DNA of 64,000 bases from Acidobacteriota bacterium (GTDB lineage: Bacteria; Acidobacteriota; Holophagae; Holophagales; Holophagaceae): assembly GCA_021794095.1 (NCBI GenBank), contig JAJYRN010000005.1, positions 62,001 through 126,000 of the forward strand. The letters are read 5' to 3'. Positions 1-64,000 of this stretch are shown here, piece after piece. The notes under the pieces were generated by a model. That model did no database searches, had not been told where the DNA came from, and saw only the letters and a program-made list of their open reading frames with translations. Positions within the stretch are counted from its first letter, which is position 1. Every line of letters begins with the position of its first letter. A program made the position numbers and the translations under genes.

Positions 1-1022
1 CCCTCATCCAGTCGGCGCTCTGGGAGCCCGCGGCCGCCGCCGGTCTGTGGGATGCGCGCACCCATGGCCTGCTGCTGCCCCTGCAGGGGCACTCGCCTGC
101 ATCCGGTGTGGCGATCTTCCTGGCAGCTGGACGGAAGACGCCGCCGTTCCATGCCTTCGAGCTGGAGTTGACCGCCCTCTATGCAGAACTGCTCAATGTC
201 AGCCTGGAGAACGCAGACCTGATCCGGAACCTCGACGAGACCAGCCGCGCCCTGGGTGCCAGCTATGAGCGCATGGAAACTGCGTATCTTGATCTCCAGG
301 CCGCCCAGAAAGCCCTCGGCGTCCAGGACCGCAAAGCCGCCCTGGGTGACCTCTTTCTCAGCATGGCCCATCGGCTGCAGGATCCGGTCAAGGCGCTCCA
401 GTCAGAAGTCACGGCCCTGGAAGGGTTCATGGCCTTTCCCGCGATGCCGTCGCCGGGGGAACGGGGCGAGTGCCACCGCTCCTTGAACCAGATCCACCAG
501 GCGATTGGGGAGGTCGAAGGACTCGTGAATGCCCTGCTGAGGCGGGCGGGACAGGGTGGACCCGACCTTCCCGAGTGGGTTTCGCTGCATGACCTCATTC
601 AGCAGGAACTCGATCTGATGAGGGTGGAAGGCGGGCTGCCTGTCCACATCTCCCTCACACTGAACCTCCAGGCGGAGCAGGACCGGGCCTTCGGAGTGTA
701 CCGGGATTTCGCGGACATTCTGGGCCATCTGGTCCAGCACGGCCTCGCGGGGGCCGCCACCCACCTCACCCTGCGCACCTGGGGCGGCGAAGGCACCTGT
801 TGCCTTGAGGTGGAGGATGATGGCGGCCCCCTGGTACCGGAAGCGCTTGCCAACGCCTTTGAGCCCTTTCCTGGGCTCCGCTCGGTGCCTGATGCCGCCG
901 GGCGGAAACCGGGCGCGGGGCTCCCGGCCTGCGCCCAGGTGGCCAGTGCCTACCGTGGAACCCTGACGCTGGAGAACACCGCCGGAGGCACCCGGAGCCG
1001 CCTCTGCCTGCCGCTGGAATGA
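1..1022 (+). CDS. Sensor histidine kinase-like protein, 5'-truncated by the window edge
   Basis: The frame is open from the first bases of the window, so the N-terminus is missing; about 340 residues are visible. The first part resembles the end of a GAF-type sensory domain, followed by a helical stretch with a DHp-like H-box (MAHRLQDPVKAL) and a C-terminal HATPase-like fold with DDGGPL (G1-like) and GAGLPACAQVA (G2-like). The usual N-box asparagine is not evident: the matching helix reads ILGHLVQHGL. The E/R-x-P context after the phospho-accepting His is also altered. This looks like a histidine kinase with degenerate ATP-binding motifs, either divergent or a pseudokinase. Its stop lies 44 bp before the next gene, so co-transcription is likely. 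Family membership is fairly sure; activity is not. Confidence 0.7.
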   Translation, partial: LIQSALWEPAAAAGLWDARTHGLLLPLQGHSPASGVAIFLAAGRKTPPFHAFELELTALYAELLNVSLENADLIRNLDETSRALGASYERMETAYLDLQAAQKALGVQDRKAALGDLFLSMAHRLQDPVKALQSEVTALEGFMAFPAMPSPGERGECHRSLNQIHQAIGEVEGLVNALLRRAGQGGPDLPEWVSLHDLIQQELDLMRVEGGLPVHISLTLNLQAEQDRAFGVYRDFADILGHLVQHGLAGAATHLTLRTWGGEGTCCLEVEDDGGPLVPEALANAFEPFPGLRSVPDAAGRKPGAGLPACAQVASAYRGTLTLENTAGGTRSRLCLPLE

Positions 1023-1066
1023 CCGGCGCATGCCAGACTGGAGGCGATCCGACCTGGAGGTCTTGC

Positions 1067-1618
1067 GTGAGACCCGCTGTCTTCCTCGACCGCGACGGCA
1101 CCCTGAATGAAGAGGTGGACTACCTCTCCGATCCTGACCAGCTTTTCCTCATTCCGGGCGCTGCGGCAGCGGTCGCGAAACTCAACGCCCGGGGCATTCC
1201 AGTGGTCGTGGTGACCAACCAGAGCGGCATCGGCCGCGGCCGTTACGGCTGGCGGGAATTCGAGGCTGTGATGAGCCGCATGGGAATCCTGCTGGCGCAG
1301 GAGAGGGCCCGCGTGGACGCCGTGTACGCTGCGCCCCATCACGCCAAGGGCCTGGGTGAGTACGCCGTGGCGGACCATCCTGACCGGAAGCCTAACCCCG
1401 GCATGCTGCTGAAGGCGGCCGAGGAACACGGCCTGGACCTTAGCCATTCCTGGATGGTCGGCGACAAGGCGCTGGATCTCGAGGCGGGCCGCCGGGCCGG
1501 CTGCCGCGTGGCCCTGGTCCGCACGGGTTACGGCCATTCGGTGGATCCCGAAGGGGCTGATCTCGTGGCTGCGGACTTGGCCGAAGCCGTGGACCGCATT
1601 CTGGCGGTCTGGCCGTGA
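1067..1618 (+). CDS. gmhB: D-glycero-D-manno-heptose 1,7-bisphosphate 7-phosphatase-like HAD hydrolase
   Basis: This 183-residue HAD-superfamily phosphatase carries the motif I nucleophile FLDRDGTLN, motif II VVTNQSGIGRG, a KPNPGML segment holding the motif III lysine, and the acidic motif IV MVGDKALDLEA. In the family it removes the C7 phosphate from heptose bisphosphate during ADP-heptose synthesis for the LPS inner core. The GTG at 1067 is preferred because GGAGG lies 6 bases upstream; an in-frame ATG at 1019 would add 16 unlikely residues overlapping the previous stop. The Cys/His zinc loop of classical GmhB is not obvious, so a histidinol-phosphate phosphatase-like role is possible. The 3' end overlaps sfsA as GTGA. 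Confidence 0.82.
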   Translation: MRPAVFLDRDGTLNEEVDYLSDPDQLFLIPGAAAAVAKLNARGIPVVVVTNQSGIGRGRYGWREFEAVMSRMGILLAQERARVDAVYAAPHHAKGLGEYAVADHPDRKPNPGMLLKAAEEHGLDLSHSWMVGDKALDLEAGRRAGCRVALVRTGYGHSVDPEGADLVAADLAEAVDRILAVWP

Positions 1619-2367
1619 AGAGTCCTCCCCTCATCGAGAAGCGGGGCCTGATCCCGGGCACCCTCCTCCAGCGCTACAAGCGGTTCCTGGCGGATGTGCA
1701 GCTGGCGGATGGCCCAGTCATCACCGCCCATTGCACGAACACCGGCACCATGAAGACCTGCTGGGAACCCGGGGATCGGGTGCTGTTGGAACCTGCCGCC
1801 AACCCAGACAGGAAGTTGAAGTACACCTGGCTGGCCTGCGAGCGGGGAGCAGGCAACTGGATCGGGGTGGATACCGGCATGCCCAACCGCGTGGTGGCCG
1901 AGGCCGCGCGCCGGGATGTCCTGCCGGGGCTCCCCGGCCTTCACACCGTCCGCACGGAGGTGAAGTACGGGGCGGAGAACAGCCGCATTGACGTGCTGGC
2001 GCAGGATGCGGAGGGCCGCCAGGTCTTCATCGAAGTTAAAAATGCCACCATGAAGGAGGGCGTGTGGGTCCGCTTTCCGGATGCCGTTACGGAGCGAGGG
2101 ACCAAGCACCTGCGGGAACTCCAGGCCATGGTCCGAGAGGGGCACCGGGCGGCCATCGCCTTCTTCGCGCACCGCGCCGATGTCTCCTGCTTCGACGCGG
2201 CGCGTGGCGTGGATCCGGACTATGCGGCGGAACTGGATCGTGCTGCGGCAGCGGGTGTGGCCATCCTCCCACTTGCTGTGCGCCTCGTCACAACGCCCGA
2301 GCCGGATGGGTACTGGCGACTGGCCTGGGAGCTTCCGGGCCTTCTGCCTTGGCGGCTGGGGCGATAG
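1615..2367 (+). CDS. sfsA: SfsA family sugar fermentation stimulation protein / DNA-RNA nuclease
   Basis: This is a 250-residue SfsA homologue, slightly longer than the usual 230-240. Diagnostic segments are KRFLADVQL near the N-terminus, AHCTNTGTMK, and a PD-(D/E)XK-type nuclease core with YGAENSRIDVL, FIEVKNATM and PDAVTERGTKHLREL. SfsA was first described as a regulator of maltose metabolism in E. coli; the conserved core is nuclease-like, so its biochemical role here is inferred only. It starts with a GTG overlapping the gmhB stop by 4 nt, which indicates translational coupling. The TAG stop is the beginning of a TAGACT hexamer upstream of gcvT. Confidence 0.93.
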   Translation: MKSPPLIEKRGLIPGTLLQRYKRFLADVQLADGPVITAHCTNTGTMKTCWEPGDRVLLEPAANPDRKLKYTWLACERGAGNWIGVDTGMPNRVVAEAARRDVLPGLPGLHTVRTEVKYGAENSRIDVLAQDAEGRQVFIEVKNATMKEGVWVRFPDAVTERGTKHLRELQAMVREGHRAAIAFFAHRADVSCFDAARGVDPDYAAELDRAAAAGVAILPLAVRLVTTPEPDGYWRLAWELPGLLPWRLGR

Positions 2368-2392
2368 ACTGGAGTTTCTCCCTGGAGTTGCC

Positions 2393-3508
2393 ATGTCCAC
2401 CGTTGCCGCCGAGCTCAAGAAAACGCCGCTCAACGCCGCTCACCGGGCCCTGAACGCGAAGATGGTGGATTTCGGGGGCTGGGACATGCCCGTGCAGTAT
2501 CCGGCGGGCATCCTTGCGGAGCACGAGGCGGTGCGCACCAAGGCCGGCCTCTTCGACGTGAGCCACATGGGCGAGATCCGGGTGAAGGGCCCCGGCGCCC
2601 TGGCGCTGGTGGAGCACCTTACGCCCAATGCCGTCTCGAAGCTGGTCATCGGCCAGGTCCACTACACGGCCTTCCTCTACGAGAACGGCACCTTCGTGGA
2701 CGATCTGCTGGTCTACCGCGAAGGCGAGCAGGAGTTCCTGCTGGTGGTGAACGCCGGCAACTCCGACAAGGACTTTGCCTGGGTGCAACAGCATGCCAAG
2801 GGTTATGACTGCACGGTGGTGAACGAGAGCCCCGCCACCGGCCAGATCGCCTTGCAGGGGCCCCTCTCCGTGAGCATCCTCCAACCCCTGACGAAGACTC
2901 CGCTGGAGCCCATCGGCTACTACTTCTTCACCCACGGCGAAGTGGCCGGGATCACGTGCCTCATCAGCCGCACGGGCTACACCGGTGAGGATGGTTTCGA
3001 GCTCTACTGCGCCGCTGAAGATGCCGAACGGCTCTGGAACGCCGTGATGGCCGCCGGAAGGCCCTACGGACTGCTGCCTGCCGGGCTCGGCTGCCGCAAC
3101 ACCCTGCGCCTGGAGTGCAAGATGGCCCTCTACGGCCATGAGATTGACGACACCATTCACGCCCTGGAGGCCGGGCTGGCCTGGATCGTGAAGCTGGACA
3201 AGGGCGATTTCATCGGCCGTGAAGCCCTGCTGGCCGCCAAGGCGGCCCCCGCCCCACGCAAGCTGGTGGGCTTCAAGACCCTCGAGAAGCGCGACATCGC
3301 CCGCGACCACATGCCCGTGGTGCAGGATGGGAAGCAGGTCGGCTTCGTCACCAGTGCTGCGCCATCCCCCACCTGCGGCATCAACCTCGGCTTGGCCTAT
3401 GTCCCGACCGGGCTGGCCAAGACCGGCGGACGCATCCAGATCGAGATCCGCGGCCGCGCTGTGGATGCCGAGATCATTCCCACGCCCTTCTACAAGCGCC
3501 AGAAGTAG
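2393..3508 (+). CDS. gcvT: Glycine cleavage system T protein (aminomethyltransferase)
   Basis: This 371-residue enzyme transfers the methylene carbon from the aminomethyl-lipoyl arm of GcvH to tetrahydrofolate, releasing ammonia. Recognisable features are the N-terminal GWDMPVQYP and FDVSHMGEI segments (folate-binding fold), RTGYTGEDGFEL in the middle and the C-terminal GCVT barrel. The ATG at 2393 follows a GGAG with suitable spacing; the frame is open further upstream through sfsA, but that extension is antisense-like in composition. gcvH follows after 55 bp. Neither gcvP subunit is in the window, so the decarboxylase must be encoded elsewhere. No glycine riboswitch fits in the 25-bp gap before the gene. 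Confidence 0.97.
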   Translation: MSTVAAELKKTPLNAAHRALNAKMVDFGGWDMPVQYPAGILAEHEAVRTKAGLFDVSHMGEIRVKGPGALALVEHLTPNAVSKLVIGQVHYTAFLYENGTFVDDLLVYREGEQEFLLVVNAGNSDKDFAWVQQHAKGYDCTVVNESPATGQIALQGPLSVSILQPLTKTPLEPIGYYFFTHGEVAGITCLISRTGYTGEDGFELYCAAEDAERLWNAVMAAGRPYGLLPAGLGCRNTLRLECKMALYGHEIDDTIHALEAGLAWIVKLDKGDFIGREALLAAKAAPAPRKLVGFKTLEKRDIARDHMPVVQDGKQVGFVTSAAPSPTCGINLGLAYVPTGLAKTGGRIQIEIRGRAVDAEIIPTPFYKRQK

Positions 3509-3563
3509 CGGTCAGCCATCGGCCTGCCGCTCCTCAGCAAACCCCCTCATTCCTGGAGGCTCC

Positions 3564-3950
3564 ATGTTCCCCGCTGACCTGAAGTACACCAAGGACCACG
3601 AGTGGCTGAAGCCCCAGGGCGATGGCACGGCTCTGGTAGGCATCACCCACTACGCGCAGGATGCCCTGGGCGATGTGGTGTTTGTGGATCTGCCCGAAGT
3701 GGGCGATGCCTTCGCGACCGGAGAAGAATTCGGCACGGTGGAGTCCGTGAAGACGGTGTCCGAGCTCAACATGCCTTCCGCCTCTGAGATCCTCGAGGTG
3801 AACGCAGGCCTGGTGGATCACCCGGAAGCCGTGAACGATGATCCCTATGGCAAGGGCTGGATGGTCAAGGTGCGCCTCAAGGGCGACCTGGCCGCTGGCC
3901 TCCTGGACGCCGCGGCCTATGAGGCCCTGGTGAGCGCCGAGAGCCACTAG
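3564..3950 (+). CDS. gcvH: Glycine cleavage system H protein
   Basis: This 128-residue lipoyl carrier shuttles the aminomethyl intermediate between GcvP, GcvT and lipoamide dehydrogenase. It has the N-terminal YTKDHEWLK, the DVVFVDLPEVG strand and the lipoylation hairpin ESVKTVSEL, in which the lysine is the predicted lipoyl attachment site. The C-terminal NDDPYGKGWMVKV is typical of the family, and the length is normal. The ATG at 3564 has GGAGG 5 to 9 bases upstream. It is the second gene of a gcvT-gcvH pair; the lytic transglycosylase gene starts 6 bp after its stop and may be co-transcribed. Confidence 0.97.
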   Translation: MFPADLKYTKDHEWLKPQGDGTALVGITHYAQDALGDVVFVDLPEVGDAFATGEEFGTVESVKTVSELNMPSASEILEVNAGLVDHPEAVNDDPYGKGWMVKVRLKGDLAAGLLDAAAYEALVSAESH

Positions 3951-3956
3951 GCCCCC

Positions 3957-5915
3957 ATGGCCTGGCCTCTCCTGGCCCTGCTTGCCTGGGGGTTGACTCC
4001 TCCGCAGGTGCCACCTGTCTCGCAGCCCGCCCCGGTTCCCGTGGCCGCTCAAACTGTGCCCCCTGCGCCCGCGCCCCCGGAAACCGATGCCTCCCGCATC
4101 GCCCGTCTGAAGGCGCTGGTGGAGGAAGCGTCCCAGGCGGTCGCGACCGAGGATTTCGCCACGGCGTCGGACCGCCTCGACGATGTGGATGTGCTTACGG
4201 CCGACTGGTCTGCGATGCTGCTGAGCAAGCCGAAGGTGCAGACCCTCCTGCAACAGGTTCAGGATCTGGCCTCGCAGATCCCTGACCAGGAGGGTGGGGG
4301 ATCCGGAGACGGCCTCAAGGAGCCTGCTGAGGTGCTCACGCTCAGCGGGGAGGATCTCCGGGCCGAACTGAACCGGGTGCGAACCGCCGAACGGGACACT
4401 TCGTACGACTTCCCCATTGACCTGAACGACAAGGTGCTGACTTGGGTGAACCTCTTCACCACCGTGAAGAAGGGCTTCATCGAGAACGCCCTGGGGCGGG
4501 CCTCCGAGTATCTGCCCCTGATCCGCCAGGTCTTCTCCGAAGAAGGGATCCCCCAGGATCTGGCGTACCTCGCGGTCATCGAATCCGGTTTCCGGAACGA
4601 AGCCAAGAGCCGTGCCCGGGCCCTCGGCATGTGGCAGTTCATCCGCTCGACAGGGCGGCTGTACGGGTTGGCCAGCAACCACTGGGTGGAGGAACGGCGT
4701 GATCCAGTGAAGGCCACCCGCGCTGCGGCCCGCTACCTGAAACGCCTCTACCAGGACACAGGCGACTGGTACCTCGCGGTGAGCAGCTACAACGCAGGGC
4801 CCCTGAGCCTGGAACGGGCGTCCGAGAACCTCGGCACCCGCAATTTCTGGGATCTCGCCCGCTCACGCTGGCTGCGCAACGAAACCAAGAACTACGTGCC
4901 GGAACTGTGCGCGGCCATCCTCGTGGGGCGGCATCCAGATCGCTATGGCATTCAGGTCCAGCCCCTGCCGCCCTTCACCTTTGAGACGGTGGAAGTCCAT
5001 TCCCGGACCAGCCTCGCGACGATCGCCCGCCTGGCCGGAACGGACACGGCCACCCTGCGCGACCTGAATCCGGAACTCCTGCGGAGCTTCACCCCGCCCG
5101 GTGCCTATACCGTCCGGGTACCCGCCGGGAAGGGCCTGCTCTGTTCCAGGGCCCTGGCCCGGGAAAGGGTCAGAAGACCCGTCCATGAACGGATCTACCG
5201 CATCCGCCGCGGCGATACCCCGATCAAGGTGGCCCGCCGCTTCAAAGTGGATGCCGAGGACTTGCTTGCGGAAAACCGCATCTCCCGAAAACAGTTCCGG
5301 CCGGGCCGGCGCCTCCGGATACCGGAAGCCGCACCAGCCTCCGACAGGGCCCGTCCCAAACCGCTGCCCGCTCTACCCTACTTACCCGGAGCGGACGTGG
5401 CCTCTTTGCCTCAGGCCCGGGACACGACCGCTGTCCCGCCTGCGGCGAGTCCGGCTCCGATCCAGGCTTCCGGACAGGCCGTTTTAACGGCTCCGGTGCC
5501 CCAGGTGCAGCCACCCGCCCCCGAACCCATCCACGTCCAGGCTCCGCCGCCTCCACCGGTCCAGCGGGAAGCCCGGACGCGGGAGCCGCGTGAGGTCCGG
5601 GCCCGCCCCGGGGACACGCTGGCCCGTCTCGCCCGTGCCCATGGCGTGCCCTTGGGCGAGCTGATCCGTCTTAACCCGAAAGCGGCCCGTCGCCTCTACC
5701 CCGGCGACCCGGTGCGGCTACCTGGCACGTCCAAACCCCGTGCCCGGCGAGGCGAGGTCCGGCCCAAGGGCGGCATCCATGTCGTGCGGCGCGGGGAGAC
5801 CCTCGGTGCCATCGCCCGCGACCATCACCTCAAGGTGTCCGAACTCCGTCGCTGGAATCATCTGAAGGGCAGCCGGATCCGGGCCGGGCAGCGGCTACGG
5901 CTCGCTCCGCGGTGA
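3957..5915 (+). CDS. MltD-like membrane-bound lytic murein transglycosylase with LysM repeats
   Basis: This is a 652-residue envelope enzyme. A short hydrophobic N-terminus (export signal) is followed by a Pro/Ala-rich linker. A transglycosylase SLT domain lies at about residues 180-320, with the catalytic Glu in AVIESGF, then ALGMWQF and SSYNAGP motifs. Three LysM peptidoglycan-binding modules follow, near residues 412-460, 545-585 and 605-650, each with an RRGDT/RPGDT/RRGET start. Family members cut the MurNAc-GlcNAc bond with formation of 1,6-anhydro-MurNAc. No lipobox cysteine is present at the signal end, unlike E. coli MltD, so it may be periplasmic or anchored by its signal. It ends 51 bp before the tRNA-Ala gene. 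Confidence 0.92.
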   Translation: MAWPLLALLAWGLTPPQVPPVSQPAPVPVAAQTVPPAPAPPETDASRIARLKALVEEASQAVATEDFATASDRLDDVDVLTADWSAMLLSKPKVQTLLQQVQDLASQIPDQEGGGSGDGLKEPAEVLTLSGEDLRAELNRVRTAERDTSYDFPIDLNDKVLTWVNLFTTVKKGFIENALGRASEYLPLIRQVFSEEGIPQDLAYLAVIESGFRNEAKSRARALGMWQFIRSTGRLYGLASNHWVEERRDPVKATRAAARYLKRLYQDTGDWYLAVSSYNAGPLSLERASENLGTRNFWDLARSRWLRNETKNYVPELCAAILVGRHPDRYGIQVQPLPPFTFETVEVHSRTSLATIARLAGTDTATLRDLNPELLRSFTPPGAYTVRVPAGKGLLCSRALARERVRRPVHERIYRIRRGDTPIKVARRFKVDAEDLLAENRISRKQFRPGRRLRIPEAAPASDRARPKPLPALPYLPGADVASLPQARDTTAVPPAASPAPIQASGQAVLTAPVPQVQPPAPEPIHVQAPPPPPVQREARTREPREVRARPGDTLARLARAHGVPLGELIRLNPKAARRLYPGDPVRLPGTSKPRARRGEVRPKGGIHVVRRGETLGAIARDHHLKVSELRRWNHLKGSRIRAGQRLRLAPR

Positions 5916-5923
5916 ATCGCCGC

Positions 5924-5952
5924 TTGCGCGCGGGCCAGGAGCGTGTGATACT
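5924..5952 (+). promoter_or_regulatory. Putative sigma70-type promoter of tRNA-Ala
   Basis: A TTGCGC (-35-like, 5924-5929), a 17-bp spacer and a GATACT (-10-like, 5947-5952) preceded by TG lie 14 bp before the tRNA 5' end. Spacing to the mature tRNA fits a short leader. It starts just downstream of the transglycosylase stop. Confidence 0.5.
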
Positions 5953-5966
5953 GGCGCTTCCCGCAT

Positions 5967-6042
<76 letters not shown>

Positions 6043-6043
6043 A

Positions 6044-6071
6044 AAGAAGGCCACCGCGAGGTGGCCTTCTT
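6044..6071 (+). terminator. Hairpin terminator after tRNA-Ala
   Basis: A 12-bp perfect stem (6044-6055 with 6060-6071) is capped by a GCGA tetraloop and begins 2 nt after the tRNA CCA end. The left arm starts AAGAAGG and the right arm ends CTTCTT. The T-run is short, but position and stem strength support a terminator for the tRNA transcript. Confidence 0.7.
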
Positions 6072-6094
6072 GCTGAACGCTGAAGGCCTCTCCT

Positions 6095-8059
6095 ATGCTC
6101 GCCTCCCTCAACCATGTGGATCTTCGCTTCGGCCCCCAGGAGGTGCTGAAGGATGTCACCTGGGCGATCCAGGAGGGCGAGTGCTGGGGCGTCATCGGCC
6201 GCAATGGGGCCGGGAAGAGCACTGTCTTCAAGCTGCTTCTGGGCCAGCTCGAACCCGATCACGGCACGGTGGTGCGGCCCACGAAGGAGCGGGGGATCCG
6301 CATGGGCCACTACGCCCAGGATCTCATTCCGGAAACCGGCGGAAGTGTGCTGGAGGAAGCCCTGGCGGCCTTCGGCGATGTGGAGAAGTTGCAGCACGAG
6401 ATGCGGGAGTTGGAGCACCGGATGGGCGAGGCCGGGGCTGATCTTGACGTGGTGATGGCGCGCTACCAGACCGTGACGGAAGCTTTCGAGCACCTCGACG
6501 GGTTCAGCATCCGCGCCCGCGCCGAAACCATCCTCCAGGCCCTGGGCTTCAGCGCCGCCGACTTCGAGCGCCCCGTGGAAACGCTGTCGGGCGGCCAGAA
6601 AAGCCGGGTGATGCTCGCCAAGGCCATTCTCCAGGGGCTGGATCTGCTGCTGCTGGACGAGCCCACCAACCACCTAGATCTGCCAAGCCTGCGGTGGCTG
6701 GAGGACTTCATCCAGGAGACGGATGCCACGGTGGCCGTCATCAGCCATGACCGCTACTTCCTCGACAAGACCGCCTCGGAGATTCTGGAGATCGAGCACG
6801 GGAAGTCCCGCGTCTACGAGGGCAACTATTCCGAGTTCATGGAGAAGAAGGAGCAGGAACTGGAACTGCTCGAGCGCCACTACGAGCAGCAGCAGGCCTA
6901 CATCAAGAAGCAGGAGGATTACATCCGCCGCAACATCGCGGGCCAGAACACCAAGCAGGCCCGGGGGCGGCGCACCCACCTTTCCAAAATGGACCGCATC
7001 CAGAGGCCCCTGCAGGACCGCCGGAAGGTGAAGTTCTCGTTCCCGGAGACCCAGCGCGGTGGCGATGTGGCGCTGGTGCTGGAGAACGCCAGCGTGGGCT
7101 GGGATGGCAAGCCTCTCTACGCGCCGCTGGAACAGCTCCAGGTCAAACGTGGCCAGCGCCTCGGCATCGTCGGCCTGAACGGAACCGGCAAATCCACGCT
7201 GCTGAAGGCCATTGCCGGGGAGATTCCCTTCATCACCGGGCAGGCTCGCCTGGGCAGCCAGGTCCGGCTGGGCTACTTCGACCAGCACCACCGGAACCTC
7301 GATGGGCGCAACACGGTCTTCCAGCAGATCCACGCCGTGAACCCCCAGGCCGTGAAGCAGGATGTACTGGGCTTCCTGGCCAAATTCCAGTTCCGCGGCG
7401 ATGACGTGGACAAGCCCGTGACGGCCCTTTCCGGGGGCGAACGGGCGCGTCTCAGCGTGGCCACGCTCATCCGCCAGGGCGTGAACCTCCTGCTGCTGGA
7501 CGAGCCCACCAACCACATGGACATCCCCAGCATGGAGGCCATGGAAGATACGATCCTGAGCTTCTCGGGCGCGGTGCTCGTCGTGACCCACGATCGCTAC
7601 CTGCTGGGCCGCGTGGCCGATTCCCTGCTCCGCGTCCATGAGGGCAGGGCGGAGTGCCGAGAAGGCGGCTACGAGGAGCATCAGGCCTGGGTGGATCTGG
7701 ATCTGGGCGACGAGGATCTGGCGGGAAGCCCCTCCCCTGACGCCGCGCCAAAGGCCGAATCCCGGAAGCCTGAGGCGAAGAAGGCCGAACCTCTGCCGGC
7801 GAAACCCAAGCCCGTGGACAAAGAGAAACAGAAGCAGCTGAAGCGCCTGGAGCGCCTTGCCGGGGAGGCTGAGGCCCGCGTCACGGAGCTGGAAGGGAAG
7901 CTGACCGCCCTCCAGTCGGAGCTTGCGGTCATGGATCCTTCCGACTGGCAGGCCTTCAACGCTGGACTGGATACCCAGAAAGCCCTGGAATCGGAGCTGG
8001 CCTATGCCATGTCCGACTGGGAGGCCGCCCAGGGCGCCCTGGAGGCCGCTCAGGCCTGA
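6095..8059 (+). CDS. ABC-F family ATPase (Uup/EttA-like ribosome-associated factor)
   Basis: This 654-residue soluble ABC-F protein has two tandem nucleotide-binding domains and no membrane segment. Domain 1 has Walker A GRNGAGKST (about residue 38) and signature LSGGQKSR. An arm/linker segment rich in E, Q and K follows (about 250-300). Domain 2 has GLNGTGKST and LSGGERARLS. Both Walker B boxes read LLLLDEPTNH. The last 80 residues form a charged coiled coil after an Ala/Pro/Lys linker, as in Uup. Family members act on ribosomes (translation factors or stall rescue) or, for Uup, influence transposon excision. The gene lies immediately after tRNA-Ala and converges on the tryptophanase gene with 6 bp between stops. 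Confidence 0.93.
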   Translation: MLASLNHVDLRFGPQEVLKDVTWAIQEGECWGVIGRNGAGKSTVFKLLLGQLEPDHGTVVRPTKERGIRMGHYAQDLIPETGGSVLEEALAAFGDVEKLQHEMRELEHRMGEAGADLDVVMARYQTVTEAFEHLDGFSIRARAETILQALGFSAADFERPVETLSGGQKSRVMLAKAILQGLDLLLLDEPTNHLDLPSLRWLEDFIQETDATVAVISHDRYFLDKTASEILEIEHGKSRVYEGNYSEFMEKKEQELELLERHYEQQQAYIKKQEDYIRRNIAGQNTKQARGRRTHLSKMDRIQRPLQDRRKVKFSFPETQRGGDVALVLENASVGWDGKPLYAPLEQLQVKRGQRLGIVGLNGTGKSTLLKAIAGEIPFITGQARLGSQVRLGYFDQHHRNLDGRNTVFQQIHAVNPQAVKQDVLGFLAKFQFRGDDVDKPVTALSGGERARLSVATLIRQGVNLLLLDEPTNHMDIPSMEAMEDTILSFSGAVLVVTHDRYLLGRVADSLLRVHEGRAECREGGYEEHQAWVDLDLGDEDLAGSPSPDAAPKAESRKPEAKKAEPLPAKPKPVDKEKQKQLKRLERLAGEAEARVTELEGKLTALQSELAVMDPSDWQAFNAGLDTQKALESELAYAMSDWEAAQGALEAAQA

Positions 8060-8065
8060 TGGGGT

Positions 8066-9436
8066 TCAGGCCCAGCGCATCTCGGCGCTGAAATGCCGGA
8101 GATACTTGGTCTGCTTCACGATGCGGACACCGCGGATGCTCGATGCCTTGGCTTTCAGTTCGCAGATGGCTTCGGCGGCATAGTCGAAATGGCTCTGGGT
8201 GTACATCCGGCGCGGGAAGGCCAGGCGCACGAGCTCCATGGGGTGGTAGGTCTCGGTGCCGTCATCGAGGTGCCGGCCGAACATCACACTGCCGATCTCC
8301 ACGCCCCGGATGCCGGCCTCAAGGTAGAGGGCGTTGCACAGGCTCCAGGCCGGGTAGTCCTCGGGCTTGAGGTGGGGCAGGAAGTCCTTGGCGTCCATGT
8401 AAACGGCATGGCCCCCCGTGGGCTCCACGATGGAGACGCCCCCGGCCAGGAGCTTTTCGCCCATGTATTCGGCCGTGCGCAGCCGGTAGCGCAGATAGTC
8501 CTCGTGGAGGCCTTCCTCCAGGCCCACGGCCAGGGCATTCAGATCACGCCCGGCAAGGCCGCCATAAGTGGGGAAGCCCTCAGTGAGGATGAGCATGTTC
8601 TTGGCGGCCTCCACCCAGGCTTCGTCGTTCAGTGCCAGGAATCCGCCGATGTTCACCAGCCCGTCCTTCTTGGCGCTCATGGTGCAGCCGTCCGCCAGCC
8701 GGAAGATCTCCTGGGCGATCTCCTTCACACTGCGGTGTTGCTGCCCCTCCTCGCGCATCTTGATGAACATCGCGTTCTCGGCGAAGCGGCAGACGTCGAG
8801 GATGAGCGGCTTGCCGTATTTCTTGAGCAGGGCGCTATACGCCCGGAGGTTGGCCAGGCTCACGGGTTGGCCCCCGCCGCTGTTGTTGGTGAGGGTCATC
8901 ATGCCGAAGGGGATGCGGTGCCCCTCGCACTTGAGCAGATCCTCGACCTTTTCCAGATCAATGTTGCCCTTGAAGGGGTGCCGGGTCTTCGGTTGCAGGC
9001 CCTCGGGGATGACCAGGTCCACGCCTTCGCCTCCGGCGTACTCGAGGTTGGCGCGGGTGGTGTCGAAATGGGTGTTGTTGGGGACGAGGTCGCCCTTCTT
9101 CGTTGCCACGGAGAAGAGGATCCGTTCCGCGGCGCGGCCCTGGTGAGTGGGGATGATGTGTTTGTAGCCCGTCAGATCCTTGAGGACGGCTTCCAGGCGG
9201 AAGAAGGAGTTGGCTCCGGCGTAGCTCTCATCTCCTTCCATGATGGCGCCCCACTGGCGGGCGGACATGGCGCCCGTGCCGCTGTCCGTGAGGAAATCCA
9301 GGAGGACATCGTCGGCCTTCAGTTTGAAGACGTTGAGTTTCGCCGCCTCCAGCAGCACGGCCCGCTCCTCGGGGGTGGTCATGCGGATGGGCTCTACGGA
9401 CTTGATGCGGAAGGGCTCGATGATGGTGCGGGGCAT
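8066..9436 (-). CDS. tnaA: Tryptophanase (beta-eliminating PLP lyase)
   Basis: This 456-residue PLP enzyme of the tryptophanase/tyrosine phenol-lyase family degrades tryptophan to indole, pyruvate and ammonia. Landmarks are DSGTGAMS, PTHQGRAAE, the SNSxGGQPVS-type loop, the PLP lysine in MSAKKDG, and EGFPTYGGLAGRD. Two specificity positions match tryptophanase: HFDTTR carries Asp where tyrosine phenol-lyases have Thr (Thr124 in Citrobacter), and GVEIGS carries Val where they have Arg (Arg381). Other stretches (LVNIGGFL, AGRDL) look lyase-like, so this is a mixed-type family member. The start has AGGAG 6-10 bases upstream. No leader peptide or permease gene is adjacent. Confidence 0.88.
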   Translation of the reverse strand: MPRTIIEPFRIKSVEPIRMTTPEERAVLLEAAKLNVFKLKADDVLLDFLTDSGTGAMSARQWGAIMEGDESYAGANSFFRLEAVLKDLTGYKHIIPTHQGRAAERILFSVATKKGDLVPNNTHFDTTRANLEYAGGEGVDLVIPEGLQPKTRHPFKGNIDLEKVEDLLKCEGHRIPFGMMTLTNNSGGGQPVSLANLRAYSALLKKYGKPLILDVCRFAENAMFIKMREEGQQHRSVKEIAQEIFRLADGCTMSAKKDGLVNIGGFLALNDEAWVEAAKNMLILTEGFPTYGGLAGRDLNALAVGLEEGLHEDYLRYRLRTAEYMGEKLLAGGVSIVEPTGGHAVYMDAKDFLPHLKPEDYPAWSLCNALYLEAGIRGVEIGSVMFGRHLDDGTETYHPMELVRLAFPRRMYTQSHFDYAAEAICELKAKASSIRGVRIVKQTKYLRHFSAEMRWA

Positions 9437-9546
9437 AGTGGCTCCTGCGGATGGTCCAGGTTATCCAAGGCTGCCCGAACGGGCGTCACATCGGGGGACT
9501 GGCGGCTGATGCGCCCTCCGGCCATCCTGAAAGGTGTGGAGTGCCC

Positions 9547-10347
9547 ATGAGTCTGCTGCTGGCCGTGGATGTCGGAAACACCAACGTGGTGCTGGGGATC
9601 TTCGACCTCGACCAGGGGCCGGATTCGCCCCTGGTGTGCTCCTGGCGGCTGGCCACCAGCCGTGAGCGCACCGTGGATGAATACGGCCTGTCGGCCTTGG
9701 CGCTGCTCCGCCACCGCGGCATCGAAGCCCATCAGATCAAGCACGTATGCATTTCCTGCGTGGTGCCTCCGCTGCACCCCATCCTGATGGCCCTTGCCAA
9801 GGTGTATTTCGGGGTGGATGCGTTTTATGTGGAGCCGGGCATCAAGACCGGCGTGAAGGTGCTGCTCGACAACCCCAACGAACTGGGGGCTGATCGCCTC
9901 GTCAACGCCGTGGCGGGCATCGAGAAGTACGGCGCGCCCCTCATCGTGGTGGATTTCGGCACCGCCACGACCTTCGATGTGGTGAACGTGAAGAAGGAAT
10001 ACCTCGGCGGCCTCATCACGCCGGGTGTCAAGATCAGCGCCGAAGCCCTGTTCCAGCGGGCCAGCCGCCTGCCGCGTGTGGAAGTCGCCGAACCCGAGCG
10101 GCTGGTGGGCCGCAACACGGTGCAGGCCATGCAGTCCGGCATCTTCTACGGCTACATCGGTCTGGTGGATGGCATCCTCCAGCGCCTGCTGGCGGAATGC
10201 CCCGCGGCCACGGTGATCGCCACCGGGGGCCTTGGGCGGGTGATGGCGCCCCACATCCCGCGCATCCAGCACCTGGCCCCGGATCTCACCCTGGATGGCC
10301 TGCGCATCCTGTGGCTGAGGAACCAGGGTGGCCGCCGCTCCGCATGA
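9547..10347 (+). CDS. coaX: Type III pantothenate kinase
   Basis: This 266-residue ASKHA-fold kinase phosphorylates pantothenate in the first step of coenzyme A synthesis. Its motifs are the N-terminal VDVGNTNVVLG phosphate loop, ELGADRLVNAVA (catalytic Asp region), VVDFGTATTFDVV and GGLITPGVKIS. The ATG at 9547 follows GGAG with a 6-nt gap. It overlaps birA by 4 nt (ATGA), and the coaX-birA pairing is a common arrangement of two cofactor genes. It is divergent from tnaA. Confidence 0.96.
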   Translation: MSLLLAVDVGNTNVVLGIFDLDQGPDSPLVCSWRLATSRERTVDEYGLSALALLRHRGIEAHQIKHVCISCVVPPLHPILMALAKVYFGVDAFYVEPGIKTGVKVLLDNPNELGADRLVNAVAGIEKYGAPLIVVDFGTATTFDVVNVKKEYLGGLITPGVKISAEALFQRASRLPRVEVAEPERLVGRNTVQAMQSGIFYGYIGLVDGILQRLLAECPAATVIATGGLGRVMAPHIPRIQHLAPDLTLDGLRILWLRNQGGRRSA

Positions 10348-11015
10348 TGCATCCGATCCTGATCCACCTGGCGGCGGTGGATTCCACCCAGGCCTTCCTG
10401 AAACGCCATCCGGAACTGGGCTTTTGCGCTGTTCTGGCGGACCACCAGACCGCCGGGGTGGGGCGCCAGGGCAATCGCTGGGAAAGCGCCGCCGGCGCGG
10501 GGCTCTGGCTTTCGGTGGCCCTCCCGCCGCCAGAGCTTCCACCCGGCCTGGTGATGCAGCGGGCCATGGCAGCGGCGGCCCACGCGCTGGATCCTTCGGG
10601 CCAGGTGCTCGGGCTCAAATGGCCCAACGATCTGGTGGCCTGGCAAGACGGCCGGCTGCGCAAGGTGGGCGGCATCCTGGGGGAGCAGGTTGGAGGCCGC
10701 CTCATCCTGGGGCTGGGCGTGAACCTGAGCGAAGCGCCCGACCTTCCAGGCCGGCCCATTCCTCCCGCTTCCCTGAAGGAACTGGGCCTGGAGGCCCCTT
10801 CACGGCCAAAGTTGGCCTCGCGCATCACTCGATCATTCAGTCATTTGGACGGATATCATCAACCGGCCTTTTTCTGGCCGGAGCCCGGGGCGCCCATCCG
10901 CTGGGAAGCGGGCCAGGGCACCTGCCTGGGTTGGGAGCCGGATGGCCGGTTGAAGGTTGCCACCGCGAGCGGCATCCACCGGATCAGCGCGGGCGAGGTG
11001 ACTGGTCTGGGCTAA
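10344..11015 (+). CDS. birA: Biotin-[acetyl-CoA carboxylase] ligase, catalytic form without DNA-binding domain
   Basis: This 223-residue protein contains only the biotin protein ligase core and the small C-terminal domain. The biotinyl-AMP loop region reads GVGRQGNRWES, and KWPNDLV and KVGGILGE are family hallmarks. The N-terminal helix-turn-helix of the E. coli repressor is absent, so it should attach biotin to carboxylase carrier protein without repressing bio genes. The start is ATG at 10344 (ATGA overlap with coaX) or the next codon at 10347; no clear ribosome site is present, as expected for coupled translation. The 3' end overlaps the convergent MFS gene by 4 nt. Confidence 0.93.
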   Translation: MMHPILIHLAAVDSTQAFLKRHPELGFCAVLADHQTAGVGRQGNRWESAAGAGLWLSVALPPPELPPGLVMQRAMAAAAHALDPSGQVLGLKWPNDLVAWQDGRLRKVGGILGEQVGGRLILGLGVNLSEAPDLPGRPIPPASLKELGLEAPSRPKLASRITRSFSHLDGYHQPAFFWPEPGAPIRWEAGQGTCLGWEPDGRLKVATASGIHRISAGEVTGLG

Positions 11016-12358
11016 TGCGCGTTGGCCCCACGTCCCGCCTTGGCATTCCACAGGCGGGTCATGATGAAGGCGCCGATGAGGCTGAAGGGGATGATGCAGC
11101 CGACCCAGACCCAGGCGCTGGTGGGGGTGTGGCCTGCGGTCGCGATGCCATCCCAGCCGTGATCCTTGAGAATGAGCCCCAGCCCGATGCCCGTGAGACC
11201 CGAACCGATGTACTGGATGCCGTCCAGGGCGCCGGCCACGGTGGCCGCGGCCTTGCGTCCCCCGAAGTCCATGGAGGCGGTGCCGGTCAGCATGCCATGC
11301 ACCCCGAAGATGAACATGGCCGTGAGGCCCAGCAGCACCACGGCCCAGATCTGGCCGGCGTGGGTGTCACGGCCCAGGGAGGCGCCCAGCAGGGCGAGCA
11401 TGACCACCTGGATCAGGTAGAAGATGAACGCCACGGGCGGGCGCCGGGACTGGAACAGCTTGTCGCTCATCCAGCCGCAGAGCAAGCCGCCGAAGATGCC
11501 GCCCCCCATGAAGGCCACACCGGTCCACCAGTAGATGGGGTTGCTGGTCGGCAGACGGTAGAGGGCTTTCAGATACTCGGTGAAGTAGAGCATGACGCCC
11601 TGGCGGACGAAGCCCGTGCAGAACTCGGCGCAGATCAGGGCGACGATGATGGGATTGCGGAAGACCGTCCGCATCAGGTCGCGGAAGGGCAGGGGCGTGT
11701 CCTCGGCATCCTGGGCCCGGGATCCATCGCCGGTGTCGAAGTCCTTGAAGCCCGCATGGCTGGGCCGGTTTCGAACCAGGAGGATGTCCACCAGGAACAT
11801 CACGGCCATGAACAGGCTCGGGACGATGAAGATCCAGTACCAGGGCAGCCTGCTGAGGATGAAGGCGCCCGCGGACACCGCGAAGAAGTAGCCTGACGAG
11901 ATCATGATCCCGAAAATTCCTCCGAAGACGCCGCGTTCCTCGACGTGGAACCAGGTGCTGTTGACCTTCACCACGGACAGCGCGCCCAGGCTCTGGAAGT
12001 ACATGTTCAGGCTCCAGAGCAGGCTCAGACTGAGCATGAGCTTCGTCGTGAAGCCCCCCATGAACAGGAGGCCGACCGCGAGGTTCAGGGCCGCCGCGCC
12101 GAGGGCGCCGTAGAGGATGGCTTTCCGGCCTCCGATGCGATCGGCCAAAGGCCCCGTGAAGGCCACGGACAGGCCGTAGGTCCAGAAGCCCAGCGACGCG
12201 ATGAAGCCCATCTGGGCGATGTCGAGGTGGTACAGGCCGCCAATCTGGGACTTCACGACGTTGAAGTTGTAGCGGCCCATGTACATGGCTGCGTACGTCA
12301 GGCCCAGGGGGAACCAGTTCATGAACCGGCGGAAACGGTAGGCGCGGCTGTGTTCCAA
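11012..12358 (-). CDS. MFS transporter, organophosphate:phosphate antiporter (GlpT/UhpT)-like
   Basis: This 448-residue polytopic membrane protein has about 12 predicted helices. The N-terminal NWFPLGLTYAAMYMGRYNFN resembles the GlpT/UhpT branch (YxxRYN-like), and PLADRIGGRK is the loop 2-3 MFS signature. Family members swap sugar phosphates or glycerol 3-phosphate for phosphate; the substrate here cannot be told. The TTG at 12358 is chosen because GAGG lies 5 bases upstream; an ATG at 12322 lacks a ribosome site. A TTGGGC/17 bp/TAGCCT promoter precedes it. It converges on birA with a 4-nt overlap. Confidence 0.88.
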   Translation of the reverse strand: MEHSRAYRFRRFMNWFPLGLTYAAMYMGRYNFNVVKSQIGGLYHLDIAQMGFIASLGFWTYGLSVAFTGPLADRIGGRKAILYGALGAAALNLAVGLLFMGGFTTKLMLSLSLLWSLNMYFQSLGALSVVKVNSTWFHVEERGVFGGIFGIMISSGYFFAVSAGAFILSRLPWYWIFIVPSLFMAVMFLVDILLVRNRPSHAGFKDFDTGDGSRAQDAEDTPLPFRDLMRTVFRNPIIVALICAEFCTGFVRQGVMLYFTEYLKALYRLPTSNPIYWWTGVAFMGGGIFGGLLCGWMSDKLFQSRRPPVAFIFYLIQVVMLALLGASLGRDTHAGQIWAVVLLGLTAMFIFGVHGMLTGTASMDFGGRKAAATVAGALDGIQYIGSGLTGIGLGLILKDHGWDGIATAGHTPTSAWVWVGCIIPFSLIGAFIMTRLWNAKAGRGANAH

Positions 12359-12376
12359 GTGGACCTCGATGTCTCC

Positions 12377-12405
12377 AGGCTACCGGAGCCCGGGTGTCCG
12401 CCCAA
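12377..12405 (-). promoter_or_regulatory. Putative sigma70-type promoter of the MFS gene
   Basis: On the minus strand, TTGGGC (12405-12400), a 17-bp spacer and TAGCCT (12382-12377) lie 18 bp before the TTG start at 12358. The same -35 hexamer precedes tRNA-Gln. Confidence 0.5.
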
Positions 12406-12428
12406 GTAACGAGCGTGTGAAGCTGGAT

Positions 12429-12674
12429 TTACTGCGCCTTCTGGAATACCTCATCCATGCCGGTCAGTTCCCAGTGTCCACCATGGCGGGTGAAGGTGGC
12501 GTGGCGCTCCTTCATGGCGCCCAGCGCGACCTTGGGGTGGAGGATCTGGAACAAGGGGAACTGGGCGGTGGGGTTGGCCAGACGGATCTGGTACGTGACC
12601 CGGGCGCCTTCCTGGGTGGGCTCCATGCGCAGGGCCCGCACGAAAACCGCCTGGGCAGCGGGGAGGTTGAGCAC
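12429..12674 (-). CDS. Small hypothetical protein (81 aa)
   Basis: This short gene is not recognised. The codons have strong third-position G/C bias in this frame, supporting a real gene. The protein has no signal peptide or membrane segment; it contains [10 protein letters not shown] and a basic/aromatic C-terminal half ([13 protein letters not shown]). GTG at 12674 is a possible start with GAGG about 10 bases upstream; the frame stays open to an ATG at 12749, which would run into the kbl leader. It is divergent from kbl, and its stop is 70 bp from the MFS start. A role cannot be assigned. Confidence 0.45.
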
Positions 12675-12760
12675 GCATGCAGGCCTCGGGTGGACGCAGG
12701 TTGGGCCCCGATGGTGACACACTGGAGGCTCGGCCGCAGCGGCCTGCATGGAGACCCGCC

Positions 12761-13948
12761 GTGAATCCTGGCTTCCTGAACCATCTGAACTCCGAGATCC
12801 AGAAGCTCCGAGAGGCCGGCCTCTACAAGACCGAGCGCGTGATGACGAGCCCCCAGAGCGCCTGGGTGGAGGCCAACGGGAAGAAGGTCATCAACCTCTG
12901 CGCCAACAACTACCTGGGCCTGGCCAATCACCCGGAGCTGGTGAAGGCGGCCGAGGCGGCCCTGCCGAAGTACGGGTTCGGCCTCTCCAGCGTGCGCTTC
13001 ATCTGCGGCACCCAGGACATCCACAAGCAGCTGGAAGCCAAGATCAGCGCCTTCCTCGGCATGGAGGACACCCAGCTCTACTCCAGCTGTTTCGACGCCA
13101 ACGGCGGCGTCTTCGAGCCGCTGCTGGGCGAGGAGGACGCCCTCATCAGCGATGCCCTCAACCACGCCTCGATCATTGACGGCATCCGCCTCTGCAAGGC
13201 CCAGCGCTTCCGCTACGCCAACAGCGACATGGCCGATCTGGATGCCCAGTTGAAGGCCGCGTCAGGCTGCCGTTTCAAGCTGGTGGTGACGGACGGCGTG
13301 TTCAGCATGGACGGCTATATCGCGAAGCTGCCGGAGATCTGCGACATCGCGGAGAAGCACGGGGCCATGGTCATGGTGGACGACAGCCATGCGGTGGGCT
13401 TCATCGGCGAGAAGGGCCGCGGCACCCACGAACACCACGGCGTCATGGGCCGAGTGGACATTCTCACGGGCACCCTGGGGAAGGCCCTGGGCGGCGCCAG
13501 CGGCGGCTACGTGGCCTCCAGCCAGCCCGTCATTGACTGGCTGCGGCAGAAGAGCCGTCCCTACCTGTTCTCCAACACCTTGGCCCCCACCATCGTGGCC
13601 ACCAGCTTGCACGTGCTGGACATGCTGGAGCAGGGCGGCGAGCTTCGCGCCCGCCTGCGGGAGAACAGCCGCCACTTCCGTGCCGGCATGGAGAAGCTGG
13701 GCTTCAAGCTGCTGCCCGGCGAGCATCCCATCATTCCCGTCATGCTCTACGACGCACCCCTGGCTCAGGCCTTCGCCTCGAAGCTGCTGGACGAGGGCGT
13801 CTACGTCACTGGCTTCTTCTTCCCCGTGGTGCCCCAGGGCCAGGCCCGGATCCGCACCCAGATGTCCGCCGCCCACACCCGCGAGGATCTGGACCGCGCC
13901 ATTGCCGCCTTCGCCAAGGTGGGCCGCGAGCTGGGCGTGATCAAGTAG
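12761..13948 (+). CDS. kbl: Glycine C-acetyltransferase (2-amino-3-ketobutyrate CoA ligase)
   Basis: This 395-residue PLP enzyme of the alpha-oxoamine synthase family cleaves 2-amino-3-ketobutyrate with CoA to glycine and acetyl-CoA, completing threonine degradation after Tdh. Its features are [26 protein letters not shown], the [10 protein letters not shown] aspartate and the PLP lysine in [10 protein letters not shown]. The length matches the E. coli enzyme (398). GTG at 12761 is used, with GGAGA 7-11 bases upstream; the upstream frame is open but not protein-like. tdh lies 800 bp downstream on the same strand, separated by two minus-strand genes, and gcvTH is 9 kb upstream. Confidence 0.96.
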
Positions 13949-13966
13949 GTCCGGCAGTGCCGGGGA

Positions 13967-14215
13967 TCACAGCCGGATGCGGTACGTGGTCCCCGGCACC
14001 TGCTCTTTCAGCATCAGGTCGAGGGTCCAGCGGCCATCGGGGAAGGCCGAGTAGACCCTGGCGGTGAGTACCGATTCCTTCAGCCAAGCCTTCAGTTCGT
14101 CATAACTCCCGAAGGTGGGCGGCTGCCAGTTCTCGACCACGGGCCGAGTCCCAGCATCGGGACGCACGTAGGCCTGGAGCCGGGCCAGGGCGGCCTCGGG
14201 ATCGGGAGGGATCAT
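13967..14215 (-). CDS. Small hypothetical protein (82 aa) coupled to a PilZ gene
   Basis: Not recognised. This soluble 82-residue protein is rich in Trp/Tyr/Leu, with ENWQPPTFGSYDELKAWLKE and ending in TTYRIRL. The ATG at 14215 overlaps the TGA of the PilZ gene (ATGA), so the two are translationally coupled and probably act together. Third-position bias supports coding. It converges on kbl with an 18-bp gap. It might be a partner or effector of the PilZ protein, which is inference from coupling alone. Confidence 0.65.
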   Translation of the reverse strand: MIPPDPEAALARLQAYVRPDAGTRPVVENWQPPTFGSYDELKAWLKESVLTARVYSAFPDGRWTLDLMLKEQVPGTTYRIRL

Positions 14216-14580
14216 CCCGCGGCTCCGATATCCGAGCCGAAGGCCGGATCATCCGGGGTGCGGGACCGGATCAGGGCCTCCATGAGGGAGCGGCTTTCCG
14301 CCTCGAGGGCCTGGGTGAACTGGATGGCGGTACCGCTCAGATCGCTCCGGACGACGATTCCGCGGGCCACGATGCGTTTGCCCGTTTCGCGCTCCATCAG
14401 GAAGATGGCGACACCGCAGAGACGGCCCACGGGAAGGGCGGGGGTGGGCTCCACCAGGAGGCCGCCCAGGCTGACGTTCAGCGCCGAGGCGTAGGCGATC
14501 ATCTGGTCGTTCGTGACGACCTTCACCCGGTACTCGATGGGAACTCTGAGGCAGGCGCGGTGGTTGGCGGGCTGGGTCAT
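14212..14580 (-). CDS. PilZ domain protein, predicted c-di-GMP receptor
   Basis: This is a 122-residue single-domain PilZ protein. Both ligand motifs are present: RACLR fits RxxxR at residues 8-12, and NVSLGG fits (D/N)xSxxG about 30 residues later. PilZ domains bind cyclic di-GMP and change the activity of linked or partner proteins in motility, exopolysaccharide or secretion control. No second domain is attached, so it must act through a partner, possibly the 82-residue protein whose start overlaps its stop. It lies between kbl and tdh on the opposite strand and is divergent from tdh. Confidence 0.87.
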   Translation of the reverse strand: MTQPANHRACLRVPIEYRVKVVTNDQMIAYASALNVSLGGLLVEPTPALPVGRLCGVAIFLMERETGKRIVARGIVVRSDLSGTAIQFTQALEAESRSLMEALIRSRTPDDPAFGSDIGAAG

Positions 14581-14747
14581 GGGCGATCCGAGCGGCCATC
14601 ATACCGCGGCCTTCGATCCCGCTGATCAGACGAGGCGCCCCGGCTTGGCCGGAGGTCATCGGCCGCCGGTGAAAAAGGTCAAGCTCCCGGTTGGAAGGCT
14701 TGGATCGGCGGGGGCTTGGTGCTCCAATGGGGCGGTTGGAGGGGTCT

Positions 14748-15779
14748 ATGAAAGCTCTGGTAAAGGCCAAGCGCGAGGAAGGCATCTGGATGGCCGAGGT
14801 GCCGATGCCGGACATGGGCCCCAACGATGTGCTCATCCGGGTGCACAAGAGCGCCATCTGCGGCACGGATGTCCACATCTACAACTGGGACGCGTGGGCG
14901 CAGAAGACCATCCCCGTGCCCATGGTGGTGGGCCATGAGTACTTCGGCATCATCGAGGCCGTGGGTTCCGAGGTGGAGGGCTACAAACCCGGTGACCGCG
15001 TGAGCGGCGAGGGCCACATCACCTGCGGTCATTGCCGGAACTGCCGCGCGGGCAAGCGCCACCTCTGCCGCAACACGGTGGGCGTGGGTGTGAACCGCAC
15101 GGGCTCCTTCGCCGAGTACCTCTCCATCCCGGCCTTCAACGTCTTCAAGGTGCCCGACAACATTCCGGGCGAGGCGGCCTCTATCTTTGATCCCTACGGC
15201 AACGCGGCGCACACGGCCCTCAGTTTTGACATGGTGGGCGAGGATGTGCTCATCACGGGCGCGGGCCCCATCGGCATCATGGCCGTGGCCATCGCCAAGC
15301 ACGTGGGCGCCCGTAACGTGGTGATCACGGACGTGAACGAGTATCGCCTCTCCCTCGCCCGGAAGATGGGCGCGACCGTGGCCGTGAACCCCAAGGACAA
15401 GGACCTGCCCACGGTCATGAAGGAACTCAGCATGACCGAGGGCTTCGATGTGGGCCTGGAAATGAGCGGCAACCGCAACGCCTTCGAGTCCATGCTCGAG
15501 GCCATGCACCACGGGGGCCGCGTCGCCCTCCTGGGCATCCTCCCCGGCGACTGCGCTGTGGACTGGAGCCAGGTCATCTTCAAGGGCCTCATCCTGAAGG
15601 GCATCTACGGCCGCGAGATGTTCGAGACCTGGTACAAGATGGCCGCCATGCTCCAGTCCGGCCTGGACATCACCCCCGTCATCACGCACCGCTTCGGCAT
15701 TGACGACTTCCAGAAGGGCTTCGACGCCATGCGGAGCGGCCAGAGTGGCAAGGTGATCCTGGATTGGGGCGTGCAGTAG
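14748..15779 (+). CDS. tdh: L-threonine 3-dehydrogenase
   Basis: This 343-residue zinc-dependent medium-chain dehydrogenase oxidises L-threonine to 2-amino-3-ketobutyrate with NAD+. Catalytic zinc ligands sit in [14 protein letters not shown] and GHEYFG; the structural zinc cysteines are in [15 protein letters not shown]. The nucleotide-binding loop reads GAGPIGIMA. The length matches E. coli Tdh (341). ATG at 14748 has GGAGGGG 4 to 10 bases upstream; an ATG at 14691 would add a non-conserved leader. Kbl, the next pathway enzyme, is encoded just upstream. A strong hairpin terminator follows. Confidence 0.97.
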
Positions 15780-15800
15780 CCCGACCGAACGAGAACCCGC

Positions 15801-15825
15801 AAAATGCGGCCACTGGCCGCATTTT
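15801..15825. terminator. Bidirectional intrinsic terminator between tdh and a lipoprotein gene
   Basis: An 11-bp perfect stem AAAATGCGGCC/GGCCGCATTTT with a 3-nt loop lies 22 bp after the tdh stop. A-run and T-run ends make it functional in both directions, matching the convergent lipoprotein gene ending at 15874. Confidence 0.85.
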
Positions 15826-15873
15826 GTTCACTGCGCGCGAAGGTGCGCAGCCTGTCATCAAGGAATTGAAACT

Positions 15874-16497
15874 TCAACGGGCAGGCTGTGGTTGAGGAAT
15901 GGGCGGGAAGGTGTTGCCATCCACCGGCTTGCCATTCTGGAGCAGCGTGTCACTGGCATCGCCTTCACCGCCGGGTTTGAGGTCGGTTCCAAGGCAGGCC
16001 AGGTCGTACGTATCCAGCTTGGTGTTGAACCGCTGGCGCACGGGGCCGCGCCGGGGCTGGACATCCTCGATGGGCTGGGAGACGTAGGCCCGGTAGAGGA
16101 ACGGGTGGCCCCAGGGGGTCTCGGGCACCTGGTCCAGGTACTCGGGAACCAGATCCTGTAGGCTGCCGGGATACTCCCCGTGCTTGCCTTTGTACCGGGT
16201 CAGGGCATCGCAGATGCGGGTCATAGATGAGCGCACCTGTCTGTGGCGGTCGGCGATATCCCGCGCCACGAACGCATCGAGGAGGTAGAGATCCCGGCGG
16301 GCCTGACGGGCGGCATCGGTATCGGGATACCGCGCCACGAGCTGCTGCATCATGGCCCGCGCTTCGAGACTGCGGCCTTCCAGGTTGAGCTTTCGGGCCT
16401 CCTCGTAGAGGTTGCCGGGAAGACGGGGATCCTCCGAACTGCATCCTGCCAGCAGGAACGAGAGGGCAAGGATGGTGGCGAATCGGGCCCGAAGCAT
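15874..16497 (-). CDS. Predicted lipoprotein with TPR-like N-terminal and GspG-like C-terminal region
   Basis: This is a 207-residue exported protein. The signal peptide ends in the lipobox LLAGC, predicting a lipid-anchored cysteine at residue 19. Residues 30-75 resemble one or two TPR-type helix pairs (NLYEEARKLNLEGRSLEARA). The region from about 95 (ICDALTRYKGKHGEYP) to PETPWGHPFLYRA resembles the C-terminal fold of type II secretion pseudopilins (GspG), which is often found in unrelated lipoproteins. Its exact role is unknown. It is divergent from udk, with a 59-bp gap, and no clear ribosome site is seen. Confidence 0.75.
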   Translation of the reverse strand: MLRARFATILALSFLLAGCSSEDPRLPGNLYEEARKLNLEGRSLEARAMMQQLVARYPDTDAARQARRDLYLLDAFVARDIADRHRQVRSSMTRICDALTRYKGKHGEYPGSLQDLVPEYLDQVPETPWGHPFLYRAYVSQPIEDVQPRRGPVRQRFNTKLDTYDLACLGTDLKPGGEGDASDTLLQNGKPVDGNTFPPIPQPQPAR

Positions 16498-16556
16498 GGC
16501 CGAACCATAGCAGAGGGGGGGCCGCCCTTGAAGTAGGATGGATGCCGGAGGCGCAC

Positions 16557-17210
16557 ATGCCGGACAAACCCATGCTGGTGGGTATCGTGGGAGGGTCCGG
16601 CAGTGGCAAGACCTCCGTGGCGGTGGAGCTGGTGAAGCGCTTGAAGCGCCGCAAGCTGACGCCCCTGCTCCTTGACATGGATGCCTACTACGCGCCGTTG
16701 GAGTTGGTGAAAGCCCGGTTTGGAACCCGGCCCGTCAACTGGGACCATCCCCATGCCTTCGACCTGGAACTGATGGCCGCGCATCTCTCGGCCCTGCACC
16801 AGGGCCAACCCATCCGCAAGCCGCGCTACGATTTCACCCTTTCGGACCGGATCGGCTGGGAAGAGCCGCTTCCGCCGGGGCCGGTGGTCATCCTGGAGGG
16901 CCTACTGCTGTTCGCCTTGCCGGAGTTGCGCGACCAGCTGGATGTGAAGATCTTTGTGGATACGGATGCCGACATCCGGATCCTCCGCCGGATCCGCCGC
17001 GACACCCAGGAACGGGGCCGCAGCCTGGAAAGCGTCATGGACCAGTACGAACAGAGCGTGCGTCCCATGCACCTGGAATTCGTGGAACCCAGCAAGCGGT
17101 GGGCCGATCTCATCGTGCCGACCGGAGTGGAGAACCGCACGGCCCTGGACATGATCGTCCACCACATTTGCGGGCGGGTGCTGGGCCGCGAGGAACCGGC
17201 GCATGTTTGA
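16557..17210 (+). CDS. udk: Uridine kinase-like P-loop kinase
   Basis: This 217-residue kinase phosphorylates uridine/cytidine to the monophosphate in pyrimidine salvage. Walker A is GGSGSGKTS, followed by LDMDAYYAP, the NWDHPHAFD substrate segment, KPRYDFTLS and VVILEGLLLF. Conserved RRIRRDTQERGRS forms the lid. ATG at 16557 is preferred because GGAG ends 6 bases upstream; another in-frame ATG lies at 16542. The 3' end overlaps the rhodanese gene by 8 nt. The phosphoribulokinase family is close, but motif order and length fit Udk. Confidence 0.92.
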   Translation: MPDKPMLVGIVGGSGSGKTSVAVELVKRLKRRKLTPLLLDMDAYYAPLELVKARFGTRPVNWDHPHAFDLELMAAHLSALHQGQPIRKPRYDFTLSDRIGWEEPLPPGPVVILEGLLLFALPELRDQLDVKIFVDTDADIRILRRIRRDTQERGRSLESVMDQYEQSVRPMHLEFVEPSKRWADLIVPTGVENRTALDMIVHHICGRVLGREEPAHV

Positions 17211-17523
17211 GTCGGGTCCGGAGCTCGCTCCTGCCCGGTTCCAAGAGCTGGATCCGGGGCTGGTACAGATCGTGGATGTCCGCCAGCCCTGGGAGCATGC
17301 CCTGGCGCGGCTGCCCGGTTCCCGTCTGATCCCCTTGGGGGAATTGGCCGACCGGGCTGGGGAGCTGGATCCCGATCAGCCCGTGGCCACTTACTGCCAT
17401 CAAGGTGTCCGGAGCCGCTTCGCCCTGGCCATTCTCCGGGATCTGGGCTTCAAGGATCTGGCCCACCTGACGGGCGGCATAGATGCCTACAGTCACCTGG
17501 ATCCAACGGTGCCGAGGTACTGA
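17203..17523 (+). CDS. Rhodanese-like domain protein (single domain)
   Basis: This 106-residue single rhodanese domain has the active-site loop YCHQGVRS, in which Cys would carry the persulfide, plus IVDVRQPWEHALARLPGS, the CH2A-like entry motif. The family moves sulfane sulfur between carriers, or in GlpE-like forms makes thiocyanate. It overlaps udk (8 nt) and the Nudix gene (1 nt shared between TGA and ATG), so all three are one translational unit; the functional link is not evident. Confidence 0.92.
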   Translation: MFESGPELAPARFQELDPGLVQIVDVRQPWEHALARLPGSRLIPLGELADRAGELDPDQPVATYCHQGVRSRFALAILRDLGFKDLAHLTGGIDAYSHLDPTVPRY

Positions 17524-18128
17524 TGCGGCTGCTGCAATGTCATCCCGACGGGTTTGATCCGGCTCGCCCCTGGATCGAGGAAAGCGAGGAGATCCGCCAG
17601 GATTCGCGAATCTTCCGCCAGATCCTGTCCCGGCGCCGGAGCCCCCATACGGGCCTGGAACACGTCTTCCACCGTCTGCAGGGGGCCGACTGGGTGAATG
17701 TGGTGGCCTTCACCCGCGCCGGAGAGCTTCTCGTGGTCGAGCAGTTCCGCCACGGAATCAACGCCTCCACCCTGGAAATCCCCGGAGGGGCCTGCGATCC
17801 GGGCGAGCCCCCCCTGGCTTCCGCCCGGCGTGAACTTCGGGAAGAGACCGGGCACGAAGCGGGGCGCTGGGTCTCCCTCGGCTCCTGCACCCCCAACCCT
17901 GCGACCCAGGACAATCGCTGCCACAGCTTTCTGGCTCTGGAATGCGTGCCTGAAGGCCCCCTCGACCTGGACCCAGCCGAAGAAATCCAGCTCTGGGCCT
18001 GTTCCTGGGAGGAATGGCAGGAGCGCATGCGGAAAGGTGAGATTCACCACGCCCTGGTGCTGTCAGCCTTCATGCTCCTCCAGCTTTGGGAGGGCTGGCC
18101 CGAACTGCGCCGCGGCCTGGAGGGCTGA
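17523..18128 (+). CDS. NUDIX hydrolase, ADP-ribose pyrophosphatase-like
   Basis: This is a 201-residue Nudix enzyme. The Nudix box starts at GGACDPGEPP and runs through RRELREETGHE, matching Gx5Ex7REUxEExGU, with metal-binding glutamates intact. An upstream VVAFTRAGELLVVEQFRHG stretch and the length resemble ADP-sugar pyrophosphatases (NudF-like), which split ADP-ribose into AMP and ribose 5-phosphate. The substrate is inferred. The ATG shares its A with the rhodanese TGA. Confidence 0.9.
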   Translation: MRLLQCHPDGFDPARPWIEESEEIRQDSRIFRQILSRRRSPHTGLEHVFHRLQGADWVNVVAFTRAGELLVVEQFRHGINASTLEIPGGACDPGEPPLASARRELREETGHEAGRWVSLGSCTPNPATQDNRCHSFLALECVPEGPLDLDPAEEIQLWACSWEEWQERMRKGEIHHALVLSAFMLLQLWEGWPELRRGLEG

Positions 18129-18167
18129 TCCGGTTAGGCTAGGAGTCAGTCCAGCAGGGAGGGAACG

Positions 18168-18665
18168 ATGGCCAGCGAATGCTCCTTCGACGTGGTGTGC
18201 AAGGTGGATCTTGATGAGGTGAAGAACGCTGTGGCCCAGGCCATGAAGGAGATTGCCCAGCGCTACGACTTCAAAGGTTCGGTGTCGAAGATCGAGTTGA
18301 AGGACGACAAGATCCTGGTGCTCACGAGCGATGACGAGGTGAAGCTGAAGGCCGTCATTGACGTGCTCCAGAGCAAGCTCCACAAGCGCGGCGTCAGCAT
18401 CCGCAGCATGGTCTACGGAAAGATCGAGCCCGCGGCCAAAGGCACGGTGCGCCAGGAGGTCACCATCCAGCAGGGCATCCCCCAGGAGAAGGCCAAGGGA
18501 CTCATCAAGGTGCTGAAGGATGCCAAGATCAAGGCCCAGGCCAGCATCCAGGGTGACCAGCTCCGCGTGAGCGGGAAGAACCGGGACGACCTCCAGGAAG
18601 CCATTGCGCTCTTCAAGAAGGATGACCAGGGCCTCGATCTCCAGTTCACGAACTACCGGGGTTGA
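18168..18665 (+). CDS. yajQ: YajQ family nucleotide/cyclic di-GMP-binding protein
   Basis: This 165-residue protein of the YajQ family has two ferredoxin-like halves. [24 protein letters not shown] and the C-terminal DLQFTNYR are near-invariant in the family. Homologues bind c-di-GMP (XC_3703 in Xanthomonas) or tRNA/GTP, and act with transcription factors. GGGAGGG precedes the ATG with good spacing, and a TAGGCT -10-like hexamer lies at 18135-18140. The prenyl diphosphate synthase begins 2 bp after the stop. It is one of several c-di-GMP-linked genes in the window (PilZ, PilT). Confidence 0.95.
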
Positions 18666-18666
18666 C

Positions 18667-19662
18667 GTGGCGCGCCTGGATCTATCCCGCTTCTTCCTTC
18701 CCATCGCCCCGAAACTGGCGGGCGTGGAGATGGAACTCCAGCGGATGCTCCAGAGCGATGTGGGCGTGGTGCAGAAGCTGGCGGACCATGTCCGCACGGG
18801 CCAGGGCAAGCGCCTGCGCCCGGCCCTCGTGCTGCTCGGAGCCCGTTTCTGCGGGCTGGAGTCGGAGGCCGACGTCCGCTTCGGCGCCGTGTTCGAGCTG
18901 ATCCATACGGCGACCCTGGTCCACGACGATGTCATTGACCATGCCCAGTTGCGCCGGGGCCAGCCCACCTTGAACCGCCTCTGGGGCAATACCCTCACCG
19001 TGCTCTTCGGCGACCTGCTCTACCTTGTGGCCATGAGCGAGGCCATCGCCGGGCGCAGCTGGCGGATGATGGAGATCCTGGCCGAAGTCACCACCCGCAT
19101 GACCGAGGGCGAGCTGATCCAGAACGATGTCCTGTTCAAACTGGATACCAGCCGGAAGGACTACTTCGACATCCAGGAACGCAAGACGGCCCTGCTGTTC
19201 GGCGGTTGCACCGAGACCGGGGCGGTGGTGGCCGGCCGGAGCGAGCCCGAATGCGCCGCCATGCGCGCCTATGGCCTGGAGGTGGGTCGGGCGTTCCAGC
19301 TGGTGGATGATCTGCTGGACTACACCGCCACCAGCGAGGAGTTGGGGAAGCCCGCGTTCAGCGACCTGCGTGAAGGCAAGCTCACCCTGCCCATGCTGAC
19401 CCTCCTGGAAAAAGCGCCCGACGAGGTGCGACCCCTGATCCGGACCATCTGGGACCGGGGCGAGGAAGTGCCCATTCCGGCAGAGGAGGAACGGGCGCTG
19501 CGGAGCCTGATCACGCGGCATGATGCGCTGGCCGAGACCCGGGATCTGGCGCTGGCTGCTTCCCGGAACGCCGTGGCCCGCCTAGCTGGCGTTCCGGGTG
19601 ACAGCGCCACCGGCGCGTTGCTGCGGGAGATTCCCGAGGCCCTTCTCTCCCGGACCAAGTAG
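18667..19662 (+). CDS. Polyprenyl diphosphate synthase (IspA/IspB family)
   Basis: This 331-residue trans-isoprenyl diphosphate synthase has the first aspartate-rich motif LVHDDVIDHA with RRGQPT after it, GKRLRPAL for substrate binding and the second motif LVDDLLDY. It condenses isopentenyl diphosphate units into a long-chain prenyl diphosphate, probably the menaquinone side chain. Large residues (H-T-A-T-L) before the first motif suggest a medium/long product, but the chain length is not certain. GTG at 18667 begins 2 nt after the yajQ stop; an ATG at 18604 would lie inside yajQ. It converges on pilT across 156 bp that hold a 16-bp palindrome. Confidence 0.93.
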   Translation: MARLDLSRFFLPIAPKLAGVEMELQRMLQSDVGVVQKLADHVRTGQGKRLRPALVLLGARFCGLESEADVRFGAVFELIHTATLVHDDVIDHAQLRRGQPTLNRLWGNTLTVLFGDLLYLVAMSEAIAGRSWRMMEILAEVTTRMTEGELIQNDVLFKLDTSRKDYFDIQERKTALLFGGCTETGAVVAGRSEPECAAMRAYGLEVGRAFQLVDDLLDYTATSEELGKPAFSDLREGKLTLPMLTLLEKAPDEVRPLIRTIWDRGEEVPIPAEEERALRSLITRHDALAETRDLALAASRNAVARLAGVPGDSATGALLREIPEALLSRTK

Positions 19663-19756
19663 GCCAGGAGCAGCTTCCCTGATTCAGTCGGCCAGGCTGT
19701 CCATCAACTGCTGGAGCCGCGGGTGGGAACGGACGGGCATCCAGGCTCCGAGACAT

Positions 19757-19772
19757 TTTGGCCCGGGCCAAA
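19757..19772. repeat. Perfect 16-bp palindrome in a convergent intergenic region
   Basis: TTTGGCCCGGGCCAAA is a perfect inverted repeat without loop, between the ends of the prenyl synthase gene (19662) and the pilT gene (19819). It could be a protein-binding site or a weak bidirectional terminator core. The rest of the 156-bp gap holds nothing clear. Confidence 0.4.
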
Positions 19773-19818
19773 CCCTTCTCGCGCTCGCACCTGTGCATTC
19801 CGCCTGGTGGGCCAGACC

Positions 19819-21351
19819 TCAGCCCTCGACCTCCCCCAGCCGCAGGTCGAAGGGAATCCCGGCCCGTTTGCAGGCGGCGATGAAGCTCTCCTTGTCGGGG
19901 CACTTCAGGTAGGCCTCCATGGGTTCCACCTTCTTGGCCTGGATCAATTCGACCAGGGCGTCGTTCATGAGCCGCTGGCCGTAGCTGCGGCCGGTCTGCA
20001 TGGCACTGGGGATCTGGAAATTCTTCCCTTCGCGGATGAGATTGGCGATGGCCGGGCTGATGAAGAGGGTTTCCAGGGCCGCGATGCGCCCGCCCCCGAT
20101 CTTCTTGAGCAGGGTTTGGCTCACCACGCACTTCAGGGCATCGGCGAGCATGACGCGAATCTGCTGCTGCCGGTCGCTGGGGAACTGGTCCACGATGCGG
20201 TCAATGGTCCCGATGGCGCTGGAGGTGTGCAGCGTGCCGAAGACCAGATGTCCGGTCACCGCCGTTTCCAGGGCAATGGCGATGGTCTCGAGATCGCGCA
20301 TCTCACCCACCATCACGATGTCGGGATCCTCGCGGAGGGCGGCGCGGAGGCCGCTCTTGAATGTCTCCGTGTGGGTGCCTACTTCCCGCTGGTTCACCAG
20401 GCAGCCCTTCCGGGGATGCACGAACTCAATGGGATCCTCGATGGTGAGGATGTGGTCCTTCCGCTTCTGGTTGGCCAGATCGAGGATGGCGGCCAGGGTG
20501 GTGGACTTGCCGCTGCCCGTGGGGCCCGTCACCAGCACCAGCCCCTTGGCCAGGTTGCAGAGGCGCCGGACGGGGTCGGGCAGGCCCAGCTTGTCCGGAT
20601 CGGGAATCTCGTTGGGGATGACGCGACAGACCAGGCCGGGGCCGATGCGGTCCATGAAGTAGTTCACACGGAGCCGGCAGCCGCCCGCCTCGTAGGCGTA
20701 GGCGAAATCGGCATCCCGGACCGATTTGAAACGTTCCCAATGGTTGGGCGAAGCGAGGGCTTCCATCATCTCCAGCAAGGGCGCGGGTTCCAGGGGCGGG
20801 AAGCCTTCCAACTCCTTCATATCCCCATGGACCCGGGCCAGCGGCGGCTCCTTCGACGTGCAGTGGAGGTCCGAACCCTGGGCCTGAAGCAGGGCGGCGA
20901 AGAGGCGTTCGGCCAAGGGGTGGTTTCGGGGACCGGCTTCCGCTGCGGCCTTGGGAGCCGCCTTGGGGGGGGGCGGAGGTGCCGCGGAAGGGGCCACCCG
21001 GGGCGTCACGGCCGGCGCTGGAACGGTCGGTGCGGCGGTCCGAGCCGGACCCAGGTGCTCGGCGTCCAGCTGAGTGTTGGCGAGGTCCTTGGCGAGGCGG
21101 ATGCGGAAGACGTAGCCCCCCATCTCGTAGTCGAATTCGACCTCTCCATCGTTCTGCCAGGTTGCCTTGAGGGCGGGCGGAATGACATCCGAGGCCAGCA
21201 CCTCCACCATGACGCCCGGCAGGGGGTTGGGCAGGAGATCGAGGGTGCCGCCCGCGCGGAGATCCAGCCAGGGCTTGCGGTCGGCCCGCAGATGCATCCG
21301 GATGCCACCCTTGGGAACGAGGTGGGACAGCAGCTTGTCGAGCTGGGCCAT
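19819..21351 (-). CDS. PilT-like type IV pilus retraction ATPase with duplicated N-terminal domain
   Basis: This is a 510-residue secretion-type AAA ATPase; ordinary PilT is 340-370. The C-terminal about 350 residues are canonical PilT/PilU: a PAS-like N-domain with ASDLH-equivalent GSDLHCT, Walker A GPTGSGKST, Asp box DPIEFVHP, Walker B-like GEMRDLETI and GHLVFGTLHTSSA. In front of this is an extra N-terminal module (about 1-110), itself PilT-N-like (DGEVEFDYEMGGYVFRIRL parallels DADFAYAYEAGGCRLRVNY), joined by a Pro/Ala/Lys-rich linker (about 115-150). ATG at 21351 has GGGAG upstream. PilT hydrolyses ATP to depolymerise pili for twitching. No other pil genes are in the window. Confidence 0.92.
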   Translation of the reverse strand: MAQLDKLLSHLVPKGGIRMHLRADRKPWLDLRAGGTLDLLPNPLPGVMVEVLASDVIPPALKATWQNDGEVEFDYEMGGYVFRIRLAKDLANTQLDAEHLGPARTAAPTVPAPAVTPRVAPSAAPPPPPKAAPKAAAEAGPRNHPLAERLFAALLQAQGSDLHCTSKEPPLARVHGDMKELEGFPPLEPAPLLEMMEALASPNHWERFKSVRDADFAYAYEAGGCRLRVNYFMDRIGPGLVCRVIPNEIPDPDKLGLPDPVRRLCNLAKGLVLVTGPTGSGKSTTLAAILDLANQKRKDHILTIEDPIEFVHPRKGCLVNQREVGTHTETFKSGLRAALREDPDIVMVGEMRDLETIAIALETAVTGHLVFGTLHTSSAIGTIDRIVDQFPSDRQQQIRVMLADALKCVVSQTLLKKIGGGRIAALETLFISPAIANLIREGKNFQIPSAMQTGRSYGQRLMNDALVELIQAKKVEPMEAYLKCPDKESFIAACKRAGIPFDLRLGEVEG

Positions 21352-21477
21352 GAGGGACTCCCGGGACGCCCCCAAAGGATGCCACGGGTCACAGGGTTGA
21401 GGGTTCGGTGGCTGATCCCGCCCCGCTAGACTGGGGGATGGTGCGGACGCCGGTCGGCGGCCCTTTCGGGAGTCAGC

Positions 21478-22635
21478 ATGAACATCCACGAGTACCAAGC
21501 CAAGGAACTGCTGAGGCAGTACAAGGTCGCCACCCCGGACGGGAAGGTGGCCCAGGACGCGGAAGAAGCCCGCATGATCACCAAGGAATTCGGTGGCGCC
21601 AGCGTGGTCAAGGCGCAGATTCACGCCGGCGGCCGGGGCAAGGGCGGCGGCGTGAAGTTCGCCACGGATCCCGACAAGGCCGCGGAATTGTTCAAGGCCA
21701 TGATTGGCATGCAGCTCGTCACCAAGCAGACCGGTCCCGAGGGCCGCAAGGTCCGCACGGTCTTCCTCTCCAGGCCCGTGGACATCGCGCGCGAACTCTA
21801 CCTCAGCTTCCTGGTGGACCGGGTCTCCAGCCGGGTCACCATCCTGGCTTCCACCGAGGGCGGCGTGGAAATCGAGGAGGTTGCCGCCAAGACCCCCGAG
21901 AAGATCTTCAAGGTGGCCATTGATCCGGCCCTGGGCCTTTCCGGCTTCCAGGCCCGCCAGGTGGCCTTCGCGCTGGGTCTCGAAGGCGACGCCTTCAAGA
22001 AGGGCGTGGTCTTCCTCCAGAACATGTACCGGCTCTTCGTGGAGAAGGACTGCTCCATGGTGGAGATCAACCCGCTGGTGGTGACCAAGCAGGGGGATGT
22101 GACCGCCCTGGATGCCAAGATCGGGTTCGACGACAACGGCCTGGTCCGCCACCCGGATGTGCTGGCCTACCGCGACCTCAACGAAGAGGCGGAGGAGGAA
22201 GTCGAGGCCAGCAAATACAACCTCAACTTCATCAAGCTGGATGGCAGCATCGGCTGCATGGTAAACGGCGCGGGCCTGGCCATGGCCACCATGGACATCA
22301 TCAAGTACGAGGGCAGCTCGCCCGCGAACTTCCTGGACGTGGGCGGCAGCGCCACTGAGGATGCGGTGAAGAACGCCTTCCGCATCATCCTCCAGGACAA
22401 GTCCGTGAAGGCCGTGCTGGTGAACATCTTCGGCGGCATCATGCGCTGCGACATCGTGGCCTCCGGCATCGTGAACGCGGCCAAGGAGATCGGCATCAAG
22501 GTGCCCGTGGTCGTGCGCCTGGAAGGCACCAATGTCGAGGAAGGCAAGAAGATCCTCGCCGCGAGCGGCCTGAACCTCATCGTCGCTGCCGATCTGAAAG
22601 ACGCCGCCGAGAAGGTGGTCGCCTCCGTCAAGTAG
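21478..22635 (+). CDS. sucC: Succinyl-CoA synthetase, beta subunit
   Basis: This 385-residue ATP-grasp subunit begins [15 protein letters not shown], with [16 protein letters not shown], the metal/nucleotide segment [20 protein letters not shown] and the CoA-interface [10 protein letters not shown]. The enzyme interconverts succinyl-CoA and succinate with ADP/GDP phosphorylation in the TCA cycle. Length and order are normal. It is followed 43 bp later by sucD. A TAGACT hexamer at 21427-21432 may be the -10 of its promoter, 45 bp before the ATG. It is divergent from pilT. Confidence 0.98.
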
Positions 22636-22678
22636 TGCTCGCTAAACCGCTTAGGATCCACTTTTCGAGAGGTATGAC

Positions 22679-23551
22679 ATGGCTGTTCTCGTGGGTAACC
22701 ACACCAAACTCATTGTCCAGGGCATCACGGGCCGCGAAGGCCTCTTCCACGCCAAGGGCTGCCGCGACTATGGCACCAAGGTGGTGGGTGGTGTGACGCC
22801 CGGGAAGGGGGGCACCGAGATCGAGGGCTTCCCCGTCTTCAACACTGTCAAGGATGCCGTCGCCAAGACCGGCGCCAATGCCACCATGATCTTCGTGCCG
22901 CCCGTCGCCGCCGCCGACGCCATCCTCGAGGCCCTGGACGCGGGCATTGAGCTGATCGTCTGCATCACCGAGGGCATTCCCGTCCTCGACATGGTGAAGG
23001 TCAAGCGGGTGCTTCCCAACTACCCCAAGAGTCGCCTCATCGGCCCCAACTGCCCCGGCATCATCAGCCCCGGACTGGCCAAGATCGGCATCATGCCCGG
23101 CCGCATCCACAAGCAGGGGCATGTGGGCGTCGTCAGCCGCTCCGGCACCCTCACCTATGAGGCCGTGGGCCAGCTCACGGCGCTGGGCATTGGCCAGAGC
23201 ACCTGCATCGGCATCGGCGGCGATCCCGTGAGCGGCACCAGCCACATTGACGCGCTGGAGATGTTCAACAACGATCCCGACACCCATGCCGTCATCATGA
23301 TCGGCGAAATCGGCGGCAGCGCCGAAGAGGACGCTGCGGCCTGGGTGAAGGCGAATATGAAGAAGCCCGTGGTGGCCTTCATCGCCGGCCAGACAGCTCC
23401 TCCGGGGCGCCGCATGGGCCACGCCGGTGCCATCATCTCCGGCGGCAAGGGCACCGCAGCCGAGAAGATGAAGGCCCTGCAGGAGGCTGGCATCACGGTC
23501 GTGCAGAGCCCCGCCGACATGGGCAAGGCCTTGGCCGAGCGCCTGAAGTAG
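22679..23551 (+). CDS. sucD: Succinyl-CoA synthetase, alpha subunit
   Basis: This 290-residue subunit carries the catalytic histidine in [14 protein letters not shown], which is phosphorylated during turnover, and the CoA-binding Rossmann start [24 protein letters not shown] is a family signature. It pairs with SucC. A TAGGAT at 22652-22657 lies in the 43-bp gap and could support an internal start of transcription. A long hairpin terminator ends the unit. Confidence 0.98.
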
Positions 23552-23564
23552 CCCCGCTTCCAAC

Positions 23565-23610
23565 CCAGCAGAAAGGGCGCCGGTGATTTTCCCGGCGCCC
23601 TTTCTGCTGG
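23565..23610 (+). terminator. Strong intrinsic terminator after sucD
   Basis: A 19-bp perfect stem (23565-23583 with 23592-23610) with an 8-nt loop (TGATTTTC) begins 14 bp after the sucD stop. The stem alone is very stable; the T-run outside it is absent. Confidence 0.75.
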
Positions 23611-23641
23611 CTCCGAGGCGTGTTCGTGGTGTACTCGAGGC

Positions 23642-24079
23642 ATGCTGATTTCCCGGGACCAAGTGCTCGACCAGGACATTGGCCTTCATGGCGCCCTTTT
23701 CGGCGGCGGCATGATGGCCCGCATGGACAAGGTGGCGGGCATCACCGCTTCGCTCCTGTCCCGCAACCGCCGCTTCGTGACGCTCAAGGTGTCGGAGCTG
23801 ATCTTCCATAGCCCGGTCCTGCCGGGTGAGATCATCGAGTTCTACGCCACCATCATCCATCAGGGGCGCACCAGCCTCACCATCCAGCTCGAGGTGCAGG
23901 TTTACGCCCCGGTGACCGACTCGCATCGCGTGGTGACCAGTGGCGCCTTTGTGATGGTCGCCGTGGATGAAGCCGCCCGGCCGGAGGCCATTCTCTGGAA
24001 ACAGGAGGCGCTGGAGGAAGCGGACCGGGCCCATGCGGACCGCGAGACGCGCCAGCGGGGGCAGGCCAATCCGGGCTGA
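23642..24079 (+). CDS. Acyl-CoA thioesterase, hotdog fold (YciA-like)
   Basis: This 145-residue hotdog-fold thioesterase has LHGALFGGGMMARMDKVAGI, equivalent to the FGG helix region of YciA/acyl-CoA hydrolases, with VTLKVSELIFHSPVLPGE and GRTSLTIQLEV strands. These enzymes hydrolyse acyl-CoA to the free acid and CoA. The aspartate in MDKVAG fills the usual catalytic position. The ribosome site is weak (GAGG only 1 nt from the ATG). The substrate is unknown; it lies downstream of sucCD but behind a terminator. Confidence 0.88.
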   Translation: MLISRDQVLDQDIGLHGALFGGGMMARMDKVAGITASLLSRNRRFVTLKVSELIFHSPVLPGEIIEFYATIIHQGRTSLTIQLEVQVYAPVTDSHRVVTSGAFVMVAVDEAARPEAILWKQEALEEADRAHADRETRQRGQANPG

Positions 24080-24097
24080 TCCGGCTATGCTGTCGGC

Positions 24098-24976
24098 ATG
24101 TCCGATCTCGTTCCGGCCCATCTGGACCATCGCCGCGTCTGGCGCGACTTCGACTACTGCTACCCGGTGATCTCGCGGCGCAGCCGGGGCCTGAGCCTGG
24201 GCGTGAACCTGAACCCGGACAAGGTCTGCAACTTTGATTGTGTCTACTGCGAGGTGGACCGCCTCAGTCCGGCCCGCAGGCGGGATGTGGACCTCGACCA
24301 GCTTGAACGGGAACTGGAGATGCTGCTCGACCTGACGGCCAGCGGCGAGATCTTCGATCTCCCGCCTTTCGATTCCGCGCGCCCCGAGCAGCGCCGCTTG
24401 AACGACATCGCCTTCAGCGGGGACGGGGAGCCCACCACCGCCCGGGAGTTTCCCGAGGCGGTGGCCCGGGCGGCGGCCCTCAAGCAGGCGCGGGGGCTGG
24501 AATTGGTAAAGCTGGTCCTCATCACGGATGCCAGCCGGCTCCAGGCGCCGGAGGTGGTGCAAGGGCTGGAGACGCTGATGGAGAACCAAGGCGAGATCTG
24601 GGCCAAGCTGGATGCGGGCACCGAGGCTCACTACCGCGAGATCTGCCGGAGTCAGATCCCCTTCCCGCGCATCCTCGACAACCTGCTGGCCACCGCCCGC
24701 CGCTGGCCCATCGTGATCCAAACGCTTTTCCTTTCGTGGCAGGGGCAGGGCCCGGAGGACCGCGAGCTGGCGGCCTACGGCGAGCGTCTGGAGGATCTCC
24801 AGCGCCAGGGGGGCCGGATCAAGGCCCTGCAACTCTACACCGTCGCCCGGCCGACGCCGGAACCTGAGGCCCGGCCCCTCCGCCGCCTCCAGATGGATGC
24901 CATCGCGGCGAGCGTGCGCGCCCAGTTCCCGAAGCTGCCGGTCGAGGTCTACTACGGACCGGAGGAATGGGCCTGA
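24098..24976 (+). CDS. Radical SAM protein of the COG0731-like group
   Basis: This 292-residue radical SAM enzyme has the cluster motif CNFDCVYCEV (CxxxCxxC) near residue 46, preceded by SLGVNLNPDKVC, and FSGDGEPTT for SAM binding. The group is distantly related to TYW1-type proteins, but no flavodoxin domain is present. The substrate is unknown; similar proteins are widespread in bacteria and annotated only as radical SAM. Its 3' end overlaps the CapA-like gene by 10 nt, so the two are probably co-translated. No good ribosome site is visible. Confidence 0.87.
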   Translation: MSDLVPAHLDHRRVWRDFDYCYPVISRRSRGLSLGVNLNPDKVCNFDCVYCEVDRLSPARRRDVDLDQLERELEMLLDLTASGEIFDLPPFDSARPEQRRLNDIAFSGDGEPTTAREFPEAVARAAALKQARGLELVKLVLITDASRLQAPEVVQGLETLMENQGEIWAKLDAGTEAHYREICRSQIPFPRILDNLLATARRWPIVIQTLFLSWQGQGPEDRELAAYGERLEDLQRQGGRIKALQLYTVARPTPEPEARPLRRLQMDAIAASVRAQFPKLPVEVYYGPEEWA

Positions 24977-26244
24977 GGCTCCGTTTCCTGCTGCTCGCAA
25001 CCCTGCTTGTGCCGGGTAGGGGCCAGGGTGTCGGCGTTCCTCCTGCCCCTGCCACCTCCCTGCGTCTGGTGGCCGTGGGCGACATCCTCATGCATCAGGA
25101 TGTGAAACGGGCCGCGGCCGAAACCTCCGGAGGCTTCCTCGATCTGTGGGCGGACGTGCTGCCCCTGTTCCAGGGCGCGGACGTGGTCTTCGGCAACCTG
25201 GAAACGCCCGTGGCGCCCACCTCGGGCCGCCCAGGGAAGCCGTTCCAGTTCAACGCTCCGGCCGATCTGCCGCCGGCCCTGCGGGCCAGTGGATTCACAA
25301 TCCTGTCCACCGCCAACAACCACGCCTTCGACCAGGGGCGGAAGGGTGTGCTGGAAACCCTGACGCGCCTGCGCCAGGCGCACCTCCTGCCTCTGGGTAG
25401 CGGCGAGGACCGTTCCCGCGCCGAAGCCGTGCAGATCGTCGAGCGAAACGGATTGAAGGTGGCCTTCCTGGGCTTCACGGATGTGTTCAACCTGGATCTG
25501 GACCGCAAGGCGACCGAACCCTGGGTGCGGCCCTTCGAGCTGGAATCCGCCCTGGCCGCGGTGCGCGAGGCCCGTGCCAAGGCGGACATCGTGGTGGTCA
25601 GCATCCACTGGGGCCACGAGGACCAGCACCAGCCCACGAAGCGGCAGCGCGACATCGCCCGGAAGCTGGTGGCTGCGGGCTGTGACCTGCTGCTGGGCCA
25701 CCATCCCCATGTCCTTCAGCCCCTGGAATGGATGACCGTGAATGGCCGCCCGGCGCTGGTGGCCTACTCGCTGGGCAACTTCATCAGCAACCAGGACCGC
25801 AGGTACCGCGCCGACCGCTGCCCCGTAGGGGAAGGCGATGACCGCGATGGCGCGGCGCTGGAGGTCACCTTCGAACGCCATCGCAATCCGGATGGAACCA
25901 CCTCCGTGGTGCTGGCGCATGCGGGCTATGAACCCCTCTGGACCGAGAACAACTGGGGGGCTGGCCCCGGCGTGCCACGCCGGATCTGTGTGGTCCGTGT
26001 GGCGGCTGCGGAGGCTCGGGCCAGGGCCGAACTGAGTCATCTGGAAGATCCGCAGCGGACGCACCTGCCAGCGGGGCGCCGGTGGAAGAACGATCTGAGC
26101 GCCGTGCGGGAACACCTGAGGACGCTGAGCCTCCGCCGTCGCCGCATCGCCAGCATCCTCGGCCAGGGATTGGATGCCGGAGGCGAGGTCAGCCTAGCGG
26201 CAGCAGGCCCAATTCCTCCCGATGCTGGTGCAGCACCGCGATGA
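24967..26244 (+). CDS. CapA-like metallophosphoesterase-fold protein (poly-gamma-glutamate synthesis family)
   Basis: This 425-residue exported protein has a hydrophobic N-terminus (LRFLLLATLLVPGRG). Metal-site motifs of the CapA/PgsA family are present: AVGDILMH, GNLETPV, STANNHAFD, SIHWGHE and GHHPHVLQP. Family members take part in poly-gamma-glutamate or capsule assembly, but most environmental homologues are uncharacterised. No other capsule or pgs genes are near. ATG at 24967 abuts a GGAGGA. The last 56 bp overlap the convergent HD gene, and the Pro/Ala-rich end (PIPPDAGAAPR) looks unconserved. Confidence 0.87.
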   Translation: MGLRLRFLLLATLLVPGRGQGVGVPPAPATSLRLVAVGDILMHQDVKRAAAETSGGFLDLWADVLPLFQGADVVFGNLETPVAPTSGRPGKPFQFNAPADLPPALRASGFTILSTANNHAFDQGRKGVLETLTRLRQAHLLPLGSGEDRSRAEAVQIVERNGLKVAFLGFTDVFNLDLDRKATEPWVRPFELESALAAVREARAKADIVVVSIHWGHEDQHQPTKRQRDIARKLVAAGCDLLLGHHPHVLQPLEWMTVNGRPALVAYSLGNFISNQDRRYRADRCPVGEGDDRDGAALEVTFERHRNPDGTTSVVLAHAGYEPLWTENNWGAGPGVPRRICVVRVAAAEARARAELSHLEDPQRTHLPAGRRWKNDLSAVREHLRTLSLRRRRIASILGQGLDAGGEVSLAAAGPIPPDAGAAPR

Positions 26245-26755
26245 TGCGGGTCAGGTGGGATTCCTCGGTCCCGCCAACGGCCTCGATCAGCATCCGCAGG
26301 CCTTCGGCTACCTCGTAGCGGTCCACCCCGGCGGCGAAGGCCTTGTCCTTGAGCTTCTTCTTCACGCTCTTCGGCTCCAGGCCTTCGGTGCGGCCCGGGC
26401 GGACCAGGGCGCAGGCCATGACGAAGCCTGTGATCTCATCGGAGGCCAGCAGGGCCTTGTCGAGCATCGCGTCGTAGGGCACGTTCCAGCGGGTGTAGTG
26501 GGCGCTGATGGCGTGCGCCAGGGCCTCTTCGCCGCGCTCCCGCAGCCAGGCCACGATGCGCTTCGGGTGCTCCTCCGGCCAGGCGTCATAATCGGCGTCG
26601 TGCAGCAGGCCCGCCAGGGCGAACAGCTCGGGATCCTGCCCGGTCCCCGCGGCGAAATCACGCATGACCAGCTCCACGGCCCGGGCGTGGAGGCGCAGGC
26701 GCTCGGAGGGGGTCCAGGCGCAAAGCAGTTGCCAGGCTTCATCGCGGGTGAGCAT
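26189..26755 (-). CDS. HD domain protein, predicted phosphohydrolase
   Basis: This 188-residue protein has an HD-domain core: HARAVELVMRDFA, LAGLLHDADYDAWPEEH (the HD pair) and AHAISAHYTRW. It resembles small bacterial HD proteins of the HDIG type, whose substrates are usually unknown nucleotides. ATG at 26755 has AGGAG 5 bases upstream. It is the last gene of a leftward run starting at the glycosyltransferase (30709), 8 bp after truA. Its 3' end overlaps the capA-like gene by 56 nt. Confidence 0.88.
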   Translation of the reverse strand: MLTRDEAWQLLCAWTPSERLRLHARAVELVMRDFAAGTGQDPELFALAGLLHDADYDAWPEEHPKRIVAWLRERGEEALAHAISAHYTRWNVPYDAMLDKALLASDEITGFVMACALVRPGRTEGLEPKSVKKKLKDKAFAAGVDRYEVAEGLRMLIEAVGGTEESHLTRIIAVLHQHREELGLLPLG

Positions 26756-26763
26756 CGCATCTC

Positions 26764-27597
26764 CTAGGGGATGGCGAGGGTGGCCTGGGGGGGGCCGGGT
26801 TCGGGATCGCCCGCATACCGGACCCGCTCGAGAAAGAGCCCCGAAGCAGGCGCAGCCTTGGCCGCCCACAGCCGGTTGGCGCTTTCAGTGGGGTTCTGGA
26901 GATCCTCGATGACCCGGCGGGGATCCTCGTCGCCCACCGCGCAGGACACGGCGGCGCCCACCATGCGCCGCGCCTGGCGACGGAAGAAGTGGGTGGCGCG
27001 AACCCGCAGCAGCACCAGGGCGCCGGCTTCGGCGACCTCGCAGCGAATGATGCGGCTGCGGCCATCCTCCTCGGAATCCAGCTCGGCGAAGGACGCGATG
27101 TCCTGGTCGCCCTCGAAGGCCATCCAGGCGCGTTGGAGACGGTCGAGATCCAGGCGCTGGCGGACCCACCAGATCCAGGGTTTCCCGAACGCGCTGCGGC
27201 GCCGGCTGATCTGGTAGAGGTAGCTCCGCTCCACCGCGTCGTAGCGGGCGTGGAACCGGGGCGGGCAGCTCCGCACATCCCGGAGGGCGATGTCCTGGGG
27301 CAGGGCCGCATCGAGCAGGCGGCGCAACTCTCCCGGCCGGGGCGCGTTCCCGGCTTCAAGGTGCAGGTGCGCCACCTGCCCCAGGGCATGCACGCCGGCA
27401 TCCGTCCGGCCTGCTCCCATGAGGTACACCAGCCGGAGTCCTTCCTTGTGGAGCAGGTTCTCCAGGCTCCCGGCGACCGTGCGGACACCGTCCTGGCTCT
27501 GTTTCGGTCCCTGCTTCTGCCAGCCCTGGAACCGGCTGCCGTCGTATTCCAGAAGCAGCCGGTAGGCGGCGATGGGGGAGGCAGTCTTCGCGGCCAC
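26764..27597 (-). CDS. truA: tRNA pseudouridine(38-40) synthase
   Basis: This 277-residue TruA protein modifies uridines 38-40 in the anticodon arm. The catalytic aspartate is in MGAGRTDAGVHALGQVAH; FHARYDAVERSYLY and HFFRRQARRMVGA are further family motifs. GTG at 27597 lies 2 bp after the response-regulator stop. The length is slightly above that of E. coli TruA (270). Part of the leftward operon. Confidence 0.96.
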   Translation of the reverse strand: MAAKTASPIAAYRLLLEYDGSRFQGWQKQGPKQSQDGVRTVAGSLENLLHKEGLRLVYLMGAGRTDAGVHALGQVAHLHLEAGNAPRPGELRRLLDAALPQDIALRDVRSCPPRFHARYDAVERSYLYQISRRRSAFGKPWIWWVRQRLDLDRLQRAWMAFEGDQDIASFAELDSEEDGRSRIIRCEVAEAGALVLLRVRATHFFRRQARRMVGAAVSCAVGDEDPRRVIEDLQNPTESANRLWAAKAAPASGLFLERVRYAGDPEPGPPQATLAIP

Positions 27598-27599
27598 GG

Positions 27600-27998
27600 T
27601 CAGGCGGAGATGACGGCTTGGACCGCATCCACGAGGGAAGCGGGATCGTGGATGGGTTTGGCGAGGTAGCCCTGGGCTCCGGCCAGCTCCATGTACTTCT
27701 CGCGGTCCCCGAACATTGCGTGGGCCGTGGCGAGCAGCACCGGGATGTGCTTTGTGGCAGGATCCTGCTTCAGCAACTGGGTGATGAAAATGCCGTCCAC
27801 TCGCTGCCCCTGGTAGTTCGAACGGGAGAGGCTCACATCCATGATGATGGCGGCGAGATCCGCTTCCCGCGCCAGCCGGAGGATCTCCTCGACATCCTCC
27901 GAAACCAGCACTTCGTATCCGCCTTTCTTGGTGAGTACGACCTGGATGAACCGGATATTGATGGGATCGTCTTCGACCAGGAGGATGCGGTTGGACAT
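27600..27998 (-). CDS. Single-domain response regulator (receiver only)
   Basis: This 132-residue CheY-type receiver has the acidic pair in LLVEDDPIN, the phospho-acceptor Asp in IIMDVSLS, the switch Thr in LLATAHAM and Lys in YLAKPIH. No output domain is present, so it relays phosphate or binds a partner. The kinase is not adjacent. It sits between the PHP gene and truA in a leftward gene run, with a 36-bp gap to PHP. Confidence 0.94.
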   Translation of the reverse strand: MSNRILLVEDDPINIRFIQVVLTKKGGYEVLVSEDVEEILRLAREADLAAIIMDVSLSRSNYQGQRVDGIFITQLLKQDPATKHIPVLLATAHAMFGDREKYMELAGAQGYLAKPIHDPASLVDAVQAVISA

Positions 27999-28034
27999 GG
28001 GAGCCTCAGTGCCTTCAGCCTACATCATCCCGGT

Positions 28035-28886
28035 TCAGTTCCAGGCGCCGCGCCGCTGCTGGTCCTCCAGGGCATCCAGGAGGGCATCCGGCACACGCAG
28101 TCCGCCGCGTCCCGACCCCAGGCGGATGCCGGGCTTGTTGCCCCCGTGGTAGTCGCTCCCCCCCGTGACCACCATCCCCAGCCGGTTCCCCAGCCCCACG
28201 AAATAGCGCTGTTCCGCCGCGCGGTACTCGCCGTAATAGCCCTCAAGGCCCTCGAGCCCTTCCCGCTGGAGATCCTTCATGGCCTCATCCCAGTGGAAGG
28301 CTCCACCGGCGAAGCGGCCCGGATGGGCCACCACCGGCACGCCACCGGCCTCGCGGATCCAGCAGACGGCTTCGGCGGGGCTCAGTTCCTCTCGGGGAAC
28401 GAAGGCCGGGCCCTCATCGCCGATGAGCCGTTCGAAGGCCTCCTGGGGGCGGCGGACGTAGCCTTTGGCTGCGAGCGCGCGGGCCACATGGACCCGGGAG
28501 AGCAGGGGGGAATCCGCCTGGGCCTGCACCTCTTCCCGTGTCAGGGGATAGCCGAGTTCGGCGAGGCGCAGGAACAGGCGCCGGTTCCGATCCTCCCGTC
28601 GGCTGCGCAGCTCTTCGAGCCGGGCCTGGAAGCGGAGGTCGGCGGGATCCACCAGGAGGCCGAGTACATGGAGGGATCGCCCGAGGAACCGGCAGCTCAG
28701 TTCGGTCCCCACCAGCAACCGCACCTTCACCGTCGGCTGCTGAGCAAGGAAATTGGGGATGCCGCCGAGGGTATCGTGATCCGTGAGGCAGAGGGCTGCG
28801 AGTCCGGCGGCTTCCGCCAGCAGGGCCAGGCGCTCGGGGGTGTCTGTGCCATCGGAGTGGTGGCTGTGGCAATGAAGGTCAATCAT
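28035..28886 (-). CDS. PHP domain metal-dependent phosphoesterase (RNase AM/YciV-like)
   Basis: This 283-residue stand-alone PHP protein carries the metal-ligand motifs HCHSHHSDG, LTDHDTLGG, VAHPGRF and GGSDYHG. The closest known class is YciV (RNase AM), a 5'-3' exonuclease that also acts on 3',5'-bisphosphonucleotides; assignment to that exact activity is inference. The ATG overlaps the stop of the FlhB-like gene (ATGA). Confidence 0.9.
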   Translation of the reverse strand: MIDLHCHSHHSDGTDTPERLALLAEAAGLAALCLTDHDTLGGIPNFLAQQPTVKVRLLVGTELSCRFLGRSLHVLGLLVDPADLRFQARLEELRSRREDRNRRLFLRLAELGYPLTREEVQAQADSPLLSRVHVARALAAKGYVRRPQEAFERLIGDEGPAFVPREELSPAEAVCWIREAGGVPVVAHPGRFAGGAFHWDEAMKDLQREGLEGLEGYYGEYRAAEQRYFVGLGNRLGMVVTGGSDYHGGNKPGIRLGSGRGGLRVPDALLDALEDQQRRGAWN

Positions 28887-29170
28887 GGGCCGCCGGAAAG
28901 GCCGCGGTTGGCGCGGTAGAGTGCCGCGAGGAGCAGGGCCACCGCCTGGAAGAGCTCCGGTGGGATGAGCTGGTCCAGATCGAGTGGGTCCAGGGCGGCG
29001 AGAAGGTCGGGATCTTTCGTGATGGACACCCCATGCTCGCGCGCGAGTTCGAGGATGCGTTCGGCTAGCAAACCCTGGCCCTTGGCCACCAGCCGCGGCG
29101 CCGCGTCCTGGAACGGGGGATCCGGCTCATAACGGAGCGCGGCGGCGCGGGGGCGGGAAGGGCGGGCCAT
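28883..29170 (-). CDS. FlhB C-terminal domain-like small protein (COG2257 type)
   Basis: This 95-residue protein resembles the cytoplasmic domain of the flagellar/type III export protein FlhB, without membrane helices: VAKGQGLLAERILELAREHG followed by ITKDPDLLAALDPLDLDQLIPPELFQAVALLLAALY. Such free-standing proteins (like B. subtilis YlqH) occur in flagellated bacteria, where their function is unsettled. The NPTH autocleavage motif of FlhB is not visible. No flagellar gene lies in the window. Coupled by ATGA to the PHP gene. Confidence 0.82.
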   Translation of the reverse strand: MARPSRPRAAALRYEPDPPFQDAAPRLVAKGQGLLAERILELAREHGVSITKDPDLLAALDPLDLDQLIPPELFQAVALLLAALYRANRGLSGGP

Positions 29171-29185
29171 GGGCCCTGACCTGTG

Positions 29186-30709
29186 CTACTGCACGAAGGA
29201 GGAGGCGCTCTGGACTTCGTCCTCGGGCTCGTCCATGGCCAGGCGCCGGAAGAGCTTCATGTCGGCGAAGGAGAGGAGGCTCATGTAGGAGAAGCCGCTG
29301 AAGAACAGCCAGAGGAAGGGCACTGAGGCCCACTTCCGGAGGTAGATGGCACCCACGATGGCGGCCAGGTAGTAGATGGCGAAGCCCAGTTCCAGGAAGG
29401 TGAGGACGCTCTTGGGTACCTTGTAGGCGCGCTTGCTGATGGCCTTGCCATCAGCATCCACACCCAGCTTCGGGGTGCGCTTGAATTCCTTGTCGTCGGT
29501 GAAGAAGCCTTCCAGCACGGCCTTGGCCTGGTTCAGCGCGAGGCCGATCCCGAGGCCCATGAGGCCCGGGATGTACTTCAGGCGCCGCTTCCAGCCGGTG
29601 TTGTCGGTGAGTTCCCGCTGGGAGAGGCCGAAATAGAGGCCCACACTGACGGCGTTCAGCAGGAAGAAGGGGCCGTCCGTGAGCAGCAGCACATGAACGG
29701 GCGTGCCGGCGCGGATGATCATGCAGGGGACCATGATAATGGACAGAACGACCATCAGCATGTAGTTGCAGTTGGCCGTGAGGTGGAACCAGCACTCCAG
29801 CTTGGTGTGCAGGCTCTCGTCCGACTTCCAGATGGTCTTCATCAGCTTGCGGATGACCTGGGCGTTGCCCTTGGCCCAGCGGTGCTGCTGGCTCTTGAAG
29901 GCATTGACCTCCACAGGCAGCTCGGCGGGAACGACCAGATCCTTGAGGTAGACCCCCTTCCAGCCCTTGAGCTGGGCGCGGTAGGAGAGATCGGCATCCT
30001 CGGTGATGGTGTCGTGCTCCCAGCCACCGGCATCCGCGATGGCGGACACGCGCCACATGCCGGCGGTGCCGCTGAAGTTGAAGAAGGCGTGGGAACGATG
30101 GCGGGCGGTGTGTTCGAAGACGAAGTGGCCATCGAGGAGGATGGCCTGGACCTGGGTGAGGAGGGAGAACTCGCGGTTGAGATGGGCCCAGCAGCCCTGC
30201 ACGAACGCCACCTTGTCGTCGGCGAAGTGGGGGACGGCTTTGCGGAGGAAATCCTCCGTCGGCAGGAAGTCGGCATCGAACATGGCCACCAGCTCGCCCT
30301 TGGCGACCTTGAGGCCTTCCGAGAGGGCGCCGGCCTTGAAGCCCGTGCGGTCGGTCCGGTGGAGGTACTGGATGTCGAAGCCGAGGGCCTGGTAGCGGTC
30401 CACGACCGCGCTGGCCACCTTGACGGTTTCGTCCGTCGAGTCATCGAGAACCTGGATCTCGAGTTTCTCCTTGGGCCAGTCCATGCGGACGACATGGTCC
30501 ATCAGGCGCTCGATCACATTCACTTCGTTGAACACGGCCAACTGGACCGTGACCACGGGCAGGTAGGTCGCATCGCCCTTGGGCTGGGGCACATCCTTCT
30601 TGTGGCGGTAGTAGAGCAGCAGCATCCAGAGCCGGTGTGCGCCGTAGATGCTCAGGATCGTGAGCAGCGTGAAGTACGTGACCAGCACGATGGTCTTCAA
30701 GATCTCCAT
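29186..30709 (-). CDS. Family 2 processive-type glycosyltransferase, membrane-bound
   Basis: This 507-residue GT2 enzyme has an N-terminal helix, a cytoplasmic catalytic domain and a cluster of C-terminal membrane helices. Catalytic residues are visible as DDSTDET, DADFLP, TEDADLSYR and QQHRWAKG (D,D,D,QxxRW). The architecture matches cellulose/glucomannan synthase-like enzymes that polymerise and export beta-glycans, or ceramide-type glycosyltransferases; the product is unknown. ATG at 30709 is preferred (GGGAGGG 12-18 bases upstream); an ATG at 30748 lacks a ribosome site. It is the first gene of the leftward run and is divergent from the PEGA kinase. Confidence 0.9.
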   Translation of the reverse strand: MEILKTIVLVTYFTLLTILSIYGAHRLWMLLLYYRHKKDVPQPKGDATYLPVVTVQLAVFNEVNVIERLMDHVVRMDWPKEKLEIQVLDDSTDETVKVASAVVDRYQALGFDIQYLHRTDRTGFKAGALSEGLKVAKGELVAMFDADFLPTEDFLRKAVPHFADDKVAFVQGCWAHLNREFSLLTQVQAILLDGHFVFEHTARHRSHAFFNFSGTAGMWRVSAIADAGGWEHDTITEDADLSYRAQLKGWKGVYLKDLVVPAELPVEVNAFKSQQHRWAKGNAQVIRKLMKTIWKSDESLHTKLECWFHLTANCNYMLMVVLSIIMVPCMIIRAGTPVHVLLLTDGPFFLLNAVSVGLYFGLSQRELTDNTGWKRRLKYIPGLMGLGIGLALNQAKAVLEGFFTDDKEFKRTPKLGVDADGKAISKRAYKVPKSVLTFLELGFAIYYLAAIVGAIYLRKWASVPFLWLFFSGFSYMSLLSFADMKLFRRLAMDEPEDEVQSASSFVQ

Positions 30710-30851
30710 GTCGGCTTGTGCCCTCCCAGGCCCAGGTCCGCGAGCCATGATTAATTCTGCCCGGGCGAACTGGAAAATCCATGGAAAAGCTCACAAACTT
30801 TCAAGCCGAGCCGATGCGGTTGGTAGGATGGCAGCGCACCCAGGGACACGC

Positions 30852-32747
30852 ATGAGCACTCCGGAAGACCTCCCCCAGACCATTGGACGCTACCAGGTGG
30901 TTCGTCTTCTGGGCGAAGGCGCCATGGGCAGTGTGGTCCTGGCCGAGGATCCGAAAATCAAGCGAAAAGTCGCAATCAAGCTCGTCAAATTCGACACGGG
31001 GCGCAGCGAGGCCGACCGCCACGAGTTCTTGTTGCGCTTCCAGCGGGAGGCCGAAGTTTCAGGCCTCTTGAACCATCCGGGCATCGTGGCGATCTACGAT
31101 GTGGGGGAGGCGGAGGGCCTGGGGCCTTTCCTCGCCATGGAATTCGTGGCGGGCAAGCCCCTGGATTTCCTGATCAAGACGGGGGCCCTGACTTCCATCA
31201 AGGAGAAGCTGCGGATCGCGGCCAGCATCGCGGAGGCGCTGGATCACGCCCACACCAAGGGTATCGTTCACCGGGATGTGAAGCCCGGGAATGTCATGGT
31301 GGGCGAGGACGGGCGGGTCAAGCTGATGGATTTCGGCATCGCCAAGCGCGAGGATGCCAACCTCACCCAGACCGGCACCTTTCTGGGGACACCCAGCTAT
31401 GCCAGCCCCGAGCAGATCAAGGAAGGAACGGTGGATGCCCGCTCCGACATCTTCAGCTTCGGAGTGCTGGTGTTCGAATTACTGAGCGGCCAGTCGCCCT
31501 TCCCGGGCAATTCCATCAATACCATCCTGTACCGCATCGTCAATGAGCCTCCCGTGGAGGTGAAGCCGCCGATCACGGGGATCCTGCCCGAGGGCTGGCG
31601 CCGGGTGTTCGAGCGCGTTCTCGCCAAGCAGCCCGCCGACCGCCATGCCAGTTGCACGGCGTTCATCCGAGATCTTCTGGAAGCTGTGGCCGAGATGGAC
31701 AAGGATGACCGCCGGGCGGTGCTGGGCATTCTCCGGATGAACGGAGACGCGCCGATGCCCCCGATCGTCTCGCGTGCCCATGACGAGACCATGCTCATGC
31801 CTCCGCCTCCGCCGAGAACCCGGGGCAGGCTGCTTCTCTCGGCTGCTACCGCAGTGGTGCTGGGCGTCTTCGGCTGGTTCCTGTTTCGCAAGGACCGGGA
31901 TGTCCCCTTCCAGATCGTCACCCAACCCGCCGGGGCCCAGGTTTTTGTCAACGACCTGGAGGTGGGCCGGACGCCCCTCAGCCAGCCTCTCCGGGACGGG
32001 GACCGCCTGCGCTTCGTCCTGAAGGGCTATGCCTCCGTCACCTATGCCTTCAAGTCCGGAGAGGCGCCTCCGGCCTTTCCGCTGGCTCCGATCATCTCGG
32101 ATGAGGTCATTGATTCCGTGCCCCAGGGCGCGGCCGTGGTCTTGAACGGGCAACCGCTCCAGGGGGTGACGCCGCTGAAGGTCCGCTGGAACCAGGGCGT
32201 GAAGAACGAATTGTCCCTGAAGCTCGGGAAGCAGGTGTTCAATTGGGATTTCGAGCCCGGAGAAGTCCCTGGGGGTCATGTCTATCCCTTGCAGGATGTC
32301 ACCACCGTTGGTACGCCCCCCGAGCCCGCCCTGAATCCCGCTGCGCCGGGTTACCTCCGGTTGGCGGGGGATTTTCCGGTCCGCGTGAAGGTGGATGGCA
32401 GGGAGCTGGGCGAGCTGGGTTCCGGCGTCAAACTGCCGGTGCCTCCCGGCACGCACAAATTGGAACTGGCCAATGCCCGCTACTTCTACCATGACAGCCG
32501 TATCATCTCTGTCGTCGCGGGCCAGCCCGCTCCGGTGGTGGTCCCGGGCTTGGCCAAGCTCACCATTGACACCTTTCCGGGCACGGGACGGGTTTCCATT
32601 GATGGGCAGGATGCCGGCATCGAAAGCGATGGCAGCAGCGTGGATGTGGCCAAGGGCCGCCATGTTGTCACCATCCGGGGCGCGGCTGGCCCCAAGACCG
32701 AAACCGTCGAGATCACCGGGGACAAACACCTCAAGATCCAGCTCTGA
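30852..32747 (+). CDS. Membrane Ser/Thr protein kinase with extracytoplasmic PEGA-type repeats
   Basis: This is a 631-residue Hanks-type kinase. The kinase domain spans about residues 12-270: GEGAMGSVV, VAIKLVKF, HRDVKPGN, DFGIAK and GTPSYASPEQ are all intact. A single membrane helix lies at about 325-345 (LLLSAATAVVLGVFGW). The outer part begins with a PEGA domain (QPAGAQVFVNDLEVGRTPL) and continues with further beta-rich PEGA-like modules (NGQPLQGVTPL, FPVRVKVDGRELGEL, FPGTGRVSIDGQDAG). PEGA domains may sense envelope surface or cell-wall components. ATG at 30852 follows AGGGA; TAGGAT at 30834-30839 is a -10-like hexamer. Confidence 0.93.
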   Translation: MSTPEDLPQTIGRYQVVRLLGEGAMGSVVLAEDPKIKRKVAIKLVKFDTGRSEADRHEFLLRFQREAEVSGLLNHPGIVAIYDVGEAEGLGPFLAMEFVAGKPLDFLIKTGALTSIKEKLRIAASIAEALDHAHTKGIVHRDVKPGNVMVGEDGRVKLMDFGIAKREDANLTQTGTFLGTPSYASPEQIKEGTVDARSDIFSFGVLVFELLSGQSPFPGNSINTILYRIVNEPPVEVKPPITGILPEGWRRVFERVLAKQPADRHASCTAFIRDLLEAVAEMDKDDRRAVLGILRMNGDAPMPPIVSRAHDETMLMPPPPPRTRGRLLLSAATAVVLGVFGWFLFRKDRDVPFQIVTQPAGAQVFVNDLEVGRTPLSQPLRDGDRLRFVLKGYASVTYAFKSGEAPPAFPLAPIISDEVIDSVPQGAAVVLNGQPLQGVTPLKVRWNQGVKNELSLKLGKQVFNWDFEPGEVPGGHVYPLQDVTTVGTPPEPALNPAAPGYLRLAGDFPVRVKVDGRELGELGSGVKLPVPPGTHKLELANARYFYHDSRIISVVAGQPAPVVVPGLAKLTIDTFPGTGRVSIDGQDAGIESDGSSVDVAKGRHVVTIRGAAGPKTETVEITGDKHLKIQL

Positions 32748-32770
32748 AGCCTCCTCTGCCTGATCGCCCC

Positions 32771-32800
32771 TTGGGCAAGCGGGTCGCCTTTTGCTATGGT
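32771..32800 (+). promoter_or_regulatory. Putative sigma70-type promoter of tRNA-Gln
   Basis: TTGGGC (32771-32776), an 18-bp spacer and TATGGT (32795-32800) lie 12 bp before the tRNA. The -35 is identical to that proposed for the MFS gene at 12405. Confidence 0.5.
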
Positions 32801-32812
32801 GGAAGGTCCCAC

Positions 32813-32887
32813 TGGGGAGTAGCCAAGTGGTAAGGCAGCAGGTTTTGATCCTGCGTACCGAGGGTTCGAATCCTTCCTCCCCAACCA
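32813..32887 (+). tRNA. tRNA-Gln (anticodon TTG)
   Basis: This is a 75-nt cloverleaf. The acceptor stem TGGGGAG pairs with CTCCCCA, the anticodon stem GCAGG/CCTGC encloses TTTTGAT, giving anticodon TTG, and the T-loop is TTCGAAT. The discriminator A and CCA are encoded. The U1-A72 end pair is the usual weak pair of bacterial tRNA-Gln. The T-arm/acceptor 3' strand is repeated in inverted orientation 41 bp downstream. Confidence 0.97.
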
Positions 32888-32934
32888 TCCAACCGGCCCC
32901 GCAAGGGGCCGTCGTTCGTGAGGAAGGATTCGAA
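32865..32934. repeat. 15-bp inverted repeat of the tRNA-Gln 3' end, enclosing a small hairpin
   Basis: TTCGAATCCTTCCTC inside the tRNA (32865-32879) and GAGGAAGGATTCGAA downstream (32920-32934) are exact reverse complements. Between them lies a GGCCCC-GCAA-GGGGCC hairpin (32895-32910). The outer pairing would compete with the T-arm and acceptor stem; the inner hairpin may act as terminator though it lacks a T-run. Confidence 0.75.
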
Positions 32935-32997
32935 TCGCCACCCCCGCATCTTTCGGTGTACCAAGCCTGACGGCGGCTCGGCCTTGTGGGAAACTGG

Positions 32998-34653
32998 ATG
33001 CCCATGACCACCCTCGCGCTCAAGTACCGCCCCCGTCTGCTTTCGGACCTCGTCGGCCAGGAAGGCAGTGTGAAGGCCCTCGCCAACGCCCTCAAGCGGG
33101 CGAAGGAGAGCGGGAAGATCCACCAGGCCTACCTCTTCGCGGGCGTGCGGGGCACGGGCAAGACGAGCACGGCGCGCATCCTGGCGCGGGCGCTGAATTG
33201 CGTGGAGGGGCCCACGGCCACGCCCTGTGGGGTATGCGCCCCCTGCCGGGCGGCCGAGCAGCCGGACAGCAGCCTGGATATCGTCGAGATTGATGCCGCC
33301 AGCCGCGCCTCCGTGGCGGATGCCCGCGCGCTCCGGGAGCAGGTGCAGACGCGTCCGGCCTTTTGCCGCTACCGGGTCTACATCATTGACGAAGTGCACA
33401 TGCTCAGCACGGAGGCGTTCAATGCCCTGCTGAAGGTCATCGAGGAACCTCCGCCCCACGCCATCTTCGTGCTGGCCACCACCGAACTGCAAGACGTCCC
33501 GGACACCATCAAGAGCCGGGTGCAAATCTTCCCCTTCCGTCTTATCCCCGTCGGACTCATCGAGGGCCGCCTGAAGCATGTCTGCGAGCAGGAGGGGGTC
33601 ACCGCCGAAGGGGGGAGCCTCCGCCTGGTGGCCGAGGCTGGGCAGGGTTCCATGCGGGATGCGCTGACCATCCTCGACCGCGTCATCGCCGCAGGCGATG
33701 GCCGGGTGCTGGAGGAGGCTGTCCGCGAGCAGCTCGGCATTGTCAGCGCCCACCGCGTGCAGGGGGTGATGGAGGCCCTGGCTGCGGGTGACACCGCCAC
33801 CCTGGTGGACCACTGCCGGGCGCTGGCTGAACAGGGGGCCGACTGGGCCACCTTCTGGCGTGAGCTGGTGCTGGCCTTCCGCGACCGACTGGAGCTGGAG
33901 GCACGAGCAGGCCGCGGCCCCCAGGATCTCCTGCGCTGGGCGCGGATGCTCAATCTGCTGCTCGGCCGGGAACGGGATCTCCGGGACAGCAGCCTGCCCC
34001 GGGTGGTCGTGGAACTGGCCCTGGTGACCGCTGCCCAGCTGCCTCACCTGGTGCCCCTGGATGCCCTGGTTTCAGGGACGGCTCCCGCCAAACCGCCTGC
34101 GCCACCTGCTGTACCGCCCCCGGTCCCTTCCAGGGCCCCCCAGGCCGTGCGGGAGCCTGAGGGGCCAGCCAGGAAGAGCCCGCAGCCCGGCATGAACGAG
34201 GGGGGACCGCCCGCTCGCCTTCCGGTTGCGATATCCCCCCTCGAGCACCCCCACCCGGTGTTCCGGCCAACGGAAGATCCCGTCCCGCCCGAGGGGCTGC
34301 GCCATGCCTGCAGCGAGGCCCTGCGCCAGGCCCTTGGTCTATCCCGCACCCTCGGGACGGCGCCCCAGATGGCCACGGACCTTCGCTGGGAACCGCCGGT
34401 GCTGCGGTTCCGGTTTCCGGCCAACGTGCGCCAGACGGTGCAGGATCTGGAGCGGGAACGGGCCAACCCCCATCTGCTTGCCGCCCTGGCGACCGTCCTG
34501 CCGGGCTTGAAGGAGGTGGACATCCAGTACGATGGGCCTCCTGGAGGTTCGGAAAAGGAACGCCCAGAAGACCGCTTGCGCCGAGAACCTGCGTTCCAGG
34601 AACTGCTCCGGTTGACCGGCGGCGAAGTGGTGGAGATTCGTCGCGAGAGCTGA
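32998..34653 (+). CDS. dnaX: DNA polymerase III subunits gamma/tau
   Basis: This 551-residue clamp-loader ATPase has Walker A GVRGTGKTS, a four-cysteine zinc module (CVEG..CGVCAPC), Walker B IIDEVHMLS and the sensor region near TTELQDVP. The C-terminal third holds a Pro-rich linker and a tau-like domain. DnaX loads the beta sliding clamp and couples the replisome. ATG at 32998 is chosen; GTG at 32986 and ATG at 33004 are alternatives. No slippery A-run for a gamma frameshift was noticed. Its TGA abuts the TGA of the opposite moaD gene. Confidence 0.95.
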   Translation: MPMTTLALKYRPRLLSDLVGQEGSVKALANALKRAKESGKIHQAYLFAGVRGTGKTSTARILARALNCVEGPTATPCGVCAPCRAAEQPDSSLDIVEIDAASRASVADARALREQVQTRPAFCRYRVYIIDEVHMLSTEAFNALLKVIEEPPPHAIFVLATTELQDVPDTIKSRVQIFPFRLIPVGLIEGRLKHVCEQEGVTAEGGSLRLVAEAGQGSMRDALTILDRVIAAGDGRVLEEAVREQLGIVSAHRVQGVMEALAAGDTATLVDHCRALAEQGADWATFWRELVLAFRDRLELEARAGRGPQDLLRWARMLNLLLGRERDLRDSSLPRVVVELALVTAAQLPHLVPLDALVSGTAPAKPPAPPAVPPPVPSRAPQAVREPEGPARKSPQPGMNEGGPPARLPVAISPLEHPHPVFRPTEDPVPPEGLRHACSEALRQALGLSRTLGTAPQMATDLRWEPPVLRFRFPANVRQTVQDLERERANPHLLAALATVLPGLKEVDIQYDGPPGGSEKERPEDRLRREPAFQELLRLTGGEVVEIRRES

Positions 34654-34875
34654 TCAGCCGCCGGATACCGGCGGCATGAGTGCCACTTCGTCGCCATCAT
34701 GGATAGGGGCCGTGCGGTCGGCGAAGGCCTGGTTCACAGCCAGCAGCGCATCCTTCGGCAGGGCCTGGAAGCAGGGATCGGCCAGGAGTTCACCCAGCGT
34801 CGGCGCCGCGGGCACTTGCAGATCGCTGAAGCCAAGCAGGGCGCGGTAGCGGGCGAAGCACTTCACGGTGATCAT
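34654..34875 (-). CDS. MoaD/ThiS-family ubiquitin-like sulfur carrier
   Basis: This 73-residue beta-grasp protein starts MITVKCFARYRALLG and ends DGDEVALMPPVSGG. The terminal Gly-Gly is the site of thiocarboxylation in MoaD, the small subunit of molybdopterin synthase. Length and ending fit MoaD, but no other moa gene is in the window, so it could serve another sulfur-transfer pathway. GGAGGAGG precedes the ATG at 34875. It is downstream of tamB by 18 bp, on the same strand. Confidence 0.85.
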   Translation of the reverse strand: MITVKCFARYRALLGFSDLQVPAAPTLGELLADPCFQALPKDALLAVNQAFADRTAPIHDGDEVALMPPVSGG

Positions 34876-34893
34876 GCCTGAGCCTCCTCCGTT

Positions 34894-37800
34894 TTACTTC
34901 GGACTCCAGGTGTGCCGGATTTCCCCCGAAGGATTGATGCCGGACTGGCCGCTCTGGCTGACGCCCAATTGCAGGATGAATCCGCCGAAACGCCATTCGA
35001 CCTGCCCGGAGGTGATGTTCAGCTCGGCGCTCTTCTGGTGGGAGACGACGAAGGCGCTCCGCTGGCCGAACAGGTTGATGCTCTTGCCCAGGGTCACGTC
35101 TGTTTCGGTGGTGCCGAGGGTACTGCTACGGACGGCGACGTTCACCCGGTCCAGGCCCAGGGTGCGGCGGAGCTGGTCCTGGAAGGGCGCGAAGGCCAGG
35201 GTGGAGAGGAGCCCGGCGCTGGCGCTGGCCAGGCCCGAGGTGAGTTGGCTCTGGCTGCTGGTGGTGGCGCCGGTGCCGACATTGGCGGCGTTGCCCGGAT
35301 TGATGAGGATGGCGACGATCTCATCCTGGCGCAGGGTGGGTGTGGAACTGGGCACGATGTTCAGGTTGCTGAGGGTGCCGTGGATGTCCAGGTTCACGGT
35401 GTAGCCGGGGATGGAGGTGACGCTGCCGCGCATGCTGATCAGGGGGTCTATGCGGTCCGATTCGCCCTTGAAGTCCAGGGAACCCTGGTCCACCACCATG
35501 TCCCCGGCGGGGAAGATGTTGGTCAGGCGCCCTCCGGGCGTGAACACCAGGGTGCCCTGGGGCACTGGATGGGCCAGAGTGCCCTGCACCAGGAACCGGC
35601 CTTCGGTCTTGCCTTCCAGCTTCAGGAGGTTGGTATCAAAGCTCCAGGGATTGCGAAGATCCAGGTCCAGAGAGAGGCGGATACGGTCCAGGGGATCCTC
35701 GGGATCGAGCCCCGAGAGGCCGCCGCTGTCGCTGAGGGCGCTGCGGAGGATCAAGTCGGACAGCTTGACCTCGGCCTGGTAGTCCAGATGGTCGGCCTGC
35801 AGCCTGCCCTGCAGAAGCCCCCCGTCCTCGTTGCCGTTGAGGGTGGCCTGGAGGCTGCCCTGGAGGTCCAATCCCTCCGGGACATCCCGGAGCTGGAAGT
35901 TGGCCAGTGACGCGTCGAATCCGTAGGATTCCACGCCCCCCAGGCGCCAGGTGAGCCCACCAGTCGCGCGCAGCTGGCCGTGCGCGAGGGTGCCGGAGAG
36001 GGGTGTCTCAGGGGAGATCGAGAGGGTGTGATCCTTCAGCAGGAATTCGGCATGGAGATCCTCCACGCCCTGGTAGCCCTGGAGGTTCATCTGGCCGCCT
36101 TCCAGGCGCAGGGTTCCGTCCAGCAGGGGATCACGGTAGCTGCCGTGCAGCAGCAGGTTGAAGCGGCTATCGCCTTTCACCTTCAGTTCCGACAGCAGGC
36201 TGTACTCGTCCACTTCCATGATCCGGTCCAGGATGGCCTTGAGGTGCCCCAGGTCGGCCGACCCTTTCGCGGTGAGGGCCACGGGACCATCGGCGGAAAA
36301 GGGGACGCTGCCTGTGATCCGGATCCCGGCGGCAGGGCTGCGGGAGGCATCCCCGTTCCGCTCACCGCCTTCGAGGGCCAGATCCAGGTGCGCGTCATGG
36401 GCAGTGCCGCTCAGATCGGATGGACCGGATTGGTGGAGCTCGAAGGCGCTGAAAAGGCCCTCCAGCTGCTGGATGCGCCCCTGCCACTGGAGGCCGTGCC
36501 CGGGGGTCCAGGTGCCCGAGGCCGTTAGATCGGCTTGCATGTTCTCCAGCAGATCCTCGGTCAGACTTCGGGCCAGCGGGCCGGTCGGCGCCGTATCCGA
36601 AGCGATCCGGAGTCCCAGGCCGCCCGTCAGGCCCGTCCCAAGGTTGCGGGCTTTGAACGTGAGAATCGGATTCGGCAGGCCCTCGGTGGCAAGGCGGGAG
36701 GTCAGGTGGCCGCGCTCCAGGCTCAGATCGCCCGTGAGCCCCTCCACACTGCGGCCGAACAGGAAGACCCGGCCTTTCTGGAAGCTGAGACGGCCCTCGG
36801 GAAGATCCAGGGGCCCGAAGGGCGCAGTGATGGGCCCCAGCAAGCGGGCACTCACCTGGGACTGGACATGGGGGCCCGGCAAGCCGAGCATCTGGGAATC
36901 GAAACGGCCCGCCAGATCCACGCGCCAGGTCCATCCGGTGAGATCCATATCGGCCATGCCCCTGAGGGCGAGGGCGCCCTCGGGTTCACCCGGAGGCACG
37001 CCCAGGAGGTCCGGTCGGCCCGCGATGCGCACGTCTTTCAACTGGAGGCGCAGGCTATTCAGATCCAGGTTGAAATCCGCCGAGGCCGCTGGGATCTGGA
37101 TGCCATAGACCGTGCTGTCTTCGGTCTGGGCCGCGCCCTCCATCAGGAGGTGCTGGTAGGGCCCATGGATGCGCACCCAGCCACTGCCCGTGCCCGTGAT
37201 CGGCAGATCGCGGAGATCCGCGGCCTTCAGTCCCTCGGCGGCGGGCAGGCGGAAGGCCGTGTAGCACATGTCAACCTGCTTCCCGCCCTTGGGCACCTTG
37301 CCCCAGGTGAGCCAGAGATCGCCATCCCCTCGTCCCGCGCCCTTTTCCAGCTCGATGTCATGGACCCGGAGGTCCGTCCCCTGGATGGCGACTCCGGCCG
37401 TCAGGTGATCCGCCGTGGCGCCATGCCAGCGGGGGGTTTCGACGGTGACGGAACCATCGAGCTGAAGGCCCTGGCGGGGTGCCCATTGCAGCTGGGCCTG
37501 GGCCTGGGCCTGACCAGACATGTCCAGATCCGCCACCTTCCAGGCGCGGAGGGCATCGGCCACACGGGCGGCGTCCACCTGGGCGGTTCCTTGGGCCCGG
37601 AGGGTCTCCAGGCGCGTGGCGCTGAGGCGGGCCGAGGCTGACCCCCGGAGGCTGACGTCCCGCAGATCGAGGCCGAGCTCGTCCACGGCGAGGGCGCCGC
37701 CGTGCAGGTCGAGGTTCAAGCCACCGGCAGCCTGCCCATCCTGGGTGAGGGCGACCTTTCCGGTCGCGGTCCAGCGATCCAGGTGGCCGAACGCGGCCGG

Positions 37801-38976
37801 CAGGACAGGGGATTCGCATTCGGCCGTCAGGGACGCTCGGGTGCCCAGCAGCTCAGGGATGCGCAGGTAGCGGCTGAGGACATCCAGATCCCAATGGTCT
37901 GCTTGGAGGTGGAGGCGGGCCGGATGGCCCTTGGGCCAGAGTCCCTCCGCATCCAGCGCCCCTTGCGGCGAGCGCCAGCCAAGGTGGTTGAGGCGGACAT
38001 GGGTGAGGTCGCCCTGGGCCTGGAGCGCCAGATCCCCAGGGTGGACCTCCGGTGAGGCCACGTGGAGATTCTGTCCTTCCGCGCCCAGGGTCCATCGAGG
38101 GTGGGCCAGGGAGCCCTGGAGGGTCGCGGTGAAGTCCACATCCCCGGCCACGGGTGTCCGGGGGCCGGAACCGGCCCAACGCAGGATCTGCTCCAACTCG
38201 AGCACGCCCGTCATACGGGCGCTCATTGCTTGGGGTTTGACCGAAGTTTCTGGATCGAACCGGCCGGTGACCCGGATCTGACTGCCACCCAGTCGGAGGT
38301 AGCACTCCTGGAGCAGGAGCAAGGGTTCCGAAGCTTCCCCCTTGAGGTCCAGGCGTCCCTTTTCCCAGCCCGAAGGCCCCTGCACGGCGAGCTTGGGCAT
38401 GCTGAGAGCCAGGCGTATGCGGTTGGGTCCAGCCCCCGTGCCCGTGGCTTCGAAGTGGAACCAGCTTGCGGGCAGGCCGGAGAAGGCCGTGGGGATCTCC
38501 AACTGGCCGCCGGTCACGGTGAGATGGTCCAGGATGACCTGGGGCAGGGGGCCCCGGCGGGGGGGGCGTTCCTTGAGATGGATCTGGGCCAGGTTGGCCG
38601 CGGTGATGCGCAGATGCGGCTGTTCCAGGCGAAGGGCCAAGAGGTGGGGGCGGCGGGTGAACAAGCTGCCGGGATCCGCCTGGATGTCCAGGCGGGCGAG
38701 GGTCAGGAGGTCGCCTCCAATCGCCACATTCCGTAGGGTGAGGGTGCCGAGGAGGGGATGGAACTCGACATCTCCGACCCCAAGGCTCAGGCCCGTCTCC
38801 CGTTGCAGCGCCACGTCTCCCTTGCGGACCAGCCACTGGTAGACCATGGGGCGGTCCAGGAACAAAGTGGCCCCGCCCACCAGCGTCGCTCCACCCACCA
38901 GCGTGTAGGAGACGCGGCGCAGCCAGCGGCGGCTCCAGAGCCGCCGGACCGATTCCTTGGCGGAGGCCAGTGCCAT
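34894..38976 (-). CDS. tamB: TamB-like translocation/assembly module protein (DUF490, AsmA-like)
   Basis: This 1360-residue envelope protein has one N-terminal membrane helix (about 20-42, containing a TLVGGA repeat) followed by a very long beta-rich region and the conserved C-terminal TamB domain (about 1020-1360: SIPGYTVNLDIHGTLSNLNI, LRQDEIVAILI, FGQRSAFVVSHQ). Such proteins span the periplasm as hydrophobic grooves; TamB works with an Omp85 protein (TamA) in outer membrane protein assembly or phospholipid transport. No Omp85 gene is adjacent. It lies 3 bp after the zinc-ribbon kinase stop in a leftward operon ending with a moaD-like gene. Confidence 0.9.
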   Translation of the reverse strand: MALASAKESVRRLWSRRWLRRVSYTLVGGATLVGGATLFLDRPMVYQWLVRKGDVALQRETGLSLGVGDVEFHPLLGTLTLRNVAIGGDLLTLARLDIQADPGSLFTRRPHLLALRLEQPHLRITAANLAQIHLKERPPRRGPLPQVILDHLTVTGGQLEIPTAFSGLPASWFHFEATGTGAGPNRIRLALSMPKLAVQGPSGWEKGRLDLKGEASEPLLLLQECYLRLGGSQIRVTGRFDPETSVKPQAMSARMTGVLELEQILRWAGSGPRTPVAGDVDFTATLQGSLAHPRWTLGAEGQNLHVASPEVHPGDLALQAQGDLTHVRLNHLGWRSPQGALDAEGLWPKGHPARLHLQADHWDLDVLSRYLRIPELLGTRASLTAECESPVLPAAFGHLDRWTATGKVALTQDGQAAGGLNLDLHGGALAVDELGLDLRDVSLRGSASARLSATRLETLRAQGTAQVDAARVADALRAWKVADLDMSGQAQAQAQLQWAPRQGLQLDGSVTVETPRWHGATADHLTAGVAIQGTDLRVHDIELEKGAGRGDGDLWLTWGKVPKGGKQVDMCYTAFRLPAAEGLKAADLRDLPITGTGSGWVRIHGPYQHLLMEGAAQTEDSTVYGIQIPAASADFNLDLNSLRLQLKDVRIAGRPDLLGVPPGEPEGALALRGMADMDLTGWTWRVDLAGRFDSQMLGLPGPHVQSQVSARLLGPITAPFGPLDLPEGRLSFQKGRVFLFGRSVEGLTGDLSLERGHLTSRLATEGLPNPILTFKARNLGTGLTGGLGLRIASDTAPTGPLARSLTEDLLENMQADLTASGTWTPGHGLQWQGRIQQLEGLFSAFELHQSGPSDLSGTAHDAHLDLALEGGERNGDASRSPAAGIRITGSVPFSADGPVALTAKGSADLGHLKAILDRIMEVDEYSLLSELKVKGDSRFNLLLHGSYRDPLLDGTLRLEGGQMNLQGYQGVEDLHAEFLLKDHTLSISPETPLSGTLAHGQLRATGGLTWRLGGVESYGFDASLANFQLRDVPEGLDLQGSLQATLNGNEDGGLLQGRLQADHLDYQAEVKLSDLILRSALSDSGGLSGLDPEDPLDRIRLSLDLDLRNPWSFDTNLLKLEGKTEGRFLVQGTLAHPVPQGTLVFTPGGRLTNIFPAGDMVVDQGSLDFKGESDRIDPLISMRGSVTSIPGYTVNLDIHGTLSNLNIVPSSTPTLRQDEIVAILINPGNAANVGTGATTSSQSQLTSGLASASAGLLSTLAFAPFQDQLRRTLGLDRVNVAVRSSTLGTTETDVTLGKSINLFGQRSAFVVSHQKSAELNITSGQVEWRFGGFILQLGVSQSGQSGINPSGEIRHTWSPK

Positions 38977-38979
38977 GGG

Positions 38980-39951
38980 TCAGTTCATCTCCCCGCAACG
39001 TGGACACTTGGTGGCCATGCGGGGCAGAGGGGTGTAGCAGAACCGGCAGAGGCGTCCCTGGGTGGAGGCCGCGCGCAGGGTCGGGTGGGCGCCGGAGGCG
39101 GTGGTCGCAAGCACGGCGGTGCCCATCGGACGGGTTTCGCGGGCCACGTTCTGCTTCAGGCGGCGCAGATCCTCCAGAAAGGCATGCGCCGACAGGTAGC
39201 GGTCTCCGAGGTTCACGGCCAGGGCCTTCATCACCACCTCGGAGAAGGCTTTCGGGACCACGGGGTTCCGCAGGTGCGGCGCGGGGATTTCCTGGCTGGT
39301 GAGGGCCTGGGCGATCTTGAGGGGATCAGCGTCATAGAAAGGCACCGTGCCCGTCAGCATCTCGTAGATGGTGATCCCCAGCGACCAGAGGTCTGACTGA
39401 AACACGGCCCGGCCCCGGAAATGTTCCGGGGCCATGTAGGGCGGGGAACCGATACGGGTGGGGGCGAAGGGGACATGCTGGAGTTCCAGCACCCGGGAGG
39501 TGCCGAAATCTGTGACCTTGGCCACCCCTTCGCGGTTCACCAGGATGTTGGCGGGCCGCAGGTCGCGGTGCAGGATCTGGTGGGTGTGGGCAAAGGCGAT
39601 GGCGCTGCAGACATCCAGACCGATCTCCAGCGCCCGCGTGGGGCTCAGGGCCCGCTCCCGGCGGATGATCCGGTCGAGGCTCTCGCCTTCGACATATTCG
39701 AGCACCAGGAAGAAGATTCCGTTTTTCCGCTCGACGGTGATGAGCTCGACAATGTTCGGGTGCTTCAGGCCCGCCATGATGCGGGGCTCCTTCAGCAGGT
39801 CCACGATCTCGTCCTCCTGCTGATGGGGAACCTTCAAGGCCACCTTGCGGTTGACCCAGGTATCCATGGCCAGGTACACCGCCCCGAACCCGCCAGAACC
39901 CAGGCGGTCCAGGATCTGATACTTGCCCAGCGTCTGGTCCTTCGACAGCAC
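38980..39951 (-). CDS. Soluble Ser/Thr protein kinase with C-terminal zinc ribbon
   Basis: This is a 323-residue Hanks-type kinase without membrane segment. The kinase domain runs from GKYQILDRLGSGGFGAVY to about residue 270: VALKVP, the catalytic loop HRDLRPANILV, TDFGTSR and GSPPYMAPEH. The catalytic-loop Lys of HRDLKP is Arg here. The last 20 residues form a zinc ribbon (CRFCYTPL...CPRCGEMN). GTG at 39951 has GGAG 9 bases upstream; a GTG at 40014 would add 21 residues. It is close to the downstream tamB gene (3 bp) and 70 bp after the MFS gene. Substrates are unknown. Confidence 0.88.
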   Translation of the reverse strand: MLSKDQTLGKYQILDRLGSGGFGAVYLAMDTWVNRKVALKVPHQQEDEIVDLLKEPRIMAGLKHPNIVELITVERKNGIFFLVLEYVEGESLDRIIRRERALSPTRALEIGLDVCSAIAFAHTHQILHRDLRPANILVNREGVAKVTDFGTSRVLELQHVPFAPTRIGSPPYMAPEHFRGRAVFQSDLWSLGITIYEMLTGTVPFYDADPLKIAQALTSQEIPAPHLRNPVVPKAFSEVVMKALAVNLGDRYLSAHAFLEDLRRLKQNVARETRPMGTAVLATTASGAHPTLRAASTQGRLCRFCYTPLPRMATKCPRCGEMN

Positions 39952-40021
39952 GGGAGATGACTCCGCAACGATGGATCCAGCATGACCGGAAACCCGCCAG
40001 GGCTCCAGGGTCACGCACGGT

Positions 40022-41641
40022 CTATTCGAGGATGCGATCCAGAATGGACGTGGGTTCATCCCAGGCGGCGACCATATGGCGGATCCTGGGCTTGCCGTCT
40101 TCCGCCAGGGCGTAGGCCCGACCGATGGCTTCCCGGTCTTCGACGGTGGCGCGATGGTGCTGCCGCAGATGCTCACCCCAACTGGAACTCAGGAAACTCT
40201 CGATGAAGCGAAGGACGTCCGGGGCCGGACCGGCCAGATCCTGGAACAGGGACCAGCGGACCGCGCCATCGCGGATGCGAATCCGCCGCACTTCCTTCAT
40301 GGCGTCCTTGAAGGCGGCCTTCTGCGCCTGGGGGACCAGGTATTCCATGACGGTGAGGATGGGGCCCTCATCGGGGTGAACGGGGGCTTGGGCGTGGGGT
40401 TGAAGGCGGTAGGGACTGAGGTCCATGGGCTCGTCCAGGGCCTGGATGCGCAACCGGCCCGTCAGGGCCTGGACCGCCATCAAGCCGAGGGCTGAGGCAG
40501 CGAAGGCCACCCGCAGGCCCCAATGTTCGCCCACCCAGCCCCAGAAGGCAGCGCCCAGGGCCATGGCGCCGCCCCAGACCGTGATGTACACCCCCAGGGC
40601 CCGAGCCCGTACCCAGGAGGGCACCGAGAGTTGGACGCCCGTATTGTAGGTACTCAGCACCGAAAGCCAGCCCATGCCACAGATCAGCAGGGCCAGTACC
40701 ACGGGCACGAGGTTCTGTAGGAAGGCGAGCGTCAGGAGACCCAGGGCGAACAGGGATGTGAAAATGCCCAGCAGGGTGTTGGCACCGAAGCGTTCCCGGA
40801 TCCGGGGCAGGATGAAGGTGGCGCTCACGGCGCCGGTGCCGATGCAGCCCAGCAGGAGGCCGAAGGCCACGGAACCCATGTGCAGGCGGTGGATCGCCAG
40901 GGTGGGCAGGAGGCCGAAAATGATGCCGCCGAAGAAGACGAAGCTTCCGCCGCGCAGCAGAATGATCTGGAGCACCCGGCGGTGCCGGGTGTAGCGCAAC
41001 CCCACTTTCATGGCGGCGCTGAACCGCTCGGCGGGGAGGTCCGTGGGGACGGGCTGGCGTTTCCATGCCTTGAGCACCCACACCACGCCCAGGAAGGACA
41101 CCGCATTCAGCGCGAAGGCCCAGGTGGCGCCCAGGCCGCCCACGATGAGGCCGCCCAGAGCCGGGCCGACGGCGCGGCTCACGTTGAATCCCGCGCTGTT
41201 CAGCGCCACCCCGGCGGGGATCTGTTCCCGGGGCACTAGATCTGGCACCGTGGCACCCCAGGCGGGGGCGTTCAGGGCCCCGCCCACGCCCAGCAGCAGG
41301 GACATGCCGATGAGGATGCCCGGCGTGACCAGATGGAGGCCCGAGATCACCGCCATGGCCGCCGCCACCAGCAGCATCCAGGTCTGGGTGAACAGGAGCA
41401 GCTTGCGGCGATCCACGATATCCGCGATGGCCCCGCCGGGCATGGACAGGGCCAGCATGGGCAGGGTGGCGCCGGTCTCGATGAGGCTCATGAGCAGGGG
41501 TGACCGAGTCAGTTCCCCCATGAGCCACTTCTCGCCCACGCTCTGGATCCAGGTGCCCACATTCGAAGCCAGCGCCGCGATCCAGATCGCCAGGAAGAGG
41601 CGGTTCCGGAGGGGCGCGTAGGGATCCTTGGTGTCGCTCAC
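40022..41641 (-). CDS. MFS transporter, MFS_3/EntS-like, with C-terminal cytoplasmic domain
   Basis: This 539-residue protein has about 12 membrane helices in the first 400 residues (MFS signature GGAIADIVDRRK; NVGTWIQSVGEKWLM start typical for MFS_3) and a soluble C-terminal domain of about 110 residues (VMEYLVPQAQKAAFKDAM, RIRDGAVRWSLFQD, HHRATVEDRE) resembling an antibiotic biosynthesis monooxygenase-type fold seen in this subgroup. The subgroup includes siderophore and multidrug exporters; the substrate here is unknown. It is upstream of the kinase-tamB-moaD genes, and downstream of the rpoD terminator. Confidence 0.88.
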   Translation of the reverse strand: MSDTKDPYAPLRNRLFLAIWIAALASNVGTWIQSVGEKWLMGELTRSPLLMSLIETGATLPMLALSMPGGAIADIVDRRKLLLFTQTWMLLVAAAMAVISGLHLVTPGILIGMSLLLGVGGALNAPAWGATVPDLVPREQIPAGVALNSAGFNVSRAVGPALGGLIVGGLGATWAFALNAVSFLGVVWVLKAWKRQPVPTDLPAERFSAAMKVGLRYTRHRRVLQIILLRGGSFVFFGGIIFGLLPTLAIHRLHMGSVAFGLLLGCIGTGAVSATFILPRIRERFGANTLLGIFTSLFALGLLTLAFLQNLVPVVLALLICGMGWLSVLSTYNTGVQLSVPSWVRARALGVYITVWGGAMALGAAFWGWVGEHWGLRVAFAASALGLMAVQALTGRLRIQALDEPMDLSPYRLQPHAQAPVHPDEGPILTVMEYLVPQAQKAAFKDAMKEVRRIRIRDGAVRWSLFQDLAGPAPDVLRFIESFLSSSWGEHLRQHHRATVEDREAIGRAYALAEDGKPRIRHMVAAWDEPTSILDRILE

Positions 41642-41676
41642 GGGAGATCTGGGCTCCGGGCGGGGAAGTGAATCAC

Positions 41677-41706
41677 CGCCAAAGGGCCCGCGAAGGCCCT
41701 TTGGCG
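41677..41706 (-). terminator. Hairpin terminator after rpoD
   Basis: A 12-bp perfect stem CGCCAAAGGGCC/GGCCCTTTGGCG with a 6-nt loop lies 17 bp past the rpoD stop on the minus strand, before the MFS gene. The T-run is interrupted (GTGATTCACTT). Confidence 0.7.
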
Positions 41707-41722
41707 AGCTGAGATATCGGCT

Positions 41723-43447
<1,725 letters not shown>

Positions 43448-43550
43448 TCGGACCTCAAAGAGCGCGGCGGCAGGCAGGGCGGCGGGAATCGGCAGATGGG
43501 AAGGGAAAAGGCATAATCCGGCCAATATACGGACCGACCCGGAACCTCCC

Positions 43551-43578
43551 AGTATAGAGGCTCCGGAGGATCCGGCAA
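43551..43578 (-). promoter_or_regulatory. Putative sigma70-type promoter of rpoD
   Basis: On the minus strand, TTGCCG (43578-43573), a 16-bp spacer and TATACT (43556-43551) lie in the dnaG-rpoD gap, giving a leader of roughly 100 nt. A second TATATT (about 43525-43530) is without a clear -35. It would let rpoD be expressed apart from dnaG. Confidence 0.5.
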
Positions 43579-43622
43579 GGTCCAGGTTCGTGGGAACCCC
43601 TGCGGCCTCGGTCATCCCAGGC

Positions 43623-45350
43623 TTATCGGCCGCGTTCTCGGCGAAGTCGAGAAATCGTTTTCTGACGATTGATCAGGTCCTTGAGTTTCCCCATCAGCCG
43701 ACCGGTGAGTTCAGCATCAGCAAGGATCCGCGGATCCTGGAGCATCCGGTTGTTGGCCTGGATCTCACGATCCACATACCCCCCCTCCAGTTTAAGGAAT
43801 AGGGCCGAGGCATCCCGGCCCTCGGCGGCGTCCTGCCGGCTGGCCTGGGCCTCCAGGCGGCGCACAACCGCCTGGAGCTCCTCTGGGAGCAGCGCGGGAT
43901 CTCCCTCCGCATCCAGGAGGGCCTGCAGGACGGGTGCCCCGTCCAGGCTCTCCCACCAGGCCGGCGGAATCCCCTGGGCCTCCCGCCACAGGCCCTCCCG
44001 GCAGAGCAGGATCAGGGAGCGGACGGCCTCGTCCAGCCGCTCGATCGGCTGGGGGGGGAGTGGCGCAGCCTCTCCCGGGGCCGGGCGTCGGGCTCCCACG
44101 GCGCGATCCAGCTCCTGGAGCGGAAGCTGGAGCTGGTGGGCCAAGCTGGCGAACAACTCCCGGGTTTCCGGCGTGCGGGGCAGGAAGGGGAGGAAATCCA
44201 GGAGGTCTTTGAAGGCGCCCATGCGGTCGGTGATGCGGCGCAGATCCTTGCCTTCCAGGGCGCGGGCGGTCATGAAAGCGGTCCAGTCCGGCACCGTGCA
44301 GAGGAGGTCGCGGAAGGCCTCGCCGCCCAGCTTGAGGCACCAGGTGTCGGGGTCCTCGCCCTGGGGCAGTTCCAGCAGGCGCACCTCGAAACCCAGGGGC
44401 AGGGCCATGCGCAGGCCCTTCTCCATGGCCCGGCGGCCGGCCGCATCACCATCGAAACAGAGGGTCACCCGCCGGGTGAAACGACCGATCTGCTTGAGAT
44501 GGTCCTCCGTGAGGGCGGTCCCAAGGGGGGCCACGGCCTGCACGATTCCATGCTGGTGGAGCTGGAGCACATCGAAGTAGCCCTCCACCACCAGCGCGCC
44601 ATCCTTCAGGGCGCCCTTGGCGCGGTGGAAGCCGAAGAGGGTTTCCCCCTTGTGGAAGAGCGCCGTATCCCGGGTATTCAGATACTTGGGCTGGCCTTCG
44701 CCGAGCACCCGCCCGCCGAAAGCCACGAGGCGGCCCCGGGCGTCGTGGATGGGTATGGTGAGGCGGTTGCGGAGGAAATCAATCTGGGTGCCCCGTTCGC
44801 TGCGGCTGGCCAGGCCCGCCTGTTCCAGCAGATCTGTGGAGAAGCCGAGATCCCGGAGGTGGGTCACGAGGGCATCCCAGGCATCCGGCGCCACGCCGAA
44901 TCCGGCCTCGCTCAAAAAGGCGCCCTGGTAGCCACGTCCGCTCAGGTAGGTGCGGGCGCCCTCGTGGCGGGGCAGTTGCCGTTCGTAGAAGGCCTGGGCG
45001 GCATCCAGGGCAGAACGGAGCCGGGTCTCCAGGTCCACTTCGGCGGTGGGCCGTTCGCGGTGGTGGGGCAACTCAATGCCCGCGGCACGGGCCAGCTGCT
45101 CCAAGGCTTCGGGAAAACTGAGGCCCTCGCGGTCCATGAGCCACGTGAAGGCATCGCCATGCTTCCCGCAACCGAAGCAGTGATAGAAATTCCGGCCGGG
45201 CACCACCTGGAAGCTGGGGCTGCGTTCGGCATGGAAGGGACAGAGTCCCACGTAGGCCGAGCCCTGCTTGCGGAGTTTCACGGCCTGGCCCACCAGGGTC
45301 AGCAGGTCCGTCGCGTCCCGGACGCGCTCGACGATTTCGCGGTCGCGCAT
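43623..45350 (-). CDS. dnaG: DNA primase
   Basis: This 575-residue bacterial primase has an N-terminal zinc finger of the CHC2 type ([11 protein letters not shown]...CFGC), the RNA polymerase core with [16 protein letters not shown], and the Toprim domain with [11 protein letters not shown] and [11 protein letters not shown]. The C-terminal part is the helicase-interacting region. It makes RNA primers on lagging-strand template. ATG at 45350 directly follows a GGAGG, unusually close, but no better in-frame start exists. It is divergent from the P-loop gene (69 bp) and precedes rpoD. Confidence 0.96.
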
Positions 45351-45419
45351 CCTCCAGGCATACCACGAGCGGCCGGTGCCGCGCCGTGGCATGCTTGAGG
45401 ATTCGTCCGGCGGTGACCC

Positions 45420-46406
45420 ATGAGCCAGATCCTCGACACCATCCTTCTCTTCAGCCTGCCCGCTTCCGGCAAATCCGAGGTCCGCCGCTACTTGGCCAGC
45501 CTCACACCCGAGCAGTGCCGGAATGATTTCCACATGGGCCCCACGCTCCAACTTGACGATTACCCGTACGTGCACCTCATGCACCGGCTGGATGACGAGC
45601 TCAAGGCGAACGGCCTCGGCTATGCCTACTACCAGGGGCCCAGCCGCCCCTTCCGCGACAACTGGACCTGGGCCGTCCTCATCGAGTTGCTGAACGAAGA
45701 CCATGCCAACCTCATGGAAAGCCGTCAGGTGGAGGTGGCAAGCGCAGCCCAGCACCTCATGGACCGCCTGGATGCCGCCCACGCCAAGGTGGGGCTCGCC
45801 CAACCCATGGGTGAGCTGCCCCACCGTATCCGCCTGAAGGTGGCCCAGGCCCTGGAGGCCGAATGCCGCCGGGAACTCGATGCCCTCAACCGGCAGAACG
45901 CCCTGGACAAGGCGGGGAAGACCCTCGTCATCGAGGCAGCCCGGGGCGGGGCCCATGGCTCTGCGTTTCCTCTGTGCCCGCCCCACGGTTATGAAACGGC
46001 CTTCCAGACCCTCTCACCGGCGATTCTGGAGCGGGCCGCGGTGCTCTATGTGTGGGTGGATCCTGTCGAGAGCCGGCGCAAGAACTTCGAACGCGGCCGG
46101 CCGGATGGCCAGGGCAGCATCCTTCACCACAGCGTCCCCATGGAGGTCATGCTGGGCCAATATGGCTGCGATGACATGGGTTGGCTGATGGAACAGAGCG
46201 ATCGTCCTGGAACCGTGCGAATCGAACGCATCATTAGCCAAAATAATACATACAGTACGAAGGTCTACCGCCTCCCCGTGGCGCGTTTCGACAACCGGAG
46301 GGATCTCACCACCTTCGTTCGCGCGGAGGAGACCCTCTGGCCGCCCGCAGCGGTCGAGGCGCTTCACGCTGGGCTCAAGGCCGCCTTCGATTCATTGGCG
46401 GGGTAG
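45420..46406 (+). CDS. Uncharacterised P-loop protein (328 aa)
   Basis: The function is not known. The protein has an N-terminal Walker A-like loop, FSLPASGKSEVRRYL (PASGKSE), near residue 12-20, typical of small-molecule or nucleic-acid kinases, and no signal or membrane segment. Other features are DDYPYVHLMHRLDDEL, VIEAARGGAHG and VLYVWVDPVESRRKNFERGRPDG. The second half could hold a lid with arginines (RRKNFERGR). A short AT-rich stretch (46228-46262) stands out in the coding sequence. It is divergent from dnaG and followed by a promoter for the HU gene. A guess would be an ATP-dependent kinase; the substrate is unknown. Confidence 0.8.
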   Translation: MSQILDTILLFSLPASGKSEVRRYLASLTPEQCRNDFHMGPTLQLDDYPYVHLMHRLDDELKANGLGYAYYQGPSRPFRDNWTWAVLIELLNEDHANLMESRQVEVASAAQHLMDRLDAAHAKVGLAQPMGELPHRIRLKVAQALEAECRRELDALNRQNALDKAGKTLVIEAARGGAHGSAFPLCPPHGYETAFQTLSPAILERAAVLYVWVDPVESRRKNFERGRPDGQGSILHHSVPMEVMLGQYGCDDMGWLMEQSDRPGTVRIERIISQNNTYSTKVYRLPVARFDNRRDLTTFVRAEETLWPPAAVEALHAGLKAAFDSLAG

Positions 46407-46459
46407 CACACCTCCTGCAGAGCCCCCTCGGCCATTTCACTGCACTGGAGATGTATCCC

Positions 46460-46488
46460 TTGACCGGAGGCACGGGAAGGGATTTATT
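46460..46488 (+). promoter_or_regulatory. Putative sigma70-type promoter of the HU gene
   Basis: TTGACC (46460-46465), a 17-bp spacer and TTTATT (46483-46488) give the best consensus promoter in the window, about 44 bp before the HU start codon. Confidence 0.6.
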
Positions 46489-46532
46489 GAGGGTTGCCCT
46501 GCCCCACATCCCCCCTTTCCCCTGGAGTTCCC

Positions 46533-46829
46533 ATGGATCCAATGGAGACCCTCACCAAAGCCGATCTGTCCCGGCACCTGATGGAGCGGCTGGAACTCGG
46601 CAAGAAGGACGCCGACCTCCTGGTGAACACCTTTCTGGAGAGCATCATCGGCGCACTCACGGAAGGGGAGGGCGTCGAGCTGCGCGGGTTCGGCAGCTTC
46701 CGGCTCCGGGACCGAAACGCTCGCCAGGGGCGCAATCCCCGCAGCGGAGAGAACATCCATGTCCCTCCTAAACGCGTGGTCTATTTCAAGCTCGGGAAGG
46801 AGCTGCGCAGCAAGCTGATTGATGAGTGA
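46533..46829 (+). CDS. HU/IHF-family DNA-binding protein
   Basis: This 98-residue nucleoid protein has TKADLSRHLMERLELGKKDA (dimer helices), VELRGFGSFRLRDRNARQGRNP and the SGENIHVPP arm tip of the bacterial HU/IHF family. It bends DNA as a dimer. The Arg-rich arm and the VELRGFGSF strand are IHF-alpha-like, but HU is equally possible. ATG at 46533 has GGAG 6 bases upstream, with a second ATG at 46542. A csgG-like gene follows after 32 bp. Confidence 0.93.
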   Translation: MDPMETLTKADLSRHLMERLELGKKDADLLVNTFLESIIGALTEGEGVELRGFGSFRLRDRNARQGRNPRSGENIHVPPKRVVYFKLGKELRSKLIDE

Positions 46830-46861
46830 TCCCCGATCCACCCCTTTTTCCAGGAGATCTC

Positions 46862-47608
46862 ATGCGACGGTTCACACGCCTTTTCCTGGCCCTGGCGGCC
46901 CTGCTCGCGCTCGCGATCCCGGCCTTCGCCCAGACACGCCTGAGCAAGGCCGAGAAAGCCAAACTCCCCCGCATCGCCATTTTGGACTTCAAGGCTGCGC
47001 CGGACTGCTGGCACGGGTGGCGCTTCGGCGGCTGGGGCAACCAGATGAGCACCATCTCCAACCAGTTGCGGGATCTGTTCACGACCGAAATCATGCAGCG
47101 CGGCCACGGGAAGATCCGGGTCATTGAGCGTGAGCGCCTGCAGGACCTCCGCAACGAGCTGAATTTCCAGCAGAGCGGCGAGGTGGATACCGCCACAGTG
47201 CAGAAGATCGGCAAGCTGCTGGGCGTGAAGTACGTCATGACGGGCAAGGTGACCCGCTTCGCCTACAAGGAGAGAGGGATTTCCGGTGGCTGGGGCCTCG
47301 GTGCCCTGGTCAGCAAGGTGACGGGCAGCGGTTTGGCCGGGGCGGTGGCAGGCGACATGCACATGAAGAAGGCTTCCTTCACCGGCCGCTTGGACATCCG
47401 GCTCATAGATGTGGAGACCGGCGAGATTCTCGGTGCCTGGTCGGGCGACGGCAAGGTCTCGGATACCAGCGTGAAAGTGGCTGGAACGGGCACGGAAGTC
47501 CAGTACGACGAGGAACTGGTGAACAAGATCTTCGAACCCGTCGTGCAGGAGCTCACCCCCAAGCTGATCCGCGCCGCAGGCGTTGCGAACAGCGAATCGG
47601 ACGACTGA
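46862..47608 (+). CDS. CsgG-like secreted envelope protein
   Basis: This 248-residue exported protein has signal peptide LFLALAALLALAIPAFAQ. The mature part resembles the CsgG/curli assembly fold: RIAILDFKAAP, DLFTTEIMQRGHGKIRVIER, QKIGKLLGVKYVMTGKVTRF and RLIDVETGEILGAWSGDG. E. coli CsgG is a lipoprotein pore; no lipobox is present here, and most CsgG-family proteins outside curli operons have unknown roles. ATG at 46862 follows AGGAGA. A strong bidirectional terminator follows. Confidence 0.85.
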   Translation: MRRFTRLFLALAALLALAIPAFAQTRLSKAEKAKLPRIAILDFKAAPDCWHGWRFGGWGNQMSTISNQLRDLFTTEIMQRGHGKIRVIERERLQDLRNELNFQQSGEVDTATVQKIGKLLGVKYVMTGKVTRFAYKERGISGGWGLGALVSKVTGSGLAGAVAGDMHMKKASFTGRLDIRLIDVETGEILGAWSGDGKVSDTSVKVAGTGTEVQYDEELVNKIFEPVVQELTPKLIRAAGVANSESDD

Positions 47609-47629
47609 TTGCCATCGTTTTTCCGCGAA

Positions 47630-47658
47630 CCAAGGGGGCCTAGTGGCCCCCTTGGTTT
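47630..47658. terminator. Bidirectional terminator between the CsgG-like and hydrolase genes
   Basis: An 11-bp perfect stem (47630-47640 with 47645-47655) with a TAGT loop and trailing TTT. The right arm encodes the last codons and stop of the convergent hydrolase gene. Confidence 0.8.
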
Positions 47659-48611
47659 GTAATGGAATACCAGGCTCGGGTTGCCCGGGCGATGTCCGCC
47701 GCGTAGGCGGGGCCGAGCACCTCCGAGCAGTGCAGATGCCAGGTGGGCACCGGGATAACCTGGATGTGCTTGAAGCGAGCCGCAACGACCCACTGGACAG
47801 GTGGCGGGGCCAACCGATCCTGAGTGGCCAGAAAGCACAGCCCGGGGGTCTGGAAGCGCTGGGACCCCAGCTGCCGGAGAAGATTCGTGGCACGCGGGTC
47901 ATACCCACCCAGATGGCCTGCATAGCGGCTGGCCAGCAGACCGATCGCCGGGGCCGTGAAGTGCCACCAGCGATCCTTTGGACCCCGCACCAGGCGTTCC
48001 GCGAAATCCCGGCTGCTGGCGGGTGCGCCCTCCCAGATGATGCCGGCCAGCGGACCACGCCCCTCCCGTTCGAGGTCCGCCAGCGCCATCAGTCCCACCG
48101 AGGCGCCCAGGCTCCGGCCCATGAGCAGGATGCGGTTCCGGGGCACGCCCTCGGCTTCCAGGCGGTGGACGATGCACACCACGTTTTCGGACTCGCGGAC
48201 GCCGAACGTGATGGGAGGGGCCGGCCGGCCCGCGCGCAGGGCATCATCCCGCCGCAGGTAGGTGAAGATCGCGGCATCGAGATCCGGAAACCAGCGCAGG
48301 GCGGGGCTGGTGCCCCAGCGGTCATCGCCGAAACCGTGGAGCAGGAGCACCACGCCTGGGGCAGGCGCCTTCCGGTGGAGGCGCCAGAGCTGCAGGCCCT
48401 GGACCTCCTCGCTGGACCAGGTGCCTCCGGGATCGCCCGGCGAACCAGCCGCCAGTTCCGCGTAGGTCGCCTGCACCCGGGCCAGGGGCTGGGGATGGTA
48501 GAAGGGTGGATCCACCAGTTCCTGGGCCACGGCTCGGGCCTTCCAGGCCATGAAGCCGCCCGTGCCCAGCAGAGGCAGAAGGACAAGGCCTGCGGCCAGG
48601 ATGCGTTTCAC
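47640..48611 (-). CDS. Alpha/beta hydrolase, membrane-anchored or exported
   Basis: This 323-residue hydrolase has N-terminal hydrophobic segment RILAAGLVLLPLLGTGGF, which anchors or exports it. Catalytic features are the oxyanion HGFGDDRWG, nucleophile elbow GRSLGAS (Ser), Asp in ATQDRLAPP and His in VPTWHLHCSE. The substrate is unknown; it resembles bacterial BAAT/dienelactone-like or PldB-like hydrolases. GTG at 48611 overlaps the ferredoxin stop by 4 nt (GTGA). The stop codon lies in the bidirectional terminator. Confidence 0.87.
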   Translation of the reverse strand: MKRILAAGLVLLPLLGTGGFMAWKARAVAQELVDPPFYHPQPLARVQATYAELAAGSPGDPGGTWSSEEVQGLQLWRLHRKAPAPGVVLLLHGFGDDRWGTSPALRWFPDLDAAIFTYLRRDDALRAGRPAPPITFGVRESENVVCIVHRLEAEGVPRNRILLMGRSLGASVGLMALADLEREGRGPLAGIIWEGAPASSRDFAERLVRGPKDRWWHFTAPAIGLLASRYAGHLGGYDPRATNLLRQLGSQRFQTPGLCFLATQDRLAPPPVQWVVAARFKHIQVIPVPTWHLHCSEVLGPAYAADIARATRAWYSITNQGGH

Positions 48612-48901
48612 CAATACCCCGTGGTGATGTCCACCTCGACCGACGGGTCCAGCAGGCGGCACTGGCAGCTGATCCGCTGATCGGGGGCCGCCCCCAGGCG
48701 GGCCAGGAGGCGGCGCTCTCGCGAGCCTGGGCGGCTCAGGGCCTCGGCACCCGACAGGACAGTAACCAGACACCGCCCGCACGCGCCCCGTCCCGAGCAG
48801 GCCGAAGCCACGGGTAGGCCCCCGGCCTGGCACAGCGCCAACAGGGTGCCGCGGGATCCCAGCGCACGGTCGCGGCCCCGGGTGCGCGCCGCGAGAGGCA
48901 T
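48608..48901 (-). CDS. Plant-type [2Fe-2S] ferredoxin
   Basis: This 97-residue ferredoxin-fold protein has cysteines in SACSGRGACGRC (C-x5-C-x2-C) and a fourth in RISCQC, as in plant/mammalian-type [2Fe-2S] ferredoxins, with an extra Cys nearby. The Arg-rich N-terminus is unusual. The redox partner is unknown. It lies between a lipoprotein gene (3 bp upstream) and a hydrolase gene (4-nt overlap), so the three are co-translated. Confidence 0.85.
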   Translation of the reverse strand: MPLAARTRGRDRALGSRGTLLALCQAGGLPVASACSGRGACGRCLVTVLSGAEALSRPGSRERRLLARLGAAPDQRISCQCRLLDPSVEVDITTGYW

Positions 48902-48904
48902 GGG

Positions 48905-49333
48905 CTACTTGACCAGGGCGGCGCTGACTCCCGGCAGGCCTTCTGCTGGGGGCAGGAGATCCGGTTTGCCGTAAAGGACCGCATCGAAGGTCTGGGTGAG
49001 CACGATCTGATAAAGCCCCTTGTTTCCGGTCATGTCGAGTTCGCCCAGATCGGGGCTGAAGATCTCCCGGGCACTGGACAGGAAGAACCGGTGTTTGCCG
49101 GGTGCCAGCCCCTTGATGAGGAGGCTGCGAGCACCTTTCGGGTACTGGGCCACTGGAATGCGGGTGCCATCGAGGCTCAGTTCGAGGGGGCCGTGGACCT
49201 TGCGGGTGAAACGGAGGACCACGGTTCCGCTGGGCAGCGGGGTGGGGGAGGTCAGGGGAATCTTGCGGCACCCCAGGGCGGCGCCCGCTCCCAGGAGCAG
49301 CACCATCGCGGGAATGGCGAATCGAGACTTCAT
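48905..49333 (-). CDS. Small predicted lipoprotein
   Basis: This 142-residue exported protein has a signal peptide ending AALGCRK; the cysteine makes it a likely lipoprotein, though the lipobox is not ideal (Ala at -3). The mature part is beta-rich, with GTVVLRFTRKVHGPLELSLDG and APGKHRFFLSSA, like a PEGA-type domain. The function is unknown. ATG at 49333 has GGAGG 5 bases upstream; a longer frame to 49381 is open. First gene of a three-gene leftward unit. Confidence 0.78.
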   Translation of the reverse strand: MKSRFAIPAMVLLLGAGAALGCRKIPLTSPTPLPSGTVVLRFTRKVHGPLELSLDGTRIPVAQYPKGARSLLIKGLAPGKHRFFLSSAREIFSPDLGELDMTGNKGLYQIVLTQTFDAVLYGKPDLLPPAEGLPGVSAALVK

Positions 49334-49377
49334 GCGACCTCCGAACCCTGATGATATGCGATGACGGGGGGGCCGGT

Positions 49378-49654
49378 TCATTTCAAGCCCTCAGCGTCCT
49401 GCGGGATGACCATCCAGAGCCGTCCGCCCCATCGCCCCTGGACAGGTTTCCGGCCGATCACGCCCGCGAGGGCGCCGCTGCAGGCCACTTCGACGCGGCC
49501 TCCCGGGTGGGTCTGGAGGGAGAGGATCTTCAGGTGCGTCTGCTGGGTGGCGGCCCAGGTGTCCGGGTACGGCCCATTCCCGCCACGGTGGATGTCCAGG
49601 AGGTAGAGCTGGCCGCTTCGGAGGAAGACCAGGAAGGGCGCGGGAGAAGTTCAT
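49378..49654 (-). pseudogene. Small gene with apparent +1 frameshift after codon 6
   Basis: An ATG at 49654 with GGAG 5 bases upstream opens the reading MNFSRA. The following coding-like frame, from about 49635 to the TGA at 49380-49378, is shifted by one base (read GCC, skip C, then TTC CTG). That frame gives FLVFLRSGQLYLLDIHRGG, then QQTHLKILSLQTHPGGRVEV and ends WMVIPQDAEGLK, with almost all third positions G or C; the unshifted frame gives a Pro/Arg-rich shadow. In the coding frame a TGA at 49653-49651 blocks any upstream start. Either an extra C in a CCC run inactivates the gene, or sequencing or programmed slippage is involved. The product (about 90 aa) is not recognised. Confidence 0.6.
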
Positions 49655-49711
49655 GCTGACTCCGAACGGGGCGAACCCTATTCTGGGGGCTTGGACCTCG
49701 AGAGGTGAACC

Positions 49712-50173
49712 ATGACCCGTGTGCTGCTCCAGACCGACAAGGGCGACATCAACCTGGAACTCTTCCCGAAGGAGGCGCCGGGGACCGTGGCGAACTTCGT
49801 GAAGCTCATCGAGGATGGCTTCTACGACGGCCTGGCCTTCCACCGCGTGATCCCCGATTTCGTCATCCAGGGTGGCTGCCCCAATACCCGGGCGGGCGCC
49901 TCGGGCATGCCCGGCACCGGCGGACCCGGCTGGAAGATCAAGTGCGAGACGGCAGGGAACCCCCACCGGCACAAGCTGGGCGCCCTCTCCATGGCCCATG
50001 CGGGGAAGGACACCGGGGGCAGCCAGTTCTTCATTTGCAACGGCAGTGCCCCCAGCCATCTCGATGGGGTGCACACGGTCTTCGGCCAGTGTGTCGCCGA
50101 CGCCGACATCAAGGTGGTCCAGGCCATCCGCGCCAACGACCACATCGTCAAGGCGACGGTGACCGAGGCCTGA
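49712..50173 (+). CDS. Cyclophilin-type peptidyl-prolyl cis-trans isomerase
   Basis: This 153-residue cytoplasmic cyclophilin (no signal peptide) has [20 protein letters not shown] with the catalytic Arg, GALSMAH and SQFFIC motifs. It speeds proline isomerisation in protein folding. ATG at 49712. The start is divergent from the frameshifted small gene (57 bp). A hairpin follows the stop. Confidence 0.95.
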
Positions 50174-50187
50174 GCGCCTTCATCCCG

Positions 50188-50222
50188 CGCAGAATCGGGC
50201 GGCCCGGCCGCCCGATTCTGCG
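50188..50222. terminator. Hairpin terminator after the cyclophilin gene
   Basis: A 15-bp perfect stem (50188-50202 with 50208-50222) with a 5-nt loop begins 14 bp after the stop; there is no T-run outside the stem. Confidence 0.65.
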
Positions 50223-50247
50223 TCAGGAAGGATGTCGGGAGGGACCG

Positions 50248-50829
50248 ATGACTGAACGCTGTGGGTGGTGCGGGGACGATCCGCTCTACGTCGCCTACCA
50301 TGACGAGGAATGGGGCGTCCCCCAGCATGACGACCGCCGTCTCTTCGAAAAGCTGGTGCTGGAGGGCGCCCAGGCCGGCCTCAGCTGGATCACGGTCCTG
50401 CGCAAGCGCGAGGCCTACCGGGAGGCCTTTCTGGGATTCGATCCCGCAAAGGTTGTGGCAATGACGGATGCGGATCTGGAAACCGTCCTGCGGAATCCGG
50501 GCATCGTGCGGAACCGCCTGAAGGTCTTCTCGGCCCGGAAGAACGCTCATGCCTTCCTGGCCGTACAGCGCGAGTTCGGTTCCTTCGACGCGTTCCTCTG
50601 GTCCTTCGTGGGCGGGTCGCCGAAGGTGAACCACCCACGAACCCTGGCCGACGTCCCCGCCGTGACGCCTGAGGCCGAGGCCCTGAGCCGGGCGCTGAAG
50701 AAGCGCGGCTTCACGTTCGTGGGGCCCACCATCATGTATGCGTACATGCAGTCCCTGGGGCTGGTGGATGATCACGTGGCCACCTGCTGGCGGCGGACCG
50801 GAGTCGCGGGGAAGGGACCGGGCCGCTAG
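50248..50829 (+). CDS. tag: DNA-3-methyladenine glycosylase I
   Basis: This 193-residue glycosylase removes 3-methyladenine from alkylated DNA. The N-terminus ERCGWCGDDPLYVAYHDEEWG holds two zinc ligands (Cys, His) and the C-terminal DHVATCW the other two; FEKLVLEGAQAGLSW includes the base-pocket Glu. ATG at 50248 follows GGGAGGG. The stop TAG overlaps a TAGACT hexamer upstream of metG, and metG begins 21 bp later. Confidence 0.96.
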   Translation: MTERCGWCGDDPLYVAYHDEEWGVPQHDDRRLFEKLVLEGAQAGLSWITVLRKREAYREAFLGFDPAKVVAMTDADLETVLRNPGIVRNRLKVFSARKNAHAFLAVQREFGSFDAFLWSFVGGSPKVNHPRTLADVPAVTPEAEALSRALKKRGFTFVGPTIMYAYMQSLGLVDDHVATCWRRTGVAGKGPGR

Positions 50830-50850
50830 ACTGGAAGGTCCGGAGCCCCC

Positions 50851-52770
50851 GTGTCCAAGCCCTTCTACCTCACGACCCCCATCTACTATGTCAACGACCG
50901 GCCCCACATCGGCCATACCTACACCACGGTGCTGGCGGATGTGATCGCGCGCTTCCATCGGATGCTGGGAGAGGACGTTCGCTTCCTCACCGGCACGGAC
51001 GAGCACGGCCAGAAAGTGGAGAAGGCCGCCGCGGCCCGGGGCATCGCGCCCAAGGCCCTGGCGGACGAGGTGGTGGCCAACTACACGGACTTGTGGCAGC
51101 GCATGGGCATGACCCACGACCGCTTCATCCGCACCACGGACGCCGACCACCGGGCCACGGTGCAGAGCTGGTTCGAGAAGCTGCTCGCCACCGGCGACAT
51201 CTACAAGGCTACCTACAAGGGCCTGTACTCCGTGAGTGACGAGGCCTACGTCACCGAGACCCAGGCCAAGGAACTCCAGGCCCAGGGCCTCGCCCACCAG
51301 CTCATCGAGCTGGAGGAGGAGACCTACTTCTTCCGGCTGAGCGCCTACCAGGACCGGCTGCTCGCGTTTTACAAGGAATTCCGAGAGCAGGAGAGGCGTG
51401 AGTGGGTCCAGCCGGAATTCCGCTTCAATGAAGTTCTGCGCTTCGTGGAGGGCGGGCTGCAGGATCTCTCCATCAGCCGCACGAGCATCACCTGGGGCAT
51501 CCCGGTGCCCGGCGACACCAAACACGTGGTCTACGTCTGGTTCGATGCCCTGCTGAACTACCTCACCGGCGCGGAGACGGCCTGGCCGCCGGACCTCCAG
51601 CTGGTGGGCAAGGACATCCTGCGCTTCCACGCCGTGTACTGGCCCGCCTTCCTCATGGCCATGGGCCTGGAACTCCCCAAGACCATCCTGGCCCACGGCT
51701 GGTGGCTCATGGGCGAGGACAAGATGTCCAAGAGCAAGGGCAACGTCGTGCGCCCCGATACCCTGCTGCGCTTCGGCAACGACGCCCTGCGCTTCTTCTT
51801 CCTGCGCGACATGCAGGTGGGCCACGACCGAGGCTTCAGCTTCGAGGGCTTCATGGACCGCCTCAACGCGGACCTGGCCAACGGCCTGGGGAACCTGGCG
51901 TCGCGCACCCTGAGCATGATCCAGCGGTACCGGGACGGTCGGATTCCGGCCCTGCCGGCCCACCGCGACGGGGTTACACGCACCCACGAGGGTCTCGGGC
52001 GAGCCGCCTTCGATCAATACCTGGAGAACGCCAGGCGCAACTATTTCAACTATGCCCTTGGTCCACTATGGGACTACCTCCGGGGCCTGGACGGCTACAT
52101 CGTCGAGAAGCAGCCCTGGGTGCTGGCCAAGGATCCCGCCAAGGCGGAGGAACTGGACGCGGTCCTGCACCTGCTCTGGCAGGCCCTCCGCATGACGGCC
52201 GTGTTGGTGGCCCCGGTGATGCCCGGCATGGCCCAGGAGCTCTGGACCCAGCTCGGGATGACAGGCCTGGTTGCGGACCAGCGCGTTGACCAGATCACCT
52301 GGGATGTTTCAATGCCGGAGCGCATCGGCCCCATCCAGCCCCTCTTCCAGCGCATTGACAAGGAGAAGGAAATGAGCGAACTCGAGACCTCCGCCGCGGC
52401 TCCCGCCGAGGCCAAGCCCGCCCTGGACGTCCCGGAGCTGCGGGAGACCATTGACTACGACACCTTCGCGAAGACCGACCTCCGCGTGGGGAAGGTGCTG
52501 GAGGCGGAGCGGGTGCCCAAGAGCGACAAGCTCATCAAGATGCGGGTGGACCTGGGCTTCGAGCTGCGCACCATCGTGGGCGGCATCGGCAAGGCCTACG
52601 CGCCGGAGGATCTGGTGGGCCGCCGCGTGGTGGTGGTGGCCAACCTGGCGCCCCGCAAGCTCATGGGCATCGAGAGCCACGGCATGTTGCTGGCCGCCAG
52701 CGACAACGCAGGCCTCCCCTACCTCGTGGCTGTTCCCGAGGAGGCCCATCCCGGCTTCCTGGTGAAGTGA
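50851..52770 (+). CDS. metG: Methionyl-tRNA synthetase
   Basis: This 639-residue class I synthetase has PHIGHTYTT (HIGH), DEHGQKVE and KMSKSKGN, plus a C-terminal Trbp111-like tRNA-binding domain (about 535-639). The zinc-knuckle cysteines of many MetRS are absent: the region reads YSVSDEAYVTETQ. It charges initiator and elongator tRNA-Met. GTG at 50851; GGAG lies about 9 bases upstream. Its 3' end overlaps a small gene as GTGA. Confidence 0.97.
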   Translation: MSKPFYLTTPIYYVNDRPHIGHTYTTVLADVIARFHRMLGEDVRFLTGTDEHGQKVEKAAAARGIAPKALADEVVANYTDLWQRMGMTHDRFIRTTDADHRATVQSWFEKLLATGDIYKATYKGLYSVSDEAYVTETQAKELQAQGLAHQLIELEEETYFFRLSAYQDRLLAFYKEFREQERREWVQPEFRFNEVLRFVEGGLQDLSISRTSITWGIPVPGDTKHVVYVWFDALLNYLTGAETAWPPDLQLVGKDILRFHAVYWPAFLMAMGLELPKTILAHGWWLMGEDKMSKSKGNVVRPDTLLRFGNDALRFFFLRDMQVGHDRGFSFEGFMDRLNADLANGLGNLASRTLSMIQRYRDGRIPALPAHRDGVTRTHEGLGRAAFDQYLENARRNYFNYALGPLWDYLRGLDGYIVEKQPWVLAKDPAKAEELDAVLHLLWQALRMTAVLVAPVMPGMAQELWTQLGMTGLVADQRVDQITWDVSMPERIGPIQPLFQRIDKEKEMSELETSAAAPAEAKPALDVPELRETIDYDTFAKTDLRVGKVLEAERVPKSDKLIKMRVDLGFELRTIVGGIGKAYAPEDLVGRRVVVVANLAPRKLMGIESHGMLLAASDNAGLPYLVAVPEEAHPGFLVK

Positions 52771-53111
52771 AGACCCCGGTCTTCCGCTTCGAGGCCGAGC
52801 TCCTCACGGACGCGCCCTTCGGGGCCATCGGGGCGAGGCTGGCGGCGCTCGGCTCGCCCTCTGATCTGCGCTGTCTGCGTTCGTTTCGCGATTGGCAGCC
52901 TCTGGAACGGAAAGGGGATCGCCTCGTTCTTCACTGGGGCCGGGCCTGGGGCGGAAGTGAGGAATCGGGTGCGATCAGCATCACGCCCGATCCCAAAGGA
53001 GCCCGCCTCCGCCTGGAGGGCCGCCTGAGGGGCTGGACAGGGTTCCTGCTACTCGGCCTATTGCGCTGGAAGACGGACCGCCTGCTGGATCGTTTCGTGG
53101 AGGAGCTGTGA
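52767..53111 (+). CDS. Small hypothetical protein (114 aa) coupled to metG
   Basis: Not recognised. This soluble protein of 114 residues starts at a GTG overlapping the metG stop (GTGA). It contains LRCLRSFRDWQPLERKGDRLVLHWG and ends with hydrophobic/basic GFLLLGLLRWKTDRLLDRFVEEL, perhaps an amphipathic helix; the overall pattern of beta strands then a helix hints at a START/SRPBCC-like fold. Coupling to metG suggests co-expression only. The third-position bias supports coding. Confidence 0.7.
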   Translation: MKTPVFRFEAELLTDAPFGAIGARLAALGSPSDLRCLRSFRDWQPLERKGDRLVLHWGRAWGGSEESGAISITPDPKGARLRLEGRLRGWTGFLLLGLLRWKTDRLLDRFVEEL

Positions 53112-53184
53112 AGGCGGTGCTGTGGATGAACTCGAGTGGTACCACTTGCTGCAACCCCAAGACGCTCACCCGGAGGAACGTGAA

Positions 53185-53961
53185 ATGAAGCTCTTCAGCT
53201 GGAACGTGAACGGCTTCCGGTCCGTCCTCAAGAAAGGCTTCATGGACTGGCTGGAGGAAGCGGAGCCGGACCTGTTCTCGCTCCAGGAGATCCGCTGCGA
53301 ATGGGAGGAGGTGGACCTGGGCGTCCGCCGGCAGATCGAGAGCGCCTATGACGTGTGCTGGTTCCCTGCCACGAGCAAGAAGGGCTACGCGGGTTCAGCC
53401 ACCCTCTCGAAGAAGGAGTTGGGTTTCAGCCATGCGAAGGGCCTTGGTGTCGAGGGCTACGATGCCGAAGGTCGCATGATCGTGTCCACGAAGGGGGACC
53501 TGGCCTTCATCGCCGGCTACTTCCCGAACGCCTCGCAGGGATTGGTGCGGCTGCCCTTCAAGCGCCAGTTCGCGCGTGACTTGGCGGCCTTCGTGGCGGC
53601 CCGGCACCGGGCGGGGCAGAAGGTGGTGCTCACCGGCGACATGAACGTAGCGCCGGAGGAGATTGACCTGGCCCGGCCCAAGGACAACGTGAAGAACCCC
53701 GGATTCACGCCCGAGGAACGGGAAGACTTCAGGCTCTACTTGGAGGCCGGCCTGGTGGACGTGCTTCGGGAACGGAACCCCGGCGTGCCCGGCCTCTACA
53801 CTTGGTGGACGGCCCGCGGCGGGGCCCGGGAACGGAATGTGGGGTGGAGGATTGATCTCTTCCTCGCCAGCCGCGGCCTCCTGGACCAGGTGAAGGACGC
53901 CCGTATTCATGCGGACGTCCTCGGCTCCGACCACTGCCCCATCAGCCTCGATCTGGCATAG
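53185..53961 (+). CDS. xthA: Exodeoxyribonuclease III / AP endonuclease
   Basis: This 258-residue enzyme of the exonuclease III (Xth) family repairs abasic sites. Key motifs are SWNVNGFRSV, LQEIRCE, GDMNVAPEEIDLARP and GSDHCPISLDL, containing the metal ligands and catalytic His. ATG at 53185 has GGAGGA 7-12 bases upstream. It ends 17 bp from the convergent TPR gene. Confidence 0.95.
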   Translation: MKLFSWNVNGFRSVLKKGFMDWLEEAEPDLFSLQEIRCEWEEVDLGVRRQIESAYDVCWFPATSKKGYAGSATLSKKELGFSHAKGLGVEGYDAEGRMIVSTKGDLAFIAGYFPNASQGLVRLPFKRQFARDLAAFVAARHRAGQKVVLTGDMNVAPEEIDLARPKDNVKNPGFTPEEREDFRLYLEAGLVDVLRERNPGVPGLYTWWTARGGARERNVGWRIDLFLASRGLLDQVKDARIHADVLGSDHCPISLDLA

Positions 53962-53978
53962 GAAGGCGCTCCTGCACC

Positions 53979-55007
53979 CTACTTGAGGTGCTTCAGGGAG
54001 GGATCGTTCAGCATGTCCTTGGCCGTGGCCGCATTCTTGCCGGTGGGGGCAAGCTCCAGATACTTCTGGAGGTTCTGCTTGGTCGCGTGGAGGTTGTTCT
54101 CACCGAACGACACCATGGCCATCAGGTAGTAGGCTTCTGCGAATTTCGGGTCCACCTTGAGCACCTTCCCCAACTGCGTCTTGGCCGCTCCGGTGTTGCC
54201 GGCGTTGAAGGCCTCGACCGCCTTGTTGTAGAGCACGCCTGGGTTGGGGCCCTGGATGGCGTCAAGATCGGCCTGGTACTTGGCTTCCGCAGCCTTGTCG
54301 CCCTTGGCTTTGGCCACCTGGATCAGGCTTGCAAGCACCAGTTCGTCCTTCGGATTCACAGTGAGCGCCTTTTGCAAGAAGGGCTCGGCCTCGGCCTTGC
54401 GGTCGGGGCTGCCCATGGCAAGGCAGATGCCGTAGACCCGGGAAACCTGGGGCAGGAGGTTGGCCGTCTCCGCCTTGGCTTTGTCGTCCTTCGTCTCGGC
54501 CAAAGACTCATTGATCTTCTTGTAGGCCGTCTCGATGCCAGGAAGCGCCTCGCTGTACTTCTGGGCATTGTAGAGGGGGATGATCGAGTTGAAGGCGTCG
54601 CGGCCCGCGGCATCAGCCGCGGCGCCGGGGTCCGCTGGAACGGTTTTCGCGGTTCCATTGGCGATGGCATCGGCCTGTGCCTGGTCGGGCGTCAGCAGCG
54701 TGTAGTCCTTCTTCAGGACATCCGCGAGGGGGATTTTCTCGTTCTTGTCTTCCAGACCGATGAACCCGTCGGCGCTGACGGTGATGTTGTAGAGCCTGGG
54801 TTCCAGGCCGACCTGCATGAACTCGCCATGGGCGTTTGTCGTCAATTCCTTGGTCCAGTGGATATCCAGCCGGTTCAGGACGACCTTGGCCCCCTTGATG
54901 GGCTTCCCTTCCTTGGTGAGTACTTTGCCGGCAATCCGGCCGGTGGACTCAGCATGCATCGAGAGACAAAGGGCAGGCAGCAGAAGGGCGGGCAGCAGGC
55001 GTCGCAT
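53979..55007 (-). CDS. Exported TPR protein with carboxypeptidase-regulatory-like N-domain
   Basis: This 342-residue exported protein has signal peptide LLPALLLPALCLSMHA. Residues 25-110 form a carboxypeptidase regulatory-like beta domain (GRIAGKVLTKEGKPIKGAKVVL). After an Ala-rich linker, TPR motifs follow (about 150-330: FLQKALTVNPKDELVLASL, FNAGNTGAAKTQLGKVLKVD). Such proteins are common in Acidobacteriota and act as scaffolds in the envelope. ATG at 55007 has GGAGG 5 bases upstream; ATG 55010 and 55019 are also in frame. Confidence 0.85.
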   Translation of the reverse strand: MRRLLPALLLPALCLSMHAESTGRIAGKVLTKEGKPIKGAKVVLNRLDIHWTKELTTNAHGEFMQVGLEPRLYNITVSADGFIGLEDKNEKIPLADVLKKDYTLLTPDQAQADAIANGTAKTVPADPGAAADAAGRDAFNSIIPLYNAQKYSEALPGIETAYKKINESLAETKDDKAKAETANLLPQVSRVYGICLAMGSPDRKAEAEPFLQKALTVNPKDELVLASLIQVAKAKGDKAAEAKYQADLDAIQGPNPGVLYNKAVEAFNAGNTGAAKTQLGKVLKVDPKFAEAYYLMAMVSFGENNLHATKQNLQKYLELAPTGKNAATAKDMLNDPSLKHLK

Positions 55008-55189
55008 CATTTCCTCCATAACCCATCCATCGTTCCACAGGTACGGTCCTTCGCGGAGTGCTTTTCGTCAAAGCCATTCCCGCATCAGGCAAGGCCCGGC
55101 ATGGAGCCTGTTCCCAGTGCGCATGCGGGAAAATCCGGGCTGTGGTAGGCTTCCCGGCAGAACATTCCGAACCTGTCTGGGGTATCCCG

Positions 55190-55477
55190 ATGAATGCTGC
55201 GGTACCAGAAGCCTCCTTGACTGCGCTGATGCATCTCCTGGCTGAGCAGGCTTTGATGGCCATGGGGGTGCCCCATCCCATGATGAAGGACGTGCCCCCT
55301 GCCAATCCGCCCGTCGCACGGTTCTATGTGGATCTCCTTTCGGTGCTCCAGGTGAAAACAGAGGGCCTCCGCACAGATGCCGAAAGTCGGGAGTTGGAAG
55401 ACCTCCTGTACCAGCTCCGGATGCAGATCCTGGACCTGAAACCCGCCCCTGGGGCACCAGACGGCCCAAGGCCGTGA
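55190..55477 (+). CDS. DUF1844 family protein
   Basis: This 95-residue helical protein matches DUF1844: LTALMHLLAEQALMAMGVPH, PVARFYVDLLSVLQVKTEGL and LEDLLYQLRMQILDL are characteristic of the family. The function is unknown; members are found mainly in Acidobacteriota, deltaproteobacteria and related groups. ATG at 55190; a TAGGCT at 55146-55151 may be the -10 of a promoter for this and the next two genes. The TPR/zinc-ribbon gene follows with a start 11 bp after its stop (or overlapping via GTG 55474). Confidence 0.82.
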   Translation: MNAAVPEASLTALMHLLAEQALMAMGVPHPMMKDVPPANPPVARFYVDLLSVLQVKTEGLRTDAESRELEDLLYQLRMQILDLKPAPGAPDGPRP

Positions 55478-55488
55478 CGAGGTTGGAT

Positions 55489-57357
55489 ATGGGCTTCTGG
55501 AAGGCGATCCGCACCGCCCTCTGCCTCCTGGGCGCGGGATGGATGCTGGCAGCCGTGGCAGCACCGCCACCGCGTGCGCCGGTCGCGCCCATCCGAATGC
55601 CGGATCCAGGCCAGGCCCCAGCCATTGCGTTGAGCCACCGGGTGGCCCGCCTTCAGGCCGCGCTTCTGGAACGGGATCCCAACGCTGTGCACAAGGTCCA
55701 GCTCGAAGTGGACGTGCTGCGGAGAACCTATTCCACGCTGGATGTGACCCCCTTGGTCGAGGCGATGGCGGTATGGGCGCGACAGGAAGGCCTTCAAGGG
55801 CACCCTGATATCGGCCTTGAAGCCCTTCAGGCCGTCGAGTCCTGGAAACCGAACTTGCCCGCCGTCCTGAGCGCGCGGATTTCCCTCACCCGTCAGCAGG
55901 GGGCTGCAGGGTGGTTCTGGAGTGTTCCCGATCTTCTGCGCCTCACGCAGGTGCGTCTGGACCATCCCGAATTCCAGTGGCTCTGGCTGGTCCAGCATCT
56001 TGGCATGCTCCGGCTGATGGCGACCCTGCTGCTCTGGGGGTGGGCCCTCACCCTGGCCCTGCGCTACCGGAATGTGCTGAGGGCGCTCTGGGAGGAACCC
56101 CTGGAGCGGCATGGAATCGGGCCCCTGCCCGCAGCGATTCTGGGCGCCCTGCTGCTGAGCCTTCCGGTCCTTCTGGGGCTGGATCCCTTGGTCGCCGCTG
56201 TGTTGTGGGTGATCCTCATGGCCCCCTTCCTCACTTCGGTCGAGGTCAAGGCGACGGTCTTCATCCTGCTGCTCCAGTTGGTCCATCCCGTGCTTGGCGT
56301 CATGGAGCCCTGGTCTGCCCGGGAACCTCAGCCCAGCATTCTCGCCCTTCAGCTCCAGCCGCAGGCACAGCCCGTGTCTCCAGCCACCCTCCGGGAGCTT
56401 CCTCCGGCTGACCGCACCTTCCTGGCGGGCTGGTCCCAGCTTCAACGAATGGATTGGAAGGGCGCTGAGGCGACGTTCCAGTCTCTGGTGGGACGGACCC
56501 CCGAACAGCCTGAGGTGTTGAACAACCTCGGGGTAGCCCATTTCGAACTGGGGGAAATTCCCCAGGCTGAACAGGATTTCCAGGCCGCAGCACGGCTGGG
56601 GCCCCGGATGGAGGTTCTGCTGAACCAGAGCATCCTTGACTTCATCCATCTGGACACGGATGCCGGGGCCGCCAAGCGGGCCGCCGCCCAGGCCGCCTCC
56701 CCAGGCGAGTACGCCCGCCTCATCGAGCTGAATGATGCCCAGAGGGATGTAAGAACCTACCCCATGCCCTTGCCGGACACCCCTGAACGGGTGCGTGATC
56801 TGGCCCGTGGCATGGGCATCAAACTCGAATCTGATGCCATCAATTGGTGGAATCCAGCCTTCCTGTTCGGGCTGCTGTTGCCTTTGTTCGGAGTGGCTGC
56901 CTTCCTTGGGCGGGTGAAGGCCAGCGTCCGTATGGCGCATCCCACCCAGTGCATCCGTTGTGGTGAGCCCTTCCACACCACCGACAGCCCGGATCCGGCT
57001 GTATGTGCCAAGTGCCATCACCTGTTCGTCCTCCGGGATGGGCTCCATGTCGAGAACCGGCGGCGGAAGCTGGATGAGGTGGCTGTCCATCAGCGCGCCA
57101 CCCGCTGGATCCACCGGATTCTCGCCGTGCTCCTGCCAGGGTGCGATCGCATCTTCCTTGGGGATACCCAGGAAGGATTGATGGAATTCGGGCTGCTCTG
57201 CCTGGCCCTGGGGCTGGTTCTGGCCACTGGCCGCTCCGTGCGCTACCCAGGGGAACTCCTGCCGGATCCCACGTCCACCTGGCTGGCCGTTGGCATGGGT
57301 TTGTCCGTCCTGCTGTTCCTCCGATCCTGGCTGAAGTTGATCCCGAGGAGGGCCTGA
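55489..57357 (+). CDS. Polytopic membrane protein with TPR and zinc ribbon
   Basis: This is a 622-residue protein of unknown function. Likely order: signal or anchor helix at the start; helical region to about 165; three to four membrane helices (about 172-275); TPR-like repeats (about 307-375: WKGAEATFQSLV, VLNNLGVAHFELGEIPQAEQ); a membrane helix (about 454-475); a four-cysteine zinc ribbon (CIRCG...CAKC, about 487-515); and two C-terminal membrane helices (about 563-615). ATG at 55489 has GAGG 6 bases upstream; GTG at 55474 is possible. It lies 1 bp before the DUF4388 gene. The mix of TPR, membrane helices and zinc ribbon is unusual. Confidence 0.8.
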   Translation: MGFWKAIRTALCLLGAGWMLAAVAAPPPRAPVAPIRMPDPGQAPAIALSHRVARLQAALLERDPNAVHKVQLEVDVLRRTYSTLDVTPLVEAMAVWARQEGLQGHPDIGLEALQAVESWKPNLPAVLSARISLTRQQGAAGWFWSVPDLLRLTQVRLDHPEFQWLWLVQHLGMLRLMATLLLWGWALTLALRYRNVLRALWEEPLERHGIGPLPAAILGALLLSLPVLLGLDPLVAAVLWVILMAPFLTSVEVKATVFILLLQLVHPVLGVMEPWSAREPQPSILALQLQPQAQPVSPATLRELPPADRTFLAGWSQLQRMDWKGAEATFQSLVGRTPEQPEVLNNLGVAHFELGEIPQAEQDFQAAARLGPRMEVLLNQSILDFIHLDTDAGAAKRAAAQAASPGEYARLIELNDAQRDVRTYPMPLPDTPERVRDLARGMGIKLESDAINWWNPAFLFGLLLPLFGVAAFLGRVKASVRMAHPTQCIRCGEPFHTTDSPDPAVCAKCHHLFVLRDGLHVENRRRKLDEVAVHQRATRWIHRILAVLLPGCDRIFLGDTQEGLMEFGLLCLALGLVLATGRSVRYPGELLPDPTSTWLAVGMGLSVLLFLRSWLKLIPRRA

Positions 57358-57358
57358 T

Positions 57359-58522
57359 ATGGCGCTGGAAGGATCCCTGAGGGATTTCGACCTCTTCTCT
57401 CTCTTCAACATGATCAAGATCCAGGGCAAGAACGGCACCTTGGTGCTGTCCCAGGGGCAGGAGTTCGTGAAGGTCTTCTTTGAAAACGGGGAGATCGTCG
57501 GTTGCGATTCCAATCAGGTCCGCATGGAAGACCGGCTGGGAACCATGCTGGTGCGTCTCGGCCGCCTCACGGGCGAGGAACTACTGGCCATGGTGCAACT
57601 CCAGCGTCAGACCCTCAAACGCATGGGCACCCTCCTGCTGGAAAGCGGCAAGGTGACCGTCAGCGATATCCAGGACGCCCTGTTCAGCCAAGCCACGGCC
57701 ATCCTCCACCGCACCTTCCGGTGGGTGGAAGGGGATTACCGCTTCGATTCCATGCTCCCCCCGGACCTCGACCGGGAACACTTCCCGGCCATCCCCGTGG
57801 ACACGGTGCTCATGGAAGCCGCGCGGATCCAGGATGAGTGGCCGGAGGTGGAACGGCGCCTGCCGTCCATGACCCAGGGACTGGAGCGGACTTCCCGCGC
57901 GCGGACCCTGCACCTGGACATTGACCGGGATGTCTCCATGGTTCTGGATGGAAAAGGCGGGGTTCATCACGGCTCTTCCGGGCTCACCCATGAACAGGAG
58001 ATGGTCCTGTCCTACTTCGAGCACCCCCAGAGCATCAAGGATGTGGTGCAGATCAGCCGTTACGAGGAGCTGGACACCTGCAAGGCCGTCGCGGACCTGA
58101 TCGAAGCGGGGCTGCTGGCGCCGATGATGGGAGACTCGCTCAAAATGGACCGGCCCTGGGGCCAAGAGGGCACGGCGGAACTCCTGCCCGTGCCCTGGGA
58201 GCCCAGCCCGATTCTCTGGCCTCTCGTGGCGATTCTGATCGCGCTTCCCTTGTGGCTCTACGTTCCCCACGACCGGGGTTCCATCAATGTGGGATTGGCC
58301 AGTCTGCAGCGCGCGGATCTCCGCGAAGCCCCGGATGCGGCCGGCCTGCGCCTGGACTGGGAGCTGCGCATGGCTTCTCCACGGGATGGGGGCGTGGGCC
58401 TCGCGCGGGCCATCGGACGGCCTCTTCCGGGCCGGAACCCCATCGCGGACATGACCCAACTGCCGGATCCCCTCGCCTTGCCCCCGCAACGCCCCGCTTC
58501 GCCCTCCGCCTCCCCCCGCTAG
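57359..58522 (+). CDS. DUF4388/PATAN domain protein with one membrane helix
   Basis: This is a 387-residue protein. The N-terminal DUF4388 (PATAN) domain reads LEGSLRDFDLFSLFNMIKIQ, TLVLSQGQEFVKVFFENGEIVG; a second helical module with VSDIQDALFSQA and a winged-helix-like stretch (IKDVVQISRYEELDTCKAVADLI) follow, then a membrane helix at about 283-302 (ILWPLVAILIALPLWLYV) and an about 85-residue exported tail. PATAN domains interact with receivers and sensory systems. Its neighbours and the tight spacing suggest a complex with the TPR/zinc-ribbon protein. Not characterised. Confidence 0.8.
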   Translation: MALEGSLRDFDLFSLFNMIKIQGKNGTLVLSQGQEFVKVFFENGEIVGCDSNQVRMEDRLGTMLVRLGRLTGEELLAMVQLQRQTLKRMGTLLLESGKVTVSDIQDALFSQATAILHRTFRWVEGDYRFDSMLPPDLDREHFPAIPVDTVLMEAARIQDEWPEVERRLPSMTQGLERTSRARTLHLDIDRDVSMVLDGKGGVHHGSSGLTHEQEMVLSYFEHPQSIKDVVQISRYEELDTCKAVADLIEAGLLAPMMGDSLKMDRPWGQEGTAELLPVPWEPSPILWPLVAILIALPLWLYVPHDRGSINVGLASLQRADLREAPDAAGLRLDWELRMASPRDGGVGLARAIGRPLPGRNPIADMTQLPDPLALPPQRPASPSASPR

Positions 58523-58537
58523 CACACAGGATTCCCC

Positions 58538-59137
58538 ATGTACGTTCACCAGCGCCAAGGCTCGCTGGAGGTTATTTGCGGTCCCATGTTCTCCGGGAAA
58601 TCCGAGGAACTCATCCGGCGCATCAAGCGGGCCATCATCGCTCGCCAGCGGGTCCAGGTGTTCAAGCCGGCCCTGGATGACCGCTATGACGCTTCCGCCA
58701 TCGCCAGCCACAGCCAAGGCAGGCACGACGCCATCCCGGTGAAGGACAGCGATGAACTGCGCCGCCACCTGGATCCCGAAGCCGAGGTGGTGGCCCTTGA
58801 TGAGGTGCAGTTCCTCGACGAGGGGATTTTGCCGGTGATTGATGCGCTGGCTGATCGGGGGGTCCGTGTCATCGCTGCGGGGCTGGATCAGGATTCCAAT
58901 GGCGAACCCTTCGGGATCATGCCGATCCTTCTGGCCAAGGCGGAGTACATCACCAAGCTCCAGGCCATCTGCATGGTCTGCGGAGCCCAGGCCGGGCGGA
59001 CCCAGCGGCTGGTCCTTACGGGCGGTCAGGTGCTCGTGGGGGCTGCCGAGGCCTATGAAGCCCGCTGCCGCCACTGCCATGAGGCATCGCACGCCACGGG
59101 ACAGCGACTTCTCGAGGAGCCCGGCCGGGAGGCATGA
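58538..59137 (+). CDS. tdk: Thymidine kinase, type II
   Basis: This 199-residue enzyme phosphorylates thymidine for dTMP salvage. Walker A is GPMFSGKSEEL, Walker B-like VVALDEVQFL, and the lasso zinc-binding cysteines are in CMVCGA and CRHCHE. Length and motifs fit the bacterial/human TK1 group. It starts 15 bp after the DUF4388 stop. Confidence 0.96.
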   Translation: MYVHQRQGSLEVICGPMFSGKSEELIRRIKRAIIARQRVQVFKPALDDRYDASAIASHSQGRHDAIPVKDSDELRRHLDPEAEVVALDEVQFLDEGILPVIDALADRGVRVIAAGLDQDSNGEPFGIMPILLAKAEYITKLQAICMVCGAQAGRTQRLVLTGGQVLVGAAEAYEARCRHCHEASHATGQRLLEEPGREA

Positions 59138-59318
59138 GCCCATTCGCTTGTTTGCACATCGTCAAAGGGATACTCCCCGGACGGGGGTGGGCCCCGGTTT
59201 CCGCAGGATCGGTTCGGTAACGGGTTGGAAGCCAGCGGTAGACTGATAGATGGCGCACTGCTGAAGCGCTGTTTTATCCATCCATGCCCGAGGCTTCAGG
59301 GCATTCCAGGAGGTCCCC

Positions 59319-60509
59319 ATGGCTGGCGCCTATGCCACCTTCACCCACATCACCGACTACATGGGCTTCGAGGGCCTGCTGACGGACGAGGAGCGGATGA
59401 TCCGCGGGACCGCCCGGAAATTCGTGAACACCGAGGTTCTGCCCATCATCGAGAAGCACGCCCAGCAGCAGACCTTCCCGAAACATCTCATCGCCAAGAT
59501 GGGCGAGCTGGGCTTCTTCGGGCCCTCGCTGCCGGAGGAATACGGCTGCGCGGGCCTCAGCAACGTGGCGTACGGCCTTCTGATGTACGAACTGGAGCGG
59601 GGCGATTCGGGCCTGCGCTCCTTCGCTTCCGTGCAGGGCAGCCTGGTCATGTGGCCCATCTACGCCTATGGCAGCGAGGAGCAGAAGCGCCACTGGCTGC
59701 CCAAGCTGGCCGCGGGCGAGAAGATCGGCTGCTTCGGCCTCACGGAGCCTGATTTCGGTTCCAACCCCGGTGGCATGCTCACCAAAGCGGTGCGCGAGCC
59801 GGGCGGCAAATGGCGCCTCAATGGCACCAAGATGTGGATCACCAATGGCACCCTGGCCGATGTCGCCGTGGTGTGGGCTCAGACCGAGGAGGGCATCCGC
59901 GGCTTCCTGGTCGAGAAGGGCACCCCCGGGTTTAGCGCTCCCGAAATGAAGGGCAAGTGGAGCCTCCGTGCCTCCGTCACCTCCGAGCTGGTATTGGAGG
60001 ACGTCATCGTGGACGAGAAGGCCAGCCTGCTGCCCCACGTGAAGGGTCTGAAGGGGCCCCTCGGCTGCCTCACCCAGGCCCGCTACGGCATCGCCTGGGG
60101 CGCCATTGGCGCAGCCGACGCCTGCTACCAGTGCGCGCTGGACTATGCCCTGTCGCGCATCCAGTTCGACAAACCGATCGCCGGTTATCAGCTCCAGCAG
60201 GAGAAGCTGGCCTGGATGGTCACCGAAATCACCAAGGCCCAGCTCCTGGTCCTGCAACTCGGCCGTCTGAAGGATGCCAAAACCTTCACGCCCGCCCAGG
60301 TGTCCATGGCCAAGATGAACAACGTGAACATGGCCCTGGAGGTCTGCCGGAAGGCCCGCACCATCCTCGGCGCCAACGGCATCCTGGACGAGTATCCCGT
60401 CATGCGCCACATGGCGAACCTGGAAAGCGTCTACACCTACGAGGGGACGCACGACATGCACACCCTCATCGTGGGGCAGGAGGTCACCGGGATTCCTGCC
60501 TACCGCTGA
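59319..60509 (+). CDS. Glutaryl-CoA dehydrogenase-like acyl-CoA dehydrogenase
   Basis: This 396-residue flavoprotein of the acyl-CoA dehydrogenase family has the GCDH-type features SGLRSFASVQGSLVM (Arg equivalent of human Arg94), SLRASVTSELV, and YEGTHDMHTLI with the catalytic glutamate. The closest characterised relative by motif is GcdH, which converts glutaryl-CoA to crotonyl-CoA in lysine and tryptophan degradation. No electron-transfer flavoprotein genes are nearby. ATG at 59319 has GGAGG upstream. A TAGACT at 59239-59244 and a 180-bp leader precede it. Confidence 0.92.
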   Translation: MAGAYATFTHITDYMGFEGLLTDEERMIRGTARKFVNTEVLPIIEKHAQQQTFPKHLIAKMGELGFFGPSLPEEYGCAGLSNVAYGLLMYELERGDSGLRSFASVQGSLVMWPIYAYGSEEQKRHWLPKLAAGEKIGCFGLTEPDFGSNPGGMLTKAVREPGGKWRLNGTKMWITNGTLADVAVVWAQTEEGIRGFLVEKGTPGFSAPEMKGKWSLRASVTSELVLEDVIVDEKASLLPHVKGLKGPLGCLTQARYGIAWGAIGAADACYQCALDYALSRIQFDKPIAGYQLQQEKLAWMVTEITKAQLLVLQLGRLKDAKTFTPAQVSMAKMNNVNMALEVCRKARTILGANGILDEYPVMRHMANLESVYTYEGTHDMHTLIVGQEVTGIPAYR

Positions 60510-60534
60510 TTCGGGTGGCTGTCGTCCACCCGCG

Positions 60535-60560
60535 AACGGGCCCGCAGATGCGGGCCCGTT
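60535..60560. terminator. Terminator between the GcdH-like and S53 peptidase genes
   Basis: An 11-bp perfect stem AACGGGCCCGC/GCGGGCCCGTT (60535-60545 with 60550-60560) with an AGAT loop, between convergent genes, 25 bp after the dehydrogenase stop and 17 bp from the peptidase stop. Confidence 0.75.
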
Positions 60561-60577
60561 TCGTTGGGATGGGTGAT

Positions 60578-61771
60578 TCAGAAGGATCCGGTGCTGGTGG
60601 GGGCGCCGACGCCCGTGGTGTAGTCCCAACCCACGAGGGCGGGGAAGCCGTTGTTGCCCGTGGTGATGTCGCGGAAGACGCTCGGGGTGTTGAGGTAGTG
60701 GGTGTAGAGGTTCGTGAGGAAGGCGGTGGTGTTCGTGTAGCTCACGCCGCTGGTGTTCACCATGCCGGCCAGGCAGGGCGAGGACACGCTGGTACCGCCG
60801 AAGACCATCCAGCCCTTGTGGCCGTGGTACGAGGTGCTGTCATAGACGGCCACACCGGTGTTGGGATCGGCGTCCGAGGAAAGGTCAGGCACGCCTCGGT
60901 TGGCGCCGGTCATGGTCACGCCGGCCTGCCAGGTGGGCTTGGGGATGTAGGCGCTGTTGCCGCCCCCGCCGCTGCTCCAGGCGGATTCTCCCGTGAAGTT
61001 GCCGTTGCTGTCCGTGGCGACACTGGTGCCGCCCGCAGCGATCACGTACTGGGAGCAGGAAGGGTAGATCACCTTGCCGCCGGAATCTCCCGCAGAAGCG
61101 AAAAAGAGCGGGCCATTCACCTTGAAGTGGCTGTCGTAGCTGGCTTCGCTGGAGGATTCGCTGCCGCCCCAGCTCATGGAGATCATCTTCACGCCGGCCA
61201 CGGCTACAGCCTTGTCCACCGCGGTGTACAGGTCGGAATTGTTCGCCGAGTTGGCTTCCATGAGCACGATCTTGGCGTTCGGCGCCAGGGCGTGGGCCCA
61301 CTCGATGTCGAGGGCGGCTTCTTCGTTCCAGCCGCCGTTACCGCGGGGTTTCTTGCCGCGCGCGTAGACCACCTGGAAGACCTTGTTGGTCGAGGCGGTG
61401 ACGTTGCTGGAGGATTCCAGCGGCAGGCCGAACTGCGACGAGAAGACGTTGAAATCATTGAGCGCCGATGGGTAGTCGTAGGCGTCAATGATGACGATGA
61501 CATCGTGGCCACCGGTGGAGGACACCCCGTAGAAAGCCCGGAGCTGGACAGGGGTCATGCCACCTGCAGGGCCGAGGCCGCCATTGGGCTCAAGCAGGAT
61601 GCGGTGGTTGGTGTGGGCGCGGACTCCGGCGTCCCCGGCGTGTTCGATGCTGGTTCCAGGAATGAAGATGTGGCCGACGATGCGGCTGCCATCATCCTGG
61701 GCCCGGGCCGGAAGAGCCCCGAGGACCAGCAGCGCAGCGGCGGCCGCCAGCGTGAAGCGGATGCGGTTCAT
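60578..61771 (-). CDS. Secreted S53 family (sedolisin/kumamolisin) serine-carboxyl peptidase
   Basis: This 397-residue exported peptidase has signal peptide LAAAAALLVLGALPARAQ. Catalytic residues of the sedolisin family are visible: Glu and Asp in EEAALDIEWAHALAP, the oxyanion Asp in FASAGDSGG and Ser in FGGTSVSSP. The C-terminal calcium site (FRDITTGNN, GWDYTTGVGAP) is present. Only about 55 residues lie between the signal and the start of the catalytic core (TPVQLRAFYGV), too short for the usual about 170-residue prodomain. It should degrade proteins outside the cell, typically at acidic pH. ATG at 61771 follows AGGAG. Confidence 0.92.
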   Translation of the reverse strand: MNRIRFTLAAAAALLVLGALPARAQDDGSRIVGHIFIPGTSIEHAGDAGVRAHTNHRILLEPNGGLGPAGGMTPVQLRAFYGVSSTGGHDVIVIIDAYDYPSALNDFNVFSSQFGLPLESSSNVTASTNKVFQVVYARGKKPRGNGGWNEEAALDIEWAHALAPNAKIVLMEANSANNSDLYTAVDKAVAVAGVKMISMSWGGSESSSEASYDSHFKVNGPLFFASAGDSGGKVIYPSCSQYVIAAGGTSVATDSNGNFTGESAWSSGGGGNSAYIPKPTWQAGVTMTGANRGVPDLSSDADPNTGVAVYDSTSYHGHKGWMVFGGTSVSSPCLAGMVNTSGVSYTNTTAFLTNLYTHYLNTPSVFRDITTGNNGFPALVGWDYTTGVGAPTSTGSF

Positions 61772-61875
61772 ACCTGCTCCTACGGAAGAACGGTCCAGCG
61801 CAGGGGACGTGCCGTGCGGGGACCGGATGTCAATCTGGGGAGCCGGAGGTCCGGCCCGGTGGGAGAAGTTGAGGC

Positions 61876-61904
61876 ATCCTAACGGCCAGCAAGGGAACCT
61901 TCAA
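61876..61904 (-). promoter_or_regulatory. Putative sigma70-type promoter of the S53 peptidase
   Basis: On the minus strand, TTGAAG (61904-61899), a 17-bp spacer and TAGGAT (61881-61876) precede a leader of about 97 nt to the ATG at 61771. Confidence 0.5.
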
Positions 61905-61941
61905 TGAAAAGTGAGTCCCTTTCGCTGTAATTCTCTCGAAA

Positions 61942-63144
61942 CTATAGAGCGCTCCGGATTTCCTCTTCGCTGAGGATGCGTGCACTCTGTTTGGCCAGGC
62001 GGAGGATGTGGTCCACCCGCTCGGGGATGGCGTCGTAACCGTTGAGTTCCAGCCAATAGACCACGTTGCTGTGACCCGCCATGGGGCCGATCTCGATCTC
62101 CTGACGGCGGCCGACCAGGGCGGCGGGGACGCCGGAATAGACCGCATCCGCCAGCTCGACATCCCCCCGGTGGAGGGCCTTGACGATGGCCGCGGCATGC
62201 ACGCCGGTGCCCGTGCGGAAGGCATCCCGGCCGAGGACCGGATAGTTGGCGGGAATCTGGATGCCGCACAGCTCCCCCACCCGCTGGGTCAGGGCGGGCA
62301 GGGAGGTCAAGTCGCCCTTTGGATGCCCCATCAGGTGGAGGTTCACCATGAGCTGGTCCAGGGCCACGTTGCCGCAGCGTTCACCGATCCCCAGCAGGGT
62401 GCCGTGGAGGCGATCGGCTCCGGCCTCGAAGGCCGCAAGGGCGTTCGCCACGCCCAGGCCCCGGTCGTTGTGGCCATGCCAGTCCAGGCGCACGGGGCGG
62501 TCCCGGATGACCTCCTCCCGGATGAAACGCACCAGGCGCCGCACCCCCTCCGGTGTGGCGTGGCCGCAGGTGTCCGACAGGCAGAGGGACTCGGCGCCTT
62601 CATCAAGGGCCGCCTGGTAGATGGCCTTCAGCACCTCGGGCCGGGCTCGGGTGCTGTCCTCCGTCACCATCATGACGGGCACCTGGTGGCGGTGGCAGAA
62701 GGCCACAGCACGACGGGCGGTGGTGACGAGGAAGGCCAGATCCCAGCCCTCCACGTCCATGCGGACCGGGCTGGAGCCGAGGAAGGCGCCGGCCTCCAGG
62801 GGGAAGCCCACCCGCTGCTGGATCTCGGCCACCTGGGTCAGATCCGCCTCCAGGGTCCGGACGGCGGCATTGGGGGCCAGGGGCAGGCGGTGGTCCCGGA
62901 TCTCGACCAGGAGGGCCTTCACTGCGGCCAGGGCCTTGGGGCCGGCGCCGGGCATGCCGAGTCCCACCGCATCCACGCCCAGGCGGGACAGACGGTGGAG
63001 GAGATCCCGTTTTGCAGGGATGTCGGGATCCCGCACAGAAGGGCTCTGGAGGCCATCCCGCAACGTCTCGTCATTGAGCTGGGGCATCCGCGAGCCGTCG
63101 GGTGCGGGGCCATTCCAGTCGTGGATCAGGTCTTCCAGGGTCAT
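61942..63144 (-). CDS. LeuA-like (2-isopropylmalate/homocitrate synthase family) acyltransferase
   Basis: This 400-residue HMGL/DRE-TIM enzyme has NDETLRDGLQSPSVRD, DTCGHATPEG, LDWHGHNDRGLG with metal-binding His residues, and GTLLGIGERCGNVALDQL. Subdomain II is present (GVHAAAIVKAL, GPMAGHSNV), but the C-terminal LeuA regulatory domain is absent, as in homocitrate or citramalate-type enzymes. The acyl acceptor cannot be told from sequence (2-ketoisovalerate, pyruvate or 2-oxoglutarate). No leu genes are adjacent. It is upstream of the S53 gene on the same strand with a 170-bp gap. Confidence 0.83.
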   Translation of the reverse strand: MTLEDLIHDWNGPAPDGSRMPQLNDETLRDGLQSPSVRDPDIPAKRDLLHRLSRLGVDAVGLGMPGAGPKALAAVKALLVEIRDHRLPLAPNAAVRTLEADLTQVAEIQQRVGFPLEAGAFLGSSPVRMDVEGWDLAFLVTTARRAVAFCHRHQVPVMMVTEDSTRARPEVLKAIYQAALDEGAESLCLSDTCGHATPEGVRRLVRFIREEVIRDRPVRLDWHGHNDRGLGVANALAAFEAGADRLHGTLLGIGERCGNVALDQLMVNLHLMGHPKGDLTSLPALTQRVGELCGIQIPANYPVLGRDAFRTGTGVHAAAIVKALHRGDVELADAVYSGVPAALVGRRQEIEIGPMAGHSNVVYWLELNGYDAIPERVDHILRLAKQSARILSEEEIRSAL

Positions 63145-63157
63145 CGCAGGTCTCAGG

Positions 63158-64000
63158 CTAGGCGATCTCGATCCGTCGGTCCAGGAGGCTCCCCAGCAGC
63201 GCGGACCGCTCCCGGAAGGCCTCGATTTCGGGTTCCACGTCCCCAGAGTTCTCGAGCCTTATGGTCAGGCTTTCCTCGTCCAGTTCAACCGAAATGGAGT
63301 GGACAGCCTGGCGCCGCCGCCGATCAAGGGCATCCGCAGCCCGGAGGATGGCCGCCAGCTTCCGGACCCGCTCGCGGTGCCAGGGGGCGAGGGCACGGAA
63401 GGCTTCGTGCCGGGTGGGATCCGGTGCCTTGCCCCGGTGGTAGCGGACCACCTGGGCGAGCAGTTCCACTTCTTCGGGCCAGAAGCCGGGCAGGCTGGCA
63501 TTCCGGACCAGGTATTCACCGTGCTTGTGGTGGCCCCGCTCGGAGATGGAATGGCCGATGTCATGCAGGCGGGCCGCGAATTCCAGCCATTGGCGTTCGG
63601 TATCTCCCAGCTCGAAGGTGGGCTGGAGGGCCCGGAAGATCTGGTCGCTGAAGGCCATGACTTGGCGGCTGTGGCCCGGATCCGGGTCCAGCCGGTCGGC
63701 GAACTGGGCGATGGAGGCCCGCCGGCGATCCGCCAGGGGCGGGATGGCTGCGCCGCCATGCTTGAGGGCCTCCCAGACCATGCCTTCCCGCAGGCCCACG
63801 GGCAGATGTCGGAAGCGTGGCGCCTCCAGCCACTCGAGCAGGGAGAGGGCCCAGATGGCGCCCACATGCAGGGCTTCGGCCCGCCGGGGATCCACTCCCA
63901 GGCGCGCGACGCGGCCCTGGGCATCGGTCCGCCACAACTTCAAGGCGAAGGCGCGGAGCTGGGCCCGGTCGCAGGCAAAGGTGCCGCCGGAACCCCGGGC
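63158..64000 (-). CDS. Ppx/GppA phosphatase family protein, C-terminal part (5'-truncated by window edge)
   Basis: About 280 residues are visible; the frame continues past the end of the window. The first part ends the actin-like ASKHA domain (GSGGTF, RRAEALHVGAIWALSLLEWL, LPVGLREGMVW), and the C-terminal part is the HD-type domain with LHDIGHSISERGHHKHGEYLV, YHRGKAP and RAADALDRR. Family members degrade polyphosphate or convert pppGpp to ppGpp. The HD half keeps its metal-binding residues. It ends 13 bp before the LeuA-like gene and probably shares its transcript. Confidence 0.92.
   Translation of the reverse strand, partial: ARGSGGTFACDRAQLRAFALKLWRTDAQGRVARLGVDPRRAEALHVGAIWALSLLEWLEAPRFRHLPVGLREGMVWEALKHGGAAIPPLADRRRASIAQFADRLDPDPGHSRQVMAFSDQIFRALQPTFELGDTERQWLEFAARLHDIGHSISERGHHKHGEYLVRNASLPGFWPEEVELLAQVVRYHRGKAPDPTRHEAFRALAPWHRERVRKLAAILRAADALDRRRRQAVHSISVELDEESLTIRLENSGDVEPEIEAFRERSALLGSLLDRRIEIA

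Follow-up and report, generated by a model that had tools for sequence, protein, structure and literature searches.

Two kinds of described protein domain bear on the locus analyzed here. DUF4388, the domain of its third protein, is the PATAN domain. In Synechocystis, the pilus motor PilB1 is a binding partner of PATAN regulators (PMC9090330). MshEN modules are defined by two 24-residue motifs with a 5-residue spacer; position 11 of the published motif is hydrophobic, and for XpsE, which is non-binding, I19R is among the eight changes listed (PMC5013675).

The window, a stretch of 64,000 nucleotides from an acidobacterial contig, contains three adjacent genes for a DUF1844 protein, a membrane protein with TPR repeats and a zinc ribbon, and a DUF4388 protein (Table 1). 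We consider it moderately probable that the products of these genes form a signalling complex in the inner membrane, with the DUF4388 protein as its receptor for c-di-GMP. MshEN receptors themselves were already known, while the unit is undescribed, is conserved, and consists of three uncharacterised families.

Table 1. Features of the three-gene unit and of the gene that follows it (positions in the window)
Feature	Residues	Position	Strand	Evidence
DUF1844 protein, small, predicted soluble	95 aa	55190..55477	+	Pfam PF08899, E = 1.6e-12
Membrane protein: signal segment, helical N-terminal lobe, ~7 TM helices, TPR lobe, zinc ribbon		55489..57357	+	
TPR lobe	about 305-417	56401..56739	+	Pfam TPR_16, E = 1.9e-7; AlphaFold model
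Zinc ribbon, CxxC...CxxC	C488-C509	56950..57015	+	cysteines invariant in 18 aligned proteins
DUF4388/PATAN protein: MshEN-type insert, winged-helix-like domain, 1 TM helix, exported tail	387 aa	57359..58522	+	
DUF4388/PATAN domain, including insertion	4-161	57368..57841	+	Pfam PF14332, E = 2e-24
MshEN-type insertion, predicted to bind c-di-GMP, layout 24-5-24	59-111	57533..57691	+	NF053729; motif; structure of a relative (L107)
Winged-helix-like domain	about 221-258	58019..58132	+	weak Pfam HTH_27, E = 0.062
Single membrane helix	284-302	58208..58264	+	hydropathy
Exported tail, short (about 85 residues); site of GspG-like pseudopilin domain in most relatives		58265..58519	+	
tdk, after the DUF4388 gene		58538-59137		

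Gene layout, conservation and neighbours

The preliminary description reported a head-to-tail triplet, and the gene calls bear this out: all three genes are on the + strand, with gaps of 11 bp and 1 bp. (An alternative GTG start for the membrane gene, at 55474, would make a 4-bp overlap with the stop of the DUF1844 gene.) The first protein clearly belongs to PF08899 (47.8 bits, cut-off 27); searching the PDB with its profile gave nothing credible (best E = 0.18, to a fragment of UvrB). The described make-up of the membrane protein also stood: it combines a signal-like segment with about seven membrane helices in a positive-inside topology, a TPR fold at residues 294-417, and the four cysteines C488, C491, C506, and C509, and many relatives have a third CxxC. 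Although the TPR_16 hit (31.9 bits) is slightly below the cut-off of 32.7, the AlphaFold model of the lobe matches TPR structures with Z scores reaching 15.7 and an rmsd of 2.0 across 116 residues; generic TPR structures were the sole matches in the structure comparison. The TPR lobe is predicted to be periplasmic and the zinc ribbon cytoplasmic. Candidate fusions of DUF4388 and the membrane protein were dropped, as these long ORFs look like frame read-throughs.

Of 297 genomes of Acidobacteriota, a phylum of soil and sediment bacteria, 118 have the membrane protein in full or nearly full length; in Methylomirabilota it is patchy. The gene order is kept across Acidobacteriota, with the DUF4388 gene nearly always directly 3' of the membrane gene. 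These two genes are adjacent in all 16 distant neighbourhoods, in 37 of 40 further ones (of the others, two run into a contig end and one has 2.5 kb between the genes), and in 41 of 42 named loci from a contig scan, where the exception is a TPR-only match. DUF1844 is usually upstream, and in the window's genus the two genes adjoin in 36 of 37 genomes. These counts imply that the arrangement is more than chance. A lack of joint conservation in relatives, which the preliminary description named as refuting its proposal, was thus not seen. Nevertheless, DUF1844 is a dispensable accessory without which some lineages manage, because none of 16 genomes from two sister families has it; 13 of the 16 have a match to the membrane protein. 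A spread into deltaproteobacteria, where the preliminary description proposed to search, did not emerge. The scan gave Acidobacteriota, Methylomirabilota-type loci, a few unassigned MAGs, and the one TPR-only match, but it was pattern-based, built on a narrower alignment (A3), and so its matches do not imply absence in other groups. (In the counts of distinct units below, the TPR-only match L147 was removed beforehand, and loci whose membrane proteins agree throughout their last 150 residues entered as one.) That no described system matches the unit agrees with our literature and database searches, which found none.

The genes identified nearby are housekeeping and chaperone genes, with no pil or gsp genes among them. 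In particular, among 69 distinct loci with sufficient sequence, 31 have the start of dnaK 51-400 bp downstream of the DUF4388 gene (loci with flanks of only 1.5 kb or less than 2.2 kb of downstream sequence did not enter the count), and in many loci dnaK is followed by hsp20, dnaJ, hspR, and a sigma-70 gene. The unit might thus be a proteostasis module of a DnaK heat-shock operon that senses membrane or exported proteins or helps to fold them. However, dnaK is not adjacent in the window or in several other lineages. Furthermore, in 17 of 29 loci (the 31 dnaK loci less L096 and L097) an operator-like TTGACA/ACTCA element, agreeing with the HAIR consensus at 10 or more of 14 positions, is found near DUF4388 and dnaK or between them; upstream of DUF1844 it occurs in just 1 of the 29. 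Because of these positions, dnaK probably starts its own operon with its own operator. We dropped membership in the heat-shock operon on these grounds, and we view a proteostasis role as unlikely.

An MshEN-type insertion within the PATAN domain

The DUF4388 protein is a confident member of PF14332 (86.4 bits, cut-off 25). The preliminary description overlooked that its PATAN domain contains an MshEN-type insertion, with motif I at residues 59-82, the spacer at 83-87, and motif II at 88-111. Nearly all of 87 distinct proteins have the 24-5-24 layout starting at residue 59. The six core residues of the ligand site (R/K1, G3, and Q24 of both motifs) are all present in the window's protein; across 117 distinct units they are intact in 89, from many families, and at least five of the six are kept in 101. 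NCBIfam's NF053729 scores the window's protein at 32.3 bits (E = 6.3e-8), below the curated cut-off of 38, and the relative L107 at 59.2 bits; it also matches 34 of 35 members at E ≤ 0.001 (best E = 2.5e-16) and, with E ≤ 0.1 as the limit, 19 of 19. In the PDB, a profile search finds MshE (5htl, E = 7.7e-11) and PilF (E = 5.9e-19), and the predicted model of L107 superimposes on c-di-GMP-bound MshE (5htl_B) with Z = 10.6 and rmsd 2.6 over 61 residues, at 43% identity. A Foldseek search of the PDB with the DUF4388 model gave no match at E ≤ 0.001, and the later structure comparison of this model took in little of the PATAN fold itself. Taken together, an insertion of this type inside PATAN makes c-di-GMP the likely input of the DUF4388 protein, judging from motifs and predicted folds.

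Alternatively, the insertion could be a structural leftover, and PATAN and its insertion would serve protein-protein contact only, with no nucleotide bound. An alpha-helical insertion in PATAN is reportedly named in the title of a 2006 paper. In addition, position 11 of the window's protein is basic rather than hydrophobic (R in motif I, K in motif II), which is why we write "MshEN-type" and do not call it a proven receptor. The motif is degraded in 16 of the 117 units, including three of four Methylomirabilota-type loci (L140, L143, and L144, not L123), so c-di-GMP binding cannot be essential to all of them. The loss is linked to that of the zinc ribbon: the ribbon is missing from 5 of the 16 degraded units and from 0 of the 101 others, which speaks for the receptor complex proposed below but may reflect few events in related lineages. 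But a structural role alone explains poorly why the ligand-contacting residues are kept in so many families, and we find this alternative quite improbable.

The winged-helix-like domain and the exported tail

The "winged-helix-like stretch" of the preliminary description is a fair reading by predicted structure (the L107 model has a winged helix at residues 221-265), while the Pfam hit is weak. A cytoplasmic domain of this kind, followed by a membrane helix and a periplasmic domain, recalls ToxR-like membrane-anchored transcription factors, in which the winged helix would bind DNA under the control of c-di-GMP or a periplasmic cue; its structural neighbours include IclR, Lrp-type, and MarR regulators (Z about 4.5-6), and the NCBIfam Sta1 family matches 9 of 19 proteins at E ≤ 0.1. 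This is very unlikely, as the best winged-helix matches are subunits of the GATOR1/SEA complexes (Z up to 9.9), which are not known to bind DNA, and the putative recognition helix is acidic (net negative in 55 of 56 distinct captured helices, mean -2.1, with part of the acidity built in because the capturing pattern, which took 107 of 144, demanded an acidic first residue).

Hydropathy supports the single membrane helix and exported tail that had been described. What had been overlooked is that in most relatives the tail is a GspG-like pseudopilin domain. T2SSG (PF08334) reaches the Pfam cut-off in 5 of 8 proteins scanned singly (L110, L117, L140, L143, and L144) and E ≤ 0.01 in 12 of 35, and one relative's tail matches GspG/EpsG structures with Z of 8.2-8.6 (24-26% identity over 83-92 residues). 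T2SSG did not match the window's protein, whose family is without the pseudopilin tail. The membrane helix does not directly follow an N-terminal prepilin leader, as it would in a GspG pseudopilin; about 280 residues of cytoplasmic domains come before it.

Proposed mechanism and comparison with known systems

The computed domains, conserved order, motif conservation, and fold matches lead us to infer ligand binding, a physical complex, its topology, and its output. In the c-di-GMP receptor complex that we favour, the four-helix insertion in PATAN would bind c-di-GMP in the cytoplasm. PATAN would be tied, via the winged-helix-like domain and the membrane helix, to a periplasmic module (the pseudopilin domain in most relatives, the short tail in the window's family). 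The seven-helix protein would be the constant membrane partner or scaffold, with its TPR lobes on the periplasmic side and its zinc ribbon on the cytoplasmic side. Binding would shift PATAN against this partner and so alter the effect of the complex on an envelope machine. Our best guess for this machine, by analogy, is a type IV pilus or a type II secretion-like system, because of the PilB1 binding in Synechocystis.

The genomic tests bear little on this. All but 7 of the 297 Acidobacteriota genomes have GGDEF domains, and the unit is absent from those 7, but with 290 positives, including carriers with degraded MshEN, the test is low in power. Strong PilB is found in 111 of 118 unit carriers (Fisher test, p = 1.4e-7, with counts made by hand and no correction for phylogeny). 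However, PilB presence is likewise low in power, being near-universal (294 of 297 genomes at E ≤ 1e-60), and seven carriers are without strong PilB, so the link to the pilus is weak. More tentatively, and we would call it doubtful, the receptor might display its periplasmic pseudopilin-like domain so that the messenger gates, from the inside, how a pilus or pseudopilus is primed or docked. This gating would be direct, bypassing the motor ATPase, with the receptor held by the TPR/zinc-ribbon scaffold. If the pseudopilin-bearing form does bind c-di-GMP, this would be a new route for the messenger across the inner membrane.

In summary, the observation behind the preliminary description is confirmed and its interpretation is supported in part: conserved order and domain make-up support a unit that links the envelope to a PATAN module in the cytoplasm. 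Our analysis gives this phylum-wide envelope unit of three uncharacterised families a testable input, c-di-GMP. It also suggests that the helical insertion of PATAN domains can serve as a c-di-GMP site of the MshEN type, perhaps in other PATAN proteins as well.

With GspG, the major pseudopilin of type II secretion, the relatives' tails share the membrane helix, a long helix, the DPWG..Y.Y motif, and the fold. In contrast to GspG, cytoplasmic sensor domains lie ahead of the membrane helix, and the window's family is missing the pseudopilin domain. The PATAN-REC regulators of cyanobacteria (PixE and LsiR) have the PATAN/DUF4388 domain in common with the unit, whose protein is without a receiver domain, is membrane-anchored, and is paired with a TPR/zinc-ribbon membrane protein. 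Finally, the MshEN receptors MshE, PilF, and NfrB share with the unit the 53-residue tandem 24-5-24 layout, the R/G/Q positions, and the fold match to 5htl. In those receptors the partner is an ATPase or a glycosyltransferase, whereas here the insert, with its basic position 11 in the window, is within PATAN and is linked to a membrane helix and an exported domain.

Conservation of the three-gene unit

Gene calling confirmed the positions of the three genes and the 11-bp and 1-bp gaps that the preliminary description had assigned to them, and Pfam bore out their order (DUF1844, then TPR, then DUF4388). An alternative GTG start of the membrane gene at 55474 would give a 4-bp overlap with the DUF1844 stop, and overlaps of this type were the most frequent DUF1844 spacing in our ORF calls (57 loci, some from one genome). 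The start at 55489 is likelier, because ORF calling in the relatives' loci picks the most upstream start and because AGGAGG lies directly 5' of the later ATG in several members of the genus.

Features of the unit and its divergent neighbour, in window coordinates
Feature	Position	Strand	Basis
Divergent neighbour, carboxypeptidase-regulatory-like domain and TPRs	53979-55019	-	Pfam; signal-like N-terminus by eye
DUF1844 gene	55190-55477	+	
Membrane gene (TPR and zinc ribbon)	55489-57357	+	
DUF4388 gene	57359-58522	+	

The three genes had been proposed to form a unit, and they are indeed kept together in relatives. Of the 37 genomes of the window's genus, 36 have DUF1844 beside the membrane gene, and the single exception is 71% complete. 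The DUF4388 gene lies directly 3' of the membrane gene in 16 of 16 distant neighbourhoods and is present in 38 of a further 40 (37 adjacent and 1 at 2.5 kb; two contigs end first), 35 of which have DUF1844 upstream of the membrane gene. Across 42 named loci, the pair of membrane gene and DUF4388 gene is present in 41 and DUF1844 as well in 35. Many of the matching records are named Acidobacteria, and we infer the phylum Acidobacteriota for the matched loci. A profile built from 18 membrane proteins matched 118 of 297 Acidobacteriota genomes at E ≤ 1e-20 (a hand count; a few are on cut contigs). In the remaining genomes, among the matches listed, only the TPR part matches, and a count of 297 of 297 would therefore overstate the spread of the membrane protein.

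Three loci from Methylomirabilota-type MAGs (L123, L140 and L143) have the pair, with DUF1844 undetected, and a fourth (L144), which begins inside the gene, has the pair too. In the phylum of G329 (the Candidatus Methylomirabilis record that holds L143), the membrane protein is matched over its full length at E ≤ 1e-100 in 7 of 60 genomes, and two more pass 1e-20 through the TPR part only. Deltaproteobacteria had been suggested as another place to look; a contig scan for two zinc-ribbon patterns returned no such locus there.

A candidate c-di-GMP receptor

The DUF4388 protein is best read, from its sequence and from structural models, as a predicted transmembrane c-di-GMP receptor within a TPR/zinc-ribbon scaffold. 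The 121 positions of the Pfam DUF4388 model are stretched over 158 residues of the window protein, which points to an insertion within the domain, and residues 59-111 match the NCBIfam MshE-related c-di-GMP motif (E = 6.3e-8, with a score below the curated cut-off). MshEN, the c-di-GMP-binding domain of MshE, is defined as a pair of 24-residue motifs separated by a spacer of 5 residues (PMC5013675). The window protein has exactly this layout (24-5-24), and nearly all of the 87 distinct proteins compared have it from residue 59 onwards. The six core residues (R/K1, G3 and Q24 of both motifs) are complete in 89 of 117 distinct units, at least five are present in 101, and the motif is degraded in 16. 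The motif model was matched by 34 of 35 family members at E ≤ 0.001, and the family profile matched the solved structures of MshE (5htl, E = 7.7e-11) and PilF (E = 5.9e-19). An AlphaFold model of a relative (L107, mean pLDDT 84.5) aligned with c-di-GMP-bound MshE over 61 residues (Z = 10.6, rmsd 2.6, 43% identity); in the modelled protein itself, motif I begins with L in place of R. XpsE is non-binding, and the MshEN paper lists eight changes for it, including I19R (PMC5013675). Because position 11 is basic in both motif I and motif II, the window protein has an I19R-type change; the other seven changes are absent.

In the membrane protein, we recognise a signal-like segment along with about seven membrane helices; by the positive-inside rule, the TPR lobe would lie outside the membrane, with the zinc ribbon on the inner side. 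The model of this protein (mean pLDDT 83.2) has a TPR fold at 294-417, and comparison with known structures found nothing closer than that fold. The zinc ribbon is lost in 5 of 117 units, all within the 16 that have a degraded MshEN motif. This co-loss fits a contact between the two, and the lineages may not be independent. (Loci L095, L096, L097, L101 and L103 combine a ribbonless membrane protein with a degraded motif, and three of them have longer DUF4388 proteins.)

In most relatives, the sequence after the membrane helix of the DUF4388 protein resembles the GspG pseudopilin (DPWG..Y.Y). T2SSG reached Pfam's cut-off in 5 of 8 DUF4388 proteins scanned singly and matched 12 of 35 at E ≤ 0.01. 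The tail of the L107 model matched GspG/EpsG crystal structures at Z = 8.2-8.6 (83-92 residues, 24-26% identity); since widespread arrangements can also reach a Z near 8, we give equal weight to the sequence evidence for a pseudopilin tail. The tails are shorter and look unrelated in the window's own family and in one of its sister families.

The neighbouring dnaK genes

Downstream sequence was long enough to look for dnaK in 69 distinct loci. In 31 of them, dnaK begins 51-400 bp 3' of the DUF4388 gene, at a distance of 172 bp or less in 29 of these. In many loci, dnaK is followed by hsp20, dnaJ, hspR and a sigma-70 gene, and mazG lies divergently upstream of the unit. The order mazG (divergent) - DUF1844 - membrane gene - DUF4388 - dnaK - hsp20 - dnaJ - hspR - sigma-70 - dnaC-like recurs in many Acidobacteriota families (L030, L070-L080, L107, L131-L139 and other loci). 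We read the dnaK genes as a putative neighbouring operon, separate from that of the unit, because, of 29 loci tested, 17 have an operator-like element (at least 10 of 14 positions of the HAIR consensus) at the DUF4388/dnaK gap and 1 has such an element upstream of DUF1844. A conserved CTTGACAA-N-ACTCA element between DUF4388 and dnaK (for example, in L133, L146 and L030) may be a combined -35 box and HspR-type operator.

c-di-GMP supply and a possible output

GGDEF was found in 290 of 297 Acidobacteriota genomes, and none of the other seven has the unit. The best PilB match is weak (E > 1e-180) or absent in 61 of the 297 genomes, 7 of which have the unit, as do 111 of the 236 with stronger PilB (Fisher p = 1.4e-7, from hand counts and uncorrected for phylogeny). 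The unit does not strictly require a strong PilB, since seven carriers lack one. In G215, a small genome (1.2 Mb) of the window's family, neither GGDEF nor the full-length membrane protein was matched and the PilB-like ATPase is a weaker one; this genome is apparently reduced.

The preliminary description considered the unit to be undescribed, and we found no description of it in the literature searched, which covers few subscription papers. In that literature, DUF4388 and DUF1844 each appear in a single paper, as table entries. The PATAN "alpha-helical insertion" is reportedly named in the title of a 2006 paper. The supplementary domain-fusion tables of the MshEN paper could list PATAN (PMC5013675).

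In the mechanism that we propose, a c-di-GMP receptor spanning the membrane would be seated in the TPR/zinc-ribbon scaffold. We tentatively suggest a pilus or secretion machine as its most likely output, because the exported domain of the relatives is pseudopilin-like and because, in Synechocystis, the pilus motor PilB1 is a binding partner of PATAN regulators (PMC9090330).
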